A stretch of DNA of 64,000 bases, taken from Paremcibacter congregatus. Lineage in GTDB: Bacteria; Pseudomonadota; Alphaproteobacteria; Sphingomonadales; Emcibacteraceae. The position numbers were made by a program, and so were the translations under genes. The stretch spans positions 1,333,501 through 1,397,500 of the forward strand of contig NZ_CP041025.1 of the NCBI RefSeq assembly GCF_006385135.1, written 5' to 3'. The notes beneath the pieces are model-generated. The model saw only the letters and a list, made by a program, of their open reading frames with translations. It did not search any database and was not told the DNA's origin. This document shows positions 1 to 64,000 of this stretch, piece by piece; positions within the stretch are counted from its first letter, which is position 1, and each line of letters starts with the position of its first letter.

Positions 1-1932
1 GGCGTCTCAAACGGAGGCGGCAACGATAATGATACACAGAACCAGGAAACTGTAGGTGTTTATCTGGACGAGATTCCGATTTCCATGGGTGCGATGAACC
101 CGGAGTTGAGCCTTTTTGACCTGGAACGCGTTGAAGTTCTGCGTGGTCCACAGGGTACTTTGTACGGTGCGGGTTCCATGTCCGGGACCATTCGTCTGGT
201 CTCCAAAAAACCAAACCTGAATGAAATTGAAGGCAAGGTGGAAGCCAGCCTGTCAAGCATTAGTAAAGGTAGCGAGAATTATTCAGTCAAAGGTCTGATT
301 AACATTCCGGTCATTGAAGATAAATTTGCTCTGCGCACCAGCGCTTACTATCTGAGCAATGGTGGTTACATTGATAATGTTCTGGAAGGACATGAAGCAA
401 AAGACCTCAATGATGGCACGTCAAAAGGCTTAAAAGTAGCTGGCCGCGTTCAGGTCAGTGATGCCTTCACGGTCGATTTTAACTTCATTCATCATGACTA
501 TTCCGACAATGGTCGTCCGGAAGATGTTGATGCCGCAGGCGAACTGGCCCGGAACTATCCTTCCTTCGATGGTTATGATGATGAAATGCAGATTTATAAC
601 CTGACCATGACATATGATCTGGACACGGCAGAGTTTGTATCTTCGACATCCTTCTTTAAGCGGGATATTATTAACCCACGGTCTCTGGATCAGTTTTATA
701 TTCTAGTTCCTGGCTTTGGTGATCTCGTGCCGCACGAGTTGGTTGATTATACCCAGACAGAGACGTTTGTTCAGGAAATGCGTGTGGCTTCCACAACGGA
801 TAGCGCTCTGCAATGGACTGTTGGTACTTATTTTGACCAAAAAGATGTTGCTTACCAGAACACATGGCCCGTCCCGGGGTCTGATGATGTATTGGGCGCG
901 CCAGCGGCTGGCTTTGGAGCGCCAACGGATCATCTTTATTACGGTACAGATGATCTGACTGTAAAAACTTTTGCTGTATTTGGCGAAGCTTATTACAGCT
1001 TTGATAAGTTTACAGTGACCGCAGGGCTGCGTTATTTTAACTGGAAACAGGATATCTCTACTTATGTTTCAGGTATTCTTGCCGGTGGTGCGGAAATAGA
1101 CAACCCTGCACAAGGTAAAGCAGATGGCTTTAACCCTAAACTGAACATATCCTACGATGTCACCGACGATATGCTGGTCTATGCTCAAGTGGCCCGCGGC
1201 TTCCGTTATGGTGGAGTCAATGCCTCTATCCCATTGGCCACCTGTGGCGATGAAGTCGAAGCGTTGGGTATTGATGTCGCAGACCTCAAAACTTTCGCTC
1301 CAGACAAAACCTGGAACTACGAAGCGGGTGTCAAAGGCCGTGCGATGGATGGTAACCTGATGGTCAATGCCGCTGTATTCCATATTAAATGGGATGATGT
1401 GCAGACAAGCCGTCGTTTTGAGTGTGGTTTTGGTTACCGGGAAAACGTGACAGATCTGACCAGTCAGGGTGTTGAGTTTGAAGTAACCGCCAATCTGACA
1501 GAAGGTCTGACATTGACCACTGGCGGAACATACATGACATCAAACCTGGATACTGATATCCTGAGTTTGAGCGCCGTAAAAGGTGACCGTGCACCATATG
1601 TGCCGGAATTCAGCCTGAATGCGACGCTGGAATATGTATATCCTCTGACAGATACAATGGACGGCTTTGTCTGGGCCAACTATCAGCATACAGGACACCG
1701 TCAGACCGAATTTAATGCAGCCAATGCGGATTACCGCGATATGGAAGCATATGATCTGGCCAATGTACGTGTCGGTGTAACATGGGATAACCTCGAAGTG
1801 TCCTTGTTCGCCAGCAACCTGTTCGATAGTCGTGGTGTCGTACGTTCCTTGCGTCGCGCACCGTTCGATCCAGATGGCGCGATCCGCGTGCAGCCTCGCA
1901 CCATGGGTATCACCGTAAAAGGCAATTTCTAA
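1..1932 (+). CDS. TonB-dependent receptor, 5'-truncated by window edge
   Basis: Outer-membrane beta-barrel receptor for TonB-driven uptake; the substrate cannot be read from sequence. The frame is open from base 1, so the signal peptide, TonB box and first part of the plug lie outside the window. The plug hallmark VLRGPQGTLYGAGSMSGTI is encoded at about 137-195, followed by a long barrel of alternating aromatic and polar strands. The protein ends in Phe (TVKGNF), the usual outer-membrane insertion signal. The downstream amidohydrolase is 50 bp away on the same strand, so the receptor may import a compound hydrolysed by that enzyme (inference). The same subfamily appears again at 12426-14747. 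Confidence 0.93.
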   Translation, partial: GVSNGGGNDNDTQNQETVGVYLDEIPISMGAMNPELSLFDLERVEVLRGPQGTLYGAGSMSGTIRLVSKKPNLNEIEGKVEASLSSISKGSENYSVKGLINIPVIEDKFALRTSAYYLSNGGYIDNVLEGHEAKDLNDGTSKGLKVAGRVQVSDAFTVDFNFIHHDYSDNGRPEDVDAAGELARNYPSFDGYDDEMQIYNLTMTYDLDTAEFVSSTSFFKRDIINPRSLDQFYILVPGFGDLVPHELVDYTQTETFVQEMRVASTTDSALQWTVGTYFDQKDVAYQNTWPVPGSDDVLGAPAAGFGAPTDHLYYGTDDLTVKTFAVFGEAYYSFDKFTVTAGLRYFNWKQDISTYVSGILAGGAEIDNPAQGKADGFNPKLNISYDVTDDMLVYAQVARGFRYGGVNASIPLATCGDEVEALGIDVADLKTFAPDKTWNYEAGVKGRAMDGNLMVNAAVFHIKWDDVQTSRRFECGFGYRENVTDLTSQGVEFEVTANLTEGLTLTTGGTYMTSNLDTDILSLSAVKGDRAPYVPEFSLNATLEYVYPLTDTMDGFVWANYQHTGHRQTEFNAANADYRDMEAYDLANVRVGVTWDNLEVSLFASNLFDSRGVVRSLRRAPFDPDGAIRVQPRTMGITVKGNF

Positions 1933-1982
1933 TCTTTACGGATTGGATAACGCGTTCGTCTTTTAAGTTGGATTGATACCAG

Positions 1983-3206
1983 ATGTCGATGATTGTACTG
2001 AGTAATGTTGATATTTTTGACGGCGTTTCGCCGGAAATTATGGAAAATCACCATGTGGTCATCGCAGACGGACGCATAAAAGAAATAACGCACCGGGAAG
2101 TTCAGCTTCCCGGTGCGCATCATATTTCGGGGCAGGGTAAAACCCTGATGCCGGGATTGATAGATGCCCATTATCATGCCTGCCTGGTGCAGGTTCAGGG
2201 CTATAATATGACAACGTTACCGCCCTCTTTGCTCTATCCGGCGGCATCTAATTTACTTGAAAATTCTTTACAGCGTGGGTTTACTTCTGTGCGTGATGCG
2301 GGCGGGGCCGACTTTGGTCTGGCAGAAGCCACCCGTACCGGACTGATCAAGGGACCCCGTATTTTTTATTCCGGCCGCCCGTTGACGCAAACCGGGGGTC
2401 ATGGCGAAATGCGGGCGAAGGTTCATGAAGAACCCTGCCTGTGCGCTTCACATCAGGCCCATATGGTCGCGGTCGTAGATGGTGAAGATGCGGTCCGCAA
2501 AGCCGTGCGGGAAGAGTTCCGCAAAGGCGCAGACCAGATTAAAATCATGCTTAATGGCGGGGTATCTACAGACGCGGACCCGGTATGGCTGTGTCAGTTC
2601 ACGGACGATGAAATCCGGGCGGCGGTTGATGAAGCGGAACGACGGCGTTCCTATGTCATGGCCCATGTCTATCTGGACAAACAAATCCGTAAAGCCGTAG
2701 AACTTGGCATCCGTACAATGGAACATGGTAATTTCCTAACGTTGGATACCGCGCGATACATGGCGGAAAAAGGCGCATTTTTGGTGCCGACCCTGGTGAC
2801 ATACCAGGCGATCCGCGAAAAAGGCCGGGCCTTTGGGTTTAATGATGAGCAGTTTCGTAAACTTGATGCGGTCAGTGATGCCGGTCTGCAGTCTTTGGAA
2901 AATGCCATGGCGGGGAAAGTTAATATCGGGTTTGGCACAGACCTTCTGGGCGATATGCATGTGCATCAATCCGATGAGTTTTTGATCCGAAGCGCGATAC
3001 AAACCCCGTTTGAAATTCTAAAATCGGCCACGTCGGTTAACGCTGAAATTCTGAACCGGACCGGAGACCTTGGGGTTGTGGCGGAAGGGGCGTATGCCGA
3101 TCTTCTGCTGGTGGAGGGAAATCCTCTGGAAGACATCACATTGCTGACAGGAGACGGCTGTCACTTGGCGATGGTGATGAAAGACGGTAAGGTCATGTCA
3201 AAATAA
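1983..3206 (+). CDS. Metal-dependent amidohydrolase (imidazolonepropionase/prolidase-like)
   Basis: 407-residue amidohydrolase-superfamily TIM barrel, cytoplasmic (no signal peptide). Metal ligands fit the family: HxH at residues 63/65 (DAHYH), a Lys at 187 in GADQIKIML that is probably carboxylated, His228 (MAHVY), His248 (MEHGN) and Asp320 (GFGTD). The N-terminal beta-sandwich strand (VDIFDG) and C-terminal ADLLLVEGNPLEDI segment match the Xaa-Pro dipeptidase/imidazolonepropionase-like group. The substrate is unknown: a peptide, cyclic amide or similar. It lies between a TonB receptor and a secreted cyclophilin in one orientation and is probably cotranscribed. The ATG start lacks a strong Shine-Dalgarno sequence. 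Confidence 0.88.
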   Translation: MSMIVLSNVDIFDGVSPEIMENHHVVIADGRIKEITHREVQLPGAHHISGQGKTLMPGLIDAHYHACLVQVQGYNMTTLPPSLLYPAASNLLENSLQRGFTSVRDAGGADFGLAEATRTGLIKGPRIFYSGRPLTQTGGHGEMRAKVHEEPCLCASHQAHMVAVVDGEDAVRKAVREEFRKGADQIKIMLNGGVSTDADPVWLCQFTDDEIRAAVDEAERRRSYVMAHVYLDKQIRKAVELGIRTMEHGNFLTLDTARYMAEKGAFLVPTLVTYQAIREKGRAFGFNDEQFRKLDAVSDAGLQSLENAMAGKVNIGFGTDLLGDMHVHQSDEFLIRSAIQTPFEILKSATSVNAEILNRTGDLGVVAEGAYADLLLVEGNPLEDITLLTGDGCHLAMVMKDGKVMSK

Positions 3207-3228
3207 TAAGTAATTTATAGGAGATCCC

Positions 3229-3855
3229 ATGCGTAATCTGTTTCTGTCGAGTGTGTTGACCATGTTGATAAGTCTGTTCGCCATGGGGGCCTCCTGGGCG
3301 TCTGAAACTGTCAAGCTGATCATGACGACGTCCGCCGGTGAGGTTATGCTTGAGCTCTATCCTGAAGCTGCCCCGACGACGGTGTCTAATTTCCTTAAAT
3401 ATGTTGATGGCGGCCATTATGAAGGGGGCGAATTCTATCGGGTCGTCCGCGACGATAATCAGGCCCAGAACAACATTAAGATTGGCGTTATTCAAGGGGG
3501 CATGGGAATGGATGTCACGGATGCGCCTTTCCCGGCTATCGCGCATGAGACGACACAGGATAGCGGTCTGCTCCATAAGGATGGTGTGATTTCAATGGCC
3601 CGGAATCAACCAGGCACGGCAACTTCGGAGTTCTTTATCTGTGTTAAGGATCAGCCCAGCCTCGATTTTGGTGGCATGCGCAATCCTGATGGCCAGGGAT
3701 TTGCCGCATTCGGCAAGGTTACCGGCGGTATGGATATTGTCCGTAAAATACAGAAAATGAACACCATACAGCCAAAAAGTGCAGAGCTAGAATATACCAG
3801 CGGGCAGATTCTGATTGCGCCTGTGGTTATTCAAACCATCAAACGCGTTGAATAA
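3229..3855 (+). CDS. Secreted cyclophilin-type peptidyl-prolyl isomerase
   Basis: 208-residue cyclophilin (PpiA/PpiB class) that would catalyse cis-trans isomerisation of prolyl bonds in the periplasm. A Sec signal peptide spans about residues 1-24 (hydrophobic core, ending ASWAS). The cyclophilin fold follows: an EAAPTTVSNFLKYV strand-helix, FYRVV, an IQGG-like core (VIQGGMG), the MARNQPGTATSEFFI segment and FGKVTGGMDIV. The start has a good ribosome site (TAGGAGATCCC-ATG), 22 bp after the amidohydrolase stop. Confidence 0.92.
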   Translation: MRNLFLSSVLTMLISLFAMGASWASETVKLIMTTSAGEVMLELYPEAAPTTVSNFLKYVDGGHYEGGEFYRVVRDDNQAQNNIKIGVIQGGMGMDVTDAPFPAIAHETTQDSGLLHKDGVISMARNQPGTATSEFFICVKDQPSLDFGGMRNPDGQGFAAFGKVTGGMDIVRKIQKMNTIQPKSAELEYTSGQILIAPVVIQTIKRVE

Positions 3856-3987
3856 TAGCGTCTTTTCAGGATAATGCCCTGAGAGCCATACTGTTGACCG
3901 TTACCCTGAAAAAAATGACGCCATATAATATTAAGGTGGAATTGAGAAGTGTTTTCATTTATGGGTTGAGCGTGTAAAGTCAACAGC

Positions 3988-5064
3988 ATGGCGGATGAGG
4001 GCATGACAGAAAAAAAAGACTTATTATCGCAATTAACTATAAATCGAGATGACAAAAGCCCGGATGGGACGTCTCTTGTGGCTTTGGGGGTGATTTTTCT
4101 CATTGCCCTGATAATTGGAATTGGGGCCGGGCGCTATATCTGGGGCGGGACGTCGACGTCGAATTATGCCGCGCCCGAGATACCTTCTCAACAGAAAAAC
4201 ACGACAGATACTGTCTCCCGAAATTCAATCAAACCCGCTGCCGATAAGATGGTCCCGGGTCCGACGGCCAGCGCGCAATCTTCTGATGATGCCGTTCTTG
4301 ATGCAAGCGGGTACATAATCGCCCGTCGCATGGCGACCGTGTCGGCGGAACTGACAGGGCGTATTGTCGACGTTCTGGTGGAAGAAGGCATGGCGGTAAA
4401 GCAGAACCAGAAACTGGCCACGCTTGATGACACGTTGGCGCAGGTGGGGCTTGATCTGTCGAAGGCCCAGCAGAAATCAGCACAGGCACGGGTACAGAGC
4501 GCCCGGGCAAGTCTCAAGGAAGCCAATCGGGTTCTGAAACGGGTCGAATCCTTGCAATCCAGCGATTTCACCAGCGAGGCGGCGCTGACCAACAGTATAC
4601 TCAATGTGGAAACCGGGCAGGCTGAACTCGCTCGGGCTCTTGCCGATCTCGAAGCGGCCGGTCTGGATGTGAAATTAAAGCAGGAACGACTTAACGATCA
4701 CACGGTCCGGGCGCCTTTTGCCGGGGTGGTGACCATCAAGAATGCCCAGCCGGGCGAGATTGTAGCGCCGGGATCGGCGGGAGGCGGCTTTACGCGTACC
4801 GGGATTTGTACCATTGTCGATATGGCGTCCCTGGAAATTGAAGCCGATGTCAATGAAGCCTTTATTGGACGGATTTTCGAAGGCCAACGGGTTGAAGCCA
4901 ACCTTGACGCTTACCCCCAGTGGCAGATTCCAGCACGGGTGATTGCGATAATCCCGACGGCGGATCGCAATAAGGCGACCGTGCGCGTACGAATAGAATT
5001 GTTGGTGAATGACCCGCGCATTCTGCCGGAAATGGGCGTAAAAATGTCTTTTTATAAAGAGTAA
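3988..5064 (+). CDS. Periplasmic adaptor (HlyD/MacA-type) of an ABC exporter
   Basis: 358-residue membrane-fusion protein. An N-terminal membrane anchor at about residues 30-50 (LVALGVIFLIALIIGIGAG) is followed by a lipoyl half-motif (SAELTGRIVDVLVEEGMAV), an alpha-hairpin rich in Ala/Gln/Arg (about 150-235), the second lipoyl half (VRAPFAGVVTIKNAQPGE) and a beta-barrel domain. It heads an operon with an ATPase and two permeases, so it should bridge the inner-membrane pump to an outer-membrane or periplasmic partner. The cargo is unknown. The start could also be the ATG at 4003; neither has a convincing ribosome site. An A8 run sits at the start of the coding region. Confidence 0.9.
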   Translation: MADEGMTEKKDLLSQLTINRDDKSPDGTSLVALGVIFLIALIIGIGAGRYIWGGTSTSNYAAPEIPSQQKNTTDTVSRNSIKPAADKMVPGPTASAQSSDDAVLDASGYIIARRMATVSAELTGRIVDVLVEEGMAVKQNQKLATLDDTLAQVGLDLSKAQQKSAQARVQSARASLKEANRVLKRVESLQSSDFTSEAALTNSILNVETGQAELARALADLEAAGLDVKLKQERLNDHTVRAPFAGVVTIKNAQPGEIVAPGSAGGGFTRTGICTIVDMASLEIEADVNEAFIGRIFEGQRVEANLDAYPQWQIPARVIAIIPTADRNKATVRVRIELLVNDPRILPEMGVKMSFYKE

Positions 5065-5107
5065 AACCGTTCTATTATTTAAATAACAAATCAACTGGAA
5101 AATGATC

Positions 5108-5824
5108 ATGGATGCGATGAAAAAACAGAAAGTCGAAAGTGAAAATTTGTTTGAGTTGAAGGGGATTGCCAAGAGTTTTACCAAAGGACGTGAGGTTATT
5201 TCGATCTTCAAAGATCTGAATATGACCATCAAGCGCGGCGAATTTCTCGCCATTATGGGACCGTCCGGGTCTGGGAAGACGACGTTGCTGAATATGCTGG
5301 GTGGTGTGGATCAGCCGACAACCGGGGAAGTCTGGTTCGACGGTGAACGGATCGACAGTCTGTCGGAAAACGGTCTTGCCAAATGGCGGTCGGAGAATAT
5401 CGGATTTATCTTCCAGTTTTACAATCTGATGCCAATGTTGTCGGCGGCGCGCAATGTGGAATTGCCCTTACTGCTGACGAATTTGCCGAAAAAACGCCGG
5501 TCGCAAAGTGTTGATGCGGCGCTGGAACTGGTGGGGCTGAAGGACCGGGCCGGGCATAAACCCAATGAAATGTCTGGCGGCCAGCAACAGAGGGTGGCGA
5601 TTGCCCGGGCGATTGTGTCAGACCCGAAGATGCTGCTCTGTGATGAGCCGACCGGGGACCTTGACCGGGAAACCGCCAATGAAATTCTTACCATGCTGCA
5701 GGAACTGAACCGGGATTATGGCAAAACCATTGTGATGGTAACCCATGACCCTGAAGCGGCGAAATACGCTCATAAGGTACTGCATCTGGACAAGGGCGAC
5801 TTTGTGGAGAAAGGAGAGCTGTGA
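5108..5824 (+). CDS. ABC transporter ATP-binding protein (MacB/LolD-like)
   Basis: About 238-residue cytoplasmic ATPase that powers the two permeases downstream. It shows Walker A (GPSGSGKTTLLN), Q-loop (FIFQFYNLMP), ABC signature (MSGGQQQRVAIARA), Walker B plus catalytic Glu (LLCDEPTGDLD) and the switch His (VTHDPEAA). The LMPMLSAARNVELPL segment is typical of the LolD/MacB family that handles lipoproteins, peptides or drugs. ATGs at 5102, 5108 and 5117 are all in frame; 5108 is chosen because GGAA lies about 8 nt upstream. Its stop overlaps the start of the next gene (TGATG), indicating translational coupling. Confidence 0.93.
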   Translation: MDAMKKQKVESENLFELKGIAKSFTKGREVISIFKDLNMTIKRGEFLAIMGPSGSGKTTLLNMLGGVDQPTTGEVWFDGERIDSLSENGLAKWRSENIGFIFQFYNLMPMLSAARNVELPLLLTNLPKKRRSQSVDAALELVGLKDRAGHKPNEMSGGQQQRVAIARAIVSDPKMLLCDEPTGDLDRETANEILTMLQELNRDYGKTIVMVTHDPEAAKYAHKVLHLDKGDFVEKGEL

Positions 5825-6975
5825 TGGGCGACCTTTATCTGATCTTCAAAAATGTGACCCGGAAAAAACTGCGCCTGTTTCTCACTCTGTTTGCAACCTT
5901 CATTGCATTTATGATTTACGGGGTGTTGATGGCATTCCAGATGGCGCTGGATTCCGGGGTGGAACTGTCGGCCGATGATCGTCTGATCGTGGTCAACAAG
6001 GTGAATTTCACCCAACCCCTGCCGTTGTCTTATGTCACCCGCATCCGTAGTGTTGAAGGGGTTGCCGAGAGCGCGCATATGAGCTGGTTTGGCGGCTATT
6101 ATCAGGATCCAAAGAATTTTATGCCCATGTTTGCGGTTGAACAGGACCGTTTCCTTGATGTTTATGATGAAATCGTCATACCGGATGCCCAACGAAAAGC
6201 CTGGCTACAGAACCGGCAAGGCCTGCTGATCGGGGAAAGCGTCGCCAAACGGTTCGGCTGGAAAGTGGGAGACCGGGTTCCGATTTCGTCGAATATCTTT
6301 TCCAGAAAAACCGGAGGACAGACCTGGGATTTCGATATAGAGGCGATTTACCGGGGTGCCGATCCTTCCTTTGACACCAGTGGTGTGTATTTTCATTTCA
6401 AATATTTTGATGAGGCGCGTACTTTTGGTCAGAACCAGACGGGCTTTGTTGCGGTTCGTACAGAAGACCCCGCGTTAAATGAACAGGTGATCAAGGCCAT
6501 TGATGACCAGTTCGCCAATTCTTTCTTTGAAACCGAAACGGTGCCGGAAAAAGCCTTTAACAAGGCTTTTATCGAACAATTGGGCAATATCGCCCTGATC
6601 ATCCAGTTTGTCGTTCTGGCGGCTTTCTTTATCATTCTGGTGATTGTCGGGAATAGCATGGCGCTCGCCATTCGGGAAAGAACAAACGAGATTGCAGTGA
6701 TGAAAACTCTTGGGTTCAGGTCGGGGCGTATTTTCCGTATGGTGCTGGGCGAATCCTTTCTGGTGGCGATCCTTGGGGGCGGGCTCGGGGTATTGGCGTC
6801 TGTCGCACTTACCCGTTTGATCACGGAAAATGTTGCGACCTTGCCGCCCTTGATTATGAAGCCGGAAATATTCCTGTCCGCGGCGGGGTATATTCTTCTA
6901 CTGGGCTTTGTCACCGGGATACTGCCGGCCCTGTCGGCTTGGCGCCTGAACATTATCACCGCATTATCGCGTTAA
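5824..6975 (+). CDS. ABC transporter permease, FtsX-like
   Basis: 383-residue MacB/FtsX-family permease. One N-terminal membrane helix (about 17-38), a large periplasmic domain (about 40-245) and three C-terminal helices (about 255-285, 310-335, 345-370). The linker AIRERTNEIAVMKTLGF is the classic coupling-helix region of FtsX permeases. The ATG at 5824 is used because AAAGGAGAG lies just upstream. Paired with a second permease, it would form a heterodimeric pump. The operon encodes no dedicated outer-membrane partner. Confidence 0.9.
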   Translation: MGDLYLIFKNVTRKKLRLFLTLFATFIAFMIYGVLMAFQMALDSGVELSADDRLIVVNKVNFTQPLPLSYVTRIRSVEGVAESAHMSWFGGYYQDPKNFMPMFAVEQDRFLDVYDEIVIPDAQRKAWLQNRQGLLIGESVAKRFGWKVGDRVPISSNIFSRKTGGQTWDFDIEAIYRGADPSFDTSGVYFHFKYFDEARTFGQNQTGFVAVRTEDPALNEQVIKAIDDQFANSFFETETVPEKAFNKAFIEQLGNIALIIQFVVLAAFFIILVIVGNSMALAIRERTNEIAVMKTLGFRSGRIFRMVLGESFLVAILGGGLGVLASVALTRLITENVATLPPLIMKPEIFLSAAGYILLLGFVTGILPALSAWRLNIITALSR

Positions 6976-6985
6976 GGAGGGTATC

Positions 6986-8164
6986 ATGAGACTATTATCA
7001 CAAACCTGGGTCGTCATTATCATGAATATCCGCAGTCTGCCGTCGCGTTTCAGCATGTCATTGGCAACCATATTTGCGGTGGCGGCGGTGGTCGGTGTAC
7101 TGCTGTTCTTTCTTGCCATGGGTAACGGGTTTCGCGCCACCCTGGAAGGGGCGGGGTCAGACGCCGTGGCGGTGGTGACCCGGGAAGGGTCCCAGTCTGA
7201 AATCAACAGTGTTTTAGGACGCGATCAGGTCAACCTGATCGCCAACGCGCCTGGTATTGCGCGTGATGATGCCGGCAATCCGATCATCTCGGCGGAATTA
7301 TATGTGATTGTTGATGGCATCAAAGAAAGCACAAAGACCAAGGTTAATCTGCCCCTGCGCGGTCTGTCGCAGGCAGGGTTTGATCTGCGGGATAATGTAA
7401 AGATCACGGACGGCCGCATGTTCAGTCCTGGGCGGAATGAAATTATCGTCGGCGAGGGTGTATTGAAGGAGTTTGGGGGATTTTCCCTTGGCAAGAAGAT
7501 CACATTTGGTAAAACCACCTGGGAAGTGGTGGGTATTTTCACCACCGGCGGTTCTGCATTCGAGAGCGAGCTTTGGGCCGACGCCCGGTCGGTGCAGGAC
7601 CAGTTCCGGCGCGGTAACAGCTTTCAGACCATGCGGCTCCGGCTGGAAACGCCAGGGGATGTCAGCGCCCTACAGGCCTATGCCAAGACTGATCCACGCC
7701 TGAATGTTAAGATTGAAACCGAAGCAAATTACTTCTCCACCCAGGGAGATGCGATTAAAGGGTATGTGATCTTTGGCTGGGGCGTAAGCATCATTATGGG
7801 GTTGGGGGCGCTCGCCGGGGCGCTGAATACCATGTACACTTCGGTTGCCAGCCGGGCGCGGGAGATTGCAACTCTCCGGGCAATCGGTTTTTCCAATGTA
7901 TCGGCCTTTATGGGGACCCTGGTTGAAGGCATTCTGCTGTCCTTGCTGGGCGGCGTTCTGGGCATTGTCGCGACATACCTGTTTATTGACGGGAATAGTG
8001 CGGCCACGATTGGGGCGAGTTTCACTCAGGTGGTATTTACCTTCACCCTGTCCCCGGACCTGATGGTGCAGGGGGGCTGGATTGCCTTGGCGATCGGTGT
8101 GCTTGGCGGGTTCTTCCCCGCCTTCCGTGCAGCGCGGTTGCCTGTGGTTATTGCGTTTGAGTAG
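6986..8164 (+). CDS. ABC transporter permease, FtsX-like (second subunit)
   Basis: 392-residue partner of the preceding permease, with the same topology: N-terminal helix (about 25-48, LATIFAVAAVVGVLLFFLA), periplasmic domain, then three C-terminal helices. The coupling segment ASRAREIATLRAIGF is conserved. An excellent ribosome site (AAGGAGGG) lies about 6 nt before the ATG, 10 bp after the previous stop, so it is in the same operon. The C-terminus (FPAFRAARLPVVIAFE) matches the family. Confidence 0.91.
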   Translation: MRLLSQTWVVIIMNIRSLPSRFSMSLATIFAVAAVVGVLLFFLAMGNGFRATLEGAGSDAVAVVTREGSQSEINSVLGRDQVNLIANAPGIARDDAGNPIISAELYVIVDGIKESTKTKVNLPLRGLSQAGFDLRDNVKITDGRMFSPGRNEIIVGEGVLKEFGGFSLGKKITFGKTTWEVVGIFTTGGSAFESELWADARSVQDQFRRGNSFQTMRLRLETPGDVSALQAYAKTDPRLNVKIETEANYFSTQGDAIKGYVIFGWGVSIIMGLGALAGALNTMYTSVASRAREIATLRAIGFSNVSAFMGTLVEGILLSLLGGVLGIVATYLFIDGNSAATIGASFTQVVFTFTLSPDLMVQGGWIALAIGVLGGFFPAFRAARLPVVIAFE

Positions 8165-8276
8165 GCAGGAGCTAGCCCGAGGTTCAATTTTCTTATGACA
8201 ATTTTAATCTATTGCACTTAAGTCAATATGAGGTAAAACAAAGAACATTGTATCGAATTGAAATAAAGAAAAAATA

Positions 8277-9776
8277 ATGGCATCAGAAGAAGTTCCCTCT
8301 TTATCACAGGATGTTATTCGTGGCGCCAAATGGTATGTCATGATGCGCTGGTCGATCAGGGGGTTGGGGTTTGTCAGCTCGGCTGTGCTGGCGAGGCTTC
8401 TGGTGCCTGAAGATTTTGGTCTGGTCGCCATGGTCTTGGTGATTTTTGGGTTGGTGTCGCTTCTGTTTGAATTCGGAGTCAACTGGGCGCTGATCCAGAA
8501 TAACAAGGCGACCGATGATCATTTCCATACCGCCTGGACGGTTCGTGTTCTTCAATCCTGTGCCGTGGCTGGCGTATTAGCCGCCTGTGCGCCTCTGATT
8601 GCCAGTTCTTATAACGATGCGCGACTTGAAAATATTTGCTGGATCATGGCGTTTGGTATTTTTATCAGAGGATTTGAGAATATCGGCGTCATCAAATTTC
8701 AGAAAGATATGAAGTTTGCTCAGGATTTTGCTTACTCCGTGGCACCAAAAATCATTTCCACTTTCGTTACCATTGGTCTGGCCTTTTACTTCAGGTCTTA
8801 CATGGCATTGGTCATGGGGACATTGCTCAATAGTTTCACGGTGGTTTGCGCCAGTTATATTGCCATACGCTTTAAGCCAAAATTCTCATTTTCTAAGATT
8901 TCTGATATATGGGGATTTTCGCAATGGATTTTGGTCAGTAATGTGGCGAAATACATTGGAACGCAGGGTGACGTTATGCTGCTGTCGTTTTTCTCTACGC
9001 CGGTAAATATCGGGTATTATAAATGGGGAACGGAATTGTCATATATGACAATGACCGAGATCCAGCAACCCTTCTCCAGAGCTTTGATGCCGGGGCTTGC
9101 TAAAATCAAAGATGATCATAACCGTCTTATTGCGGCTTTTTTAAAAGCCTTGAGTATGATGGCGGTTGTCGCCGTGCCGGTGGCATTGGGTTTTGGGGCA
9201 GTGTCAGAAGAACTTATCCCGCTATTTTTGGGGGGGGGCGATAAATGGCTGCCGGTTGTACCTCTGGTTGAAGCTCTTGTTTTTCTTTCCATGAGCTCGG
9301 CGTTGTACGGCATATCCGGGAGTTTATTGCTTATCACCGGGAATGTGAAATATACAGCCTATATTTCCTGGGTTCAGGCTGCGGTGATGTTGGTAACCCT
9401 GTATCCGGCATATTACTTTGCAGGTATGGAAGGCGTTGCATATTCAAGAGGAGGTCTCGGGATTGTCATGTTCTTCGTTGTCAGCTTGTTGGTGACAAAT
9501 CGATGTAACTTCAGACTACAGAGCATTTTCAGCGTTGTATGGCGCCCGGCGACGGCCGGAATAGGTATGTTCGTGCTCTTGACGTCGCTATCTGATGTTT
9601 GGGTGCTGGATATCTGGATGTTGCTTGGGGTCAAGATCGTTATTGGCGTCGTTTTCTATGCGGTTGCCCTCTTGTTGTTATGGGGGCTTGCCGGGCGACC
9701 AGATACCGCAGAACATCAAATTCTGGGCTATATCAGGACCAAGTTAAAAAAACCGTCAAAGACTTACAAGGCCTGA
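8277..9776 (+). CDS. Polysaccharide flippase (Wzx/RfbX-type MOP transporter)
   Basis: 499-residue integral membrane protein of the MOP/PST superfamily that flips lipid-linked sugar repeat units across the inner membrane. About 12-14 hydrophobic helices are visible. The N-terminal LVPEDFGLVAMVLVIFGLVSLLFEFG segment begins the LPEDFG-like signature of lipopolysaccharide-type flippases. No glycosyltransferase is adjacent, so it is an isolated copy. The 112-bp upstream gap separates it from the ABC operon. The coding region contains a G9 run at 9230-9238 (Leu-Gly-Gly-Gly). Its 3' end overlaps convergent alkB by 13 bp. Confidence 0.88.
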   Translation: MASEEVPSLSQDVIRGAKWYVMMRWSIRGLGFVSSAVLARLLVPEDFGLVAMVLVIFGLVSLLFEFGVNWALIQNNKATDDHFHTAWTVRVLQSCAVAGVLAACAPLIASSYNDARLENICWIMAFGIFIRGFENIGVIKFQKDMKFAQDFAYSVAPKIISTFVTIGLAFYFRSYMALVMGTLLNSFTVVCASYIAIRFKPKFSFSKISDIWGFSQWILVSNVAKYIGTQGDVMLLSFFSTPVNIGYYKWGTELSYMTMTEIQQPFSRALMPGLAKIKDDHNRLIAAFLKALSMMAVVAVPVALGFGAVSEELIPLFLGGGDKWLPVVPLVEALVFLSMSSALYGISGSLLLITGNVKYTAYISWVQAAVMLVTLYPAYYFAGMEGVAYSRGGLGIVMFFVVSLLVTNRCNFRLQSIFSVVWRPATAGIGMFVLLTSLSDVWVLDIWMLLGVKIVIGVVFYAVALLLLWGLAGRPDTAEHQILGYIRTKLKKPSKTYKA

Positions 9777-10399
9777 CGCAGGGTCAGGTTGATGCGGCCG
9801 TCACTCATATGGGCCGGGGCGTCGGGTAATAGTCTGCGTACCCCGTGAAAGTTAAGCCGGGCCGGCCCGCCAAAGACCAGAATATCGCCGTCATTGAGCC
9901 GAATATTGACTGCCTTGCCGCCGCGCTCCTGGCCATAAAGCTGAAACATGGCAGAGCGGCCGATGGACAGGGAGATAATCGGCTGGGAGAAGTCATTCTC
10001 ATTTCTATCCTGATGCGGGCTGAGCGCAGACCCGGGGTCGTAGCGATTGATCAGACAACTGTCGGGACGAAAATCTTCATAACCACATTTTTCCGCCGCC
10101 GAGCGGGCGAGGCTTAATAAAGCCGCTGGCATCGGCGGCCAGGGCGTATTGGTTAGCGGGTCGGTTGGGCTATAGCGGTACCCTTTAGTATCCGATATCC
10201 ATCCGACGGTTCCGCAATTGGTCAATGCCACGGCCATGCGCCGCCCGCCGGGTGTTTTCATATGGCGGAACGGCGCCTGGTCAAGCAGCTGTTGAACAAT
10301 GTGCAAAACTTCCTGCCCGTCGAAAAAATTCGGCAGCAGGTAAACGCCTTCTTGCAGGCATTCTCTTTCGGGCCGTAAGGCGGAAAACAGATCGGTCAT
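9764..10399 (-). CDS. alkB: DNA dealkylation dioxygenase AlkB
   Basis: 211-residue Fe(II)/2-oxoglutarate dioxygenase that removes methyl lesions such as 1-methyladenine and 3-methylcytosine from DNA by oxidative demethylation. The iron ligands His129, Asp131 (LSPHQDRNE) and His185 (FHGVRR) and the 2-oxoglutarate-binding Arg202 and Arg208 fall within two residues of E. coli AlkB positions. Length is near the usual 216. It follows a 2OG-Fe(II) oxygenase by 25 bp on the same strand, and both diverge from ada, so the group is very likely Ada-controlled. Confidence 0.95.
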   Translation of the reverse strand: MTDLFSALRPERECLQEGVYLLPNFFDGQEVLHIVQQLLDQAPFRHMKTPGGRRMAVALTNCGTVGWISDTKGYRYSPTDPLTNTPWPPMPAALLSLARSAAEKCGYEDFRPDSCLINRYDPGSALSPHQDRNENDFSQPIISLSIGRSAMFQLYGQERGGKAVNIRLNDGDILVFGGPARLNFHGVRRLLPDAPAHMSDGRINLTLRQAL

Positions 10400-10424
10400 A
10401 AGGTTATTCTAATGGGTCGCGGGG

Positions 10425-11105
10425 TTATTTTCCATCATGAAATATGATCCCGAGGGCATGGCGGGTGCCCCAGCGGAGGGGGCTGACGCCATGACGTAAG
10501 GTCACGCGCGCATAGCCTCGGGCACTTTTTTCTGGTCGGTAATTGACAGCAAAGACAGCGGCTTCTCCCTGGGCGAGGGGGACGACTTGCGCTCTGGTTT
10601 GACGACGCGGACGAGTTTCGGTGAGAATAAATTCCCCGCCTGAAAAGTCATGCCCGGGCCTGTTCAGCTGAATCACCACCTGAAATGGAAAATACAGGGC
10701 GCCGTAGAGATCCTGATGCAGGCAATTATAGTCACCCGTCTGATATTTCAGTATGAGCGGCGTGGGGCGTTTCTGACCTTGGGTATGACAGTGCCGGATG
10801 AACATGCTGTGCTGATCCGGAAAGGTCAGACCACGGGTGCCTGTATGATCGGCCCATAGGCGGGCCAGGGGGACGAGCTGTGCATAAAGGTTTTCCCTTA
10901 AGAACTGTATCGCCTCTGGTAGGGGATAAGCGTAATATTTATAGTCGCCGCGCCCAAAGTTATAGCGTGCCATATGGATATGGCTACGAAACCGGCCTGT
11001 ATCATAAGTTTTTATCATTTCCTGACACTGGGCAGGAGTGAATATCTGGCCGAGGGGCGCAATCCCGTGATCCAGCAAGGCGGTAAGTTTTTCGAGTGGG
11101 CACAT
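10425..11105 (-). CDS. 2OG-Fe(II) oxygenase of unknown substrate, Ada-linked
   Basis: 226-residue protein resembling prolyl-4-hydroxylase-type 2OG-Fe(II) oxygenases (COG3826-like, from memory). Probable iron ligands are His130 and Asp132 (CLHQDLYG) and His205 (LRHGVSP), with Arg215 near the end a candidate 2-oxoglutarate ligand. The region between (FQVVIQLNRP, FSGGEFILTE) is the typical jelly-roll strand pair. It is the first gene of a two-gene unit with alkB and diverges from ada by about 190 bp, so a role in repairing or handling alkylation damage is inferred. It is not an AlkB paralogue: the N-terminal nucleotide-recognition lid is absent. Confidence 0.82.
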   Translation of the reverse strand: MCPLEKLTALLDHGIAPLGQIFTPAQCQEMIKTYDTGRFRSHIHMARYNFGRGDYKYYAYPLPEAIQFLRENLYAQLVPLARLWADHTGTRGLTFPDQHSMFIRHCHTQGQKRPTPLILKYQTGDYNCLHQDLYGALYFPFQVVIQLNRPGHDFSGGEFILTETRPRRQTRAQVVPLAQGEAAVFAVNYRPEKSARGYARVTLRHGVSPLRWGTRHALGIIFHDGK

Positions 11106-11293
11106 AGAACGGGTCTTTCAAAAAATAAGTAGTTCCGCATCGTAGACGTGAGAAGACGTCAGTTCACTCCGGTTGTTGTGTTGTAATTAAAAAGCAGAAA
11201 ACAGATTACGGCACAATATTCGGAGTTCAGCGGAGGAGACAAACTCTTAAGGTGATGCTTGACCAGATAGATTGAATTGAGGAGACTAGGTAA

Positions 11294-12364
11294 ATGACCG
11301 ATTATACAGAAAAACAGGCTTGGAAGGCGATCGCCGAACGTGACCCGACGTATGACGGGAAACTGTATTATGGCGTGATGACCACTGGAGTATTTTGTCG
11401 CCCGTCTTGTTCGTCCCGTCCGGCGAAACGTGCCAATATGAAGCTGTTCACTACCCCGCAGGCGGCGATGGAAGCGGGCTTGCGCCCATGTCTGCGCTGC
11501 CATCCAATGGATAATGCAGGGGGCAAGATCGGGCGTATCATGACAAAGGTCGCGGCCTATATTGATGGTCATGCCGAGGAGAGCCTGTCGCTTACCCTTC
11601 TGGCGGAGAAATTTTCCCTCAGTCCGGCGCATCTGCAGAAATCCTTTAAAGGACAGTTTGGGGTAAGCCCCAAGGCCTACCAGAATGCCCGGCGGCTCGA
11701 AGGTTTGAAACAGGCCTTGAAGGACGGCGATGATATTTCCGGTGCGATTTACGAGGCGGGGTATGGTTCGGTTAGTCGGGTCTATGAGCAGGTCGACGGG
11801 CGTATTGGCATGACGTTATCGGCTTATCGTGCCGGAGGACAGGGCGAACGCATCGCGTATGCCTATGGCCAGACGGCCTTGGGGCTGTTGCTGATGGCGG
11901 CGACGGATCGCGGGGTATGCTTTCTGCATTTCGGCGAGGAAAAAACAGCGCTCCGGGCACAGCTGGAAAAAGAATATCCCCATGCCGATCTTGTTCCGGG
12001 TTCGGCGGAAAATACGCCTGAGCTTGAGGCCTGGATTGCCGCACTTGATCATTATTTGACGGCAGGCGGCAGAAGTCCAGATATTCCCCTTCATCTCAAC
12101 GGCACCGCCTTTCAGATGAAGGTCTGGCGTTTCCTGATGGGCGTGCCGGAAGGAACAGTACGGAGTTATTCGGAAGTGGCGGAAGCCATCGGGGCGCCGA
12201 AAGCGATCAGGGCGGCGGCGTCGGCCTGTGCGGCCAATAATATAGCCCTTTTGGTGCCTTGCCACAGGGTGCTGCGGCGCGATGGAGGGCTCGGGGGGTA
12301 CCGCTGGGGGGAAGAGCGGAAGAGAAGCTTGCTGGATCAGGAGCGGAAGAAAGACCGGGTATAG
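11294..12364 (+). CDS. ada: Bifunctional DNA repair protein/transcription activator Ada
   Basis: 356-residue Ada. The N-terminal domain carries the four zinc/methyl-acceptor cysteines (Cys35, 39, 66, 69: FCRPSC and PCLRC), which accept methyl groups from phosphotriesters. An AraC-type helix-turn-helix region follows (about 85-180). The C-terminal O6-methylguanine transferase has the active-site Cys323 in VPCHRV. After self-methylation it activates its own and neighbouring repair genes. The start is supported by GAGGAG upstream. It diverges from the 2OG oxygenase-alkB pair and ends before a strong bidirectional hairpin. Confidence 0.96.
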   Translation: MTDYTEKQAWKAIAERDPTYDGKLYYGVMTTGVFCRPSCSSRPAKRANMKLFTTPQAAMEAGLRPCLRCHPMDNAGGKIGRIMTKVAAYIDGHAEESLSLTLLAEKFSLSPAHLQKSFKGQFGVSPKAYQNARRLEGLKQALKDGDDISGAIYEAGYGSVSRVYEQVDGRIGMTLSAYRAGGQGERIAYAYGQTALGLLLMAATDRGVCFLHFGEEKTALRAQLEKEYPHADLVPGSAENTPELEAWIAALDHYLTAGGRSPDIPLHLNGTAFQMKVWRFLMGVPEGTVRSYSEVAEAIGAPKAIRAAASACAANNIALLVPCHRVLRRDGGLGGYRWGEERKRSLLDQERKKDRV

Positions 12365-12380
12365 AAATGTGGCATGAAAA

Positions 12381-12405
12381 AAGGCGGGTGTGATACCCGC
12401 CTTTT
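12381..12405. terminator. Bidirectional terminator between ada and TonB receptor
   Basis: Perfect 9-bp stem AAGGCGGGT / ACCCGCCTT with a 5-nt loop (12390-12394), flanked by A-rich sequence on the left and T-rich on the right. It lies between the convergent genes ada (stop 12364) and the receptor (stop 12426) and can serve both. Confidence 0.85.
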
Positions 12406-12425
12406 GCTTGGATGGATCTAATTTC

Positions 12426-14747
12426 TTAGAAGTTATAACTGGCGTTCACGCCAATCGTCCGGGGCCGGTTGGTGAAGGTCGCCGGATCTTCCTGTTCGAA
12501 ATAGACCTTGTTGATTTCCGCCCGGGTATTAAGCAGATTGTTGACGAACAGCATTACCTGCCAGTTTTCAGTCCGCACGCCGGCTCTTAAATTCATCAGG
12601 CTATAGGCGGCAAGGTTTTGATTATACGGATGATCGGCGCGGTATTTTGTCCGGGTTTTCCCAACGTGAGAGAAATCCACCCGCACCATGCCATCCAGTT
12701 CATTTGTCACCGGGAAGTCCTTCTGGGCCGCGAGGTTAAGGTTCCATTTTGGCACGTTGAAGAAAGGATCACCAGCACGGCCTGAGTCCCGGAATTCAAC
12801 ACCACTGTCACCAATGGTCTGGGTTTCCGTAATTTTGGCGTCGGTGTAACTCAACATTCCGGTCAAAGTCAGACCTTCCATCGGACGGGCGGCGCTTTCC
12901 AGTTCGAACCCGTTTACGCGACCGGCTCCGGCATTGACGATAAACGGTGTGACGTTATATTCCCGCGCCTGAATATCATCCCAGTTTGTACGATAGACCG
13001 TGGCGTTAAAGGTCAGGCGGCCATCGAAGCCTTCTGTTTTAATGCCGAGTTCATAATTGACGATATCGTCGGATTTATACCGGGTAGGAATTTCCGTATC
13101 AACAAAACCGCCCTCAAGTCCTGGCGGGTTTAATCCTCCCTGGCGGAAGCCTTGCGCTACGGTAAAGAAAACCATCATATTATCGGTGGCCTGATAGGAC
13201 AGGCTGCCTTTGAAGGTGGTTTTGTTGAAGCTGGCTTCATCTTCCAGTTTCGGCTGGTTGAACGGGCCGCCAAAACCGTGAACCAGTTGGCGGGTTTCTG
13301 AGATATTTGAGTCAAAGTAACGCATGCCGGCGATGGCGGTCAGTTTATCTGAAATATCAAAGGTAACCTCGCCAAACAATGCAGTCTGCGTCATCTTGCC
13401 ATCAATTGTGCGATGGAAGAAAGATGGTTCCTGACCAAAAGGTGTGCCGCCGGCGCCGAGATAGTCATGATCCGGGCCGAAGACCCATGGACCGGTAGGG
13501 GCGCCGTCTGCGCCAACGGTCGCCACACGTACTTCCCAATCACGCTTTTCTTCGGCGTAAAGAGCGCCGACAACGAAGTTTACAGGACCGTCATAGTCTG
13601 AGGCAAGGCGAATTTCGTTACTCCAGATACTGCGTTGTTGTGGCTGATTGGTATAGGCGGGGACGGGCAGTCCGAAATAAACCAGAATTGGTGTGGAATC
13701 GAACCAGTAGTTTACTTCGCGGTCGAAATAAGATGAGGCCGCAGTTAGCTTAAGGGTATCAAAATCATAATCGAGCGTAATGCTGTAGATATCCGAATTG
13801 TCTGTAGAGGCGTCGAGGATATAGTCGCCGTTCACCAGATCACCCTGATATTCGGTATTATCTACTGTGCTGCCGTCAGCCAGAGGAATGGCGGCTCTTT
13901 TGGGATCTTCATGGAAGAAACGTTGACGACCGCCAATATCCATCTGTTGGTGAACCCACATGGCGGTCAGGGACATTTTTTCATTCGGTTCGAAACGCAG
14001 CATGGTGCGCAGACCGGTGGTCTTTTCTGTATTATAGTCTTCATTGCCGAGGCGAAGATTGTCGATAAATCCACTCTCGTCATGATGCCATCCAACTACA
14101 CGTACTGCAAATTTATCTTCGACGATTGGCAGGTTGACCATGCCATGAACAATATAATTTGTGCCCCCGTCTTTGGTTTGCGACAGGGTGCCGTCGACAT
14201 AACCTTCGGTCGCACTTGGGTTGGGTTTGTTGGTGATCATCTTGATGGTGCCACCAAAGGAACTCGCGCCGTATAGGGTGCCCTGTGGGCCGCGCAAGGC
14301 TTCAATCTGCTGCATGTCATAGACCTTGATGTCGACATTACGTCCGCCGCCATCTTCCGGGTTATTCCCCGTGAGAACAGCTTCATCAAGATAAATCCCT
14401 ACCGCGGAACTTGCGGAAGAGCCAACGCCCCTCATCAGATATAATTTGTCGCCAGGGCCTTGATCGATCATGTAAAGCCCCGGAACGCTATAGGCATAGT
14501 CGTCAAAATCCGACACTCCCATATCTTTCAGGGTACTTTCGCCGAGGGCGGAAACGCTCATGGCTACGGACTGGATATCCTGGGCGCCGCGTTTGGTCGC
14601 GGTGACGACGATTTCTTCGAAACCAATGGTTTCATCCTCGACTGCAAATGCGGAGGAGGTGGGGGAAAGAAGAAGTGCCGCGAAAGAGACACTGGTGATC
14701 AGACGTGAAGTTTTAGAGGAGGCGTTTTTTTGGGGGGTGTATACCAT
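12426..14747 (-). CDS. TonB-dependent receptor
   Basis: 773-residue outer-membrane active transporter. A signal peptide covers about residues 1-35 (LITSVSFAALLLSPTSSAFA). A TonB-box-like stretch (FEEIVVTATK) leads into the plug domain, which contains IEALRGPQGTLYGASSFGG. The barrel ends in Phe (NASYNF). The subfamily matches the partial receptor at the window start (same LRGPQGTLYG plug region and similar C-terminal sequence), typical of sphingomonad-like genomes with many receptors. The ligand is unknown. AGGAA precedes the ATG. The next gene upstream, an SNF transporter, is on the same strand but has its own terminator. Confidence 0.95.
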   Translation of the reverse strand: MVYTPQKNASSKTSRLITSVSFAALLLSPTSSAFAVEDETIGFEEIVVTATKRGAQDIQSVAMSVSALGESTLKDMGVSDFDDYAYSVPGLYMIDQGPGDKLYLMRGVGSSASSAVGIYLDEAVLTGNNPEDGGGRNVDIKVYDMQQIEALRGPQGTLYGASSFGGTIKMITNKPNPSATEGYVDGTLSQTKDGGTNYIVHGMVNLPIVEDKFAVRVVGWHHDESGFIDNLRLGNEDYNTEKTTGLRTMLRFEPNEKMSLTAMWVHQQMDIGGRQRFFHEDPKRAAIPLADGSTVDNTEYQGDLVNGDYILDASTDNSDIYSITLDYDFDTLKLTAASSYFDREVNYWFDSTPILVYFGLPVPAYTNQPQQRSIWSNEIRLASDYDGPVNFVVGALYAEEKRDWEVRVATVGADGAPTGPWVFGPDHDYLGAGGTPFGQEPSFFHRTIDGKMTQTALFGEVTFDISDKLTAIAGMRYFDSNISETRQLVHGFGGPFNQPKLEDEASFNKTTFKGSLSYQATDNMMVFFTVAQGFRQGGLNPPGLEGGFVDTEIPTRYKSDDIVNYELGIKTEGFDGRLTFNATVYRTNWDDIQAREYNVTPFIVNAGAGRVNGFELESAARPMEGLTLTGMLSYTDAKITETQTIGDSGVEFRDSGRAGDPFFNVPKWNLNLAAQKDFPVTNELDGMVRVDFSHVGKTRTKYRADHPYNQNLAAYSLMNLRAGVRTENWQVMLFVNNLLNTRAEINKVYFEQEDPATFTNRPRTIGVNASYNF

Positions 14748-14829
14748 GAGTAGTTCCTATCCGCTATATGTTTGTCGTTTTTAGTCAGCTCTTGCCGCAG
14801 CAAGATCAAGGCATCTTTTTTTTGGTTAT

Positions 14830-14853
14830 TGAAAATCATCGTATGATATTTCA
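14830..14853. promoter_or_regulatory. Inverted repeat upstream of TonB receptor
   Basis: TGAAAATCAT and ATGATATTTCA form near-perfect 10-bp arms around CGT, with one inserted base in the right arm. It sits 83 bp before the receptor start codon in AT-rich DNA. A second hairpin (CTTGC-CGCA-GCAAG, 14791-14804) lies closer, probably in the leader. A regulator binding site is likely but the regulator is unknown. Confidence 0.45.
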
Positions 14854-14913
14854 TATTTTATGTCAAATTTTATTTCATGTGTAAAGTAAGTGAGTGCGGT
14901 CAGGGCCAAACGG

Positions 14914-14953
14914 AAAAGGCCCGCTGCATTATTCCTAACGCATCGGGCCTTTT
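14914..14953 (-). terminator. Probable terminator of SNF transporter
   Basis: Perfect 10-bp stem AAAAGGCCCG / CGGGCCTTTT with a 20-nt loop, 16 bp past the transporter stop. The stem itself supplies the U-rich end on the minus strand. Confidence 0.7.
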
Positions 14954-14968
14954 CAAAAGGAGAGATTG

Positions 14969-16369
14969 TTATCCGGTGATCAGGGTGAGAAGGTTATTCA
15001 AATGTTCAACAGGATTACCAATGATCATCATGTAAACCACAATCGAAATACAAACCGGGGCGATATACTTGACACTGGTTTTGAGAAGCGCGAATTCGCG
15101 GCTGTCCCGGTGAAAGCCAACCTGTTCACATAGTGTATCCGGGGACATGGACCAGCCGACAAACAGGGCCAGCATCAGGGCGTTGACCGGTAACATGATA
15201 TTGGCGACAGTAAAGTCCATCAGACCAAAGAGGTTTTTGTCGGCAATCGGGGTGAAGTCGCTCAGTACATTAAAGGAAAGCAAGATCACAACACCGACAG
15301 CCCAGGCGCCGATACCCGCCCCCCAGGACGTGGTGCGGCGGGACATGCCCATATCTTCAAACCAGGCAATGACCGGTTCCAGCATGGCGAGAGCCGAACT
15401 GAAGGCGGCAAAGGCCAGAAGAATGAAGAACAGTGTACCAAAGATAACACCGCCGGGCATTTGACCGAAGGCTATGGGCAGGGTGGCAAAGATCAAGCCG
15501 GGACCTTCCCCCGGGGTGAGGTTATATTGGAAGACGATTGGAAAGATCATCAGGCCAGCCAACACCGCGACGATCGTATCTGCAAGCGCGATCAGCCCGG
15601 CGGACTTGGGCAGGGAAATTTTCTCTGGCAGATAGGCGCCATAGGTGATCAATGCACCAACCCCGATGGCGAGAGAGAAAAGAGCTTGTCCCAGGGCCAC
15701 CAGAACGGTATGGGCAGTGATTTTTGAGAAATCAGGATTGAACAGAAAGCTCAGTGCTTTTGACGCTTCCCCGGTAAACATGGCATAGGCGGACAGGAAG
15801 GCCAGAATGATGAACAGGCCAGGCATCATGATTTTAACCGCTGATTCCAAACCGTTTTTGACACCAAGGGAAATAATAACGATCACGGCGATCATATGGA
15901 TGGTGTGCCACAAAGTCAGGCGGGGCCAACTGCCGGTAAGTTCGCCGAACATGGCGCCGGATGCCGACCCATCAATATCGGTGAAACTTCCCGTGATGGC
16001 CTTGATGATATAATCAAGGGACCATCCGGCGACGATGCTGTAATAGGTTAGCCCCATTAAAGGCACAAGAATGCTGAGCCAACCTACAATTTTCCAGAAA
16101 GGATGGTGGCCGCGGCGCACCATTTCGGCCATGGTGCCGATGGCGCTTTTTTTACCGGCGCGCCCAAGCGCCAACTCTGACATAATCAGGGGAATCCCGA
16201 GCATCAGAACGAAGCCGATGTAGATCAGGACAAAGGCCCCCCCGCCATTTTCGCCGGCGATATAGGGAAAACGCCACAAGTTTCCAAGCCCGACGGCCGC
16301 CCCGATGGAGGCGAGCAAGAACGCTGACCGTGATGACCATTTGACATGTGTGACTTGAGTTTCGCTCAT
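14969..16369 (-). CDS. Sodium-dependent SNF-family transporter
   Basis: 466-residue LeuT-fold neurotransmitter:sodium symporter that imports amino acids or related amines with Na+. The family signature is at the N-terminus (AAVGLGNLWRFPYIAGENG, TM1 with the unwound Na+/substrate site). About 11-12 hydrophobic helices are visible, close to the bacterial SNF size. The substrate cannot be assigned. A clear ribosome site (CAGGGAAG) precedes the ATG. It is monocistronic: terminator downstream, AT-rich divergent intergenic region upstream. Confidence 0.93.
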   Translation of the reverse strand: MSETQVTHVKWSSRSAFLLASIGAAVGLGNLWRFPYIAGENGGGAFVLIYIGFVLMLGIPLIMSELALGRAGKKSAIGTMAEMVRRGHHPFWKIVGWLSILVPLMGLTYYSIVAGWSLDYIIKAITGSFTDIDGSASGAMFGELTGSWPRLTLWHTIHMIAVIVIISLGVKNGLESAVKIMMPGLFIILAFLSAYAMFTGEASKALSFLFNPDFSKITAHTVLVALGQALFSLAIGVGALITYGAYLPEKISLPKSAGLIALADTIVAVLAGLMIFPIVFQYNLTPGEGPGLIFATLPIAFGQMPGGVIFGTLFFILLAFAAFSSALAMLEPVIAWFEDMGMSRRTTSWGAGIGAWAVGVVILLSFNVLSDFTPIADKNLFGLMDFTVANIMLPVNALMLALFVGWSMSPDTLCEQVGFHRDSREFALLKTSVKYIAPVCISIVVYMMIIGNPVEHLNNLLTLITG

Positions 16370-16624
16370 TTTTTCTTCCCTGATTTTGTTTTGGAACAGC
16401 TTTCTGGACGGTTTTTATCTATTTGGCCAGCAACTGTATTTTATTGTCCCGATGTTAGTTCTATTTGAAAATGAAAGTAAAGCTATCTTTGTTAGATAAA
16501 ATATTACTTGATATTTCATGCATAAAACAATTTGTAGGCTTGTCAATTAAAAATAACACCCCTGACAGAGAATATGATATGAAGAAAAGCAGGATGTGAA
16601 GGGATAAATTCTGAAAGCAGAGCC

Positions 16625-17059
16625 ATGTTGACACAAGAAGTCGTTCATTCAGTATCGGTAACGGTAAGCAAAAATAAAGATCAGGTGTTTAATTATATAA
16701 GAGAGGGAAAAAACCTTTCGGAATGGTTGGTTGGGACCCCTGACGTCACGGAAATATCTCCGGGTGAGTATGAGGCATCCCGGGTTGAAATACGTTATAT
16801 TTTTATTGAAAGCCTGCCGTCCTCCGATCCTGAAGGGCAGGATCTTGTTTATTTCGATGTGGGGGCGGAAAGAGACAAGATGAACCGGCGGATCATGGCA
16901 ATACTGTCACCTGTTGCCGCGAAAGAGAATAAAATGCCGCAGTGTCATATTGAGTTGGTCGCCGGTCGGACTTCCGATATGAGCGACGTACGATGGCAGG
17001 ATGTTTGTGACCGCCATGAAGCGGAAATCCATAACCTGAAACTGATTCTGGATCGCTGA
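16625..17059 (+). CDS. SRPBCC-like protein of unknown function
   Basis: 144-residue cytoplasmic protein. The opening HSVSVTVSKNKDQVFNYIREGKNL resembles the first strand-helix of START/SRPBCC ligand-binding folds ("v.a..e.vf.yi.d..n...W"), and the strand pattern that follows is compatible. No catalytic motif is recognised. It is 32 bp upstream of the molybdoenzyme gene on the same strand and probably in its operon, so it may help bind the substrate or the enzyme (inference). The domain call is moderate. Confidence 0.6.
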   Translation: MLTQEVVHSVSVTVSKNKDQVFNYIREGKNLSEWLVGTPDVTEISPGEYEASRVEIRYIFIESLPSSDPEGQDLVYFDVGAERDKMNRRIMAILSPVAAKENKMPQCHIELVAGRTSDMSDVRWQDVCDRHEAEIHNLKLILDR

Positions 17060-17091
17060 AAATAACAGGCTGTGAGGGCGGAGGAAAAAAT

Positions 17092-19431
17092 ATGACAGAT
17101 CAAAAAACGCTGACCTCCAGTCACTGGGGCGCCTATGAAGTGACTGTCAAAGACGACGAAGTCATCGGCTTTGAGGATTTTTCTCCAGATCCCACGCCCT
17201 CCGCCATCGGCCATAACCTGCCGGATGTGGTCAAGGGGGATTTGCGTATATCACAACCGATGGTCCGGGCAAGCTGGCTGGAAAATGGTCCATCGCAGGA
17301 CGGAAATAAACGTGGCCAGGAAGCTTTTGTGCCGATCTCCTGGGATAAGGCTTATGAACTTGTCGCGAACGAAGTCACCCGGGTCGCCCGTGACCATGGC
17401 AATCAGGCGATTTATGGTGGCTCTTATGGCTGGGCCAGCGCCGGGCGTTTTCATCATGCCCAGAGTCAGCTGCATCGCTTTCTCAACCTGGCCGGTGGCT
17501 ATACCCGCTCGGTCAATACCTATAGCAGCGCCGCCGGCGAAGTGATTGTTCCTCATGTTCTTGGCCACAGTTTTTATCAGGCGGAATTTCAGGCAACGAC
17601 CTGGGATATGCTGGCGGAACATTGCGACATCATGGTGATGTTTGGCGGCATGGCGTCGAAGAACGGTCAGGTACATCCCGGTGGAATCAGCCGTCATATG
17701 GTGCCGAGCTGGATGGCGCGCTGCAAGGACCGTGGCACCGAATTCGTCAATATCAGCCCGCAGAAGTCAGACGTGGACGATCACCTGCAGTCCCAGTGGT
17801 TGAGCCCGCGTCCCAATACGGATGTGGCCTTGATGCTCGGCATTGCCCATACCCTGTGGCGGGAAGGGTTGCATGATGCGGCCTATCTTGCGCGCTATGC
17901 CACGGGATTTGAAACGTTCCTCGCCTATCTTACTGGTGAGACAGATGGGAGTGTCAAAGATGCGGTCTGGGCGGCGGACATTACGGGCATTCCGGCGACG
18001 GATATTGAAACTCTGGCGCGCCGCATGGCGGGCAGGGCCTGCTTTATTTCGCTCAGCCTGTCGGTGCAACGGGTTGATCACGGGGAACAAAGCTACTGGA
18101 TGGCGATTACCCTGGCGGCGATGCTCGGGCAGCTTGGCACCGCTGGCGGCGGCGTCGGTTTTGGCAATGGCGCGCTCGGCGGGGTCAGCAACCCCCGCTT
18201 TCCTTTCAAGGGGCCGACCTTTCCGCAAGGCAAAAACCCGGTGTCAGATTTCATCCCGGTGGCGCGGGTTACCGATATGCTGCTTAATCCCGGTGCATCC
18301 TTTGATTTTAATGGCACTACTCATACCTATCCCGATATCAGGCTGGTCTACTGGGCGGGCGGCAATCCCTTTCATCATCAGATGGACCTGAACAAACTGG
18401 TCCGCGCCTGGCAAAAGCCGGAAACGGTGATCGTGCACGAGATTTACTGGAACGCTATGGCGCGTCACGCGGATATCATCCTGCCGGTCTCGACGGTGCT
18501 GGAACGCAATGATATCGGCTACAGCGCCGCTGACCCCTATGTGATCGCCATGAAGCAGGCGATTGAGCCAGTGGGCCAGGCGCAAAGTGATTTTGCGATC
18601 CTCACAGGCGTGGCCGGGAAAATGGATCTGGACCAAGCCTTTACAGAAGGCCTGGATGAGGCCGAATGGCTGAGACGAATGTATGGTGAATTCCAGAATA
18701 ACGGGACCGAAGCGGGATTTGATGCTCCGGACTTTGATGTCTTCTGGCAGGAGGGTTATATTAAACTCGCTTCACCGGAGAAGCCGGGGGGATATCATGG
18801 CAAGGTCTATCTGAAGGACTTCCATACCGATCCGGAATTGTCTCCTTTAGGGACCCCGTCGGGCAGGATCGAGATTTTTTCGGAGACAATTGAAAGCTTC
18901 AATTATCCCGATTGTCAGGGCCATCCCCGCTGGTATGAACCGGTGGAATGGCTGGGCGGAGACCAGGCGAAGGATTTCCCGCTGCACCTGCTGTCCAATC
19001 AACCGAAGTCAAAACTGCACAGTCAGATGGATCACGGCAAGATCAGTCGCGCCGACAAGATAAATGGCCGCGCTCCGGTGACTCTTAATCGTCAGGACGC
19101 CGCGGCGCGGGGCATTGCGGACGGGGACACGGTGCGGCTCTATAATGATCGCGGGGCCTGCTATGCCGGTGCGATCCTCAGCGATGATTTGATGCCCGGT
19201 GTGGTGCAGCTTGCGACCGGGGCATGGTTTGACCCGCTTTACGGCAACCATCCCGTTCGAAATTCAGTCGGTACCGATCGTCATGGCAACCCTAACATCC
19301 TGACCCGTGATAAAGGCACCTCTCGCCTTGCCCAGGGGCCTACGGCCCATACCAGCCTGGTGGAGGTCGAAAAAGCACAGGAAGACCTGCCCGAGGTTCG
19401 GGCCTTTGCCCTGCCGGATATAACCTCCTAG
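17092..19431 (+). CDS. Molybdopterin oxidoreductase, BisC/TorZ type
   Basis: 779-residue DMSO-reductase-family enzyme binding bis-MGD molybdenum, reducing S- or N-oxides such as biotin sulfoxide, methionine sulfoxide or TMAO. The Ser ligand to Mo is predicted at 116 in GGSYGWASAGRFHHAQ, the motif of the serine-ligated subgroup. No Fe-S cysteine cluster is seen at the N-terminus, as expected for this subgroup. There is no twin-arginine signal peptide, so it is predicted cytoplasmic and BisC-like rather than periplasmic TorA. The C-terminal domain (HLLSNQPKSKLHSQMD) is typical. GCGGAGGAAAA precedes the ATG. Confidence 0.92.
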   Translation: MTDQKTLTSSHWGAYEVTVKDDEVIGFEDFSPDPTPSAIGHNLPDVVKGDLRISQPMVRASWLENGPSQDGNKRGQEAFVPISWDKAYELVANEVTRVARDHGNQAIYGGSYGWASAGRFHHAQSQLHRFLNLAGGYTRSVNTYSSAAGEVIVPHVLGHSFYQAEFQATTWDMLAEHCDIMVMFGGMASKNGQVHPGGISRHMVPSWMARCKDRGTEFVNISPQKSDVDDHLQSQWLSPRPNTDVALMLGIAHTLWREGLHDAAYLARYATGFETFLAYLTGETDGSVKDAVWAADITGIPATDIETLARRMAGRACFISLSLSVQRVDHGEQSYWMAITLAAMLGQLGTAGGGVGFGNGALGGVSNPRFPFKGPTFPQGKNPVSDFIPVARVTDMLLNPGASFDFNGTTHTYPDIRLVYWAGGNPFHHQMDLNKLVRAWQKPETVIVHEIYWNAMARHADIILPVSTVLERNDIGYSAADPYVIAMKQAIEPVGQAQSDFAILTGVAGKMDLDQAFTEGLDEAEWLRRMYGEFQNNGTEAGFDAPDFDVFWQEGYIKLASPEKPGGYHGKVYLKDFHTDPELSPLGTPSGRIEIFSETIESFNYPDCQGHPRWYEPVEWLGGDQAKDFPLHLLSNQPKSKLHSQMDHGKISRADKINGRAPVTLNRQDAAARGIADGDTVRLYNDRGACYAGAILSDDLMPGVVQLATGAWFDPLYGNHPVRNSVGTDRHGNPNILTRDKGTSRLAQGPTAHTSLVEVEKAQEDLPEVRAFALPDITS

Positions 19432-19467
19432 ACAAGAGGATAAAAGGCGGTCCGGCAGGGTCAGGAT

Positions 19468-19740
19468 CTATCCCGCTGTGGTTGGGTCAATCATTCGCTT
19501 TATTTCGGTGATATGATTGGCCGGAAAACCAGAAAGTTCAGCGTGTCGTTTTATAATGTCCTTATCCTTGGCCAGATAAACGCAAAAGGTTTTGTTTGCG
19601 GCAACGTAGCTTTCAACCCATTGGATATCCGGACCAAGTTCCGCAAGGACACTGTTTGATTTGTCAGCGGCATCACATAACTGTTGTTCTTCAAAGTGAC
19701 CGACATCGGGAATATCCCGTTCAATGATAAATTTCTTCAT
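19468..19740 (-). CDS. DUF4242 family small protein
   Basis: 90-residue protein matching the DUF4242/SCO4226-like ferredoxin-fold family (KKFIIERDIPDVG opening, then the WVESYVAANKTFCVYLA core). Some family members bind nickel; no function can be assigned here. The start has an excellent ribosome site (GAAGGAACTGAG-ATG). It lies 105 bp downstream of the secreted protein gene on the same strand. Confidence 0.8.
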   Translation of the reverse strand: MKKFIIERDIPDVGHFEEQQLCDAADKSNSVLAELGPDIQWVESYVAANKTFCVYLAKDKDIIKRHAELSGFPANHITEIKRMIDPTTAG

Positions 19741-19845
19741 CTCAGTTCCTTCATATGTTCTGTCCAGTGTTTAAATGTACTAAACTCGACTTACCGTCGC
19801 CATGACTTGAAACTGTGGCACGTCATTTAAAGATTTTAACGGGTT

Positions 19846-20397
19846 CTATTCAATCGGTGGCGCTATTGGTACCATGATATGTTCCAGCGGCGTATCTCCC
19901 CACATGACATAAGGCCCGGCGGCCTTTGGGGTGCGCGGCAGGCCTTTAAGAAGGGCCTTTGGCAGCAGCAGCATCAGATGCGGGCCTTCCTGTATCCACA
20001 TTCCGCCATCATTGGGGTCTGTCGCGGTGGGATCGTCATTGTTGACCAGTGCATCCCCCTGCAACATATAAGATACGCCAATCACATCGGTGGTGAAGGA
20101 TGTTCCGTTCTTCGCCGCGTCCATCCAGGCCATCCAGACCTTATCGTTGCACATGGGGTGTTTGTCGCCGGGGATCAGGCCAACACCGGGGAAGCATATC
20201 CAGCCGTTGTCGCCTTTCCGCAGGACCGTTCCGTCCACATCCATGATCGTCGCCTGGGCGGATACAGTTGGCGGCGCTGCAGACATGGCGCGGGCTATTT
20301 TGTCGGCGGTGGTTTCCGATGCATTGGCTGATCCGGCTGCGCAGAGACCAAGTCCAATCAGCGGAGTAAGCAGACTAAGGAATGTGTGTTTTCTCAT
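19846..20397 (-). CDS. Secreted protein of unknown function
   Basis: 183-residue protein with a clear Sec signal peptide (about 1-26, ending in SANAS). The mature part contains a WICFPG segment, two Cys (WICFPG and HPMCND) that could form a disulfide, and a Pro-rich C-terminus. No domain is recognised. It is divergent from the HxlR regulator at 20688 and upstream of the DUF4242 gene, so it may belong to that regulator's target group (inference). Confidence 0.72.
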   Translation of the reverse strand: MRKHTFLSLLTPLIGLGLCAAGSANASETTADKIARAMSAAPPTVSAQATIMDVDGTVLRKGDNGWICFPGVGLIPGDKHPMCNDKVWMAWMDAAKNGTSFTTDVIGVSYMLQGDALVNNDDPTATDPNDGGMWIQEGPHLMLLLPKALLKGLPRTPKAAGPYVMWGDTPLEHIMVPIAPPIE

Positions 20398-20599
20398 GGT
20401 ATTGCCTTTATTTTTTCAGTGAGGTTGATATATCAAGTCGCCATTTTTGACGGAGAAGAGTAAATTGTGGACTTGACTTATAAACCGCCGTTTGGGGTGG
20501 TTTTGACCTTGAACGCCATATCGTCTTCTCCATTTTCTATGACTGAACCCATAATAATCCTATGGCGACAAAGCGTCTAGTCCGGGAACTGGACCGACC

Positions 20600-20616
20600 A
20601 GTACAGCTTCTGTACT
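20600..20616. promoter_or_regulatory. Perfect palindrome upstream of HxlR regulator
   Basis: AGTACAG-CTT-CTGTACT is a perfect 7-bp inverted repeat with a 3-nt spacer. It is 71 bp before the proposed regulator start, in the divergent region shared with the secreted-protein gene. HxlR proteins bind as dimers to short palindromes, so this is the best operator candidate. Confidence 0.55.
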
Positions 20617-20687
20617 ATTTGCAGGGGGGAATACGTGTTATGATACTTACAATAAGAAAACGTATTATATCATCAGGGGTAGTGAAA

Positions 20688-21401
20688 ATGGGTCCAAAAA
20701 TCAGCTACGGGCAATATTGCCCGCTGGCCATGTCGTCCGAATTTCTTTGTAATCGATGGACTTTACTGGTGCTGCGGGAGTTATTGTTGGGGTCGACTTC
20801 CTTCAATGATATCGGGCGGGGTGTGCCACGCATGTCGCGTACCCTGTTATCCAGCCGTCTGAAGGAGTTGGTGGAGATTGGCATTCTCGCGAAGCAGAAA
20901 AGCCGGAAAAGCACCTCTTCTCATTATGAATTGACGGAGTCCGGACGGGCTCTGGGGCCGGTGGTGATGAGCCTTGCCGGATGGGGACAGCAGTGGCTGG
21001 AAGTGGAACCGTCATTAAAGAATTTCGATACCGACGTTTTGATGTGGGATATTCGGCGTAACACCAAACCTTTTGATGAACTGCCGGATCCTTTTATCGT
21101 ACATTTCTGCCTGACGGACGTACCGGAAAATGAGAGTGATTACTGGCTGGTGTTCGAAAAAGGCCACGTGGATCTTTGTCATATTGATGAGTCTTTCAAG
21201 GTGGATGTGGAATTGGTCGTCTCTGTACGCAAACTGACCAAGGTCTGGATGGGCTGGGAGGATTTCTCCACCGCCGTGGCGGATGGCAGTCTGGTCCTTC
21301 AAGGACCGCAACAATACACCGACATTGCCGAGAAATGGCTCGGCCATAGTAGCGTTGCTCATATCAAAAAGCACCCGCCGGAAAGGCGTGTGAATTATTA
21401 A
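20688..21401 (+). CDS. HxlR-family regulator fused to SCP2-like domain
   Basis: 237-residue transcription factor. Residues 1-110 form a winged-helix HxlR domain (CNRWTLLVLRELLLGSTSFNDI, MSRTLLSSRLKELVE), with a conserved-position Cys at 11 (GQYCPLA) that in redox-sensing members is the reactive thiol. Residues 120-235 resemble an SCP2 sterol-carrier-type ligand domain (VDLCHIDESFKVDV, WMGWEDFSTAV). This start is preferred over an upstream in-frame ATG at 20562 because family proteins begin here and AGGGGT lies 8 nt upstream. A TPR protein gene follows by 20 bp. Confidence 0.85.
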   Translation: MGPKISYGQYCPLAMSSEFLCNRWTLLVLRELLLGSTSFNDIGRGVPRMSRTLLSSRLKELVEIGILAKQKSRKSTSSHYELTESGRALGPVVMSLAGWGQQWLEVEPSLKNFDTDVLMWDIRRNTKPFDELPDPFIVHFCLTDVPENESDYWLVFEKGHVDLCHIDESFKVDVELVVSVRKLTKVWMGWEDFSTAVADGSLVLQGPQQYTDIAEKWLGHSSVAHIKKHPPERRVNY

Positions 21402-21420
21402 CGACAGCAGGAGAAGCAAG

Positions 21421-23091
21421 ATGTTCTTCAAATTATTGATGAGTATCATGACCGTTATCTTTATGGTCGGCAGCACGCAGGCCCAGGTGCATGACCCGCG
21501 GGCTCTTGCGGCGGACCCGAAGACGGCGACCGCCCCGATCGCGCCGAAGTTGACGGGGCTCGGGCATCACCATATCCCGGTGACCACCAGTAACCCGGAA
21601 AGCCAGTATTTCTTTGATCAGGGGGTGCGGTTATTCCTCGGGTTCAACCATTCAGAAGCTCTGCGATCATTCAAGGAAGCCATCCGGCTTGACCCGGAAA
21701 ACGCCATGGCCTATTGGGGCTGGGCGCTGGTGTTGGGGCCAAACCTGAATCTGCCGATGCAGGACAACGTGGTGCCCCGGGCGTATCAGGCGATCCAGCA
21801 GGCGGTGAAACTGAGCCCCAGGGTATCGGCGAAAGAACGCGGTTATATTACGGCGCTGGCCACCCGATACGGGCCAACCAGCGCCGACCGGGCGGCCCTG
21901 GATCATGCCTATAGCGCCGCCATGAAACAGCTGATGGATCAATATCCAGAAGACAATGACATCGCGACATTGTATGTGGCGGCGGTGATGAACACCAATC
22001 CGTGGAATTACTGGTATCCGGACGGCAGCCCCAAGGGCCGTACGGCGGAGATTCTGGCGATCCTGGATCGCGTCACTGCCCGCGCGCCGGATCATGCCGG
22101 GGCCCATCATTACCTCATTCATCTGGTGGAAGCCTTCCGGCCGGAACTGGCCGAACGCAGCGCCGACCTGCTGCGGCCGTTAATGCCGGGGGCCGGGCAT
22201 CTGGTGCATATGCCGAGCCATATTTATATGCGTCTCGGCCGCTATCAGGATTCCTACGAGGTCAACAGCAAGGCGATCCTCGCCGACCAGTCCTATATCA
22301 CCCAGTGTCAGGCCCAGGGACTGTATCCCCTGCGGTATTTCCCCCACAACATGCATTTCCTGGCCTGGTCAGCTATGTTTCTGGGCCGCAGTTCAGATGC
22401 GCTCAATGCCGCCCGCAGTGTCGCCAATCCGGATAAGTTCGTTACCAAGCTCAACAATTGGGGGCTTAACGAGACCTTTCTTGCCCAGCCGATGTTTGTC
22501 ATGATCCGCTTTGGACAGTGGGAGGACATGCTGGCCGAGCCCAGGCCGGTGACCAAGGGATATTTCCTGAACGGCATCTGGCATTATGGTCGCGGTCTCG
22601 CCTATTTGCATCAGGGCAAGCTTTCAAAAGCCAGGGCGGAACTGAAGGAACTCGTCGCCTGGCACAATCGCGCCCTGAAGGATACGGCCTATAACGGCGC
22701 CTTTTATTTCAACGACACCCTGTTCGCCATCGCCGAGGCGGTGTTGCAGGCCGAAATCCACGGCAAGGCGGGCGATTATACCAAGGCGCTCAGTCAGGCG
22801 GATCGGGCCGTGCGGCTGGAAGAAAGCCTTGATTACAACGAACCGCCCAACTGGTATTTCCCCACCCGCCATATCCTTGGCGCGGTGCTGATGGACGCGG
22901 GAAAACCGGCGGAGGCAGAGGTCGTCTATTGGGCTGACCTGCAGCAAAATCCCGACAATGGCTATGCCCTGTTTGGCCTGCATCAGGCGTTGATGGCACA
23001 GGGTAAGGCCGATCTGGCGGCGGTGATCAAGACGCGGTTTGACAAGGCCTGGTCCCGGGCCGATATGGCGTTAAGCTCGTCGCGTTTTTAA
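21421..23091 (+). CDS. Exported TPR-repeat protein
   Basis: 556-residue protein with a Sec signal peptide (about 1-22, ending STQAQ) and tetratricopeptide repeats, e.g. EALRSFKEAIRLDPENAMAYWGWAL and KALSQADRAVRLEES. Histidine-rich features (LGHHHIPV, DHAGAHHYLIHLVEA, HLVHMPSHIYMRLG) recur and may bind metal or mark a peptidase-like pocket. It resembles a family of periplasmic TPR proteins in alphaproteobacteria without assigned function. It lies 20 bp after the regulator gene, so they are probably one operon. Confidence 0.82.
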   Translation: MFFKLLMSIMTVIFMVGSTQAQVHDPRALAADPKTATAPIAPKLTGLGHHHIPVTTSNPESQYFFDQGVRLFLGFNHSEALRSFKEAIRLDPENAMAYWGWALVLGPNLNLPMQDNVVPRAYQAIQQAVKLSPRVSAKERGYITALATRYGPTSADRAALDHAYSAAMKQLMDQYPEDNDIATLYVAAVMNTNPWNYWYPDGSPKGRTAEILAILDRVTARAPDHAGAHHYLIHLVEAFRPELAERSADLLRPLMPGAGHLVHMPSHIYMRLGRYQDSYEVNSKAILADQSYITQCQAQGLYPLRYFPHNMHFLAWSAMFLGRSSDALNAARSVANPDKFVTKLNNWGLNETFLAQPMFVMIRFGQWEDMLAEPRPVTKGYFLNGIWHYGRGLAYLHQGKLSKARAELKELVAWHNRALKDTAYNGAFYFNDTLFAIAEAVLQAEIHGKAGDYTKALSQADRAVRLEESLDYNEPPNWYFPTRHILGAVLMDAGKPAEAEVVYWADLQQNPDNGYALFGLHQALMAQGKADLAAVIKTRFDKAWSRADMALSSSRF

Positions 23092-23318
23092 CTCGTGTCC
23101 GACGGGCAGGGGGTGGCATGGGTGAAGTCCTGTTGGTCCCGTAGGGTGATCAGCAGGGCTTCGACGTCTTCCCAGAAACGGGTGTTGTCCACGTTATTGT
23201 GGGCGGCGGCGTAATATTTGCGCCGTGATGTTTCATAAAAAGGATCGGGATAGATGTCCTGCAAGGTCTGCGCGGCCTCGGCCACGCTAAGGATGTTGTA
23301 AAGGTTAAGTTGGTCCAT
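23088..23318 (-). CDS. Small protein of unknown function
   Basis: 76-residue protein beginning MDQLNLYNILSVAEAAQ. The start at 23318 is strongly supported by GGAGGG about 6 nt upstream. It is acidic and probably helical, with a single FYETSRRKYY basic-aromatic patch. No family is recognised. It overlaps the convergent TPR gene by 4 bp. Its own promoter region holds the candidate small RNA and repeats at 23393-23658. Confidence 0.6.
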   Translation of the reverse strand: MDQLNLYNILSVAEAAQTLQDIYPDPFYETSRRKYYAAAHNNVDNTRFWEDVEALLITLRDQQDFTHATPCPSDTS

Positions 23319-23392
23319 AATCTGCCCTCCAAATTGTTTTATTGGGGGACACCAAAGGTGACGCAACACAACAAATCTCTGGTGCCGGGGGC

Positions 23393-23409
23393 TTCAAAGC
23401 ACTTACGAG
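23393..23409 (-). repeat. Copy A of a diverged inverted repeat
   Basis: On the minus strand this reads CTCGTAAGTGCTTTGAA and matches copy B (23561-23577, plus strand) at 14 of 17 positions. Weaker similarity continues beyond the 3' side (GCC..GGCACCAG versus GCCACTGCCACAG). Confidence 0.55.
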
Positions 23410-23528
23410 CAGTGTGGGCTGTATTTCTCAGATGAGTATTCTATTCCAGCACCACCCCCGACAGGAGAAAGTTACTCATGCCTCTTGGATCGGGCATTCT
23501 CTGTCGGTCCTGTATAATACAGGCCCAT

Positions 23529-23555
23529 AAAAAAACCACTCAAAATCGGGAGTGG
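23529..23555 (-). terminator. Rho-independent terminator of candidate small RNA
   Basis: Perfect 6-bp stem CCACTC / GAGTGG with an 8-nt loop, followed on the minus strand by seven T. Confidence 0.7.
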
Positions 23556-23560
23556 GCCGA

Positions 23561-23577
23561 CTCGTAGACGCTTTGAA
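23561..23577 (+). repeat. Copy B of a diverged inverted repeat
   Basis: CTCGTAGACGCTTTGAA, the plus-strand partner of copy A, 151 bp away. It lies within the transcribed part of the candidate small RNA. Confidence 0.55.
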
Positions 23578-23604
23578 ACGCCACTGCCACAGGGCAGCAC
23601 ACTC

Positions 23605-23634
23605 ATAATAACACACGGGTTATGTAAAGTGCAA
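23605..23634 (-). promoter_or_regulatory. Sigma70-type promoter of candidate small RNA
   Basis: On the minus strand TTGCAC (23634-23629) and TATTAT (23610-23605) are separated by 18 nt. Both hexamers are near consensus. It points away from the XRE regulator gene. Confidence 0.55.
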
Positions 23635-23644
23635 CCAATTTTAG

Positions 23645-23658
23645 GATACTATAGTATC
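23645..23658. promoter_or_regulatory. Perfect 14-bp palindrome before XRE regulator
   Basis: GATACTATAGTATC is fully self-complementary and contains a -10-like TATAGT. It lies 11 bp before the ATG at 23670 and about 10 bp upstream of the small-RNA -35 element, so a dimeric regulator bound here could control both directions. Confidence 0.6.
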
Positions 23659-23669
23659 TTTTTATTTTA

Positions 23670-23927
23670 ATGAATTCCCGACTACATAGGGGAATGATTA
23701 AGAAAGAAATAGGTGCAGAATTGAGACGGATGCGGGTTGAGCATGGCTTGACACAGGAAGCTTTGTCTCACAATGCTGACATCAGCATCAGCTTTTTGAA
23801 AAAGCTTGAAGCGGGGAACAAACAGCCAAGTGCTCTAACCCTGTTTAAATTGTCCCGCGCACTGGAAACAACCCCCGACAAATTAATTCTCCCGACCTAC
23901 CAGAAGTGGCTTGAAGCTGAGGGATGA
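23670..23927 (+). CDS. XRE-family transcriptional regulator
   Basis: 85-residue single-domain Cro/C1-type helix-turn-helix protein (LRRMRVEHGLTQEALSHNADISISFLKKLE, ending with a short tail). The size and form resemble restriction-modification controller (C) proteins. Two starts are possible: the ATG at 23670 has no ribosome site but sits about 15 nt after a -10-like element, consistent with a leaderless mRNA; the ATG at 23694 follows AGGGGA with almost no spacing. It is the first gene of the AT-rich island, 91 bp before the three-Cys-motif gene. Confidence 0.85.
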   Translation: MNSRLHRGMIKKEIGAELRRMRVEHGLTQEALSHNADISISFLKKLEAGNKQPSALTLFKLSRALETTPDKLILPTYQKWLEAEG

Positions 23928-24018
23928 AAAATAGTTTGATATAACTCTTTGGTGTATATCCCGTGACGGATATTATAAAAGGTGTTATGCTTCTGATAAT
24001 CATCTAATAGGATAATTA

Positions 24019-24774
24019 ATGTCTTCTAGCAAAATCGAATGGACAGAAAATACTTGGAATCCGGTCGCTGGTTGTGCCATCGTATCTCCAGGTTGTACTA
24101 ATTGTTATGCTATGAGGATGGCGGCACGATTGGAGGCTATGGGGGTTCAAAAATACTCTAACTTGACCCGAAAAACTGCAGGAAAACATAAGTGGACTGG
24201 GGAGGTATTCTTAGACAATAGAGCCCTTTCTCAACCGTTCAAGTGGAAGAAAAGTAGGCGTGTGTTTGTCAATTCTATGAGTGATTTGTTTCATGAAGCT
24301 GTCCCTGACGATTTTATTAAAAAAGTTTGGGATGTTATGGCAAAAACGCCACAACATGAATATCAAATTTTGACTAAACGACCGAAACGAATGCAGGAGG
24401 TTTTATCAAAATTACCCGTTATCAAAAATGTTTGGGTAGGTGTCAGTGTTGAAAGCTCAGATTACAACTTCCGGATTGATTTGCTTCGTGACACCCCTGC
24501 ACATGTTAAATTTATCTCCTTTGAACCGCTAATCGGTAATGTGGTTGGGGCTAATTTAACGGGAATAGATTGGGCAATCGTCGGCGGAGAATCAGGGCCA
24601 GGTGCTCGCCCAATGGACATTTCTTGGGTAGAGTATATCCAGAATATTTGTAAGGAGGCAGGAACTGCATTCTTCTTCAAGCAATGGGGTGGTATCAATA
24701 AAAAGAAAACAGGACGAGAGTTGCATGGCCGGACGTGGGATGAATATCCAGAAAAGGTTAGAGTGGCGGTTTAG
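24019..24774 (+). CDS. Three-Cys-motif protein, phage Gp37/Gp68 family (DUF5131)
   Basis: 251-residue protein of the Gp37/Gp68 (DUF5131) family. The hallmark is at the N-terminus: WTENTWNPVAGC, then Cys19, Cys26 and Cys29 (SPGCTNCYA), a spacing of C-X6-C-X2-C likely to hold an Fe-S cluster as in radical-SAM-like proteins. Other conserved blocks: FVNSMSDLFHEAVPD, ILTKRPKRM, VWVGVSVES, FISFEPLIG and the C-terminal IVGGESGPGARPM and FFFKQWGG. The reaction is not established. It overlaps its convergent partner gene by 4 bp and is clearly richer in A+T than flanking chromosome. Confidence 0.9.
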   Translation: MSSSKIEWTENTWNPVAGCAIVSPGCTNCYAMRMAARLEAMGVQKYSNLTRKTAGKHKWTGEVFLDNRALSQPFKWKKSRRVFVNSMSDLFHEAVPDDFIKKVWDVMAKTPQHEYQILTKRPKRMQEVLSKLPVIKNVWVGVSVESSDYNFRIDLLRDTPAHVKFISFEPLIGNVVGANLTGIDWAIVGGESGPGARPMDISWVEYIQNICKEAGTAFFFKQWGGINKKKTGRELHGRTWDEYPEKVRVAV

Positions 24775-25622
24775 CAATTTTTGACAATATGTGTGATGAT
24801 CCGTTTTGCAAGAGCAATAGCGGCAGGGCTTGGGTTAGAAATAGCATAATAAAATGAAAAGAACGGCACACCTTTTTTAGGTAGTTTTACGGGAGAGGAT
24901 ACATATGAAAAAACTTCATTTAGCCTACTATATATCATATTATCAAAAACGTCAGCACCTCTCTCACGTTCTAAGCTAATTTCGGAATCGAATAGTGAAG
25001 TTTGTCTTGAAGGTTTGTAAAGATTCTTCCAATCATTAGTTCCCAATACTTTAGTGAGAACGCCCTCCTTATATGGCTCAATATTTGATATCTTCCCAGC
25101 GGCTTGCCTAAAAACACCAGCTAAAGGGAATAAGTAGCAGACATCAATCCTTTTTGTGGCGGCTATGGCTTTTAGAGTTTCAAATTCTACTTCCATCCCA
25201 TATGGGTCTAAAAAAAGTAAACCTCTTTTCCTATTCCACTTTATGTTCTGGCAAGTTTTTTTTACATGGTAATTTGCATCACCCTTTAAGATTGTTATGT
25301 TTCTGTTTTGATTCTCTTGTTTTATTTTTTGAAGGTTTTCGATTTTTGCTTGGTCTTTTTCTATAAAATATAGCTCTTGAAATTGAGGGATCATATTCAA
25401 GGCTACTTTGACCGACCCATCATATTTTATTTTGCCATTTTGAGTTAAGTTCATGGGGTCCTCCACAGAGGCGACTCTTTCGCCCGTTCCGGCAAACGCA
25501 TCAATATAGACCAAATCAAAGTGATTTTTCCCACTAAGTGCTCTTGTGTATGCAGTCATGTATGATTTTAATAGGGTTATTTTTATTTCGGTCCAGTCAC
25601 CGCCATATCTATGTTCAACCAT
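24771..25622 (-). CDS. tcmP: Three-Cys-motif partner protein TcmP
   Basis: 283-residue protein matching the TcmP family, which is defined by its genomic pairing with the three-Cys-motif protein. Visible blocks: KSYMTAYTRAL, then VYIDAFAGTGE (similar to methyltransferase motif I), an acidic YFIEKDQAKIENL (motif II-like), FLDPYGMEVEFETL (motif IV-like), and YLFPLAGVFRQAAGK. A Rossmann methyltransferase-like fold is therefore inferred; the substrate is unknown. The ATG follows ATGGGGA. It converges on the DUF5131 gene with a 4-bp overlap. Confidence 0.88.
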   Translation of the reverse strand: MVEHRYGGDWTEIKITLLKSYMTAYTRALSGKNHFDLVYIDAFAGTGERVASVEDPMNLTQNGKIKYDGSVKVALNMIPQFQELYFIEKDQAKIENLQKIKQENQNRNITILKGDANYHVKKTCQNIKWNRKRGLLFLDPYGMEVEFETLKAIAATKRIDVCYLFPLAGVFRQAAGKISNIEPYKEGVLTKVLGTNDWKNLYKPSRQTSLFDSEISLERERGADVFDNMIYSRLNEVFSYVSSPVKLPKKGVPFFSFYYAISNPSPAAIALAKRIITHIVKNC

Positions 25623-26010
25623 TTCCCCATACTTCCTCTAAGACGTTTAATTTACCTGTAACGCTATTCTACCTTTAAGAGAAAGTCTATTATTAAGTTA
25701 TCGCAATTGTTCATGTTCCTGTGGGCAAGTGGTGATTTCAACCTTCCTGGCCCTCTCATACAAGATCGAGAGTCAGTATTTGGTTCTATTAGAAAATCCT
25801 CAAAATGTTTTCCGCGTATATGGTTTTCCGCTTGCCCGGAATGATACCTCCCCGGAGAAGTGATTAAACTCTGTCTATTGAGTGTACGCAAAAGTCCGGG
25901 CTGGAGGACGTGTTATTGTAGAGCTGTCACGGGGCCCCGTATCCGGTGCGCATTGAGCCTGTAATCGTCCCGATGAAGAAGAGTGGGGAATTGTCAAAGG
26001 TCCAAAGTCC
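25623..26010. other. Intergenic right edge of AT-rich island
   Basis: 388 bp with no convincing gene. The left part is AT-rich like the island; the right part returns to chromosomal composition and holds the perfect 12-bp palindrome ACGGGGCCCCGT (25929-25940), 70 bp before nfeD. A 75-codon minus-strand frame here has no recognisable homology and no ribosome site. Confidence 0.5.
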
Positions 26011-27399
26011 ATGAAAGGCGTGTTTGGTTTTTTTATCACTGTGATTATTTTTGGCTTCTTCTGGTGGGGCGGTGTTTCTGCGCCTGCTGATCAGGGAACG
26101 GTTGCGGCAGGGTCTGGCCGGGTGATACATATCGCTATTGAGGGGGCGATCGGGCCGGGGGTGTCGTCTTATGTGGTGAAAAACCTGGAACGGGCGGAGG
26201 AACGTCCGGTGGCGGCGGTTGTCCTGACATTGAGCACCCCAGGCGGGCTTGATACCTCTATGCGGGAAATTGTTCAGGCCATTCTTGACAGCCGCACGCC
26301 GGTAATCTGTTACGTGGCGCCGCAGGGAGCCCGGGCGGCCAGCGCCGGGACCTATATCCTGATGAGTTGTCCTGTGGCGGCGATGGCCCCCGGGACAACG
26401 ATTGGCGCGGCGACCCCGGTGGCGATTGGTGGTGGTGGACTGCCGGGAGCGCCAACGGGCGGGGACAAGGAAAGCGGGGCGTCGGGGGCAAAACACAAAC
26501 CGGATATGAGCGACAAGATGTTGCAGGATTCTGCGGCTTATATGCGCGGGCTCGCCAAAATGCGCGGCCGCCCGGTGGAGGCGGCGGAGAAATTCGTGCG
26601 TGAGGCGGCGAGCATTTCCGATACCGAGGCCCTGGCCCAGAAGATGATTGATGTCCGCGCCAGTTCGATGCGTGACCTGCTGGAGAAACTGGAGGGGCGC
26701 AGGGTGATGATGGGGAATGTCCCCTGGGTTTTACACACGGCCGACGCCGATGTAGAGCGTGCGGTGCCGAGCTGGCGTGATAATTTCCTTGCTGCGATTT
26801 CTGATCCCAATATTGCCTATATTTTGCTGCTGGTCGGTATTTACGGTCTGATTTTTGAATTTTCCAATCCCGGTTTTATTCTGCCCGGCATTGTCGGGGC
26901 GGCGTCGTTGATTGTCGCTTTTTATGCGTTGCAGGTCCTGCCGGTGAATTACGCCGGTCTGGCGCTGCTCCTGCTTGGTCTGGCGCTGATTACGGCGGAG
27001 GCCTTCGCCCCATCCTTCGGGGTGTTGGGTCTGGGCGGCGTGGCGACCTTCGTTATCGGCTCTATCATGTTGTTTGACACCCCGGTGCCGGGGTTTCAGG
27101 TGTCCCGCGACCTGATCGGCGGTTTGGCGGCAATCAGCAGTTTCCTCGCCCTGCTGTTTGTCAGTTTCGCGGTGCGGGCCTGGCGGCGGCCGGCGGTCAG
27201 TGGTGCCGAAGCCATGATCGGTACCGCGGGTGAGGTCATTGACTGGAAAGATGGCCGTGGCCGGGTACAGGTTCACGGGGAGGTGTGGATGGCAACCGGT
27301 GCGGAAAAACTGTCCAAGGGTGCAAAAGTCTGTGTCACAGGGCGGGACGGATTAATTCTGGCGGTGGAACGGCTGCCGAAAGAAGGAGAATACTCATGA
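26011..27399 (+). CDS. NfeD-family membrane serine protease
   Basis: 462-residue NfeD protein. An N-terminal signal/anchor (about 5-25) is followed by a ClpP-like protease domain with LSTPGG (74-79), the predicted nucleophile Ser111 (GARAASAGTYI) and catalytic Lys169. Then come four to five membrane helices (about 265-390) and a C-terminal OB-fold NfeD domain (GTAGEVIDWKDGRGRVQVHG). The family works with stomatin-like SPFH proteins, and a slipin gene overlaps its stop by 4 bp (ATGA). A role in membrane-protein quality control is known for the family. Confidence 0.92.
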   Translation: MKGVFGFFITVIIFGFFWWGGVSAPADQGTVAAGSGRVIHIAIEGAIGPGVSSYVVKNLERAEERPVAAVVLTLSTPGGLDTSMREIVQAILDSRTPVICYVAPQGARAASAGTYILMSCPVAAMAPGTTIGAATPVAIGGGGLPGAPTGGDKESGASGAKHKPDMSDKMLQDSAAYMRGLAKMRGRPVEAAEKFVREAASISDTEALAQKMIDVRASSMRDLLEKLEGRRVMMGNVPWVLHTADADVERAVPSWRDNFLAAISDPNIAYILLLVGIYGLIFEFSNPGFILPGIVGAASLIVAFYALQVLPVNYAGLALLLLGLALITAEAFAPSFGVLGLGGVATFVIGSIMLFDTPVPGFQVSRDLIGGLAAISSFLALLFVSFAVRAWRRPAVSGAEAMIGTAGEVIDWKDGRGRVQVHGEVWMATGAEKLSKGAKVCVTGRDGLILAVERLPKEGEYS

Positions 27400-28181
27400 A
27401 TGAAATCATCTTTGGCCAAGGGGCGGGCTGGTATCTGCCGCTGATCTTTATTATCGCATTTCTACTCTATGCCTTTCGGGTTTTGCGCGAATATGAACGT
27501 GGGGTGATTTTCCTGCTCGGCCGTTTCTGGAAGGTCAAGGGGCCGGGACTGATCATCGTGATCCCGATCATTCAGCAAATCGTGCGCGTCGATCTGCGCA
27601 CAGTGGTGATGGATGTGCCGGAACAGGATGTGATCTCGCGGGATAATGTCTCGGTGATGGTCAATGCGGTGATCTATTACCGGGTGATGGACGCGCAGCG
27701 CGCCATTATAGAGGTGGAAAATTTCAGCTACGCCATCAGTCAGCTGGCCCAGACGACGTTGCGTTCGGTGCTGGGGCAGCATGAACTGGATGACATGCTG
27801 GCCAAGCGCGACGCGCTCAATGCGGATCTTCAGAAATTACTTGACAGTCAGACCGATGCCTGGGGCATTAAGGTCGCCAATGTGGAAATCAAGCATGTGG
27901 ATCTCGACAAAAGCATGATCCGGGCCATCGCCAAACAGGCCGAGGCCGAACGTCTGCGTCGGGCCAAGGTGATCTCGGCCCTCGGGGAAGCCCAGGCGGC
28001 GACCAAAATACTGGAGGCCGCCGAAATTCTCCATAAACGGGAGGAGGCGATGCAGATCCGTTATCTGACTTCGTTGCAGGATATCGCCAACGAACGATCG
28101 AACACCATCATCTTCCCGTTTCCCATCAATTTGTTGAAGGACTGGTTCACATCCGATCAGGCGGGCGCGGCAAAAAAGTAA
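27396..28181 (+). CDS. Slipin/stomatin-like SPFH protein
   Basis: 261-residue membrane-anchored SPFH protein, oligomeric scaffold partner of NfeD. N-terminal membrane helix (about 8-28, WYLPLIFIIAFLLYAF), then the SPFH/Band-7 domain (EYERGVIFLLGRFWKVKGPGL, VDLRTVVMDVPEQDVISRDN), then a coiled-coil rich in Ala/Glu (EAERLRRAKVISALGEAQAA) and a C-terminal hydrophobic tip. The ATG at 27396 overlaps the nfeD stop; GGAGAA lies just upstream. A longer in-frame start at 27285 would add a nonconserved N-terminus. Confidence 0.93.
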   Translation: MNEIIFGQGAGWYLPLIFIIAFLLYAFRVLREYERGVIFLLGRFWKVKGPGLIIVIPIIQQIVRVDLRTVVMDVPEQDVISRDNVSVMVNAVIYYRVMDAQRAIIEVENFSYAISQLAQTTLRSVLGQHELDDMLAKRDALNADLQKLLDSQTDAWGIKVANVEIKHVDLDKSMIRAIAKQAEAERLRRAKVISALGEAQAATKILEAAEILHKREEAMQIRYLTSLQDIANERSNTIIFPFPINLLKDWFTSDQAGAAKK

Positions 28182-28189
28182 GGCGGGGT

Positions 28190-29209
28190 CTAGTAGGCGC
28201 GGTTGATGCAGAAATCGACAATGCCGGTGAGCGCCTTGCGGTAGTCGTCATCAGGGAAGATGGCGAGCGCATCCTTGGCGATGGCGCCGTAATGGCGGGC
28301 CCGCTCGATGCTGTCCTTCAACGCGCCGTGCTTGTTCATCAGATCAATTGCGGTTTTCAGGTCTGCGTCGGTTTGGTCGAGATCCTCAATAGTGCGGCGC
28401 CAGAAGCTGCGTTCTTCTTCCGAGCCCCGGCGGGAGGCGAGTACAATCGGCAGGGTGACCTTGCCTTCGCGGAAATCATCCCCGACAGACTTGCCGAGCT
28501 TTTCCTGTTCTGCTGAGAAATCCAGCACATCATCAATCAGCTGAAATACAATGCCGAGGTTTTTGCCGTAGCTTTTCAGCGCGGCCTGTTCGGTTTTCGA
28601 GCCTTTGGTGATTACGGCGCTGATCTCGCAGGAGGCGGCGAACAGGGCGGCGGTTTTGGCGACAATCACCTGCATGTAGGAATCTTCGGTGGTGTCCATG
28701 TCATTGGCGGTGGTCAACTGCAGTACTTCACCTTCGGCAATGACGGAGGAGGCATTGGACAGGATCGCGAGAACCTCCAGAGAGCCATCAGCGACCATCA
28801 GCTCGAAGGAGCGGCTGAACAGGAAATCACCAACCAGAACGCTGGCCTTGTTGCCCCAGACGGCATTGGCGGTTTCCAGCCCCCGGCGCAGATCGCTTTC
28901 ATCCACCACATCATCATGAAGCAGGGTCGCGGAATGAATAAATTCGACGCAGGCGGCGAGTTCCGCATGACGATCGCCTTCATACCCACACATCTTGGAG
29001 GTGGCCAGCGTCAGCATCGGCCGTAGCCGTTTGCCGCCGGACGCGATCAGATGACCGGCAAGTTGGGGGATCAGGGCGACGGGGCTCTGCATTTTCAAGA
29101 GGATGGTCTGGTTAACCTTCGCCATATCGTCGGCGACCAGCGCTTGCAGCTGAGCCAGGGCGCTTTCGCCTTTGGCTAATTCTTCTTCCAATGAAATGAC
29201 GACACCCAC
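28190..29209 (-). CDS. ispB: Trans-polyprenyl diphosphate synthase (octaprenyl-type)
   Basis: 339-residue all-alpha prenyltransferase that elongates FPP with IPP to make the quinone side chain. The first Asp-rich motif LLHDDVVDESDLRRG and the second LIDDVLDF bind the Mg-diphosphate, and GGKRLRPML is the conserved N-terminal lysine-arginine motif. The chain length (octa- or decaprenyl) cannot be told from sequence. The start is GTG at 29209. It converges on the slipin gene with 8 bp between stops. Confidence 0.93.
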   Translation of the reverse strand: MGVVISLEEELAKGESALAQLQALVADDMAKVNQTILLKMQSPVALIPQLAGHLIASGGKRLRPMLTLATSKMCGYEGDRHAELAACVEFIHSATLLHDDVVDESDLRRGLETANAVWGNKASVLVGDFLFSRSFELMVADGSLEVLAILSNASSVIAEGEVLQLTTANDMDTTEDSYMQVIVAKTAALFAASCEISAVITKGSKTEQAALKSYGKNLGIVFQLIDDVLDFSAEQEKLGKSVGDDFREGKVTLPIVLASRRGSEEERSFWRRTIEDLDQTDADLKTAIDLMNKHGALKDSIERARHYGAIAKDALAIFPDDDYRKALTGIVDFCINRAY

Positions 29210-29355
29210 GCGCTAATCCTGTCTTCTCGATAAAAGCTTGATTACCGACGCTTGGGGTCGATAATATCCTTGTAATGACTGGCAAAATAGTCTTCTGTGG
29301 TTATAAAGGTCAAGGTAACTTGATCAATAATAGGGATTTTTAAGGTCAAAATGAC

Positions 29356-29598
29356 GTGATCGAAATTTTTGCTACGGATAATAGTGTTCTTATTTCGCGG
29401 GTTTCTGCGCTTTTTGATGCGGAAGAGGTGCCTTTTGTCATTTTGGGACACCACGCCAGTTTATTGGGTGGCGGCATCATGGGGATAGGTCAGCGGGTGA
29501 TGGTCGACCCGGATTACATCCCGAAGGCCTTGCGGTTGATTCGGGAAAACGGCCTGAAAGGTGATATCGATTTCGTCAAAGGACTGGAAGAAGGATAG
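29356..29598 (+). CDS. DUF2007 small protein
   Basis: 80-residue DUF2007-family protein (FATDNSVLISRVSALFDAEEVPF, then GGGIMGIGQRVMVDPD), a ferredoxin-like small domain often called a putative signal-transducing protein. The start is GTG. It precedes the methyltransferase gene by 3 bp and is in the same operon in many alphaproteobacteria, where the order DUF2007, TrmN6-like methyltransferase, S49 peptidase beside a divergent prenyl synthase is common (from memory). Confidence 0.85.
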   Translation: MIEIFATDNSVLISRVSALFDAEEVPFVILGHHASLLGGGIMGIGQRVMVDPDYIPKALRLIRENGLKGDIDFVKGLEEG

Positions 29599-29601
29599 CT
29601 T

Positions 29602-30381
29602 ATGGGCGGTTCCATGGGGGTCAGTCTGGATGAATTTCTTGGCGGGACCATCAGATTGTATCAGCCGGAAGAAGGTTATCGCATTGCGACAGATACGGTC
29701 TTTCTGGCGGCGAGCCTCAATCTCGCCCCGCAGGAAAGTCTGCTGGATATGGGAGCTGGTACCGGGGGTATCTTAAGTTGCCTTTTGGCGCGCCGCGGAG
29801 CGGACCTGCAATCCAATGTTTTTCACGGTATTGAATTGCAGGAAGAGCTGTTGGATCTGGCGCGCCGCAATGCTTTGGCCAACGGTTTCGGTGAGCAAAT
29901 CCGTTATTTCAAGGGGGACATTGCCCATCCGCCCGTTGAATGCGAACCCAATACCTATGATCAGGTGGTCAGCAATCCTCCGTATTTGAAGAAAAACGGT
30001 GCAACGGCCTCGCCATTCGAGACAAAGGCCATGGCCCATATGGACAGTCACATCCCGCTTGACGAGTGGGTGCGGCTGTGTCTGCGAATGCTAAAGCCGT
30101 TGGGAAGGCTGACGTTGGTGCATCGGGCGGATCGCATGGATGATATCATCGCGGCGTTGCATGGCAAGGCCGGGGATGTGGTTATTTACCCCTTATGGTC
30201 GGCAGAAGACCGGGAGGCCCGGCGGGTGATCATTCAGGCTCGAAAAGGTGGCAAGGGCATATTGACCTTGAAACCGGGGCTCAGGGTGCATACATCAGAG
30301 GGATGTTTCACCCCGGAAGCCGAAATGATACTGCGCCAGAGCGCGGCAATCGATCTTGATCGGAATTATGATACAAAATAA
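29602..30381 (+). CDS. tRNA1(Val) adenine-N6 methyltransferase-like (TrmN6)
   Basis: 259-residue SAM-dependent methyltransferase. The N-terminal FLGGTIRLYQPEEGYRIATD segment and the catalytic NPPY motif (VVSNPPYLKK) are characteristic of the YfiC/TrmN6 group, which methylates A37 of tRNA1(Val). The SAM-binding motif is LLDMGAGTGG, with acidic IELQ as motif II. Some relatives methylate other targets, so the precise tRNA is inferred. A Shine-Dalgarno sequence (GAAGGATAG) overlaps the DUF2007 stop. Confidence 0.88.
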   Translation: MGGSMGVSLDEFLGGTIRLYQPEEGYRIATDTVFLAASLNLAPQESLLDMGAGTGGILSCLLARRGADLQSNVFHGIELQEELLDLARRNALANGFGEQIRYFKGDIAHPPVECEPNTYDQVVSNPPYLKKNGATASPFETKAMAHMDSHIPLDEWVRLCLRMLKPLGRLTLVHRADRMDDIIAALHGKAGDVVIYPLWSAEDREARRVIIQARKGGKGILTLKPGLRVHTSEGCFTPEAEMILRQSAAIDLDRNYDTK

Positions 30382-30405
30382 TAAACAAGTTAGAGACAAA
30401 TTCTT

Positions 30406-31260
30406 ATGCTGAATAAAATAAAAGACCTGATCGCGCAAATTCCCCTGCCCATGTTTCAAAACCGGCCACCGGTGGTGGCGATCCTGCCGCTGGAAGGCGT
30501 GATCGGCAGCGGGTCCCGGTTTTCATCCGGGCTCAATCTCGCCGGGGTTGAAGACAAGATCAAACAGGCATTTGAGGTTGGCAATGTCAAGGCCGTGGCG
30601 CTGGCGGTGAATTCTCCGGGCGGATCGCCGGTACAGAGCGAACTGATCATGCGCCGTATTCAACGGCTGTCAGAAGAAAAAGACATTCCGGTCTATGCTT
30701 TTGCTGAAGATGTGGCGGCGTCAGGCGGGTATCTGATTTCATTGGCGGCGAAAGAAATTTATGCCCATGAAGCTTCTATTGTCGGCAGCATCGGGGTGAT
30801 CTCCGCCGGGTTCGGTTTTCACAAGGCGATTGAGAAAGTTGGCGTTGAACGTCGGGTTTATGCCGCGGGCGATAATAAATCGGTACTTGATCCCTTCCAG
30901 CCGGAGAAGGAAAATGATGTCAAGTTGTTGAAAGAGATGCAGAAAGATATTCACGAATTCTTCAAAAATCTGGTGAAGGAAAGTCGCGGCGATCGCCTGA
31001 AAGGCACGCAGAAGGTTATGTTCTCCGGACAGTTCTGGGCCGGGAAGGAAGCTTTGAAGCTTGGCCTGATTGACGGGGTTGGGGATATTCATGGTGTGAT
31101 GAAGGAAAAACTCGGCGACAAAACCAAATTTAAACGCATCAAGGATGAAAAAGGATTTATCAAAGGATTACTCGGTATGGGGGGGGATAAAAGCCGCATC
31201 AGCGACGAAATACTCGCCACCCTGGAGACCCGGTCTGTCTGGAGCCGCTACGGTTTGTAA
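30406..31260 (+). CDS. S49-family peptidase (SppA/SohB-like)
   Basis: 284-residue serine protease of the signal-peptide-peptidase A family. The catalytic dyad is Ser106 (VAASGGYLIS) and Lys158 (AAGDNKSVLDP), and the substrate-binding VNSPGGSP block precedes them. No long N-terminal membrane helix is present, so it is probably a soluble or peripherally bound form. A G8 run occurs near the 3' end (31189-31196). It converges with the PP-loop gene. Confidence 0.92.
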   Translation: MLNKIKDLIAQIPLPMFQNRPPVVAILPLEGVIGSGSRFSSGLNLAGVEDKIKQAFEVGNVKAVALAVNSPGGSPVQSELIMRRIQRLSEEKDIPVYAFAEDVAASGGYLISLAAKEIYAHEASIVGSIGVISAGFGFHKAIEKVGVERRVYAAGDNKSVLDPFQPEKENDVKLLKEMQKDIHEFFKNLVKESRGDRLKGTQKVMFSGQFWAGKEALKLGLIDGVGDIHGVMKEKLGDKTKFKRIKDEKGFIKGLLGMGGDKSRISDEILATLETRSVWSRYGL

Positions 31261-31318
31261 CCGGGAATAGGCTGAACCGAATTCGCGGCGCCATAATCAA
31301 GATTGATATGAGATCAGG

Positions 31319-32497
31319 TTAGTCGACCCGATTTGATAGTGTGCTGGCACGTGCGGTATACCATGCATTTTTTCTGAAAAGGCGCGATAGTTTTCGGCCT
31401 GGACTTCCCAAAATGAATTTGGCGATATTATGGAAGAAAACTTTGATTTTGAATGTTCTGATGATGCGTTCAAGATGTGACCGGATATCGGTGTTGTCAT
31501 TCGCCTTGCAGAGCTCGACGAGTTCTTCCAGAAAATATAGGCCCTGGGCATCATTGAGAGCGAGCTGCTTATACGGATCGGCTCCCGTCGGTTCAGGAAG
31601 GCGGGCGCATTTCTTGCCCATGATTTTAAGGGCGAGGGATGTGCGCAAGCATTTCGGGCATTCTCCACAGTTATTGTATGATGATTTCCAGCATACCTGA
31701 AGCTGGTCAAGCAAGATCTGGTCTTCTGCAATATATTCTGTTTTCTCACAACGTGATGCGGCACATCCATGATGGATGATATGGGTGTTTTCCGTTGCCC
31801 ATAGGGGGTCTAACAGCGGGTGTGAGCCGTGAGGATGCAAAGTGGTATAGGAATAGGATGAGGGGATCAGCATCACTTTTGGGTTCAAGGTGATGCCGAT
31901 TACTGACAGCAGGCTGCCGTGCACGAGGGAGAATTCGAATTTTCTTGCATCGCAGTAGGCGCGGATATTGGTATCCACTGTGATGATTTTCTTGTTTTGG
32001 GACAGGGCAAAAGCCTTCCGGTCAGCCATGTTCTTTTCCCAGCTGTTTTCTTTATCCCAATTCTCAAAGGCTTTTACGAGGAGCAAGTGGGTAATATCGT
32101 CCCTGAAATGTCCAAAGGTGTAGGTGCTGTCGATCCCGCCGGAGAAACAACATATGATATTATCCGTCACGGGAAAATTTTTACGGGTTTTAGCCTGTAG
32201 CGGGGCGATGAGAAAGTCATCATTCCAGGATTTCAGAACGGCCTGTATTTCCCTATACATATGGGCCAATTGGTCTGAAATTTCGATGTCATCCTTAATG
32301 TGTACCGGGACGCCGCGGACCATGCTTTCCAACATTGCCGGGACCAGGAAAAGTTCCGCACGGGGTTCGATTTCTAGAAATAACGGGAAACGGAACCATA
32401 TTTTGTCGCCATCAACACAGGCGGATATTTCCTGATAATCTTTACAGTGTTCGAGTGTAATCCCAGTGACATCAACAGTTGGCGATGTTTCTGCCAT
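31319..32497 (-). CDS. PP-loop ATPase with Cys motif, QueC/asparagine-synthase-like
   Basis: 392-residue protein of unknown role. The PP-loop SGGIDS (119-124, CCFSGGIDSTYTF) defines an adenylating N-type ATP pyrophosphatase. A Cys cluster (Cys269, 277, 280, 283; NCGECPKCLRT) near the end resembles the zinc-binding site of QueC. Between them, SYSYTTLHPHGSHPLLDPLW is a distinctive conserved-looking loop. The sequence is not a standard QueC: it has a long N-terminal extension and C-terminal tail. AAGGGGAAAGGAA precedes the ATG. It lies 155 bp after an ATP-grasp gene on the same strand and is AT-richer than the core. Confidence 0.7.
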   Translation of the reverse strand: MAETSPTVDVTGITLEHCKDYQEISACVDGDKIWFRFPLFLEIEPRAELFLVPAMLESMVRGVPVHIKDDIEISDQLAHMYREIQAVLKSWNDDFLIAPLQAKTRKNFPVTDNIICCFSGGIDSTYTFGHFRDDITHLLLVKAFENWDKENSWEKNMADRKAFALSQNKKIITVDTNIRAYCDARKFEFSLVHGSLLSVIGITLNPKVMLIPSSYSYTTLHPHGSHPLLDPLWATENTHIIHHGCAASRCEKTEYIAEDQILLDQLQVCWKSSYNNCGECPKCLRTSLALKIMGKKCARLPEPTGADPYKQLALNDAQGLYFLEELVELCKANDNTDIRSHLERIIRTFKIKVFFHNIAKFILGSPGRKLSRLFRKNAWYTARASTLSNRVD

Positions 32498-32652
32498 TTC
32501 CTTTCCCCTTATGATTTGCCGGTTTCATAAATCGCTGGCAACTCTAGAAAGCGTACTATTGATACAGGAAGTGTAGCATTTAACAGGGGTACTTCAAAAT
32601 ACTATTTAGCCGCCAATATTAGGGGGCCTGTTTCTAGCACAACAATCCTGAA

Positions 32653-33723
32653 TTATTGGAATAGTAATATTTTGGTTTTAAGGCGTAACCATACCAGTCC
32701 AAGATAGGAAGGCAGTATGTTCATTTCAATCATGACGGGCCCCTCTTCTGTGATGCTGATATCCAGCCCGAGAAAACGCGTGTTGGGATAACAGCGTAGA
32801 GCCTTCAGCCCCATTTCTTCGGCTTCTTTCCAAAAGGGTATCCTATTCCCTTTTATGGTGGCGGTGTCTTTGTCGGGAAACATAAGCGGGTGATCATCGG
32901 AAATACAGAAGATGCAATCCTTGATTAATTCTCCGGTGCGATGGTCGACTTCAACACCAAATCCTCCACCTTCGAGACTATCAATGAGCGATCCTTCCGC
33001 CCCGATGCGCAGATAGGAACCCAGGGAAACGCATTCACCCTGGTTATTTTCATAGACAAACATTCTGATGGTATTGAGGCTGGTGGGGTTAAACTCTGCC
33101 ATACCAGGATGTTGCTGAATATAGTCTTCTATGACCCATCCGGCGGGGTTTTCATCCTGTAACAGATTTACGAGTTCTGGCAGGCTGTAATCCTGTTGAG
33201 TGGAAAGGTGGTGAGCCATCAGTTCTGTCCCGTTTTCCATAATTTCAAAAGCCTTGAAGCCTTGCCCCCCGTGCCCAACCACCATTTTAAAACATACCTT
33301 TTCCCCAATATGTTTTTGCAGCAGTTCTTTAAGGTCTAGCTTGGATTTTAAAGGCTTTCCGTCTTCTGTCACACCCCAGTCCTGATTAAAAGTACCAAGA
33401 TGTCGCGCCGTTGGGATGTTAAATAATTTGAAGTATGCTTTTTCAAAGGGTTTATATTGAGAAACGCCGTGGTATTTCCATTGATTGAGCTGGAATATTC
33501 TTTTGACGAACTGGCGTGACCCCAGCATGTTTAGTTTATCCCGCCATTTGCTATCTTTGTGCCACATTCTGGCACTGTGGTAATGCCAATAACCAATACC
33601 CTGGGTTGCCTGCAGGTAGGTTATCTCGCAGATTTGCCGAAATGTTGATAAGTGGCCTTCTTTCGCGCGCGAATGGCATAATTTGTAGGCATGACTGGTT
33701 TTGTGTATTATTTTAGTAAGCAT
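32653..33723 (-). CDS. ATP-grasp ligase-like protein (sugar-transfer-associated type)
   Basis: 356-residue protein with an ATP-grasp fold: HGGQGFKAFEIM (nucleotide-lid Gly-rich loop), WVIEDYIQQHPGMAEFNP, SLNTIRMFVY, and the metal-binding GLDISITEEGPVMIEMN. These blocks fit the family of ATP-grasp enzymes linked to glycosyl-transfer and capsule loci (PF14397-like, from memory), which are thought to attach amino-acid or related carboxylates. An N-terminal helical region (about 1-100) is basic. The ATG lacks a good ribosome site. A frameshifted paralogue remnant lies immediately upstream at 33841-34190. Confidence 0.78.
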   Translation of the reverse strand: MLTKIIHKTSHAYKLCHSRAKEGHLSTFRQICEITYLQATQGIGYWHYHSARMWHKDSKWRDKLNMLGSRQFVKRIFQLNQWKYHGVSQYKPFEKAYFKLFNIPTARHLGTFNQDWGVTEDGKPLKSKLDLKELLQKHIGEKVCFKMVVGHGGQGFKAFEIMENGTELMAHHLSTQQDYSLPELVNLLQDENPAGWVIEDYIQQHPGMAEFNPTSLNTIRMFVYENNQGECVSLGSYLRIGAEGSLIDSLEGGGFGVEVDHRTGELIKDCIFCISDDHPLMFPDKDTATIKGNRIPFWKEAEEMGLKALRCYPNTRFLGLDISITEEGPVMIEMNILPSYLGLVWLRLKTKILLFQ

Positions 33724-33840
33724 AGCTTTTATACTCGTTGAATAATATGTTTGCCGTTTTGGAAAGGGTAATATTACTGAGTAAGCTTTTTTATCTTGAG
33801 TAATACTGAGAATGTGTTTTCTCCGCTTATTTCAAGCTAC

Positions 33841-34190
33841 TTATATGTCTATTACACGCGGTGAGGTTGTCAGAGTCAAGAGATCAATATTATTGGCATG
33901 TGTTGTGATGATTAAGGAACTTTCCACAAAACCTAGAGGCTGTTCCTGTCGTATGTGTAAGCTGTTGAAAATCCTGGCTACAGGGATTTTGAGGTAACAC
34001 AAGCCATCGACGTCGGGTTGAATGTTAACTTCCACCATGACAGATCTATTTGGTATAATGGCAATGTCCAGTCCTGCAAAACGAGTATTGGGTAAAATAG
34101 TGAGGTTTTTATCCCCAGCTCTTTTGCCTCGCGCCAAAAAGGCAGGGCAATGCCTTCAATTTGACTTTCGTGATCGGGTTGTCGTGACAT
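33841..34190 (-). pseudogene. Remnant of a second ATP-grasp gene, frameshifted and 5'-deleted
   Basis: The minus strand encodes QIEGIALPFWREAKELGIK in one frame (upstream of about 34105) and then LPNTRFAGLDIAII plus VMVEVNIQPD in another (downstream to the stop at 33841). Together they match the C-terminal portion of the intact gene at 32653-33723 (IPFWKEAEEMGLK, YPNTRFLGLDISIT, VMIEMNILPS). The break is a single-base frameshift near 34101-34116, at a G4 or A5 run. No N-terminal half remains. It records duplication and decay. Confidence 0.75.
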
Positions 34191-34616
34191 AGTTGTCCCT
34201 GTTGCGCCCGTTTGTTGCATATATAATATACATATTTAATTTTCTGAATTTTTGTCTTTATCATATTCATTATTTTTTTACTATTAATGCTACACAGGAT
34301 GTTATCTTTTTCAAATATAGGGTAAATGCCTTAAAAATTGACTAAACAAAAAGCTTGTACAACGGGAGAGGGATGATCTGATATCTTGCTCCCGACAACA
34401 CGTCCCGTTTATTCTATGGATAGACTAAGGGTCGCCCGGATTCATGAAATTTTATAGATTTTACGCTCTTATCTCAAGTCATATGGATTTATTGCGCAGG
34501 CTATTTGTTCAATTGCCGATTCATTCCTTGACGGAGGGGGGCGCGATGAGTAATTTCCAGCGGTAAATCACAGGTTCTGCGGAACCGGGTATCGGTCAAG
34601 GAAAGATGTACAAAAC
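34191..34616. other. AT-rich region upstream of glyQ
   Basis: 426 bp with no gene. The distal part is very AT-rich and belongs to the decayed ATP-grasp region. The proximal part holds inverted segments (ACGGGA...TCCCGT, 34365-34415), a short hairpin GGTTC-TGC-GGAACC at about 34573-34587, and a six-codon leader frame at 34546-34566. No tRNA-like or riboswitch motif was recognised. Confidence 0.5.
34546..34566 (+). other. Possible 6-codon leader peptide before glyQ
   Basis: ATG AGT AAT TTC CAG CGG TAA encodes MSNFQR, with a strong GGAGGGGG about 5 nt upstream. It lies 51 bp before glyQ and is followed by the hairpin GGTTC-TGC-GGAACC. There are no Gly codons, so classical attenuation by glycine is unlikely. 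It might still be translated. Confidence 0.3.
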
Positions 34617-34619
34617 GTG

Positions 34620-35534
34620 ATGGAAAAAATGTCGGCAGGGACGGAAGCACCTCGCAAGGAAAAGGCGTTCCAGACGCTGATCCTTAAACTCCAGAAATTC
34701 TGGGCCGATCAGGGCTGTGTAATCCTGCAGCCCTATGATGTGGAAATGGGCGCCGGGACCTTTCAGGCGGCAACCACCTTGCGCTCTCTGGGGGCAAAGC
34801 CCTGGAAAGCGGCCTATGTCCAGCCCTGTCGCAGGCCCACCGATGGCCGTTACGGCGAAAACCCCAACCGTTTGCAGCATTATTATCAATTTCAGGCCGT
34901 CCTCAAACCGTCCCCGGACAATATTCAGGAACTTTATCTGAAAAGCCTTGAGGTCTTGGGCATCAATGCGCTGGAGCATGACATCCGTTTCGTTGAGGAT
35001 GATTGGGAAAGCCCGACCCTGGGCGCCTGGGGACTGGGCTGGGAAGTCTGGTGTGACGGCATGGAAGTCAGCCAGTTCACTTACTTTCAGCAGGTCGGCG
35101 GCTTTGACTGTCGCCCGGTGATGGGTGAACTGACCTACGGGTTGGAGCGACTGGCCATGTATATTCAGGGTGTCGACAATGTTTACGATCTCGACTGGAA
35201 CGGCGAAGGCGTCACTTACGGCGATGTCTTCCTACAGAATGAAAAAGAATTTTCCGCTTATAATTTCGAGATTGCCGATACGGATCGCCTGTTTCAGCAT
35301 TTCAAGGATGCGGAGGCGGAATGCGCCCTGATCCTGGCACGTGGCGAGGCGGACGGGAAATACTATCCCCTGCCGGCCTATGATCAATGTATCAAGGCGT
35401 CGCATGCGTTTAACCTGCTGGATGCGCGCGGTGTGATCAGCGTCACCGAGCGTCAGGCCTATATCGGCCGGGTGCGGGCGCTGGCCAAGAAATGCTGCGA
35501 AGCCTATCTTAAATCTCAGGGGGAGGCCGTCTGA
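34620..35534 (+). CDS. glyQ: Glycyl-tRNA synthetase alpha subunit
   Basis: About 304-residue catalytic subunit of the alpha2beta2 glycyl-tRNA synthetase. Class II hallmarks: [35 protein letters not shown] (motif 2 region) and [12 protein letters not shown] (motif 3). GTG at 34617 directly precedes the ATG. Stop and next start overlap by 1 nt (TGATG), coupling translation to glyS, as usual for this complex. Confidence 0.97.
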
Positions 35535-37621
35535 TGAGTGCGTTTTTATTAGAACTCTTCTCCGAAGAAATCCCGGCCCGAATGCAGGCGAAAGCCGCCA
35601 GCGACCTGAAACGGCTGGTGAGCGATAAGCTGAAAGAGGCGGGCCTCAAGTTTGAGAGAGCCGAGGCCTATGTCACCGCCCGTCGCCTGACCCTGCATAT
35701 TGCCGGTCTTGACGGCGAGCAACCGGATATTTCCGAAGAACGTCGCGGTCCCCGGGCCGATGCGCCGGAAAAAGCCATTGACGGCTTCCTCAAAGGCGCC
35801 GGCGTCAGCCGGGATCAGGTGGAAATCCGCGAAGAGAAGAAGGGCACCTTCCTCTATGCCGTGATTGAGAAGAAGGGCCGCAAGACGGCGGAGGTACTGG
35901 CGGAATTCCTGCCGGACTTGATCCGCACGTTCCCCTGGCCGAAGTCGCAGCGCTGGGGCGCGAAATCCTTGCGCTGGGTGCGGCCCTTGCACAGCATTCT
36001 CTGCCTGATGGACGGCGATGTGGTTTCCTTTGATCTCGGCGATGGCCTCTCCTCCGGTAATATAACCCGCGGCCATCGTTTCCTGGCCCCGGACGCCTTT
36101 GAAGTCACGGACTTTGCCGATTATAAAGCCAAGCTTGAGGCGACCTATGTCATTCTCGATCCGGCGGATCGCAAGGCGCTGATCGCGGAACAGGCGGCGA
36201 AACTCGCGGCTGAGGCCGGGCTAACCCTGCTGGAAGACGAAGGTCTGCTCAATGAAGTGGTGGGGCTTGCGGAATATCCCGTGGTGCTGATGGGCGAGTT
36301 TGATAAAGATTTTCTCGACGTGCCGCAGGAAGCCCTGACCAGCGCCATGAAAAGCCATCAGAAATATTTCTCCGTCGTGGATGCGGACGGTACACTCGCC
36401 AATAAATTTATCTTTGTCTCCAATATGAAGGCCGAAGATCACGGCGCGAAAATCATTGACGGCAATCAACGGGTTTTGCGCGCCCGTCTCGCCGATACCA
36501 AATTTTTCTGGGATCAGGACCTGAAGCATCGGCTGGAAGATAATCTGCCAAAGCTTAATGACATTGTTTTCCATGCCAAGCTGGGAACAGTGGGCGAACG
36601 GGTAACGCGCCTTGTCGCATTGTCTGGGCATATCGCCGAGAAAATTGGTGCCGATGTCGCACAGGCAAAACGCGCGGCAGAGCTGTGTAAGGCTGATCTG
36701 GTGTCCGGTATGGTCGGTGAATTCGCCGACCTGCAAGGCCTGATGGGGAAATATTACGCCGAGAAACAGGGGGAACCTTCCGCCGTGGCCAATGCCATTG
36801 CCGAGCATTATTCCCCGAAAGGCCCGAGTGACAAATGTCCTTCTGATCCGGTTTCGGTGTCGGTGGCGCTTGCGGAAAAGCTTGATAGTTTAATTGGGTT
36901 TTTCTTGGTCAACGAAATGCCGACAGGCTCAAAAGATCCCTTTGCTTTGCGTCGAGCGGCCTTGGGAATTATCCGCTTGATCGTTGAAAATAAGCTGCGC
37001 TTAAATTTATTGGGCCTGATAGAGAATTCTAAACAATGGCAAAATGTTCAAGCTGTTGACTATGTTGAATTTGAGAATCCGCGTGAGGAAGTGCCAGCTC
37101 TATTGATGAATTTCTTCGAAGACCGTCTGAAAGTTCATCTGAAAGAGCAGGGCGTGCGGCATGATCTGATCACGGCGGTTTTCTCGCTCGGCGGCGAAGA
37201 TGATCTGGTGCGCCTGCTCGCGCGGGTGGAGGCTCTGCAAAGTTTCCTCTCAACAGATGATGGGGCGAACCTGCTCGCCGGATTTAAACGTGCGGCCAAT
37301 ATTCTTAAAGCGGAAGAGAAGAAAGACGGCGTCACTTACGGCGGGGCCGTGAAGGCTGACCTACTTGTAGAGCCCGCGGAAAAGGCGCTCTATGACAGCC
37401 TGATGGCCATCAGCGCACCGGTGGCGGAGGCCCTGGCCCAGGAAAAATATGATCTGGCGATGACACATCTGGCGACATTACGCGCGCCGATCGACCAGTT
37501 TTTTGAAGACGTCACGGTCAACAGTGACGATAAGGATGTTCGGGATAATCGACTGAAATTGCTGACACACATTCGGACCATAATGAATGGTGTGGCGAAT
37601 TTCTCCGAAATTGAAGGGTGA
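35534..37621 (+). CDS. glyS: Glycyl-tRNA synthetase beta subunit
   Basis: 695-residue beta subunit that binds tRNA(Gly) and completes the two-subunit synthetase. Typical N-terminus (FLLELFSEEIPARMQ), the FPKSMRW-type motif (TFPWPKSQRW), the HRFLAP strand, and the C-terminal anticodon-recognition domain (DVTVNSDDKDVRDNRLKLL). A stretch at about 36880-37110 is noticeably AT-richer with different codon choice than the rest of the gene. Confidence 0.97.
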   Translation: MSAFLLELFSEEIPARMQAKAASDLKRLVSDKLKEAGLKFERAEAYVTARRLTLHIAGLDGEQPDISEERRGPRADAPEKAIDGFLKGAGVSRDQVEIREEKKGTFLYAVIEKKGRKTAEVLAEFLPDLIRTFPWPKSQRWGAKSLRWVRPLHSILCLMDGDVVSFDLGDGLSSGNITRGHRFLAPDAFEVTDFADYKAKLEATYVILDPADRKALIAEQAAKLAAEAGLTLLEDEGLLNEVVGLAEYPVVLMGEFDKDFLDVPQEALTSAMKSHQKYFSVVDADGTLANKFIFVSNMKAEDHGAKIIDGNQRVLRARLADTKFFWDQDLKHRLEDNLPKLNDIVFHAKLGTVGERVTRLVALSGHIAEKIGADVAQAKRAAELCKADLVSGMVGEFADLQGLMGKYYAEKQGEPSAVANAIAEHYSPKGPSDKCPSDPVSVSVALAEKLDSLIGFFLVNEMPTGSKDPFALRRAALGIIRLIVENKLRLNLLGLIENSKQWQNVQAVDYVEFENPREEVPALLMNFFEDRLKVHLKEQGVRHDLITAVFSLGGEDDLVRLLARVEALQSFLSTDDGANLLAGFKRAANILKAEEKKDGVTYGGAVKADLLVEPAEKALYDSLMAISAPVAEALAQEKYDLAMTHLATLRAPIDQFFEDVTVNSDDKDVRDNRLKLLTHIRTIMNGVANFSEIEG

Positions 37622-37674
37622 TCGAGTAAGCACCTTTTGAACCATAACAGGACTAATGTAACAGGACACACATA

Positions 37675-40344
37675 ATGACGAACTGGGTTTATACGTTTGG
37701 TGATGGCAAAGCAGAGGGCGATGCCAGCATGAAGAACCTCCTCGGCGGCAAGGGCGCTAACCTTGCCGAAATGTCAAATATCGGTCTGCCGGTGCCGCCC
37801 GGATTTACCATTACCACCGAAGTCTGCACCTATTATTACGCCCATCAGGATACCTATCCCACTGATCTGAAGGATCAGGTGACGGCGGCCTTGACCCAGG
37901 TGGAAAAAACCGTTGGCGCCACGTTCGGTGACGCGGAAAACCCGCTGCTGGTGTCGGTGCGGTCCGGCGCCCGGGTGTCCATGCCCGGCATGATGGATAC
38001 GGTGCTTAACCTTGGTCTCAATGATATTACAGTCGAAGGCCTGGCCAAACAGAGCGGCGATCCCCGCTTCGCTTATGACAGCTACCGACGTTTCATTCAG
38101 ATGTATTCCGATGTGGTTCTGGGCGTTGATCATTATAACTTTGAAGAGTTGCTCGAAATTCACAAAGAAGAAAACGGTTATGTCCTTGATACGGAACTTT
38201 CCGCAGAGGATTGGAAAGAACTGGCTCAGGCCTTCAAACAGAAGACCGAAGACGTGCTTGGCAAGCCTTTCCCGCAGGATGTGCATGAACAGCTCTGGGG
38301 CGCGGTCAATGCGGTCTTTGGCTCCTGGATGATCGACCGGGCGAAAACCTATCGCCGCATTCACAATATCCCCGGCGACTGGGGCACGGCGGTGAATGTC
38401 CAGTCGATGGTTTTTGGCAATATGGGCGACACCAGCGCCACTGGCGTGACCTTCACCCGCGACCCGGCCACCGGCGAGAATACCTATTATGGCGAATATC
38501 TCATCAATGCGCAGGGTGAAGATGTGGTGGCGGGCATCCGTACGCCGCAGAATCTGACCAAGGCGTCGCGGCTGAAAGCCGGTTCCGACATGCCGTCCAT
38601 GGAAGAAGCGATGCCGGACGTCTACGGCGAACTGGCGGATGTTTTCGTCAAGCTCGAAGCCCATTATCGCGACATGCAGGATATCGAGTTTACCGTGCAA
38701 AAAGGCAAGCTGTGGATATTGCAGACCCGGTCCGGCAAGCGCACCGCCAAGGCGGCGCTGAAAATTGCCGTCGATATGGCCGAAGACAAAATCATCACGG
38801 AAGAAGAAGCTATTTTGCGGGTGGAACCGGCGGCGCTCGACCAGCTGCTGCATCCGACCCTTGATCCTGATGCGGTCAAGGATATCCTGACCATTGGCTT
38901 GCCGGCGTCACCGGGGGCGGCCTGCGGTATTGCCGTATTTACGGCGGATGAGGCCGAAGAACTGGCCAAGAATGGCAAGAAAGTCATTCTGGTGCGGCAG
39001 GAAACCAGCCCGGAAGATATTCATGGCATGCATGCGGCGGAAGGTATTCTCACCAGCCGTGGCGGCATGACGTCACACGCCGCCGTGGTCGCCCGCGGCA
39101 TGGGGCGGCCTTGCGTCTCGGGCGCCGGCGCGCTGCATATCGATATGGACAGCAAAACCATCAAGGTGATGGGCCGCGTGATCCAGAATCATGATATTCT
39201 CACCTTGGATGGTTCCTCTGGTGAAGTGATGTTCGGCGAAGTGGAAACCGTGCAGCCGGAATTGAGCGGCGATTTCTCCAAACTGATGGGCTGGGCCGAC
39301 AAAATCCGTCGTCTGAAGGTGCGCACCAACGCGGAAACGCCGCTGGACGCCCGCACCGCCCGTGAATTCGGCGCGGAAGGCATTGGCCTGTGCCGTACGG
39401 AACATATGTTCTTTGATGCGGACCGGATTATTAATGTGCGCCAGATGATCCTGTCGGAAGACAAGGCGGGGCGTGAACTGGCGCTGGCCAAACTCCTGCC
39501 GGTACAGAAACAGGATTTTGTTGATCTCTTTACCATCATGCGCGGCTTGCCGGTGACGGTGCGTCTTCTTGACCCGCCGCTACATGAATTCCTGCCGCAA
39601 AAGGCCGAGGATTTTGCCTCTGTCGCCGCCGCCATGGATGCGCCGGTGGAGCAGTTGAAAATGCGCGCTGAAACATTGCATGAATTCAACCCGATGCTTG
39701 GCCATCGCGGCTGTCGTCTCGGCATATCCTATCCGGAAATTTATGAGATGCAGGCGCGGGCGATTATTGAGGCGGCGCTGGAAGTCTCCCGGGACGGTGG
39801 TGACGCCATCGTGCCGGAAATCATGATTCCGTTGGTCGGCAGCCGGAAAGAACTCGAAATCCTGAAAACCAAAGTATCGGCCATTGCCGACGAGATCATC
39901 GCCGCCAGTGGCGCGAGCCTCGACTATATGGTCGGCACCATGATAGAGCTGCCACGGGCGGCGCTTCAGGCCGGGGAGATCGCCCATGAGGCGGAATTCT
40001 TCAGCTTTGGCACCAATGACCTGACCCAGACCACCTACGGCATCAGTCGTGACGACAGCGCCAACTTCCTCGATGATTATATTCAGGCCGGTATTTTCGA
40101 GCAGGATCCCTTTGTCTCCATTGATCAGGACGGGGTGGGTGAGCTGGTTAAAATCGCGGCGGAGCGGGGACGCGCCACTCGCGCTGATCTGAAACTCGGT
40201 ATATGCGGCGAACATGGCGGTGATCCGGCTTCGGTAGAATTCTGCCATCGCATCGGTCTTGACTATGTGTCCTGTTCGCCTTACCGGGTGCCGATCGCCC
40301 GTTTGGCGGCGGCTCAGGCCCAACTGAAGGAAAAACAAGCATGA
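37675..40344 (+). CDS. ppdK: Pyruvate, phosphate dikinase
   Basis: 889-residue PPDK interconverting pyruvate, ATP and phosphate with PEP, AMP and pyrophosphate. N-terminal ATP-grasp domain (LLGGKGANLAEMSNIGLPVPPGF), swivelling phosphohistidine domain (GILTSRGGMTSHAAVVARGMGRP, the His accepting phosphate) and C-terminal PEP-utilising TIM barrel (MIELPRAALQAGEIAHEAEFFSFGTNDLTQ). Full family length. It follows glyS by 53 bp, a neighbourhood common in alphaproteobacteria. Its stop overlaps the OsmC-like gene by 4 bp. Confidence 0.97.
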   Translation: MTNWVYTFGDGKAEGDASMKNLLGGKGANLAEMSNIGLPVPPGFTITTEVCTYYYAHQDTYPTDLKDQVTAALTQVEKTVGATFGDAENPLLVSVRSGARVSMPGMMDTVLNLGLNDITVEGLAKQSGDPRFAYDSYRRFIQMYSDVVLGVDHYNFEELLEIHKEENGYVLDTELSAEDWKELAQAFKQKTEDVLGKPFPQDVHEQLWGAVNAVFGSWMIDRAKTYRRIHNIPGDWGTAVNVQSMVFGNMGDTSATGVTFTRDPATGENTYYGEYLINAQGEDVVAGIRTPQNLTKASRLKAGSDMPSMEEAMPDVYGELADVFVKLEAHYRDMQDIEFTVQKGKLWILQTRSGKRTAKAALKIAVDMAEDKIITEEEAILRVEPAALDQLLHPTLDPDAVKDILTIGLPASPGAACGIAVFTADEAEELAKNGKKVILVRQETSPEDIHGMHAAEGILTSRGGMTSHAAVVARGMGRPCVSGAGALHIDMDSKTIKVMGRVIQNHDILTLDGSSGEVMFGEVETVQPELSGDFSKLMGWADKIRRLKVRTNAETPLDARTAREFGAEGIGLCRTEHMFFDADRIINVRQMILSEDKAGRELALAKLLPVQKQDFVDLFTIMRGLPVTVRLLDPPLHEFLPQKAEDFASVAAAMDAPVEQLKMRAETLHEFNPMLGHRGCRLGISYPEIYEMQARAIIEAALEVSRDGGDAIVPEIMIPLVGSRKELEILKTKVSAIADEIIAASGASLDYMVGTMIELPRAALQAGEIAHEAEFFSFGTNDLTQTTYGISRDDSANFLDDYIQAGIFEQDPFVSIDQDGVGELVKIAAERGRATRADLKLGICGEHGGDPASVEFCHRIGLDYVSCSPYRVPIARLAAAQAQLKEKQA

Positions 40345-40766
40345 CCGACAAGACAGTAACCGTCAAATGGGCGGGCAAGATGACCTTTATCGGGGTCGCC
40401 AGTAGCGGCAATACCGTGACCATGGATGCGGGGCCCAATGGCGGTGGCCTCGGTCTGGGACATAGCCCGATGGACCTGTTATTGCTGGGGGCCGGGGGCT
40501 GCGCCTCTATCGACGTGGTGATGATCCTTGAAAAGGGCCGCAGTGAACTCACCGATTGTGTCTGCAAGGTGTCTGGTACTCGGGCGTCGGAAATGCCGAA
40601 GGTCTATACAGACATTCACATGCATTTCGAGATCAGCGGCAAAAACCTGAAAGAAGGTGCGGTCGAGCGGGCAGTCAATCTGTCGATGGAGAAATATTGC
40701 TCGGCATCGCTGACCTTGGCGAAAGCGGCCAAGCTGACCTATGACTGGGAAATTATCGACGGATAA
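40341..40766 (+). CDS. OsmC/Ohr-family protein
   Basis: 141-residue OsmC-like protein (peroxide-reactive thiol fold). The two conserved Cys positions are present: GAGGCASIDVVMIL (about residue 54) and MEKYCSASLTLAKA (about 118). It belongs to the YhfA-like subgroup rather than Ohr. It shares an ATGA overlap with ppdK and is therefore cotranscribed, ending before a strong terminator. Confidence 0.88.
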   Translation: MTDKTVTVKWAGKMTFIGVASSGNTVTMDAGPNGGGLGLGHSPMDLLLLGAGGCASIDVVMILEKGRSELTDCVCKVSGTRASEMPKVYTDIHMHFEISGKNLKEGAVERAVNLSMEKYCSASLTLAKAAKLTYDWEIIDG

Positions 40767-40790
40767 AATCAGCATTCATACTAGATTATA

Positions 40791-40824
40791 AAGCCGCTCC
40801 TGAATATTCAGGGCGGCTTTTTTT
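40791..40824 (+). terminator. Terminator of glyQS-ppdK-OsmC operon
   Basis: AAGCCGC pairs with GCGGCTT around an inner palindrome CCTGAATATTCAGG (40799-40812), and T7 follows. Confidence 0.9.
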
Positions 40825-40845
40825 AGTCTAAAATGACGGGTAAAT

Positions 40846-40883
40846 AAAAAACCGCTTCCTCTTTCTGCCAGAAGAAGAAGCGG
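40846..40883 (-). terminator. Terminator of bdhA-oxidoreductase operon (minus strand)
   Basis: CCGCTTC / GAAGCGG stem with an additional inner pairing (TTTCT/AGAA), followed on the minus strand by T6. It lies about 210 bp past the oxidoreductase stop. Confidence 0.8.
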
Positions 40884-41093
40884 CAAATGCCTTTATGACC
40901 ATCCCCAGTCAAATGTAAAAAATACTGTTAAAATACCTGTTACACACATTAGTTATATGAATTATTATATAAGGCAAAATGAATTTAATGGATTCGTGTC
41001 AGGAGAGCAAGCCTTTTGGCCGGAAAAAGATTGAAAATTCACGTTTCCTTGATGGGCATTTCATATCATGTTGTCGGGTTAATGACTTAGCAG

Positions 41094-42083
41094 CTAAGAA
41101 TCCCCCGGATAGTATAGCTTCCACTGTTGGCGCAACTGATCCATGTTTTGCAGCAGGCCGAGGCTTTCCGCATGGGGCATGTCCGGACATTCGGTGATAT
41201 TTGTTTGAAGGCATTTTTCAACTGCTTCAATTTCATAAAGATAGCCCTGACCTTTTAAGGGAAAGGAAAATTCTTCTTCGGCGCCATCATTTTGTGTCAG
41301 GCGAAACCTGTCGGGTCGCCACCATTCCCGCGCTATCGTGATGCGCCCGAGTTCGCCCATGATGACGGCTTCCTGCGGGGTTTCCACCGTAACGGCGCTG
41401 GCGAGCCGGGAGAGAACGTCCTTTTCATGGCGCAGGTGCAGACTGTTGGTCTCGTCTATGCCGCTGGGACCGATATGAGCTTCTCCCGTCAGGGAGAGGG
41501 GGGCGCCAAAGAGAAAACGGCTCAGGGCGAGGGGATAAATACCGACATCAAGAAGCGCGCCGCCGGCAAGATCGGGATTAAATACCCGGCTCGTGGGATC
41601 AAAGGCCATGGCATAACCGAAGTCGGCCGTCAGCAGCCGCGGTGCGCCGATGGCCCCTTGATTAATCAGTGTTCTGACTTTCTTCAGGGCAGGGAAAAAC
41701 CGCGTCCACAGGGCTTCCATGAAAAACAGCCGCTTTTCCCGTGCAAGGCTGATTACCTCCCGGGCCTGTCGTTGATTGAGCGCCATTGGCTTTTCGCAAA
41801 GCACATGTTTTCCAGCACGAAGCGCTTGCAAGCTTTGACTGTGATGTTCTGTATGAGGCGTGGCAATATAGATGATGTCTATGTCCGGTGCAGAGAGCAT
41901 CGTCTCAAAATCGTCGGTGACGACAGCAATATCGAACTGGTCAGCGAGCGCGCAGGCGGAGGACATTTGCCGGGAGCAGGCGGCAGCGATGACGGCGTGA
42001 TCAGAGAGGATCAGGTCACGACAAAAGGACTGCGCCATATTGCCGCAGCCCATAATGCCCCATGATATCCTTTTGGCTGTCAT
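41094..42083 (-). CDS. Gfo/Idh/MocA-family oxidoreductase
   Basis: 329-residue NAD(P)-dependent sugar or polyol oxidoreductase. The Rossmann motif is WGIMGCGNMAQSF (GxGxxG), the conserved Glu-Lys-Pro is in LCEKPMALN, and the C-terminal alpha/beta domain is typical. The substrate is unknown. It is last of a three-gene minus-strand unit after bdhA and the 38-residue membrane protein. Confidence 0.9.
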   Translation of the reverse strand: MTAKRISWGIMGCGNMAQSFCRDLILSDHAVIAAACSRQMSSACALADQFDIAVVTDDFETMLSAPDIDIIYIATPHTEHHSQSLQALRAGKHVLCEKPMALNQRQAREVISLAREKRLFFMEALWTRFFPALKKVRTLINQGAIGAPRLLTADFGYAMAFDPTSRVFNPDLAGGALLDVGIYPLALSRFLFGAPLSLTGEAHIGPSGIDETNSLHLRHEKDVLSRLASAVTVETPQEAVIMGELGRITIAREWWRPDRFRLTQNDGAEEEFSFPLKGQGYLYEIEAVEKCLQTNITECPDMPHAESLGLLQNMDQLRQQWKLYYPGDS

Positions 42084-42116
42084 GGGGTTTGATATCCTGT
42101 ATCACCCGTCAAGAGG

Positions 42117-42233
42117 TCATGTGATGAAGAAAAAAATGACAATCACCGCAACAACCGCCGTCGCCAGAAGAACGATGGTGCGGTTGTCGTTGCCGCCCTT
42201 GTTCTTTTTCTTGTTCCGATGAAATTTGCTCAT
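42117..42233 (-). CDS. 38-residue membrane protein
   Basis: A short gene between bdhA (23 bp away) and the oxidoreductase (33 bp). The N-terminal 18 residues are strongly basic and polar (MSKFHRNKKKNKGG, NDNR), followed by a clean hydrophobic helix of about 20 residues (TIVLLATAVVAVIVIFFFIT) ending the protein. GAGGA is about 4 nt before the ATG. It is a tail-anchored or single-pass inner-membrane microprotein with a cytoplasmic basic head (positive-inside). No named family is recognised. Confidence 0.62.
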   Translation of the reverse strand: MSKFHRNKKKNKGGNDNRTIVLLATAVVAVIVIFFFIT

Positions 42234-42256
42234 GCTATCCTCATGTGTTTTTGTTT

Positions 42257-43051
42257 TTATTTGGCCGTCCAGCCCCCTTCGACAGGCAGGCTGATCCCAT
42301 TGATGGAGCAGGCAGCGTCAGAGCAGAGGAACAGGGCGATTTGCCCCAACTCCTCAACCTCAACGAATCTCTTACTCGGCTGCGCCACCAGCATAATATC
42401 ATTGATTACCTGTTCGCGCGACAATTTATGAACCGCCATCTGGTCATCAATCTGTCCTTCGACCAACGGGGTGCGCACATAGCCGGGGCAAATGGCGTTG
42501 CAGGTAATCATCTGTTCGGCGTTTTCCAGAGCCACGGTCTTGGTCAGGCCGACCACACCGTGTTTGGCGGCGACATAGGCGCTTTTATAGGGGGACGCCA
42601 CCAGACCATGGGCAGAGGCGAGGTTGATGATTCGGCCCCAATTGCGTTTTTTCATGCCGGGCAGGGCCGCTTTTATGGTGTGAAAGTTGGATACCAGATT
42701 GATATCAATGATCGCCTGCCATTTATCATCCGGGAAATCCTCTATGGCGGACACATATTGAATGCCGGCATTATTGATCAGGATATCAAGGGTGCCCAGA
42801 GCGTCTTCGGCCTCATTCACCATTTTGGAGATTTCCTGCTGCTTTAGCATATTGGCCCCGTCATATCGCACCTGAACATCAAATTCCTGCGCCAAACTGT
42901 CACGCAAAGCCTCTATCTCATCTGCATCTCCCAGGCCATTGAGCGTGATATTGGCGCCGGAGGCGGCAAGTACGCGGGCCATGCCCAGTCCAATGCCGCT
43001 GGTGGAGCCTGTGATAAGGGCGGATTTATTCTCTAAGGTGCTAAATGTCAT
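42257..43051 (-). CDS. bdhA: 3-hydroxybutyrate dehydrogenase
   Basis: 264-residue short-chain dehydrogenase oxidising (R)-3-hydroxybutyrate to acetoacetate with NAD+. Cofactor motif TGSTSGIG (about 15-22), NNAG motif, catalytic Ser in NLASAHG, and YxxxK in SAYVAAKHG. The C-terminal HKLSREQVINDIMLVAQPSKRFV block is characteristic of BdhA. It diverges from phaZ, which makes its substrate. Confidence 0.93.
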   Translation of the reverse strand: MTFSTLENKSALITGSTSGIGLGMARVLAASGANITLNGLGDADEIEALRDSLAQEFDVQVRYDGANMLKQQEISKMVNEAEDALGTLDILINNAGIQYVSAIEDFPDDKWQAIIDINLVSNFHTIKAALPGMKKRNWGRIINLASAHGLVASPYKSAYVAAKHGVVGLTKTVALENAEQMITCNAICPGYVRTPLVEGQIDDQMAVHKLSREQVINDIMLVAQPSKRFVEVEELGQIALFLCSDAACSINGISLPVEGGWTAK

Positions 43052-43113
43052 GGTTTTTTCCCGGTTTTGTCTCTGGTCAGAAAAATTTATATAGGTAATT
43101 TCACATATTTTAT

Positions 43114-43126
43114 GTTGCGGCGCAAC
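43114..43126. promoter_or_regulatory. PhaR-like palindrome between bdhA and phaZ
   Basis: GTTGCGGCGCAAC is a perfect 13-bp inverted repeat containing TGC-N3-GCA. PHB-responsive repressors of the PhaR family in alphaproteobacteria bind TGC-N3-GCA-type sites (recalled from the literature). It lies 63 bp before bdhA and 94 bp before phaZ. Confidence 0.55.
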
Positions 43127-43219
43127 TAAGCTTAGGTCTAGACTTGAATAATAATGAACAATTATCTGAAGAGAAATTGTTTATAAATTTCAATTGTAAG
43201 AGTTTTAAAGGAATTTTAT

Positions 43220-44455
43220 ATGCTGTATCACATGTACGAATTTCAGCACAGTATGTTCGCACCTGCGAGATTCGCGATTGATGCGACCCAGCAGGCGTTG
43301 AGTAATCCTTTAAACCCCTTGTCTTACATGCCCGGCGCCAAGCAGGTGGCCGCAGCCTGTGATGTGATGGAACTGGTGACCCGACGCTATGGCAAGCCGA
43401 AGTTTGGCTTGAAAGACACGCTGATTGACGGGGAACCGGTCAGCATTCGTGAAGAAGTGATCCTGGATAAGCCTTTTTGTAACCTGAAGTATTTCAAGCG
43501 GGACTTTGGGCCAGAGGTAAAAAACACCGATCCAAAACTCTTGATTGTTGCGCCGTTGTCAGGCCATTACGCCACATTGTTGCGCGGGACGGTAGAGGCC
43601 ATGCTGCCGGATCATAAAACCTATATTACCGATTGGAAAGATGCCCGGGATGTCCCGTTGTTTCAGGGGCAATTCGATCTGGATGATTATATTGATTATC
43701 TGATTGAAATGATCGAGTTCCTCGGTCCTGATACCCATGTTCTGGCCGTGTGCCAGCCATCTGTTCCCGTGATGGCGGCTGTGTCCCTGATGTCGGCGCA
43801 GGATAATCCCAATGTGCCGCGGTCAATGACCCTGATGGGGGGGCCAATTGATACCCGGGAATGCCCGACAGAGGTTAACCTGCTGAGCGGGGAACGTTCT
43901 ATCGGCTGGTTTAAGAAGAATGCGACCTATCAGGTCCCCTGGCCGAACAAAGGGTTTATGCGCGTGGTGTATCCTGGGTTTTTGCAGCTGTCGGCTTTCC
44001 TCAATATGAATATGGAAGATCATGTGGACGCTCATCGTCGCATGTTTGACCATCTGGTCGAGGGCGACGAGGAAAGCGTGGATAAACACCGTATATTTTA
44101 TGAGGAATATCTGGCGGTGATGGACTTGCCGGCGGATTATTATTTGCAGACAGTGGATATTGTTTTCCAGCAGCATTTGCTGCCCAAGGGGGAATGGATT
44201 TCACGGGGTCGGAAGATCGACCCGTCGGTGATTACAAAATGTTCCCTGATGACGGTGGAAGGCGAACTGGATGATATTTCCGGGATCGGCCAGACAAAAG
44301 CCGCGCATAAACTTTGTACCAGTTTGCCCGATAACATGAAAGTGCACTACGAACAGAAAAAAGTCGGGCATTACGGCATTTTCAACGGCAGCAAATGGCG
44401 GACAAAAATTGCGCCCCGGGTGAAGGATTTTATTCGCCAGAATGATTCCAAATAA
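43220..44455 (+). CDS. phaZ: Intracellular polyhydroxybutyrate depolymerase
   Basis: 411-residue alpha/beta-hydrolase-like depolymerase that mobilises native PHB granules to 3-hydroxybutyrate. Family sequence: MYEFQHSMFAPARFA at the N-terminus, a Cys nucleophile in the lipase-box-like VCQPS (about residue 177), then GGPIDTRECPT and the C-terminal His region GHYGIFNGSKW. It is cytoplasmic, without a signal peptide. Its neighbour bdhA uses the product. Confidence 0.94.
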   Translation: MLYHMYEFQHSMFAPARFAIDATQQALSNPLNPLSYMPGAKQVAAACDVMELVTRRYGKPKFGLKDTLIDGEPVSIREEVILDKPFCNLKYFKRDFGPEVKNTDPKLLIVAPLSGHYATLLRGTVEAMLPDHKTYITDWKDARDVPLFQGQFDLDDYIDYLIEMIEFLGPDTHVLAVCQPSVPVMAAVSLMSAQDNPNVPRSMTLMGGPIDTRECPTEVNLLSGERSIGWFKKNATYQVPWPNKGFMRVVYPGFLQLSAFLNMNMEDHVDAHRRMFDHLVEGDEESVDKHRIFYEEYLAVMDLPADYYLQTVDIVFQQHLLPKGEWISRGRKIDPSVITKCSLMTVEGELDDISGIGQTKAAHKLCTSLPDNMKVHYEQKKVGHYGIFNGSKWRTKIAPRVKDFIRQNDSK

Positions 44456-44508
44456 TTAAGATTCAAGTCATTCATTTTATGATATAAAACCACTGAACTT
44501 AATTTTTT
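44454..44508 (+). terminator. Possible terminator/attenuator after phaZ
   Basis: AATTAAG pairs with CTTAATT, followed by TTTT, enclosing a long loop with a partial extension (CAAGT / ACTGA). Energetically modest. Confidence 0.4.
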
Positions 44509-44519
44509 AGGGGTTACGC

Positions 44520-45887
44520 ATGGAAAAACTCACCTGTTTCAAGGCTTATGATATTCGTGGCCAGCTGGGAACGGAACTCAATGAAGACATCAGCTACCGT
44601 ATTGGACGGGCGTTTGGTCAGTTTCTGAAGCCGGAAAAAATTGTGGTTGGGGGAGACATGCGTCTCACATCGGACTCCCTGAAACACGCGTTAAGCGAAG
44701 GTTTGCGGGATTCCGGAGTTAACGTCATCGACATTGGCATGACCGGAACCGAGGAAATATATTTCGCCACATCTTATCTTGATGTGGATGGAGGGGTCGA
44801 GGTAACGGCCAGCCACAATCCAATGGATTATAACGGGATGAAGCTTGTGCGCGAACATTCCAAGCCGATTAGTGGCGATACCGGTTTGCGCGATATTCAA
44901 CGATTGGCGGAAGAAGATAACTTTCCCACCGTGACTGTCCGGGGCACTTACAAGAAAACGTCTACTCTTGATGCATATGTTGATCATTTGATGACCTATA
45001 TTGATGGCCGTCGGATGACACCGCTGAAGCTGGTGGTCAATGCAGGAAATGGCGCGGCGGGCCACGTGATTGATGCTTTGGAAAAGGTTTTTACGGCAAA
45101 ATCCATCCCGGTCGAGTTTATTAAAGTCCACCATACTCCGGATGGCACGTTCCCTAACGGAATTCCCAATCCGCTGTTGGTTGAAAACCGTAAGGATACG
45201 CAGCAGGCGGTTCTGGAGCATAAGGCGGATATGGGGATTGCCTGGGACGGGGATTTCGACCGCTGCTTTCTGTTTGATGAGCAGGGGGAGTTCATCGAGG
45301 GTTATTATATCGTCGGATTGCTGGCGGAAGCTTTTCTTAAAAAGAACGAAGGCGCCAGTATTATTCACGATCCGCGTTTGACGTGGAACACCATTGATCT
45401 GGTGGAGGCGGCTGGAGGGGTACCTGTTCTGTCCAAAACCGGGCATGCCTTTATCAAGGAACGTATGCGTCTTGAGGATGCGGTATATGGTGGCGAGATG
45501 AGCGCTCACCATTATTTCCGCGATTTCGCCTATTGCGACAGCGGCATGATCCCGTGGCTTCTGGTGGCGGAGATGCTGTGTGTGAAGAAAATGCCTTTGT
45601 CTGAAATGGTGGCCGAACGGATCAGGAAATTTCCTTCCTCCGGTGAGATTAACCGCAAACTCGATGACCCGAAGGCGGCGATCCAGAGAGTCCTGAAAGC
45701 TTTCGAAGCACAGGCGCTTCATATTGACCATACCGACGGCATCAGTGTGGAATATCCCGACTGGCGTTTTAATCTGCGCAGTTCAAATACGGAACCGGTG
45801 GTGCGCTTGAATGTGGAAAGCCGGGCCAATACGGCGTTGATGGAACAAAAAACTCAGGAAATACTGGCTCTTCTGGAAGGAGCCTGA
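44520..45887 (+). CDS. Phosphomannomutase/phosphoglucomutase
   Basis: 455-residue alpha-D-phosphohexomutase (ManB/CpsG type), interconverting mannose-6-P and mannose-1-P for GDP-sugars. Catalytic phosphoserine loop [16 protein letters not shown], metal loop DGDFDRCF, sugar-binding [10 protein letters not shown] and phosphate loop [12 protein letters not shown] are intact. It fits with envelope polysaccharide genes elsewhere in the window. It converges on the HD-GYP gene with a 20-bp gap. Confidence 0.93.
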
Positions 45888-45907
45888 TACAGGATTTTTG
45901 GGGGAAG

Positions 45908-46972
45908 TTAAAGCACCACGGCGCGGAATGCCTTGACCAAAGGCATGTCCAGATGACCTTCCATGGTGAGCATGATGTCAATGGCGGCCTCTGATGACAT
46001 GGACGGTTTGTAGGATCGCTTGTCTGTCAGACCGGAAAATACATCGGCGATGGCGGCCATGCGGGCCAGGTCGCTCACCTGGGTGCCTTGCAGGCCATCA
46101 GGGTAACCGCTGCCGTCGAGTTTTTCATGGTGGTGTACCGCGATGTCGATAAGAACGTCATCCCAGTTGCTTTCCATCATAATGGTTCGGGAATGGCTTG
46201 GGTGTTGTTTCATAATTACCCATTCTTCGGGGGTCAGGCGCGCCGGCTTCTCTAATAATTCAAGCGGGGTCAGGGATTTGCCGATATCATGGAGGATGCC
46301 GCCAACGGATAATTGTTGCAAGTCGTGCCGCTGTACCCCGAGGTACATACCAAAGCTGACGAGATATCCACAAACCATCATACTGTGTCGGTATGTATAA
46401 TTGTGGTGCTGGCGGATGGCATTCATCCAGTCGGTAAGCCCGTCCTTGCTTGTGGCTTCAATAATCATATTGCAACTGTTTTTGATGTCATCAGGAGAGA
46501 TGATTTCTCCCCGCCGGGCATTGCCGAAGGTTTCTTCGACCACTTTCAGGCTGACTTTGAGGGCGGCTTCTTGGGTTTTGGAGAGCTTTGACCAAGCCTT
46601 TTCCACCTCGCGGCTGATCAGGTCCCCCATCACCTGTATGAAATTATTATCCGGGCAGGGGTAGGCAATATAATCAGTCGCGCCGAGAATATTGGCCTGG
46701 ACCAGAGCGTGCCGGGTGAGTTGAGGCACCAAAAACAAGATGGGAACATTGGCGCGTTCGGGCAGGGAGAGTTTTTCTTTTAAAGCTGGTATGATCTGTC
46801 GATTGCCGAGATCGACCTGTACAATGATGAGCAGGGATTTTTTAAAATCTTCTGCGGATGCATGGTCAATGTCAGTCAGGTTGACAGTGTAGTAACGTCT
46901 CACCAGATCGATGAATTTTCTACTCTGTTTCTTTTCGTCGCAAATGATCGTTACGATCTGTCCTGTAAGCAT
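45908..46972 (-). CDS. HD-GYP cyclic-di-GMP phosphodiesterase with degenerate receiver
   Basis: 354-residue protein. Residues about 1-120 form a receiver-like domain in which the acidic pair is present (ICDE) but the conserved lysine of the KPF motif is replaced by Tyr (DYIAYPCP), so signalling by phosphorylation is doubtful. Residues about 165-345 form an HD-GYP domain: metal ligands HSMMVCG, LHDIGK (His228, Asp229), HPSHS and the substrate motif HHEKLDGSGYP. The start at 46972 has GGGAG 4-8 nt upstream; an in-frame ATG at 46987 is less likely. It would hydrolyse c-di-GMP. Confidence 0.9.
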   Translation of the reverse strand: MLTGQIVTIICDEKKQSRKFIDLVRRYYTVNLTDIDHASAEDFKKSLLIIVQVDLGNRQIIPALKEKLSLPERANVPILFLVPQLTRHALVQANILGATDYIAYPCPDNNFIQVMGDLISREVEKAWSKLSKTQEAALKVSLKVVEETFGNARRGEIISPDDIKNSCNMIIEATSKDGLTDWMNAIRQHHNYTYRHSMMVCGYLVSFGMYLGVQRHDLQQLSVGGILHDIGKSLTPLELLEKPARLTPEEWVIMKQHPSHSRTIMMESNWDDVLIDIAVHHHEKLDGSGYPDGLQGTQVSDLARMAAIADVFSGLTDKRSYKPSMSSEAAIDIMLTMEGHLDMPLVKAFRAVVL

Positions 46973-47150
46973 ACTCTCCCTAACCATTTTATCGCGAATG
47001 CTAGGTCTTTAATCAGTTTATGAGACTAGACTGTAAACAGTACAGGCAGGATATTACCAATTGGTAAATAAACTACAGGCATACATTATGGGGGAGAATG
47101 AATCCTAATTGGATAGACGCGATCTGCAGTAGGACGTATGGGGACTTTTT

Positions 47151-47675
47151 CTATTCGATAAGGCGGGGCATCATCTCGGCAAAGTTGCAAGGGCGGAAAC
47201 GGATGTCCAGTTGCTCACTCAGAATATTGTCCCAACCGTCTTTGCAGGCGCCATTGGACCCGGGAAGGGCAAACATATAGGTGCCGCCGGCAACCCCGCC
47301 AGTGGCGCGGCTTTGCAAGGTGGATGTCCCAATGATTTTATAGGATATCAGGCGGAACATTTCTCCAAAACCTTCTATTTCCTTGTCATAAAGACTATGA
47401 AAGACTTCCGGGGTGATGTCACGGCCTGTCAGGCCTGTACCGCCGGTCGATATGATGACTTGCACTTCCTGATCTTGGATCCATTTTGTCAATTGGGCGG
47501 TCAGGTCGGGTTTCTCATCGCGGACTATGGCGCGATCGGCAAGTATATGACCGGCTTTTGTCAGGCGATCGACCAAAATCTGACCGGATGTATCATCCGC
47601 AAGGCTGCGGGTGTCAGAGACGGTCAGAACGGCAATTTTCAGGGGGAGAAATTCAATGGAGTTATCGAGCGGCAT
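47151..47675 (-). CDS. moaB: Molybdenum cofactor biosynthesis protein MoaB
   Basis: 174-residue molybdopterin adenylyltransferase-like protein of the MoaB/MogA family, preparing molybdopterin for metal insertion. Signatures: VLTVSDTRS, STGGTGLTGRDITPE and LPGSNGACKDGWDNIL. It overlaps the lytic transglycosylase gene by 14 bp at its start. The cofactor is needed by the BisC-like molybdoenzyme at 17092-19431. Confidence 0.94.
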   Translation of the reverse strand: MPLDNSIEFLPLKIAVLTVSDTRSLADDTSGQILVDRLTKAGHILADRAIVRDEKPDLTAQLTKWIQDQEVQVIISTGGTGLTGRDITPEVFHSLYDKEIEGFGEMFRLISYKIIGTSTLQSRATGGVAGGTYMFALPGSNGACKDGWDNILSEQLDIRFRPCNFAEMMPRLIE

Positions 47676-49584
47676 GGGCTTGGCTTTTCACTGTCGTGTT
47701 GATTTTTGATGTTTTGTTATTGGTGATGTTATCTTGCGGGGTATAGAGAGGCCACGCCCCGGTCGCAACCCGGTCCAGAGATGTGACCGATTGATTCATG
47801 CGCATGCGGTAAATCCAGAAATTACTGATGACCCGTTCAATATAATTTCGAGTTTCCCGTGCAGGTATGGTTTCAATAAACAGGAGAGGATCATCCTGGA
47901 AATTGACCTTGCGTTCCCATTTTCGCAAATTCCCGGGGCCGGCGTTATAGGCGGTCAGGGTTTTAAACAGATCGCCCTTGGCGAAATTGTCACTCATCAT
48001 ACTGTGAATATATTGTTGGCCCAGCGCCATATTGTAATAGGGATCATCCAGTTTGATGCGGCTGCCAAAGCGTAGCGACCGGTCGCGGGAAATATAGCTG
48101 GCGGTACTGGGCATTACCTGCATGATTCCCCGGGCGCCGGCATGGCTGCGGGCCCAGCTTTTGAATTCGGATTCCTGACGGATTACGGCGAACATCAGGG
48201 CCTGGTCCAGTGTGTAGCCCCCCGTAGGCTCCGTGTTCGGGATGGGATAAAGCGTACTGTCCAATGCGGTGCGGCGTTTCTGTTCTTCAATTTTACCAAT
48301 ACTGAGCTGGGTGCCGGCCAGACCGAGCTTTGTGGCCAGACCCAGCAATGCTTCATGGTTGCCGCTGCGGGATTTGCGCCAGATATTGCTGAGTTCCATA
48401 TCGGCGCGCATTATTTTCCCGGTTTGGGCCAGGGCAATGGCGCGGCGGACGCTGTTCAGGTTTTTGATCAGTTCATAATGGGCTGGTGTGAAAGCCGGTG
48501 CGGTCCAGTTGAGTTCGGGGGTTTGACCCAATTGGCGGGCGGCGATCAGGCCGTAAAAAGTCCGGTGATGCACAGCGGCCTGATGCAGAAGCTCGACAAC
48601 TTTTTCCGGTTGACGACACACCAGATAAGACCGCGCCGCCCAGAAGGCCCCGGCCGAAGATGTCCAGTCGCCGGCGATGGGGGAGTTGGCAAGCCGCTCA
48701 AAATGATAGGCAGCCTGTGCACAATCGCCGAGCCGCCAGGCCGCAAGGCCTGATGTCCAGTCGGCTTGGGATATCCTGTCCCGTCCTTCTTCGGCGGCGA
48801 TGCTGGCCAGGGCCAGGGCTTTCGCATCCTGACTGTCGAAAAAATAACCGCTGGCGATGTCGCTGAGAAGTTTATTGAAGTCAGCGTCAGACAGAAGGTT
48901 GCGTCGTTCAAAGGCCCAGAGTCTTTTTTCAGCTCTTTCCGGGCTGCCGCGTCGGAGATAGCGTTTTATACGGGTTTTAAGTCGTTGAATATCAATGCGG
49001 TCAGCTTTTTTATGCCGTGCTGCAGGCTGGTTTGCGCTGGGGTCGAGGCCATCTATGTCTGCTGTTTCAGGTTCTGATGTCGCGACTTTGGCGACCGGTC
49101 GATAGATCGGTTTGTCCGCGGGAAAGTTGAGAGCTTGAGTTGGCATGGGTTTGCGCAGGTTGCGGGCATTTTTGCCGCCTTTCCGTTTGGCTAAGTCATA
49201 AATCCTGTAAGCCCCGGGGTGGTCCGGGTATTTCAGCATCCAGTCCGCCAGTTCGCTGTAGCGTGAGGTATAGGCCGTGGGGTGCATGTAACGCTGGTAT
49301 AGAACATGTCCCATCAGAATCTTATTCTCGACCTGTTTGATTAACCGGTCGGCGCGGCGCCATTTCCCTTCTGTTTGAAAGTCAAAGATGCGTTGGTATA
49401 AAGCAACGTCGGCATCACTTAATGGTGTCAGAACGGCGGGATTAAGGTGAGGGTTAGGGGCGGTGATGGGCGCGGGCTCAAGCGCGGGTGTTGGCGTCAT
49501 TATTGTTGCGGCCCATGATGGCGTATTGGCCAACAGACAAAAGCAAGATAGTGTAGAAAATATTTTGTATTTTGAAAACAACAT
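47662..49584 (-). CDS. Soluble lytic murein transglycosylase (Slt-like)
   Basis: 640-residue periplasmic peptidoglycan lyase. Signal peptide about 1-25 (FSTLSCFCLLANTPSWA), a long alpha-superhelical domain, and a C-terminal goose-lysozyme-like SLT domain with catalytic Glu in VIRQESEFKSWARS, then GARGIMQVMPSTA and AYNAGPGNLRKW. It overlaps the uracil-DNA glycosylase stop by 1 bp. The C-terminal tail (about 595-640) is Thr/Asn/Lys-rich beyond the SLT fold. Confidence 0.92.
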   Translation of the reverse strand: MLFSKYKIFSTLSCFCLLANTPSWAATIMTPTPALEPAPITAPNPHLNPAVLTPLSDADVALYQRIFDFQTEGKWRRADRLIKQVENKILMGHVLYQRYMHPTAYTSRYSELADWMLKYPDHPGAYRIYDLAKRKGGKNARNLRKPMPTQALNFPADKPIYRPVAKVATSEPETADIDGLDPSANQPAARHKKADRIDIQRLKTRIKRYLRRGSPERAEKRLWAFERRNLLSDADFNKLLSDIASGYFFDSQDAKALALASIAAEEGRDRISQADWTSGLAAWRLGDCAQAAYHFERLANSPIAGDWTSSAGAFWAARSYLVCRQPEKVVELLHQAAVHHRTFYGLIAARQLGQTPELNWTAPAFTPAHYELIKNLNSVRRAIALAQTGKIMRADMELSNIWRKSRSGNHEALLGLATKLGLAGTQLSIGKIEEQKRRTALDSTLYPIPNTEPTGGYTLDQALMFAVIRQESEFKSWARSHAGARGIMQVMPSTASYISRDRSLRFGSRIKLDDPYYNMALGQQYIHSMMSDNFAKGDLFKTLTAYNAGPGNLRKWERKVNFQDDPLLFIETIPARETRNYIERVISNFWIYRMRMNQSVTSLDRVATGAWPLYTPQDNITNNKTSKINTTVKSQAHAAR

Positions 49585-50429
49585 TATAGGGACATTTCCT
49601 CAATTCTGGCTTTAATATCGAGAAGGTCCTTCCAGGCGTCGGCCTTGGCCTTGGGTTGCTTGATCAGGTAGCTCGGATGATAAATCGGGCAGGCCGGAAT
49701 CTTTTGTCCCGCCAGATCATACTCCGCCCATTTTCCGCGTAGACGGGTAATGCTTAAATCGCTGTTCAACAGTGTTTTTGCCGATATTCCCCCGAGCAGA
49801 ATGATAAGGTCCGGTTTCGCCAAAGCAATATGGCGTGTGACGAAGGGCCGGCAAATGGCGATTTCTTCCGCCGTCGGGGTTCTGTTGCCCGGCGGGCGCC
49901 AGGGCAGCATGTTGGTGAGATAAAGATCTGTGTCACGAGAAAGGCCTATGGCGGCAAACATTTTATCCAGCAAGGCGCCATTATCACCGACAAAGGGTTT
50001 ACCATGACGGTCATCAGCGACGCCGGGGACTTCACCAATGACCATAATTTTGCTGTTCAGGCTTCCATCACTGAATACCGTGTTGGTGGCGGTTTTTTTC
50101 AGGCTGCAGCCATCAAAGGTGGCGATGGCCTTTTCAAGTTCTGCGAGGCTTTGACAACTGTCCGCCAGATCCTGAGCCTGACGCACTGTTTGTTCGACAG
50201 TGGCCATGGCGGCGGGTTTTGCAGCAACGCCGGGAATGGGCTGTGGTGTCCCCTGCGGTGCACGGGCGGAGTTTGCACTGGCTTTGGCGGCTTCTGCGGA
50301 CAGAGCGAACCAGTCCAGGGGCGCCTCATCAATGGTTTCATCGACGCCAGCGTCCAGGTACCACTGTAAATGCGACAAGATGTCCTGTGGTGTCAGGGGC
50401 GGGGTGATGATGTCAGGGTTGTTTTCCAT
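49584..50429 (-). CDS. Uracil-DNA glycosylase, family 4
   Basis: 281-residue Fe-S uracil-DNA glycosylase. The N-terminal extension (about 1-90) precedes a catalytic domain with the glycosylase motif MVIGEVPGVADDRHGKPFVG (GEAPGxxED variant), a Cys-containing CSLKKTATNTVF block, NMLPWRPPGNR and the second motif IYHPSYLI. Family 4 enzymes hold a 4Fe-4S cluster with four Cys. It is first of the UDG-Slt-MoaB stack with overlapping stops and starts. Confidence 0.92.
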   Translation of the reverse strand: MENNPDIITPPLTPQDILSHLQWYLDAGVDETIDEAPLDWFALSAEAAKASANSARAPQGTPQPIPGVAAKPAAMATVEQTVRQAQDLADSCQSLAELEKAIATFDGCSLKKTATNTVFSDGSLNSKIMVIGEVPGVADDRHGKPFVGDNGALLDKMFAAIGLSRDTDLYLTNMLPWRPPGNRTPTAEEIAICRPFVTRHIALAKPDLIILLGGISAKTLLNSDLSITRLRGKWAEYDLAGQKIPACPIYHPSYLIKQPKAKADAWKDLLDIKARIEEMSL

Positions 50430-50771
50430 GGATGTATTGTGACTTAAAACCGTTATTATTTTGTTATCGATTCATCAAGTTTGATCGTAAAAATGATGGA
50501 TGAAAATGATACCAAGCGTCATATCAAAAAATTATATTAAGTATTATGCATTTCGGAGACGAGGATGCAATCAGGAACATCGTCGCGTAGAAATTCATCT
50601 AAATTAAGGCAGATTTTTCTATTTGGCCTGCAGGGCTTCGAAATATTTTAGAACTTGATTTACCGCAATGCGGACCATCCGGGAGCGGGTATGAAAGGAT
50701 ACAATAAATAATCGACATCATTTACGAAGGAATATATGGTGCGGGCAGCTTTAAGTGAAGGACATGAGTGA
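50430..50771. other. Upstream region of desaturase gene
   Basis: 342 bp, AT-rich, without a protein gene larger than a few codons. It contains the 11-codon leader frame at 50736-50771. No other regulatory motif is identified. Confidence 0.5.
50736..50771 (+). other. Possible 11-residue leader abutting desaturase start
   Basis: ATG GTG CGG GCA ... GAG TGA encodes MVRAALSEGHE with AAGGA 4-5 nt upstream; its stop codon is directly followed by the ATG of the desaturase (TGAATG). This arrangement would permit translational coupling. It may also be an unused upstream start. Confidence 0.35.
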
Positions 50772-51827
50772 ATGTTGAATGACATGAAGGTCAAGGCGGC
50801 GGATTTTCCTCTGAAAGAGGCGCGCGCCATGGTGAAGGATCTGATGAAGGCCAACCCGGTAATCTACTGGGTGGATTTTTTGCTGTCTGTGGCTCTGGGC
50901 GCCGGGGCTTTTGCCGTTACGGTGTGGGCTGACACGTTTTCCGTCCTTGGCATTATCGCTTATCTGGTAGCGGTCTTCGCGTTGTATCGGGCGGTGATTT
51001 TTATTCACGAGATTGTCCACTTCAAAAAAGGCAGCATGACGTCTTTTCGCTTTGCCTGGAATGTCCTCTGTGGATTCTTTGTTTTGGTGCCGGCCTTTAT
51101 GTATCAGGGCGTTCATATAGATCATCATAAACGGGATGTTTACGGCACCAAGGAGGATGGTGAATATCTGCCTTTTGGCGCGCAGGCGCCGTGGAAGAAT
51201 GTCTGGTATGTGATGACGTCGATTTTCCTGCCGGGACTGGTGGCGGTGCGTTATCTGATTCTGACGCCGCTGGGCTGGATCATTCCGCCGCTCGGGCGTT
51301 TGTTGTGGCAACGGGCTTCGTCCCTGACCATTGATATGGACTATCGCCGCCCGCCGCCGACGGAACTTGACGGGAAATACTGGCGACTGCAGGAAGTTTG
51401 CGCCACGGTGTATGGCTGGACCGCGGTAATGCTTGGCGTCTATGGCATTCTGCCTGTGAAATTCTTTGCCGTCTGGTATGCGGTGGTTTTCCTTGTATTA
51501 TTTATGAACAGTATACGTACCCTTGGCGCCCATGCGTACCGCAATCCCGGGGACCAGAAAATGTCGGTGGCGGAGCAATTTCTCGATTCTGTCGATGTGC
51601 CGGGTGGAATTCTTTCGGCGCTCTGGGCCCCGGTAGGCTTGCGCTTTCATGCGACCCATCATCTATTTCCCAACATGCCCTATCATTCATTGGGCACGGC
51701 CTATGCGCGCCTGAAAAAAGATCTGCCCAACAGCGAATTGTATCTCGAGGCGTCTCGTCCGACACTGGCGCACGCCATGGTTACCTTGTGGCGGGATGCG
51801 CGGGCCAGTCAGCAGAAGAAATCCTGA
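50772..51827 (+). CDS. Membrane fatty acid desaturase
   Basis: 351-residue di-iron membrane desaturase with three histidine boxes: HEIVH (79-83), HIDHH (115-119) and HATHH (about 293-297). Four to five membrane helices (about 38-72, 98-112, 150-175, 215-250). It would introduce a double bond in an acyl chain of a lipid. Both ATG at 50772 and 50784 are possible. Confidence 0.88.
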   Translation: MLNDMKVKAADFPLKEARAMVKDLMKANPVIYWVDFLLSVALGAGAFAVTVWADTFSVLGIIAYLVAVFALYRAVIFIHEIVHFKKGSMTSFRFAWNVLCGFFVLVPAFMYQGVHIDHHKRDVYGTKEDGEYLPFGAQAPWKNVWYVMTSIFLPGLVAVRYLILTPLGWIIPPLGRLLWQRASSLTIDMDYRRPPPTELDGKYWRLQEVCATVYGWTAVMLGVYGILPVKFFAVWYAVVFLVLFMNSIRTLGAHAYRNPGDQKMSVAEQFLDSVDVPGGILSALWAPVGLRFHATHHLFPNMPYHSLGTAYARLKKDLPNSELYLEASRPTLAHAMVTLWRDARASQQKKS

Positions 51828-52053
51828 TCCGGCGTCTGTGAAGGGTGAAGGCTTTCGAGTTGAAGTTAAAACGACCGTTTGATTTTTTCGAAATGTCAGG
51901 GTATAAGATGCTCTGATGGGACGTCAGTTCACTTTTTCCTTTACCCGTCGGTAACCTTTGAGTTACCTTCTGGGCAAATGTGGAATGAATGCAAATCAAA
52001 CGCTTATTTCTGCCCCGGGTGGGGCGGAAGGTATGACATCGGGAGAAAGTACT

Positions 52054-53715
52054 ATGGAACGGGAATTTATGGAATATGACGTTGTGATCGTTGGCGGTGG
52101 TCCCGCTGGCTTGAGCGCGGCGATCCGTTTCAAACAACTGGCGGACGAAGCCGGTAAGGAGCTGATGGTTTGCGTACTGGAGAAGGGCTCGGAAGTGGGC
52201 GCCCATATTCTTTCTGGTGCGGTGATTGATCCGGTGGCGCTCGACGAACTGATTCCTGACTGGAAAGATAAAGGCGCGCCGCTGCTTACTCCGGTGACGG
52301 GCAACCATCACTGGGTCCTGAAAGAAAACAGCAAGTCGGAAATGCCACATTTTCTGTTGCCGCCCCTGATGAGCAATGATGGAAATTATATCGTCAGTCT
52401 GGGGAATGTGTGTCGCTGGCTTTCGGAGCAGGCCGAGAATATGGGCATTGAAATTTTCCCGGGCTTCACTGGCGCTGAAATGCTCTATCATGAAGACGGG
52501 TCGGTCAAGGGTGTTCTCACCGGGGATATGGGGGTCGCAGAAGATGGCTCACATAAAGATACCTATATGCCGGGCATGGAACTGCACGGAAAATATACGC
52601 TGATTGCCGAAGGGGTGAGGGGATCTCTGGCCAAAGGCTTGATTGAGAAATTTGACCTTAGGGCGGGTAAAGAGCCGCAGACTTACGGGATCGGCATCAA
52701 AGAACTGTGGGAAGTAGAGCCGGGAAAACATCACCAGGGCACGGTGATTCATACCCAGGGCTGGCCTCTGGATAAGGAAACCGTTGGCGGTGGCTTTATA
52801 TATCATCTGGAAGATAACCAGGTGGCGATTGGATTTGTGGTCGGTCTTGACTATTCTAATCCTTATCTTTCGCCGTTTGATGAAATGCAGCGTTATAAAA
52901 ACCATCCCGCCATTCGCCCTCTGCTGGAAGGTGGGCGTCGGATTTCCTACGGGGCGCGGGCCATTAATGAAGGTGGTTTCCAATCGATTCCGAAACTGAC
53001 CTTCCCCGGTGGTGCTCTCATCGGCTGTAGCGCAGGTTTCGTTAATGTACCGCGGATCAAAGGCACTCATAACGCCATGAAAACCGGTATGATGGCCGCT
53101 GAAGCCGCATTTGCAGCGATTGTTGAAGGCCGGGAGGGCAAGGATGAGCTGACTGCTTATCCGGAGGCTTTTGAGAAAAGCTGGGTCTATAAGGACCTTT
53201 ACCGGGTGCGGAACGCCAAGCCGGCCATTCATAAATTCGGCGCGGTGCTTGGGACATTATATGCCGGGTTCGATATGTGGATGAATAATCTGGGGCTCGG
53301 GTTTCTGTTGCCGTGGACATTTGGCCATGATGCGGACCATAAATGCCTGAAACCGGCCAGTGAATGTAAGCCGATCGATTATCCGAAACCGGATGGTGTG
53401 GTGACATTTGATAAATTATCTTCTGTCTTTCTGTCTAACACCAACCATGAAGAAAACCAGCCTTGTCATTTGAAATTAAAAGATGATGCAGTGGCTGTTG
53501 ATGTGAACTATACTGTATATGCTGGGCCGGAAGCTCGCTTTTGTCCGGCAGGTGTGTATGAATTTATCCTTGATGATGAGGGCGAGAATCCAAAGCTGCA
53601 AATTAATTCGCAGAATTGTGTTCACTGCAAGACTTGTGATATTAAGGATCCGACACAAAATATAAACTGGACTGTGCCAGAAGGTGGCGGCGGTCCTAAT
53701 TACCCCAACATGTAG
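52054..53715 (+). CDS. Electron transfer flavoprotein-ubiquinone oxidoreductase
   Basis: 553-residue ETF-QO, membrane-associated enzyme passing electrons from ETF to ubiquinone in fatty and amino acid oxidation. FAD-binding Rossmann motif VVIVGGGPAGLSAAI (about 9-23), membrane-interacting loops, and C-terminal 4Fe-4S ligands in FCPAGVYEF and NCVHCKTCDIKDPTQNI. The ATG at 52054 (MEREFMEYD) is chosen because GGGAGAAAG lies 4 nt upstream and known homologues start this way; ATG at 52033 or a TTG at 51958 would add a nonconserved extension. Confidence 0.96.
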   Translation: MEREFMEYDVVIVGGGPAGLSAAIRFKQLADEAGKELMVCVLEKGSEVGAHILSGAVIDPVALDELIPDWKDKGAPLLTPVTGNHHWVLKENSKSEMPHFLLPPLMSNDGNYIVSLGNVCRWLSEQAENMGIEIFPGFTGAEMLYHEDGSVKGVLTGDMGVAEDGSHKDTYMPGMELHGKYTLIAEGVRGSLAKGLIEKFDLRAGKEPQTYGIGIKELWEVEPGKHHQGTVIHTQGWPLDKETVGGGFIYHLEDNQVAIGFVVGLDYSNPYLSPFDEMQRYKNHPAIRPLLEGGRRISYGARAINEGGFQSIPKLTFPGGALIGCSAGFVNVPRIKGTHNAMKTGMMAAEAAFAAIVEGREGKDELTAYPEAFEKSWVYKDLYRVRNAKPAIHKFGAVLGTLYAGFDMWMNNLGLGFLLPWTFGHDADHKCLKPASECKPIDYPKPDGVVTFDKLSSVFLSNTNHEENQPCHLKLKDDAVAVDVNYTVYAGPEARFCPAGVYEFILDDEGENPKLQINSQNCVHCKTCDIKDPTQNINWTVPEGGGGPNYPNM

Positions 53716-53762
53716 GGCGAAAGCTCGGGGTAGGTTTGAATTCTGCAAGGCTGGAGTTAAGT

Positions 53763-55484
53763 TTGAAACATAATACCCCGAATCCGAGAACGCTGTCTGT
53801 TGTCAAAAGGCTGGCTGTTGCCGTAACGGCGCTGGTCTTGTCGATGGGGCCGGCGTTGGCTTGGAAGGAAAGTCCGCCGTTGCGGCAAGTCAGTGAAAAG
53901 CCATTTGGTGAATATCTGGCGGGGCTGCATGCGGCCCGCAATAGTGACCTTCATATGGCGGCGGATTTCTATGCCAAGATTTTGGCGCTGGATCCAGATG
54001 ACCAGATGATCCTGCGCAAATCTTTCTCTATTTTTATTGCGGATGGCCAATATGACAAGGCGTCTGACGTCGCTCATAAATTGGCGGATGACAATGTTGG
54101 CGACAGCATGGTGCAGATGTACCTGTTTTTGGAACAGATGAAAACGGGCAACCATGATGCGGCGCTTCTGGCGTTGAATAATTTGGGGGATGCCGGGGTT
54201 TACGGGTTATTTAAGCCTTTGTTCCAGTCCTGGGTTTTATTGGCGAAAGGCGATGCCAAGATGGCGGAAGCCAATATAGAAGTTTCTTTAAAGGATAAAA
54301 ATTTCCTTGATTTCAAGAAGTTTCATGCCGGGTTGTTTTATGATTTTCTGGGCAAGACGCATCTCGCCGAACAAATGTATTCCGAAGCATTGCTGGTACC
54401 AGGGGCATTGTCCCTGAGGACGGTAGAGGCATATGGTATTCTGTTGCAGCGGATTGGCAGGGAGGAAGATGCGCGTCAACTCTATACGAATTATCTGGAA
54501 AAAGCCCCAGAAAATGCGCGACTTCTTAGAGCGTTAGCTGATCTGGACAAGGGAGAGAAAAATAAATCTCCGGCGGTGCCCCTGATTTCTTCCGAAGCTG
54601 AGGGGGTTGCGGAGATATTCTATACAGCGGCAAATTTCCTGATGCAGGATAATATCAGAACACCGGCGACAATTTATCTGCAGTACGCCAAATATCTCAA
54701 ACAAGATTTTTTCATTGCTGATTATTTGCTGGGACAGATATTTGAAGCGGAACTTTACTATGAGGGGGCTTTGAAAAGTTATGAGCGGATAACCAGGGAA
54801 CATGCGCAGTATTTCAGGGCCCGGTTACAGATGGCCTGGGTGCTTGAAAAACAAGGGCAGGTGGATCAGGCGATTGCGGCGATGACGCATCTGTCGCAGG
54901 AATTTCCTAAAAATACCGAGATATTTGCGGCTCTGGGGGATGTATATCGCATGCACAGCCGTTTTGACGAATCCGCCGTTGCATACTCTCGGCTTCTGAA
55001 ACAACTGCCAGCCTATAAAGAGACGCATTGGAGCATTTTCTATACCCGTGGCATCGTTTACGAGCAGGGCCAGAAATGGGAGCAGGCGGAAGCAGATTTC
55101 CTCAAGGCGCTTGAATTGCGGCCGGATCAGCCGCAAGTCCTTAATTATTTGGCCTACAGCTGGGTTGATAAAGGCATCAACGTAGAAAAAGCCAGGGTTA
55201 TGCTAGAACGGGCTGTGGAACTTCGGCCACATGATGGGTATATCATCGATAGTCTCGGATGGGCGCTTTATCGTATGGGCGATATGTCAAAGGCTGTTGA
55301 GTATCTGGAAAAAGCCGTTTTGCTGCAAACTGATGATTGGGCAATTAATGATCATCTTGGTGATGCCTACTGGGCTGTCGGGCGCAAGAATGAAGCAAAA
55401 TTTCAGTGGCGTCATGCGCTGTCATTAAAGCCGGATGCCGAACTTGTCGCCAAAATTAAAACCAAGATACGGGATGGCAAATAA
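53763..55484 (+). CDS. Exported TPR-repeat protein
   Basis: 573-residue tetratricopeptide protein with a signal peptide (VVKRLAVAVTALVLSMGPALAW). Repeats include AADFYAKILALDPDDQMIL, EAEADFLKALELRPDQPQVLNYLAY and KAVEYLEKAVLLQTDDWAIN. It is predicted periplasmic or outer-membrane associated, perhaps an envelope assembly scaffold; no specific role. No ATG is available: TTG at 53763 has GGAG 6 nt upstream, and TTG at 53736 is an alternative. It overlaps ispE by 11 bp. Confidence 0.85.
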   Translation: MKHNTPNPRTLSVVKRLAVAVTALVLSMGPALAWKESPPLRQVSEKPFGEYLAGLHAARNSDLHMAADFYAKILALDPDDQMILRKSFSIFIADGQYDKASDVAHKLADDNVGDSMVQMYLFLEQMKTGNHDAALLALNNLGDAGVYGLFKPLFQSWVLLAKGDAKMAEANIEVSLKDKNFLDFKKFHAGLFYDFLGKTHLAEQMYSEALLVPGALSLRTVEAYGILLQRIGREEDARQLYTNYLEKAPENARLLRALADLDKGEKNKSPAVPLISSEAEGVAEIFYTAANFLMQDNIRTPATIYLQYAKYLKQDFFIADYLLGQIFEAELYYEGALKSYERITREHAQYFRARLQMAWVLEKQGQVDQAIAAMTHLSQEFPKNTEIFAALGDVYRMHSRFDESAVAYSRLLKQLPAYKETHWSIFYTRGIVYEQGQKWEQAEADFLKALELRPDQPQVLNYLAYSWVDKGINVEKARVMLERAVELRPHDGYIIDSLGWALYRMGDMSKAVEYLEKAVLLQTDDWAINDHLGDAYWAVGRKNEAKFQWRHALSLKPDAELVAKIKTKIRDGK

Positions 55485-56346
55485 GTCTGTGTCCCGGATT
55501 GCCCGGGCAAAAATAAATCTCGACCTTGTAATCACGGGACAGCGGGCGGATGGATATCATTTGCTTGATAGTCTGGTTGTGTTTGCAGACTTTGGCGATC
55601 AAATTACGGTCTCCCCCGCCGAAAAGCTGTCATTAACTATTTCTGGTCCTTTTGGCCGCGGCCTTCTGCGGCAATCCGATAATCTGGTGCTACGGTCGGC
55701 CCAACTTCTACGGGACAGGTTTGATATCCGTGTTGGCGCTCAAATCGAGCTGATCAAAAATTTGCCCATCTCCTCGGGTATTGGCGGCGGATCAGCGGAT
55801 GCGGCGGCGGCGCTCAAGGCCTTGACAGAACTTTGGGGGCTTTGTGATAAAATACCGGAAATGAGTGATTTGCCTCTATTGCTCGGCGCCGATGTGCCGG
55901 TTTGTATGGCGAGTGAAACCCGTCGTATGTCAGGAATAGGGGAAGTTCTGACGCCCGTTTCTCTTAAAAAAAACTTGTATATGCTGTTGGTTAATCCCGG
56001 TGTGTCAGTCTCCACAGCGGCTATTTTTCAGGCCAGGGCCAAAAGACAAGCGCCTTTCTCAAAACCATTGAATATCCCGCCCGAGATTGATGATTTGGCG
56101 CAACTGAGACATCTATTGGTGGCGAGAGGGAATGATCTTCAGAGAGAGGCCTGTTTGGTTGAGCCCGTTATTTCAGAGGTTTTAAACCATCTTTATGCGA
56201 CCGAAGGCTGCATATATTCCGCCATGTCGGGCAGTGGCGCAACCTGTTTCGCGATATATGAAACCTGCGAAGCGGCGCGGACGGCTGAAGGCGAGATTAG
56301 TCAGGGGACGCAGTCATGGTGGGTTCAGGTAATGCAAGTTATATAA
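55474..56346 (+). CDS. ispE: 4-diphosphocytidyl-2-C-methyl-D-erythritol kinase
   Basis: 290-residue GHMP-family kinase of the MEP isoprenoid pathway, phosphorylating CDP-ME. N-terminal RAKINLDLVITGQRADGYHLLDS and the glycine-rich ATP loop LPISSGIGGGSADAAAAL are diagnostic. The ATG at 55474 is chosen because family members begin ASRIARAKINL; an upstream in-frame start at 55435 lies within the TPR gene. Start overlaps the TPR stop. Confidence 0.96.
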   Translation: MANKSVSRIARAKINLDLVITGQRADGYHLLDSLVVFADFGDQITVSPAEKLSLTISGPFGRGLLRQSDNLVLRSAQLLRDRFDIRVGAQIELIKNLPISSGIGGGSADAAAALKALTELWGLCDKIPEMSDLPLLLGADVPVCMASETRRMSGIGEVLTPVSLKKNLYMLLVNPGVSVSTAAIFQARAKRQAPFSKPLNIPPEIDDLAQLRHLLVARGNDLQREACLVEPVISEVLNHLYATEGCIYSAMSGSGATCFAIYETCEAARTAEGEISQGTQSWWVQVMQVI

Positions 56347-56431
56347 AATGCAGACCAAGTGCTTGCACCTTGCGTCACATATGCTACATTCCCGACTTAA
56401 TAATAAATCAGTGACTGTCATGAGGAAAAAT

Positions 56432-59179
56432 ATGATGGGGAAGACCAACTTCTTGAGAGCAATAATCTGTTCGGCGTTTGCCGGGACCATCCTATTTTAT
56501 CAGTCTGTATCAGGCCAAACAATCGACCCTTCCATGCTGGATTCCTTGAAGAACCAGGTTGGCGTGAGAACGGGTAATCAAACCGTTATTTCTCCGCTGG
56601 ACGAGGCGCGTCAAAAAGAGCGTCAAAAGCAGCAGGAAAATTTACTTGAACAGCGGATGAATACGTTGAAGGAAGTTTCCCGACTGGAGGAAGATTATCG
56701 CGATCGACTGGGATCTGAAATTGCGCAGTATGGCTATTCCATATTTGCCAATATTCCGACTGAAAGCCAGGTTATGACGGGAACGATTTCCGACAATTAC
56801 AAGCTGGGTATTGGCGATGAATTGATTATCACTTTACAGGGATCGAAATCGCAATCCTTTACTGTGACCGTAGATCTTGAAGGCCGGGTCATTATTCCGG
56901 ATTTAAAGCCGATCAGGGTTTCCGGTATGACTTATGGTGATTTTCGGAAGGTTCTGAAAGCTCAGGTTTCAGAAAGCATAATTGGGACGGAGGTTTATGT
57001 TTCTCTGGCCACGGTCCGGCAGATATCTGTTTTTGTTGCAGGGGAAGTGAACACGCCTGGAGTCATCCGTACGTCGAGCCTGGCGACGCCACTGGAAATT
57101 CTGATGAATGCAGGGGGGGTGAAAAAAACCGGGTCCTTGCGCAATATTACTATTTATCGCGGCGGCGAGAAAACCACGCTGGATATATATGGACTATTGA
57201 AAGGACAAGTCGGCAGCTTTGATACTTTAAATGATGGGGATCGGGTTATTGTGCCTACAGTCGGGGCGACGATTGCTTTGGATGGAGAAATGGTGCGCCC
57301 TGGCATATATGAGTTGCCGGCTAAACGTGAAAGTATCACTTTCACAGAGGCAATGGAGATGGCCGGGGGAACATTACGTCCTGCGGGATATGAAATCTCC
57401 CAGATCAGCGTCGATGAACAGGGCAGGCAGACTTTTAGACGGATTGAGGGACGGGGCCAGAATGTGAAAAATGGGGAAGCCCTGATCGCCCGTTTGATCG
57501 AAAATTCGCAATCAGGGAAAGTTGAATTGATCGGGCATGTCAAGACCCCGGGGATTCGCTCTCTTTCCACATCTCACAATATTTTTAATCTGCTGGGGAA
57601 TGTTTTAAACCTGAAGGATGACCCGTATCTGCTGTTTGGTGTTATTGAGCGGGTCGATAAAGCTACACAGACAAGATATTTGACGCCTTTTACGCCGCAA
57701 ACAGCCTTGTCTGGAGAGGTTGTTGCGCCGTTGAATGACCGTGATCGTGTTATTTTTCTTGGACGTTCCGATATATCTTTTTTGATCTCGGATGATATCC
57801 GGCAGGTCATCTTTTCCGGGAAATATGATGTAAACCAAACCTTGGATGGCGGGAAACCAAATCCGAATTATTGTGAACCACTGGGGCATTTGGCGAGGAT
57901 TATTAACGATACCCAGACAAACCGGTTCGCGACGGCAACCCGTGCGGTTTTTGTGCGTAAGGAAGCTGAAAGTGAAAAAGACAAAACCGTTGAAGATGAA
58001 GAAAAGGAAAAGCTGCGTTCCAAAGCCCTTGTGAGTAAAGATGAAGAAAAACTCGCGATGGAAGAATTGTTAAAGAAAGAAGCGGAGAAAAAAGAAAAGG
58101 TAGAAAAAGGTCAACCTCAATGCCCGATTATTTATCAGGAAGTAAAGAACTTGCTGCCGTTTATTCTTGAATATATCGTTTCGATCGATGGGGCTGTGCG
58201 GTTGCCGGGGGTTTATCCTATTACGAATGGTGCTTCAATAAAATCTCTTGTTGCAGTCAGTGGTGGTATGACAAACGATGCCAACCTGACCAATATTGAG
58301 GTGACAAGTTATGATTCTGAGGTGAAGTCTGGCTTCATTGAAATGGAATGGAATTCAATAAACGCCCATAAAACGGATATTTCGAAAGTTAAGATTAATC
58401 CGGGGGGCGGGGTACGTATCGGGTCAAAATTCTCAAATTTTGAATCGGGAGCAGTTCTGTTGTCTGGGGAATTTATTCAGCCAGGCGCCTATACGATCCA
58501 AAAGGGAGAAAAGCTTTCTGACCTTATGTTGAGGGCGGGCGGTGTTTCGGAGCAGGCCTATACCTATGGTGCGATTTTTACCCGTGAAAGGGTGAAGGAA
58601 ATACAGCGTCAGGAATTGCAGAAGACAGCAAAACATCTGCAATCAGCAATGATTTCCGCATCGGTGAAAAAGAATATCGAAGCGGACTCGTTGATGGCTG
58701 CGCAACAATTGACCAACCAATTGGCCAATGCCGAACTTATCGGGAGGGTGGTTATCGAAGCAGACCCTCTCAAATTATCTTTAAACCCGGAACTGGACAC
58801 AGTTTTGGAAGCTGGGGATACTGTTTATATTCCTAAGCGACCTAATTTCATTATTGCGATGGGAGATGTTTTGAACCCGGGAGCCTTGCAGTTTATTCCA
58901 GGGAAAACAATTTCCGAATATATTGATGAAGTGGGCAGTTATACCGCGTCTGCTGACGAAAGCCGTGTGTATATTGTTTATCCCAACGGTGTGTCAAAAC
59001 CTATCACATTGTCATCCTGGGGGGGAGACAGAGATCTTAGCATTCCTCCGGGAACAGCGATTGTGGTACCAACAGATCTCAGTCCATACGACAGTTTGTC
59101 GTTGATTAAAGAAATTGGCGGAATTTTCCAGAACCTCGCTGTATCGGCAGCTTCCATTGCTGTCTTAATACGTAATTAG
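56432..59179 (+). CDS. SLBB-domain polysaccharide export protein with coiled-coil insert
   Basis: About 915-residue outer-membrane-associated export protein of the Wza/poly_export class. Signal peptide about 1-29 (FLRAIICSAFAGTILFY), N-terminal poly_export domain (YKLGIGDELIITLQGS) and several SLBB repeats (VFVAGEVNTPGVIRTSS, IALDGEMVRPGIYELPAK, VELIGHVKTPGIRSL, VRLPGVYPITNGASIKSLV, FIQPGAYTIQKGEKL, MGDVLNPGALQFIPGKT). A highly charged Lys/Glu segment (about 530-585, EKEKLRSKALVSKDEEKLAM) suggests a coiled coil. The C-terminus carries a hydrophobic segment. AGGAA precedes the ATG at 56432. It probably exports the surface glycan made here. Confidence 0.9.
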   Translation: MMGKTNFLRAIICSAFAGTILFYQSVSGQTIDPSMLDSLKNQVGVRTGNQTVISPLDEARQKERQKQQENLLEQRMNTLKEVSRLEEDYRDRLGSEIAQYGYSIFANIPTESQVMTGTISDNYKLGIGDELIITLQGSKSQSFTVTVDLEGRVIIPDLKPIRVSGMTYGDFRKVLKAQVSESIIGTEVYVSLATVRQISVFVAGEVNTPGVIRTSSLATPLEILMNAGGVKKTGSLRNITIYRGGEKTTLDIYGLLKGQVGSFDTLNDGDRVIVPTVGATIALDGEMVRPGIYELPAKRESITFTEAMEMAGGTLRPAGYEISQISVDEQGRQTFRRIEGRGQNVKNGEALIARLIENSQSGKVELIGHVKTPGIRSLSTSHNIFNLLGNVLNLKDDPYLLFGVIERVDKATQTRYLTPFTPQTALSGEVVAPLNDRDRVIFLGRSDISFLISDDIRQVIFSGKYDVNQTLDGGKPNPNYCEPLGHLARIINDTQTNRFATATRAVFVRKEAESEKDKTVEDEEKEKLRSKALVSKDEEKLAMEELLKKEAEKKEKVEKGQPQCPIIYQEVKNLLPFILEYIVSIDGAVRLPGVYPITNGASIKSLVAVSGGMTNDANLTNIEVTSYDSEVKSGFIEMEWNSINAHKTDISKVKINPGGGVRIGSKFSNFESGAVLLSGEFIQPGAYTIQKGEKLSDLMLRAGGVSEQAYTYGAIFTRERVKEIQRQELQKTAKHLQSAMISASVKKNIEADSLMAAQQLTNQLANAELIGRVVIEADPLKLSLNPELDTVLEAGDTVYIPKRPNFIIAMGDVLNPGALQFIPGKTISEYIDEVGSYTASADESRVYIVYPNGVSKPITLSSWGGDRDLSIPPGTAIVVPTDLSPYDSLSLIKEIGGIFQNLAVSAASIAVLIRN

Positions 59180-59190
59180 CGGACCCTTAA

Positions 59191-61647
59191 GTGGAGAGAG
59201 CCTCATATAAATTACGTCATGCGAAATGTTGCAAGATAGTCTTGTCGATTGCACTTACTGTGGGAGGAATAGTTTCTTCAATATCTGCGGTACGTGCGGA
59301 GCCCTTTTCTTATTCAATGAATAATTTTGGGGGTATCGGGCTGCTGGAAATGAGAACAGCACGCTTTGCTCCGGACGGCGATATTTCGATTGGGGGGCAT
59401 CATGAGGGGTCTTCTACGCGGGTTTTTGCCAGTTGGCAGGCGACCCCCTGGCTTGAAACCACGTTAAGTTATACGGATGACAAGCCGGACAGTCTTGGGG
59501 TGGACCGGTCATTGGATATTAAAGTTCGCCTCTGGGAAGAGGGCAACTACAGACCGCAAGTGGCTCTTGGTCTTCAGGATGTTTTGGGCAATGGCCGTTA
59601 TGCCGGTGAATATCTTGTTGCCAGTAAACGTTACTATGATTTTGATTTTACAATGGGGCTGGGCTGGGGATTTCTTGGATCACGTGGGGGGCTGGGGAAT
59701 ATGTTCCACTTGTTTGGGGATGGTTTTTCAGAACGGGATACATCCTCCGCAAGTGGTGATCTTAGAACGGGCAGTTATTTCGCAGGTCAGGATATGGCAT
59801 TCTTTGCTGGCGTCGAGTACCGAACACCTCTGGAAGGCGTGAGCATCAAGGCTGAATACAGTGGGGTTGACCGCCGTAAATATGATGAATTTTCTTCTTT
59901 TGACCGGAAAAGCGCCTTCAATATAGGCTTGAATTATGCACCAACGGATTGGGCGAGCCTCGCCCTTGGATTTGATCATGGGGATCGAGTATCCTTTCGT
60001 TTAACCTTGCGCCAGAATCTGCATAAAATGAAATTGGGAAGGCTCTTCAAGGATAGAAAGCCTCCTGCAATCTTCGAAAGAAGCAAAGACAATATTGTTG
60101 TACGTAATATGCCAGAGATGGCGCCTGTCTTATCGCGCAGTGATGATGTATTTACCAGATTGCGCTACTTGGATGTCGCAATTGAGAGTATTACGCAAAA
60201 ACAGGACAGAAACATTTTCCATGTGCGTAGAATAGGTAAAGACCGGATTGATTACCTTACGGTGTTAGGCGCCATTCTGGAAAGCTACCATACAGTAACT
60301 TTGTTTATCGCAGATAGCGGGGCCACTTTTGAACGTTATGATGCTAGCCAGACTGATATCATCGGTAGAACTGCACGGGAACGTTATCATAAGACAATAG
60401 TATATCTGCGTGAACAGGCGGCCAGACAAGGCGATACAGGACTTGTGGCTTCTGCGGCTCTTGAACGACTAGATGCAGAAAAATTAGCGCCCTTATCAGT
60501 TGCCATTGAAGGCCGAAAGGTTACCGTGGTTAAAAAGGCAGGGCCATATTTTAATGAAGCCAAGAACATTGGTCGTACCGCACGGCTTCTGACGCAAGAA
60601 ATGCCGTCTCAGGTTGAGATATTTACCCTGGTGACGGAAAAAGAGGGTCTGTCTATTTCAGAAGTGTCGGTCTTGCGACGTGATCTTGAGAACGCCAAAC
60701 GTTACCAGAGCAGCCCGGAAGAGATGTGGGTCAACAGTGTGGTTCAAACCCCGGGACATGCGAAATCAGATCCGTCTGTTCCTTTCGGGAAGCCATACCC
60801 GCAAATGGAATGGGGTATTATCCCGGGTATGAAGTCGCATTTCGGGGGGAATGAAGATGGGCGCTTCCGGCATGACCTTTATGTTCATCTCTATGGATTA
60901 GTGCAAGTCAGCCGACATCTTAGTCTGGTGGGTGAGGTCAAGCAGTTCATTACCGGTGACCTGGACAAAATTCCGTTGGATACGACCCCGGATGTTCCCA
61001 AGGTCAGAAGCGATATATCACTTTACACACGAGAGGGCCGACGCTCGATAGAACGCCTGGAGTTTAATTATAGCCATGCCCTGGATGAGAGTTTCTTTAC
61101 ACGATTGTCCGCGGGGTTGCTGGAAAGCATGTATGGTGGGGTGAGCGCAGAAGTTCTTTACCGCGCTTATACAAGTAATCTGGCAATCGGGGCTGAGTTG
61201 AATTGGGTAAAACAGCGCAATTATAACCAGTTATTTTCCTTTCGGGACTACCAGACCTTGACGGGCCATGTTACGCTGTATCATGAAAATGAAAAATATA
61301 ATATCACCAGTAAGCTGAGCGCGGGGCGTTATCTGGCCGGTGATTTTGGCGCGACCCTGGATATTTCCCGACATTTTAAAAACGGTATTCGTCTTGGCGT
61401 TTGGGCGACCTACACAGATATGTCAGCGGAAAAATTCGGCGCCGGTAGTTTTGATAAAGGCATTTACTTGACGGTTCCTCTGGAAATATTTTGGTATAAG
61501 CCCAGCACTCGGGACGTAAGGTTCGATTTCAGAAGCTTGGGTCGGAACGGTGGGCAGAAACTGGACCGGCGGCAGGATTTGTATGATTTGATTTCCTCAG
61601 GTCGAAAAGACAGACTGGAAAATGACTGGCGCGCTATTTTGGACTAG
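59191..61647 (+). CDS. YjbH-like outer-membrane beta-barrel protein
   Basis: 818-residue YjbH/GfcD-type protein, usually an outer-membrane partner in exopolysaccharide secretion. A signal peptide spans about 1-38 (ending SAVRAEP). The N-terminal half has beta-strand repeats (MNNFGGIGLLEMRTARFAPDGDISIG) typical of the family; the C-terminal half has further barrel-like strands. Start is GTG at 59191, 11 bp after the SLBB gene stop, so the two form an operon. Larger than the usual about 700 residues. Confidence 0.85.
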   Translation: MERASYKLRHAKCCKIVLSIALTVGGIVSSISAVRAEPFSYSMNNFGGIGLLEMRTARFAPDGDISIGGHHEGSSTRVFASWQATPWLETTLSYTDDKPDSLGVDRSLDIKVRLWEEGNYRPQVALGLQDVLGNGRYAGEYLVASKRYYDFDFTMGLGWGFLGSRGGLGNMFHLFGDGFSERDTSSASGDLRTGSYFAGQDMAFFAGVEYRTPLEGVSIKAEYSGVDRRKYDEFSSFDRKSAFNIGLNYAPTDWASLALGFDHGDRVSFRLTLRQNLHKMKLGRLFKDRKPPAIFERSKDNIVVRNMPEMAPVLSRSDDVFTRLRYLDVAIESITQKQDRNIFHVRRIGKDRIDYLTVLGAILESYHTVTLFIADSGATFERYDASQTDIIGRTARERYHKTIVYLREQAARQGDTGLVASAALERLDAEKLAPLSVAIEGRKVTVVKKAGPYFNEAKNIGRTARLLTQEMPSQVEIFTLVTEKEGLSISEVSVLRRDLENAKRYQSSPEEMWVNSVVQTPGHAKSDPSVPFGKPYPQMEWGIIPGMKSHFGGNEDGRFRHDLYVHLYGLVQVSRHLSLVGEVKQFITGDLDKIPLDTTPDVPKVRSDISLYTREGRRSIERLEFNYSHALDESFFTRLSAGLLESMYGGVSAEVLYRAYTSNLAIGAELNWVKQRNYNQLFSFRDYQTLTGHVTLYHENEKYNITSKLSAGRYLAGDFGATLDISRHFKNGIRLGVWATYTDMSAEKFGAGSFDKGIYLTVPLEIFWYKPSTRDVRFDFRSLGRNGGQKLDRRQDLYDLISSGRKDRLENDWRAILD

Positions 61648-61801
61648 ACCTGAGGTCCGTCGGGTTAAATGTAAATGAATTGTGGAAAATAAATATTTGT
61701 ATTTTTGGGGAGCATGGTATCCTTTTCTTAATCATCTCCCTTTACATGGATTTATAAAGAGAAACTAAAAAACTCATTAAGCGAAAGAATTCGGAAGAAA
61801 T

Positions 61802-63091
61802 ATGACTGATATTGCTTTTACAGCTGATAGCCGCATCGTCGTCGTGGGGCTGGGATATGTAGGGTTGCCGCTGGCGGTTGCTATGGCCAATAAATTCAAC
61901 GTAGTCGGTTTTGACATTAGTGAAGACCGGGTGCGAGAACTGAAGGACGGTTTTGACCGGACGGAAGAAGTGGATCAGGCACGCCTCGAAGCGAGCAGCA
62001 TTATCTTGACGAAAGATGTCGTCGATATCAAAGATGCCGCGGTCTATATCGTCACCGTACCAACGCCTGTGAATGATGATAATAGTCCAGACTTGGGGCC
62101 TGTAAGGTCATCTTGCGAATTGCTGGGACCTTTGTTAACCAAAGGAGCGATTGTCGTTTTTGAAAGTACTGTCTATCCAGGCGTTACCGAAGAACTTTGT
62201 GGACCGGTATTGGAAGAAACATCCGGTATGGAATGCGGGAAGGACTTCTTTCTGGGGTATTCACCAGAACGGATAAATCCGGGCGATAAAGAACATACGG
62301 TTGATAAAATCACCAAAGTAATTTCCGGACAAACGCCTGAAGTAACCAATGTTCTTGTGGATATCTACGGCGCTGTAACTTCTGGCGGGACATTTGCCGC
62401 GGCCAGCATTCGCGCAGCGGAAGCCGCGAAAGTGATTGAGAATTCACAACGCGATATTAACATCGCTTTCGTCAATGAAATCACGATGATTTTTCAGAAA
62501 CTGGGCATTTCTGTCTATGATGTTCTGGAAGCGGCGGGCACAAAATGGAACTTCCTGAATTTTACGCCAGGACTTGTGGGCGGGCATTGCATCGGTGTTG
62601 ATCCATATTACCTGGCGGAACGTGCGCGGCAGGTCAATCATGACCCGCGCATCATCCTGTCCGGGCGGGCCATTAACGACAGCATGGCCGATTTCGTAGC
62701 GGAACGGGTTTGCGCGCAACTGTCCGGAGCGGGAAAAATTCTTGTTCTCGGTTTGACGTTCAAGGAGAACTGTCCAGATCTGCGTAATACCAAGGCCATT
62801 GATCTGATCCATAGCCTGCGTCGGCGGGGCTTTAAAGTCGATGTCCATGACGCAGCGGCCGATCCGGTCGAAGCCAAGAAATTCTATAACATCGATTTGG
62901 TACCCTCTTTGGATGAGCTGGAAGACAACAGCTATGCTGCGGTGATGGGAGTTGTCTCTCATGATGCCTATCGTGCTTTAACGGGGACAGATCTGGAACG
63001 CCTTCTGGAAACAGGCGGGTTGATTGCCGATGTGAAGGCCATGTGGCGTGATCTGGATAAGCCTAAACATTTGCGGAAATGGCAACTGTAA
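61802..63091 (+). CDS. Nucleotide-sugar 6-dehydrogenase (TviB/WbpA-like)
   Basis: 429-residue UDP-glucose/GDP-mannose dehydrogenase family enzyme converting a nucleotide hexose, probably UDP-GlcNAc or UDP-GalNAc, to its uronic acid with NAD+. Rossmann motif VVVGLGYVGLPLA (about 13-25), central helix EAAKVIENSQRDINIAFVNE, catalytic Cys in VGGHCIGVDPYYL, and C-terminal domain LGLTFKENCPDLRNTKA. These blocks fit TviB/WbpA better than UDP-glucose dehydrogenase. It supplies an acidic sugar for the glycan. Confidence 0.94.
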   Translation: MTDIAFTADSRIVVVGLGYVGLPLAVAMANKFNVVGFDISEDRVRELKDGFDRTEEVDQARLEASSIILTKDVVDIKDAAVYIVTVPTPVNDDNSPDLGPVRSSCELLGPLLTKGAIVVFESTVYPGVTEELCGPVLEETSGMECGKDFFLGYSPERINPGDKEHTVDKITKVISGQTPEVTNVLVDIYGAVTSGGTFAAASIRAAEAAKVIENSQRDINIAFVNEITMIFQKLGISVYDVLEAAGTKWNFLNFTPGLVGGHCIGVDPYYLAERARQVNHDPRIILSGRAINDSMADFVAERVCAQLSGAGKILVLGLTFKENCPDLRNTKAIDLIHSLRRRGFKVDVHDAAADPVEAKKFYNIDLVPSLDELEDNSYAAVMGVVSHDAYRALTGTDLERLLETGGLIADVKAMWRDLDKPKHLRKWQL

Positions 63092-63113
63092 TAACAGGTA
63101 CATTATTGTTTCA

Positions 63114-63143
63114 AAGCCCCGCCCATTTTGGCGGGGCTTTTTT
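63114..63143 (+). terminator. Terminator of nucleotide-sugar dehydrogenase
   Basis: Perfect 10-bp stem AAGCCCCGCC / GGCGGGGCTT with a 6-nt loop (CATTTT), followed by a run of T. It also ends next to the convergent ydcF remnant. Confidence 0.93.
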
Positions 63144-63144
63144 G

Positions 63145-63944
63145 TCAGGGGGCTTTGGGAAAGACTTCAGTCGTGTTGCCTCGTATATAGTAGGTGAGCA
63201 GGCCGACCCATTCATGAACGGCATAGTCAAATTGAGCAAAATTTCCTGCCGCATCCGGCTTCCCAAATATGGTGTTGTTTAATTCTGTTCGATAGTCGAC
63301 CGGGTAAGGTTGTACCGGGATGTGAGCTGCCCGAAAGGCGGCAATCGACCGCGGCATGTGAAATGCGGATGTAACCAACAACCAGGGTGCTGTTTCAGTT
63401 GTGGCGATCAGCTTGCGGGCTTCCATGGCATTGGTGTAAGTATTGTAAGATTTTTCTTCAAATCTGATGCGCTCAATATCTATTCCAGCTTCCTGAAAGA
63501 ACTTACGGGCAACATCTCCTTCGCTCATGCCGTCGTCAATCCTGGCGCCGCCGCAAAATATAACAGGCATGTTCGGGAATTGTCGGGCCAGCTTCGCGGC
63601 CTCTATCAGGCGCTCTCCAGCGCCGCTTAAAGAAACCTGCTTATGGTCACTGCTGAGGCCTAGCGTTCTGCTCCGGCCAGAACAATAATGCCACTATAGG
63701 GGCCTTGTTCGACCTGATTGGTGTAGGAAGAAAACCTTTTTTCCAAAGGGGTCATCAGCCAGTTGGTCAATGGTCCAAACATCACCAGTCCATAAAGCGC
63801 CGCACAGAAAAGTAAGGTAAAAACAGCTTTTCCCCGGTGCCGCCGCCAGGTGAAAAATAGCCCCAGGAGAAGGAGAAGAAAGAAAAAATTGCTTGGCTGA
63901 ATAAACAGCCATATCACTCTCGCGATCAGGTTATCCCATGCCAA
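63145..63944 (-). pseudogene. YdcF/DUF218-family membrane protein, frameshifted
   Basis: The first part (63944 to the stop at 63660-63662) encodes two membrane helices (PSNFFFLLLLLGLFF; TLLFCAALYGLVMF) and the start of the DUF218 domain (YSGIIVLAGAER). The rest continues in another frame (TLGLSSDHKQ, LSGAGERLIEAAKLARQFP, VIFCGGAR, VTSAFHMPRS, HEWVGLLTYY) to 63145. The 800-bp total is one base short of a multiple of three, so a single-base deletion near 63655-63665 explains it. The intact product would be about 266 residues. A sequencing error is possible. Confidence 0.75.
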
Positions 63945-64000
63945 GCGGTTTCATCCTTTTAATTTATTTTATGATATTGCTTATACCAGTGAATGAATTT

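Follow-up and report, generated by a model that had tools for sequence, protein, structure and literature searches.

The locus under study holds an XRE/Cro-CI regulator gene followed by convergent genes for a DUF5131 protein and TcmP, all within the lowest-GC 2 kb of the 64-kb stretch of DNA analysed here (the window). GC content is 0.401 across positions 23560-25900, and the minimum among 2-kb segments of the window falls at 23901 (0.394, against a mean of 0.509, sd 0.036). Re-reading of the sequence confirmed the ORF calls, lengths, strands and convergent gene overlap described in an earlier note, and its low-GC block with these three genes was borne out by family profiles and a GC scan (Table 1). 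The genes adjoining the pair are not phage genes according to Pfam. An empty insertion site was sought through the flanking NfeD and TPR genes in 32 genomes of the family and, the own genome aside, no close pair of matches was found; the island edges carry no convincing direct repeats.

Table 1. Features of the DUF5131-TcmP locus and its surroundings, in window coordinates
Feature	Position	Strand	Basis or remark
76-aa ORF downstream of RNA element	23088..23318	-	similar ORFs elsewhere in genome and genus
sRNA-Xcc1-like (RF02221) element, leader-like, outside the pair	23376..23462	-	covers all 87 model positions
Terminator-like hairpin then T run, upstream of RNA element	23536..23555	-	terminator scan
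Perfect 14-bp palindrome GATACTATAGTATC, candidate operator just before XRE start	23645..23658		motif scan
XRE/Cro-CI regulator, 85 aa, neighbour rather than conserved part	23670..23927	+	HTH_3 E 1.3e-12
DUF5131 (three-Cys-motif, Gp37/Gp68 family), 251 aa	24019..24774	+	PF07505 E 1.4e-98
4-bp convergent overlap of DUF5131/TcmP gene ends	24771..24774		ORF coordinates
TcmP, 283 aa, Rossmann AdoMet methyltransferase fold	24771..25622	-	TIGR04474 E 2e-51

We found the two families to be tightly linked. All 17 genomes with TcmP over the cut-off also carry DUF5131, which overall occurs in 36 of 289 (Fisher 7e-18), and by coordinates the two matches lie no more than 1 kb apart in each of the 17. Sub-cut-off TcmP matches without DUF5131 were seen in 6 of the 289 genomes. 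At 168 TcmP loci, DUF5131 was present in 158 and within 400 nt in 150, and the distance matrices of the two proteins are correlated (r 0.44, n=120, permutation p 0.001). The genome and locus counts together support the DUF5131-TcmP pair proposed earlier. Such linkage in a small and mobile cassette, with 19 of 289 genomes holding DUF5131 but no TcmP over the cut-off, and none holding TcmP over the cut-off without DUF5131, would also suit a toxin-antitoxin or addiction cassette, in which one enzyme makes a harmful modification that the other removes or prevents; we consider this very unlikely, as both proteins look like enzymes.

In the loci fetched with the window-like TcmP, the genes are convergent in 130 of 168 and overlapping in 121 of 168 (101/123 and 92/123 after 80% clustering). 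As a family-wide feature the convergent overlap was nevertheless rejected, since the 289-genome class sample, less biased than the fetched loci, has just 3 convergent pairs out of 17. Among other convergent ORFs, taken as a control with crude ORF calls, 51 of 216 overlapped.

The window TcmP matches NCBIfam TIGR04474 (three-Cys-motif partner TcmP) over nearly its full length, at 175.5 bits against a cut-off of 53, and shows no difference of note from that family. Its motif I reads DAFAGTG and its motif IV DPYG; DP[YF]G stands at motif IV in 154 of 158 TcmP proteins, with the RlmJ-type DPPY not present. Structurally, the AF2 model (pLDDT 93.4) was matched by Foldseek to RlmJ (3.8e-7) and Trm1 (2.7e-5), and a profile match to RlmJ (E 6e-4) points the same way. 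The earlier description of TcmP as methyltransferase-like is thus upheld, and the protein resembles nucleic-acid methyltransferases of the RlmJ/Trm1 type, an activity predicted from sequence and model.

The window DUF5131 carries its three cysteines in GCAIVSPGCTNC, a C-X6-C-X2-C motif at C19/C26/C29. The spacing 6,2 was kept in every one of the 153 proteins (of 158 inspected) that showed the motif, with all three cysteines strictly conserved. The radical-SAM motif CX3CX2C is absent from DUF5131, PF04055 was absent from the window protein in a Pfam search up to E 1, and the DUF5131 profile had no match among PDB sequences. NCBIfam rSAM_mob_pairA matched with E 1.9e-19, though with 70 of 355 bits and over residues 76-221 only, so that the Cys motif lies outside. 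For the AF2 model (pLDDT 93.2), the best Foldseek match was spore photoproduct lyase (E 2.8e-3, TM 0.40), with other TIM barrels close behind and nothing below E 1e-3.

The non-standard spacing, the missing PF04055 match and the weak structural match would fit a protein that binds metal through its three cysteines without radical chemistry and serves as scaffold or regulator of TcmP. We regard this as quite unlikely, both because the three cysteines are strictly conserved and because radical-SAM-type proteins replace DUF5131 next to TcmP. The latter was seen in 6 of 10 TcmP loci without DUF5131, from which we conclude that DUF5131 probably belongs, as a divergent member, to the radical-SAM enzymes. 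Pfam detected PF04055 in 4 of the 6 stand-in partners, those that were scanned (1e-7 to 3e-12), and 3 of these 4 also match PF07505 weakly (about 1e-4). Profile alignment by hhalign of DUF5131 with the radical-SAM-type partners (PF04055 over cut-off) gave E 1.8e-6 and a probability of 89.7, from shallow profiles (Neff 2.5 and 1.7). The partner swap and this alignment support the earlier Fe-S idea, in the form of a probable radical-SAM (Fe-S) ancestry.

The earlier note had also made the XRE protein a dedicated controller of the pair, in the manner of restriction-modification C-proteins, with the small RNA as a further component. In line with this, XRE ends 91 nt upstream of DUF5131 and a palindrome precedes its start. 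The palindrome occurs once exactly in the window; allowing up to 3 mismatches raises this to 2, where 1.12 would be expected. Even this tolerance reveals no copy before DUF5131 or TcmP, and the RNA faces the opposite direction. With the XRE profile, a regulator was found within 1 kb of the pair at 8 of 107 deduplicated loci, window counted, and within 300 nt in the window and L095 only, that is, at 1 of 106 other loci. This profile, with 33 match rows in all, is narrow and could overlook weak HTH genes; the Pfam scan, with HTH_3 in 6 of 130 nearest neighbours, is the better test. By both measures XRE is rare near other TcmP loci, and it was rejected as a component or dedicated controller; a C-protein-like linkage to the modification gene did not recur among the 107 loci or the 130 neighbours. 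Elsewhere the RNA element was found at a single TcmP locus out of 167, and it was likewise rejected as a component. Recurrence of the two with the pair was a check set beforehand, and essentially they do not recur. We find this arrangement of controller and RNA component highly improbable and, as a general system, already largely refuted. A four-part system of XRE, RNA, DUF5131 and TcmP is not supported; XRE and RNA appear to be chance neighbours, the former at most a local regulator.

Judged by its sequence, the structured region is a remote relative of sRNA-Xcc1 (RF02221). It scores 41.9 bits (E 2.5e-5 in a search of 2.9 kb), short of the gathering score, 53. Its own genome, where it has E 8.4e-6, shows no other match to RF02221 up to E 1. 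Of the structured intergenic region claimed beside the low-GC block, the RF02221 match stands, while the folding energy by itself is ordinary (z -1.2). The element has a GC content of 0.54, lies outside the block and is directed away from XRE, DUF5131 and TcmP toward the 76-aa ORF; we propose that it belongs to that neighbouring gene and not to the pair. The terminator-like hairpin is weak by itself, as 4 such sites were found where 2.7 are expected. The match of our RNA model R1 at the window arises by construction, since R1 includes the window element, and R1 is almost a sequence model, its RNAalifold structure holding 3 pairs.

RF02221 elements lie just 5′ of start codons, some of them of phage antirepressor-type genes. 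They are perhaps c4-like leaders; c4 models gave no match at the RF02221 element in any of the 20 loci scanned (of 42), and pairing of element and downstream leader, as in a c4-like antisense, was mixed (z < -2 in 13/33; window copy z +0.67). One c4-2 match was noted in L189, away from the element. Chen et al. in 2011 reportedly described sRNA-Xcc1 as integron-encoded. A Xylella EV paper gives seven RF02221 copies, five of them clustered in an island. In descriptions to date RF02221 is a virulence-linked sRNA; many of its members resemble leaders of the next downstream gene, at times a phage antirepressor-type gene, and such a reading would change the view of this family.

Phages and plasmids carry DUF5131 widely: at the search sensitivity used, it matched 157 of 50,697 phage records and 408 of 72,556 plasmid records. 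It is named in no paper that our literature search found. The window-like TcmP occurs in 5 phage and 13 plasmid records and also in viral contigs, where neighbours of the pair include repressors and P2-type tail genes; families of phage repressors belong to the more frequent neighbours there, with phrog_4 in 11 of 150 neighbour proteins. The pair has integrase on one side and immunity repressor on the other in two Gordonia phages, PantheRoc (PDC-M41-like) and Fairfaxidum (PDC-M30-like). Carriage by phages, plasmids and viral contigs could also mean that the pair shields its carrier element and not the cell: modification of that element's DNA or RNA, or of host tRNA, would let the phage or plasmid evade restriction or nucleases of the host. 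This we think rather unlikely: the place beside the immunity repressor in the two Gordonia phages is a site of lysogen-expressed genes, and by Pfam the window pair has no phage genes next to it.

With regard to defence, profile matches of DUF5131 to PDC-M41B (E 2.9e-110) and of TcmP to PDC-M41A (E 3.3e-74) identify the pair as PDC-M41, an already catalogued PADLOC phage-defence candidate. In Nostoc, BREX adjoins a TcmP with a radical-SAM partner, and in Leisingera Abi genes lie near the TcmP locus. At the genome loci, no recurrent family was found among nearest neighbours and PADLOC families had at most 2 members each, so there is no strong defence-island signal. The earlier link to phage conflict consequently holds in part, favoured by the PDC-M41 match and the phage cargo sites; of the expected enrichment, the mobile context is plain, while that near defence genes is without statistical support. 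In published work, hna and tcmP transcripts are both about two-fold higher in nolR+ S. meliloti (PMC12445080), PDC-M30 is present in 32 P. aeruginosa strains of which 68.8% are resistant, a figure whose baseline is not given here (PMC10855318), and the PADLOC candidates PDC-M63AB and PDC-S04 failed in test (PMC12409345). In searchable papers we found no published test of PDC-M41.

Taken together, we tentatively propose, with somewhat less than even confidence, that DUF5131 and TcmP form a mobile nucleic-acid-modifying pair that would give protection against phages. The two would constitute a self-contained, horizontally moving two-enzyme cassette, carried as cargo of temperate phages, plasmids and islands. 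From its fold, TcmP may methylate bases in an AdoMet-dependent manner, as an enzyme of the RlmJ/Trm1 kind, with RNA as its most likely substrate. DUF5131 would be a TIM-barrel enzyme derived from radical-SAM proteins, as homology suggests, and its altered CX6CX2C motif could hold a [4Fe-4S] cluster for the corresponding chemistry. Tight pairing and partner swapping lead us to infer that both enzymes probably modify one common nucleic-acid substrate, in sequence, and the most likely benefit would be that the carrier cell is protected from other phages. A more specific and doubtful version is a two-step hypermodification defence, in which the DP[YF]G methyltransferase is followed by the CX6CX2C radical-SAM enzyme, with interchangeable radical-SAM subunits. 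If true, radical-SAM chemistry at nucleic-acid bases would underlie an anti-phage enzyme pair. The partner swap leads to a direct claim, namely that DUF5131 is a radical-SAM enzyme working with a base methyltransferase, and if so PDC-M41 and PDC-M30 become testable as one mechanism.

Compared with known systems, TcmP shares with RlmJ, the 23S rRNA A2030-N6 methyltransferase, the fold, motif I (Y-I/L-D-..-AG-G), GS and the DP of motif IV, but differs in the remainder of motif IV (DPPY in RlmJ) and has 12-14% identity. Trm1, a tRNA guanine-N2 methyltransferase with a motif IV of the DPFG type, has the same fold, but is longer (387 aa) and 10% identical. Radical-SAM enzymes, including spore photoproduct lyase, provide the top structural matches of DUF5131 and its homologous stand-ins beside TcmP, but space their cysteines 3,2 and not 6,2. 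The RNA element matches sRNA-Xcc1 over its full length, yet 11 bits below the gathering score. PDC-M30, a long TcmP-like protein with DUF5131, has the same partner as the window (M30B, E 4.9e-103), but has a longer A protein, with a model of 372 aa, to which the window TcmP is only a partial match (1.6e-13). PDC-M41 (M41A TcmP and M41B DUF5131) is matched almost end to end by both window genes, which are adjacent, and the window copy differs in having XRE next door.

The XRE, DUF5131 and TcmP genes of the window lie in a low-GC block, as the earlier note had correctly described from sequence and as coordinates, family matches and a GC scan confirm. No other 2-kb stretch of the window has a GC content as low as this block (0.394 vs a mean of 0.509, sd 0.036), and the DUF5131 and TcmP genes share 4 bp at their ends. 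A further low-GC stretch lies at about 31900-35100 (2-kb windows below 45% GC). PADLOC already catalogues DUF5131 with TcmP as a candidate defence pair, PDC-M41.

Features of the window and of TcmP companions in comparison loci (L-numbers)
Feature	Locus	Position	Strand	Remarks
76-aa ORF	window	23088-23318	-	3 weaker relatives elsewhere in own genome (one with stop), few in genus
RF02221 (sRNA-Xcc1) match	window	23376-23462	-	Rfam, full-length, sub-threshold: 41.9 of 53 bits, E 2.5e-5
Perfect palindrome GATACTATAGTATC	window	23645-23658		immediately 5' of XRE start
XRE gene, 85 aa	window	23670-23927	+	HTH_3
DUF5131 gene, 251 aa	window	24019-24774	+	PF07505; PADLOC PDC-M41B
TcmP gene, 283 aa	window	24771-25622	-	TIGR04474; PADLOC PDC-M41A
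Radical-SAM-type partner of TcmP	L006	4838-5812
Radical-SAM-type partner of TcmP	L057	5635-6435
Radical-SAM-type partner of TcmP	L059	10850-11632
Radical-SAM-type partner of TcmP	L060	10844-11659
Longer second TcmP-like companion	L113	11154-12167		GMT-wHTH domain (PF22560), beside TcmP
Longer second TcmP-like companion	L114	10921-12357		GMT-wHTH domain (PF22560), beside TcmP

The DUF5131-TcmP pair is real. Across 289 genomes of the class, TcmP exceeded its cut-off in 17 and DUF5131 was present in 36; all 17 TcmP genomes also carried DUF5131 (Fisher 7e-18), in each case with the two matches at most 1 kb apart, which bears out the proposed pairing. DUF5131 occurred without over-cut-off TcmP in 19 genomes, and weak, sub-cut-off TcmP matches without DUF5131 in 6 more. 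We further assembled 168 TcmP loci: besides the window, these are 7 regions of phages or plasmids, the 80 best of 95 viral contigs and the 80 best of at least 539 genome loci. DUF5131 was present in 158, more than 1 kb from TcmP in 8; the genes were convergent in 130, co-directional in 17 and 10 (the two orders) and divergent in 1, and 121 of the convergent pairs overlap, by 4-89 nt. Since gene coordinates gave convergence in only 3 of the 17 class genomes, this arrangement belongs to window-like TcmP. The distance matrices of the two proteins are correlated (r 0.44 over n 120), whereas r reached at most 0.18 in 999 permutations.

The earlier note had joined XRE and a candidate small RNA to the pair as a possible four-part phage-conflict system. 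We reject this, as XRE and RNA both rarely recur at TcmP loci and are neighbours rather than parts. Among 107 deduplicated loci with 1-kb flanks, 8 have an XRE gene no more than 1 kb away, and the window and L095 are the only ones to have it at 300 nt or less, a recurrence that does not support XRE as controller; nor is the RNA a component, its model matching (E ≤0.1) only the window and L089 among all 168. HTH_3 and HTH_31 gave 6 matches each among the 130 nearest neighbours of 68 genome loci, and no family exceeded this; the others, among 25 of 100 families listed, gave 1 to 3 each and were unrelated. The palindrome GATACTATAGTATC is likely an autoregulatory operator.

The RNA element, the only RF02221 match at E ≤1 in its 4.19-Mb genome, lies 5' of the same-strand 76-aa ORF, which has no family match in Pfam or NCBIfam, and is oriented away from the pair. 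Of 147 relatives, 10 carry RF02221 (E ≤0.01), as do 51 of 299 genomes sampled across the phylum (E ≤0.001) and 14 of 185 genomes from another class (E ≤1e-5). In 30 of a first set of 42 loci (the window and L171-L211: all 12 places in relatives plus 30 from the phylum), the element is followed 10-75 nt downstream by an ORF of at least 55 aa whose start codon has a ribosome-binding-site match, against 1 of 42 on the opposite side; among positions drawn at random the figure was 427 of 4200. A set of 24 fresh loci (L268-L291) gave 16, 1 and 186 of 2400, many loci in these counts being related and hence not independent. A wider search found such an ORF in 36 of the 42, with Pfam assigning 5, each from a genome related to that of the window, as autoinducer-binding, 4 as Bro-N, 2 as Rha, 1 as KilA-N and 1 as SymE. 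PHROGs placed anti-repressor families among the 52 downstream proteins of both sets, with at most 4 members per family, possibly shared between families; the window's own 76-aa ORF drew no match. One related genome has three elements (L173, L180, L181), each before a similar ORF, that of L173 being a LuxR-type autoinducer-binding protein. Given this position just upstream of start codons, some of them of phage antirepressor-type (Bro-N, Rha, KilA-N) or LuxR-type genes, RF02221 relatives may form a family of c4-like leaders and not a free-standing virulence sRNA. Their placement resembles that of phage c4 RNA; c4 models gave no match at the element in 20 loci scanned. The RNA is likewise upstream of symE in a published Xanthomonas cassette (PMC12444791).

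Mobile carriers of the pair are evident. Among the viral-contig neighbours listed (150 of 179, from 38 of 49 loci; two per side) are phage repressors (phrog_4 in 11, Peptidase_S24 in 8) and P2-type tail genes (GPD 5, GpU 3). Two Gordonia phages carry a convergent gene pair flanked by integrase and immunity repressor, with methyltransferase gene and repressor on one strand: PDC-M41A/B in PantheRoc, where TcmP and repressor share 4 nt, and DUF5131 plus a PDC-M30A-like protein in Fairfaxidum, where the distance to the repressor is 3 nt. In L114 the longer companion, a PDC-M30A match, separates TcmP from DUF5131. The expected proximity to defence genes held at single loci, with BREX adjoining TcmP and its radical-SAM partner in Nostoc, Abi genes adjoining the pair in Leisingera, and annotated restriction endonucleases nearby on Pseudochrobactrum and Streptomyces plasmids; a strong general signal was not seen, no PADLOC family listed (25 of 248) exceeding 2 matches among the nearest neighbours of genome loci. 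A literature search for DUF5131, TIGR04474, PF07505 and PDC-M41 found no paper, and TcmP appears as a single table entry in each of two papers, one of them PMC12445080. Published hints are that a nolR+ strain of S. meliloti shows hna (SMa2245) and tcmP (SMa2243) each raised about two-fold (PMC12445080), and that PDC-M30 was predicted in 32 strains of P. aeruginosa of which 68.8% were resistant, in an excerpt of PMC10855318 that gives no baseline rate. Two other PADLOC candidates were inactive when tested (PMC12409345), which counts against a defence reading.

The strongest radical-SAM link of DUF5131, new here, is a partner swap beside TcmP. CX6CX2C spacing is present in 153 of 158 DUF5131 proteins, the other 5 missing the N-terminal stretch, which is cut or ambiguous there. 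DUF5131 is lacking from 10 TcmP loci. In 4 of these (L072, L073, L102, L113) a contig ends at TcmP or no more than 1.3 kb away, and the partner may have been cut off; the remaining 6 carry a radical-SAM-type protein instead, with CX3CX2C in L006 (Nostoc) and CX3CX3C in L057, L059, L060, L061 and L064. A Pfam scan of the L006, L057, L059 and L060 partners (the L059 partner shares 96% identity with that of L061 and 80% with that of L064) found both PF04055 over its cut-off and PF07505 below cut-off in L057, L059 and L060. When hhalign compared the DUF5131 profile with that of the five CX3CX3C partners, both profiles being shallow, the Cys regions came into register (probability 89.7, E 1.8e-6). 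DUF5131 also matched NCBIfam radical SAM mobile pair protein A (1.9e-19, far below cut-off and outside the Cys motif), and its model (pLDDT 93.2) best matched spore photoproduct lyase among solved structures (2.8e-3, other TIM barrels close behind). Taken together, these point to probable descent of DUF5131 from radical-SAM enzymes, with a putative cluster and chemistry.

For TcmP, we arrive at an RlmJ/Trm1-like assignment, which is also new. Its confident predicted structure (pLDDT 93.4) is nearest to RlmJ (3.8e-7), with Trm1 lower down (2.7e-5) among other methyltransferases, and the family profile also matches RlmJ by sequence (whole-sequence E 6e-4). At motif IV, 154 of the 158 proteins read DP[YF]G; as the corresponding motif is DPFG in Trm1 and DPPY in adenine-N6 enzymes, guanine or another exocyclic amine is a possible target. 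In RlmJ, the Y-I-D-..-AG-G, GS and DP motifs align with those of TcmP.
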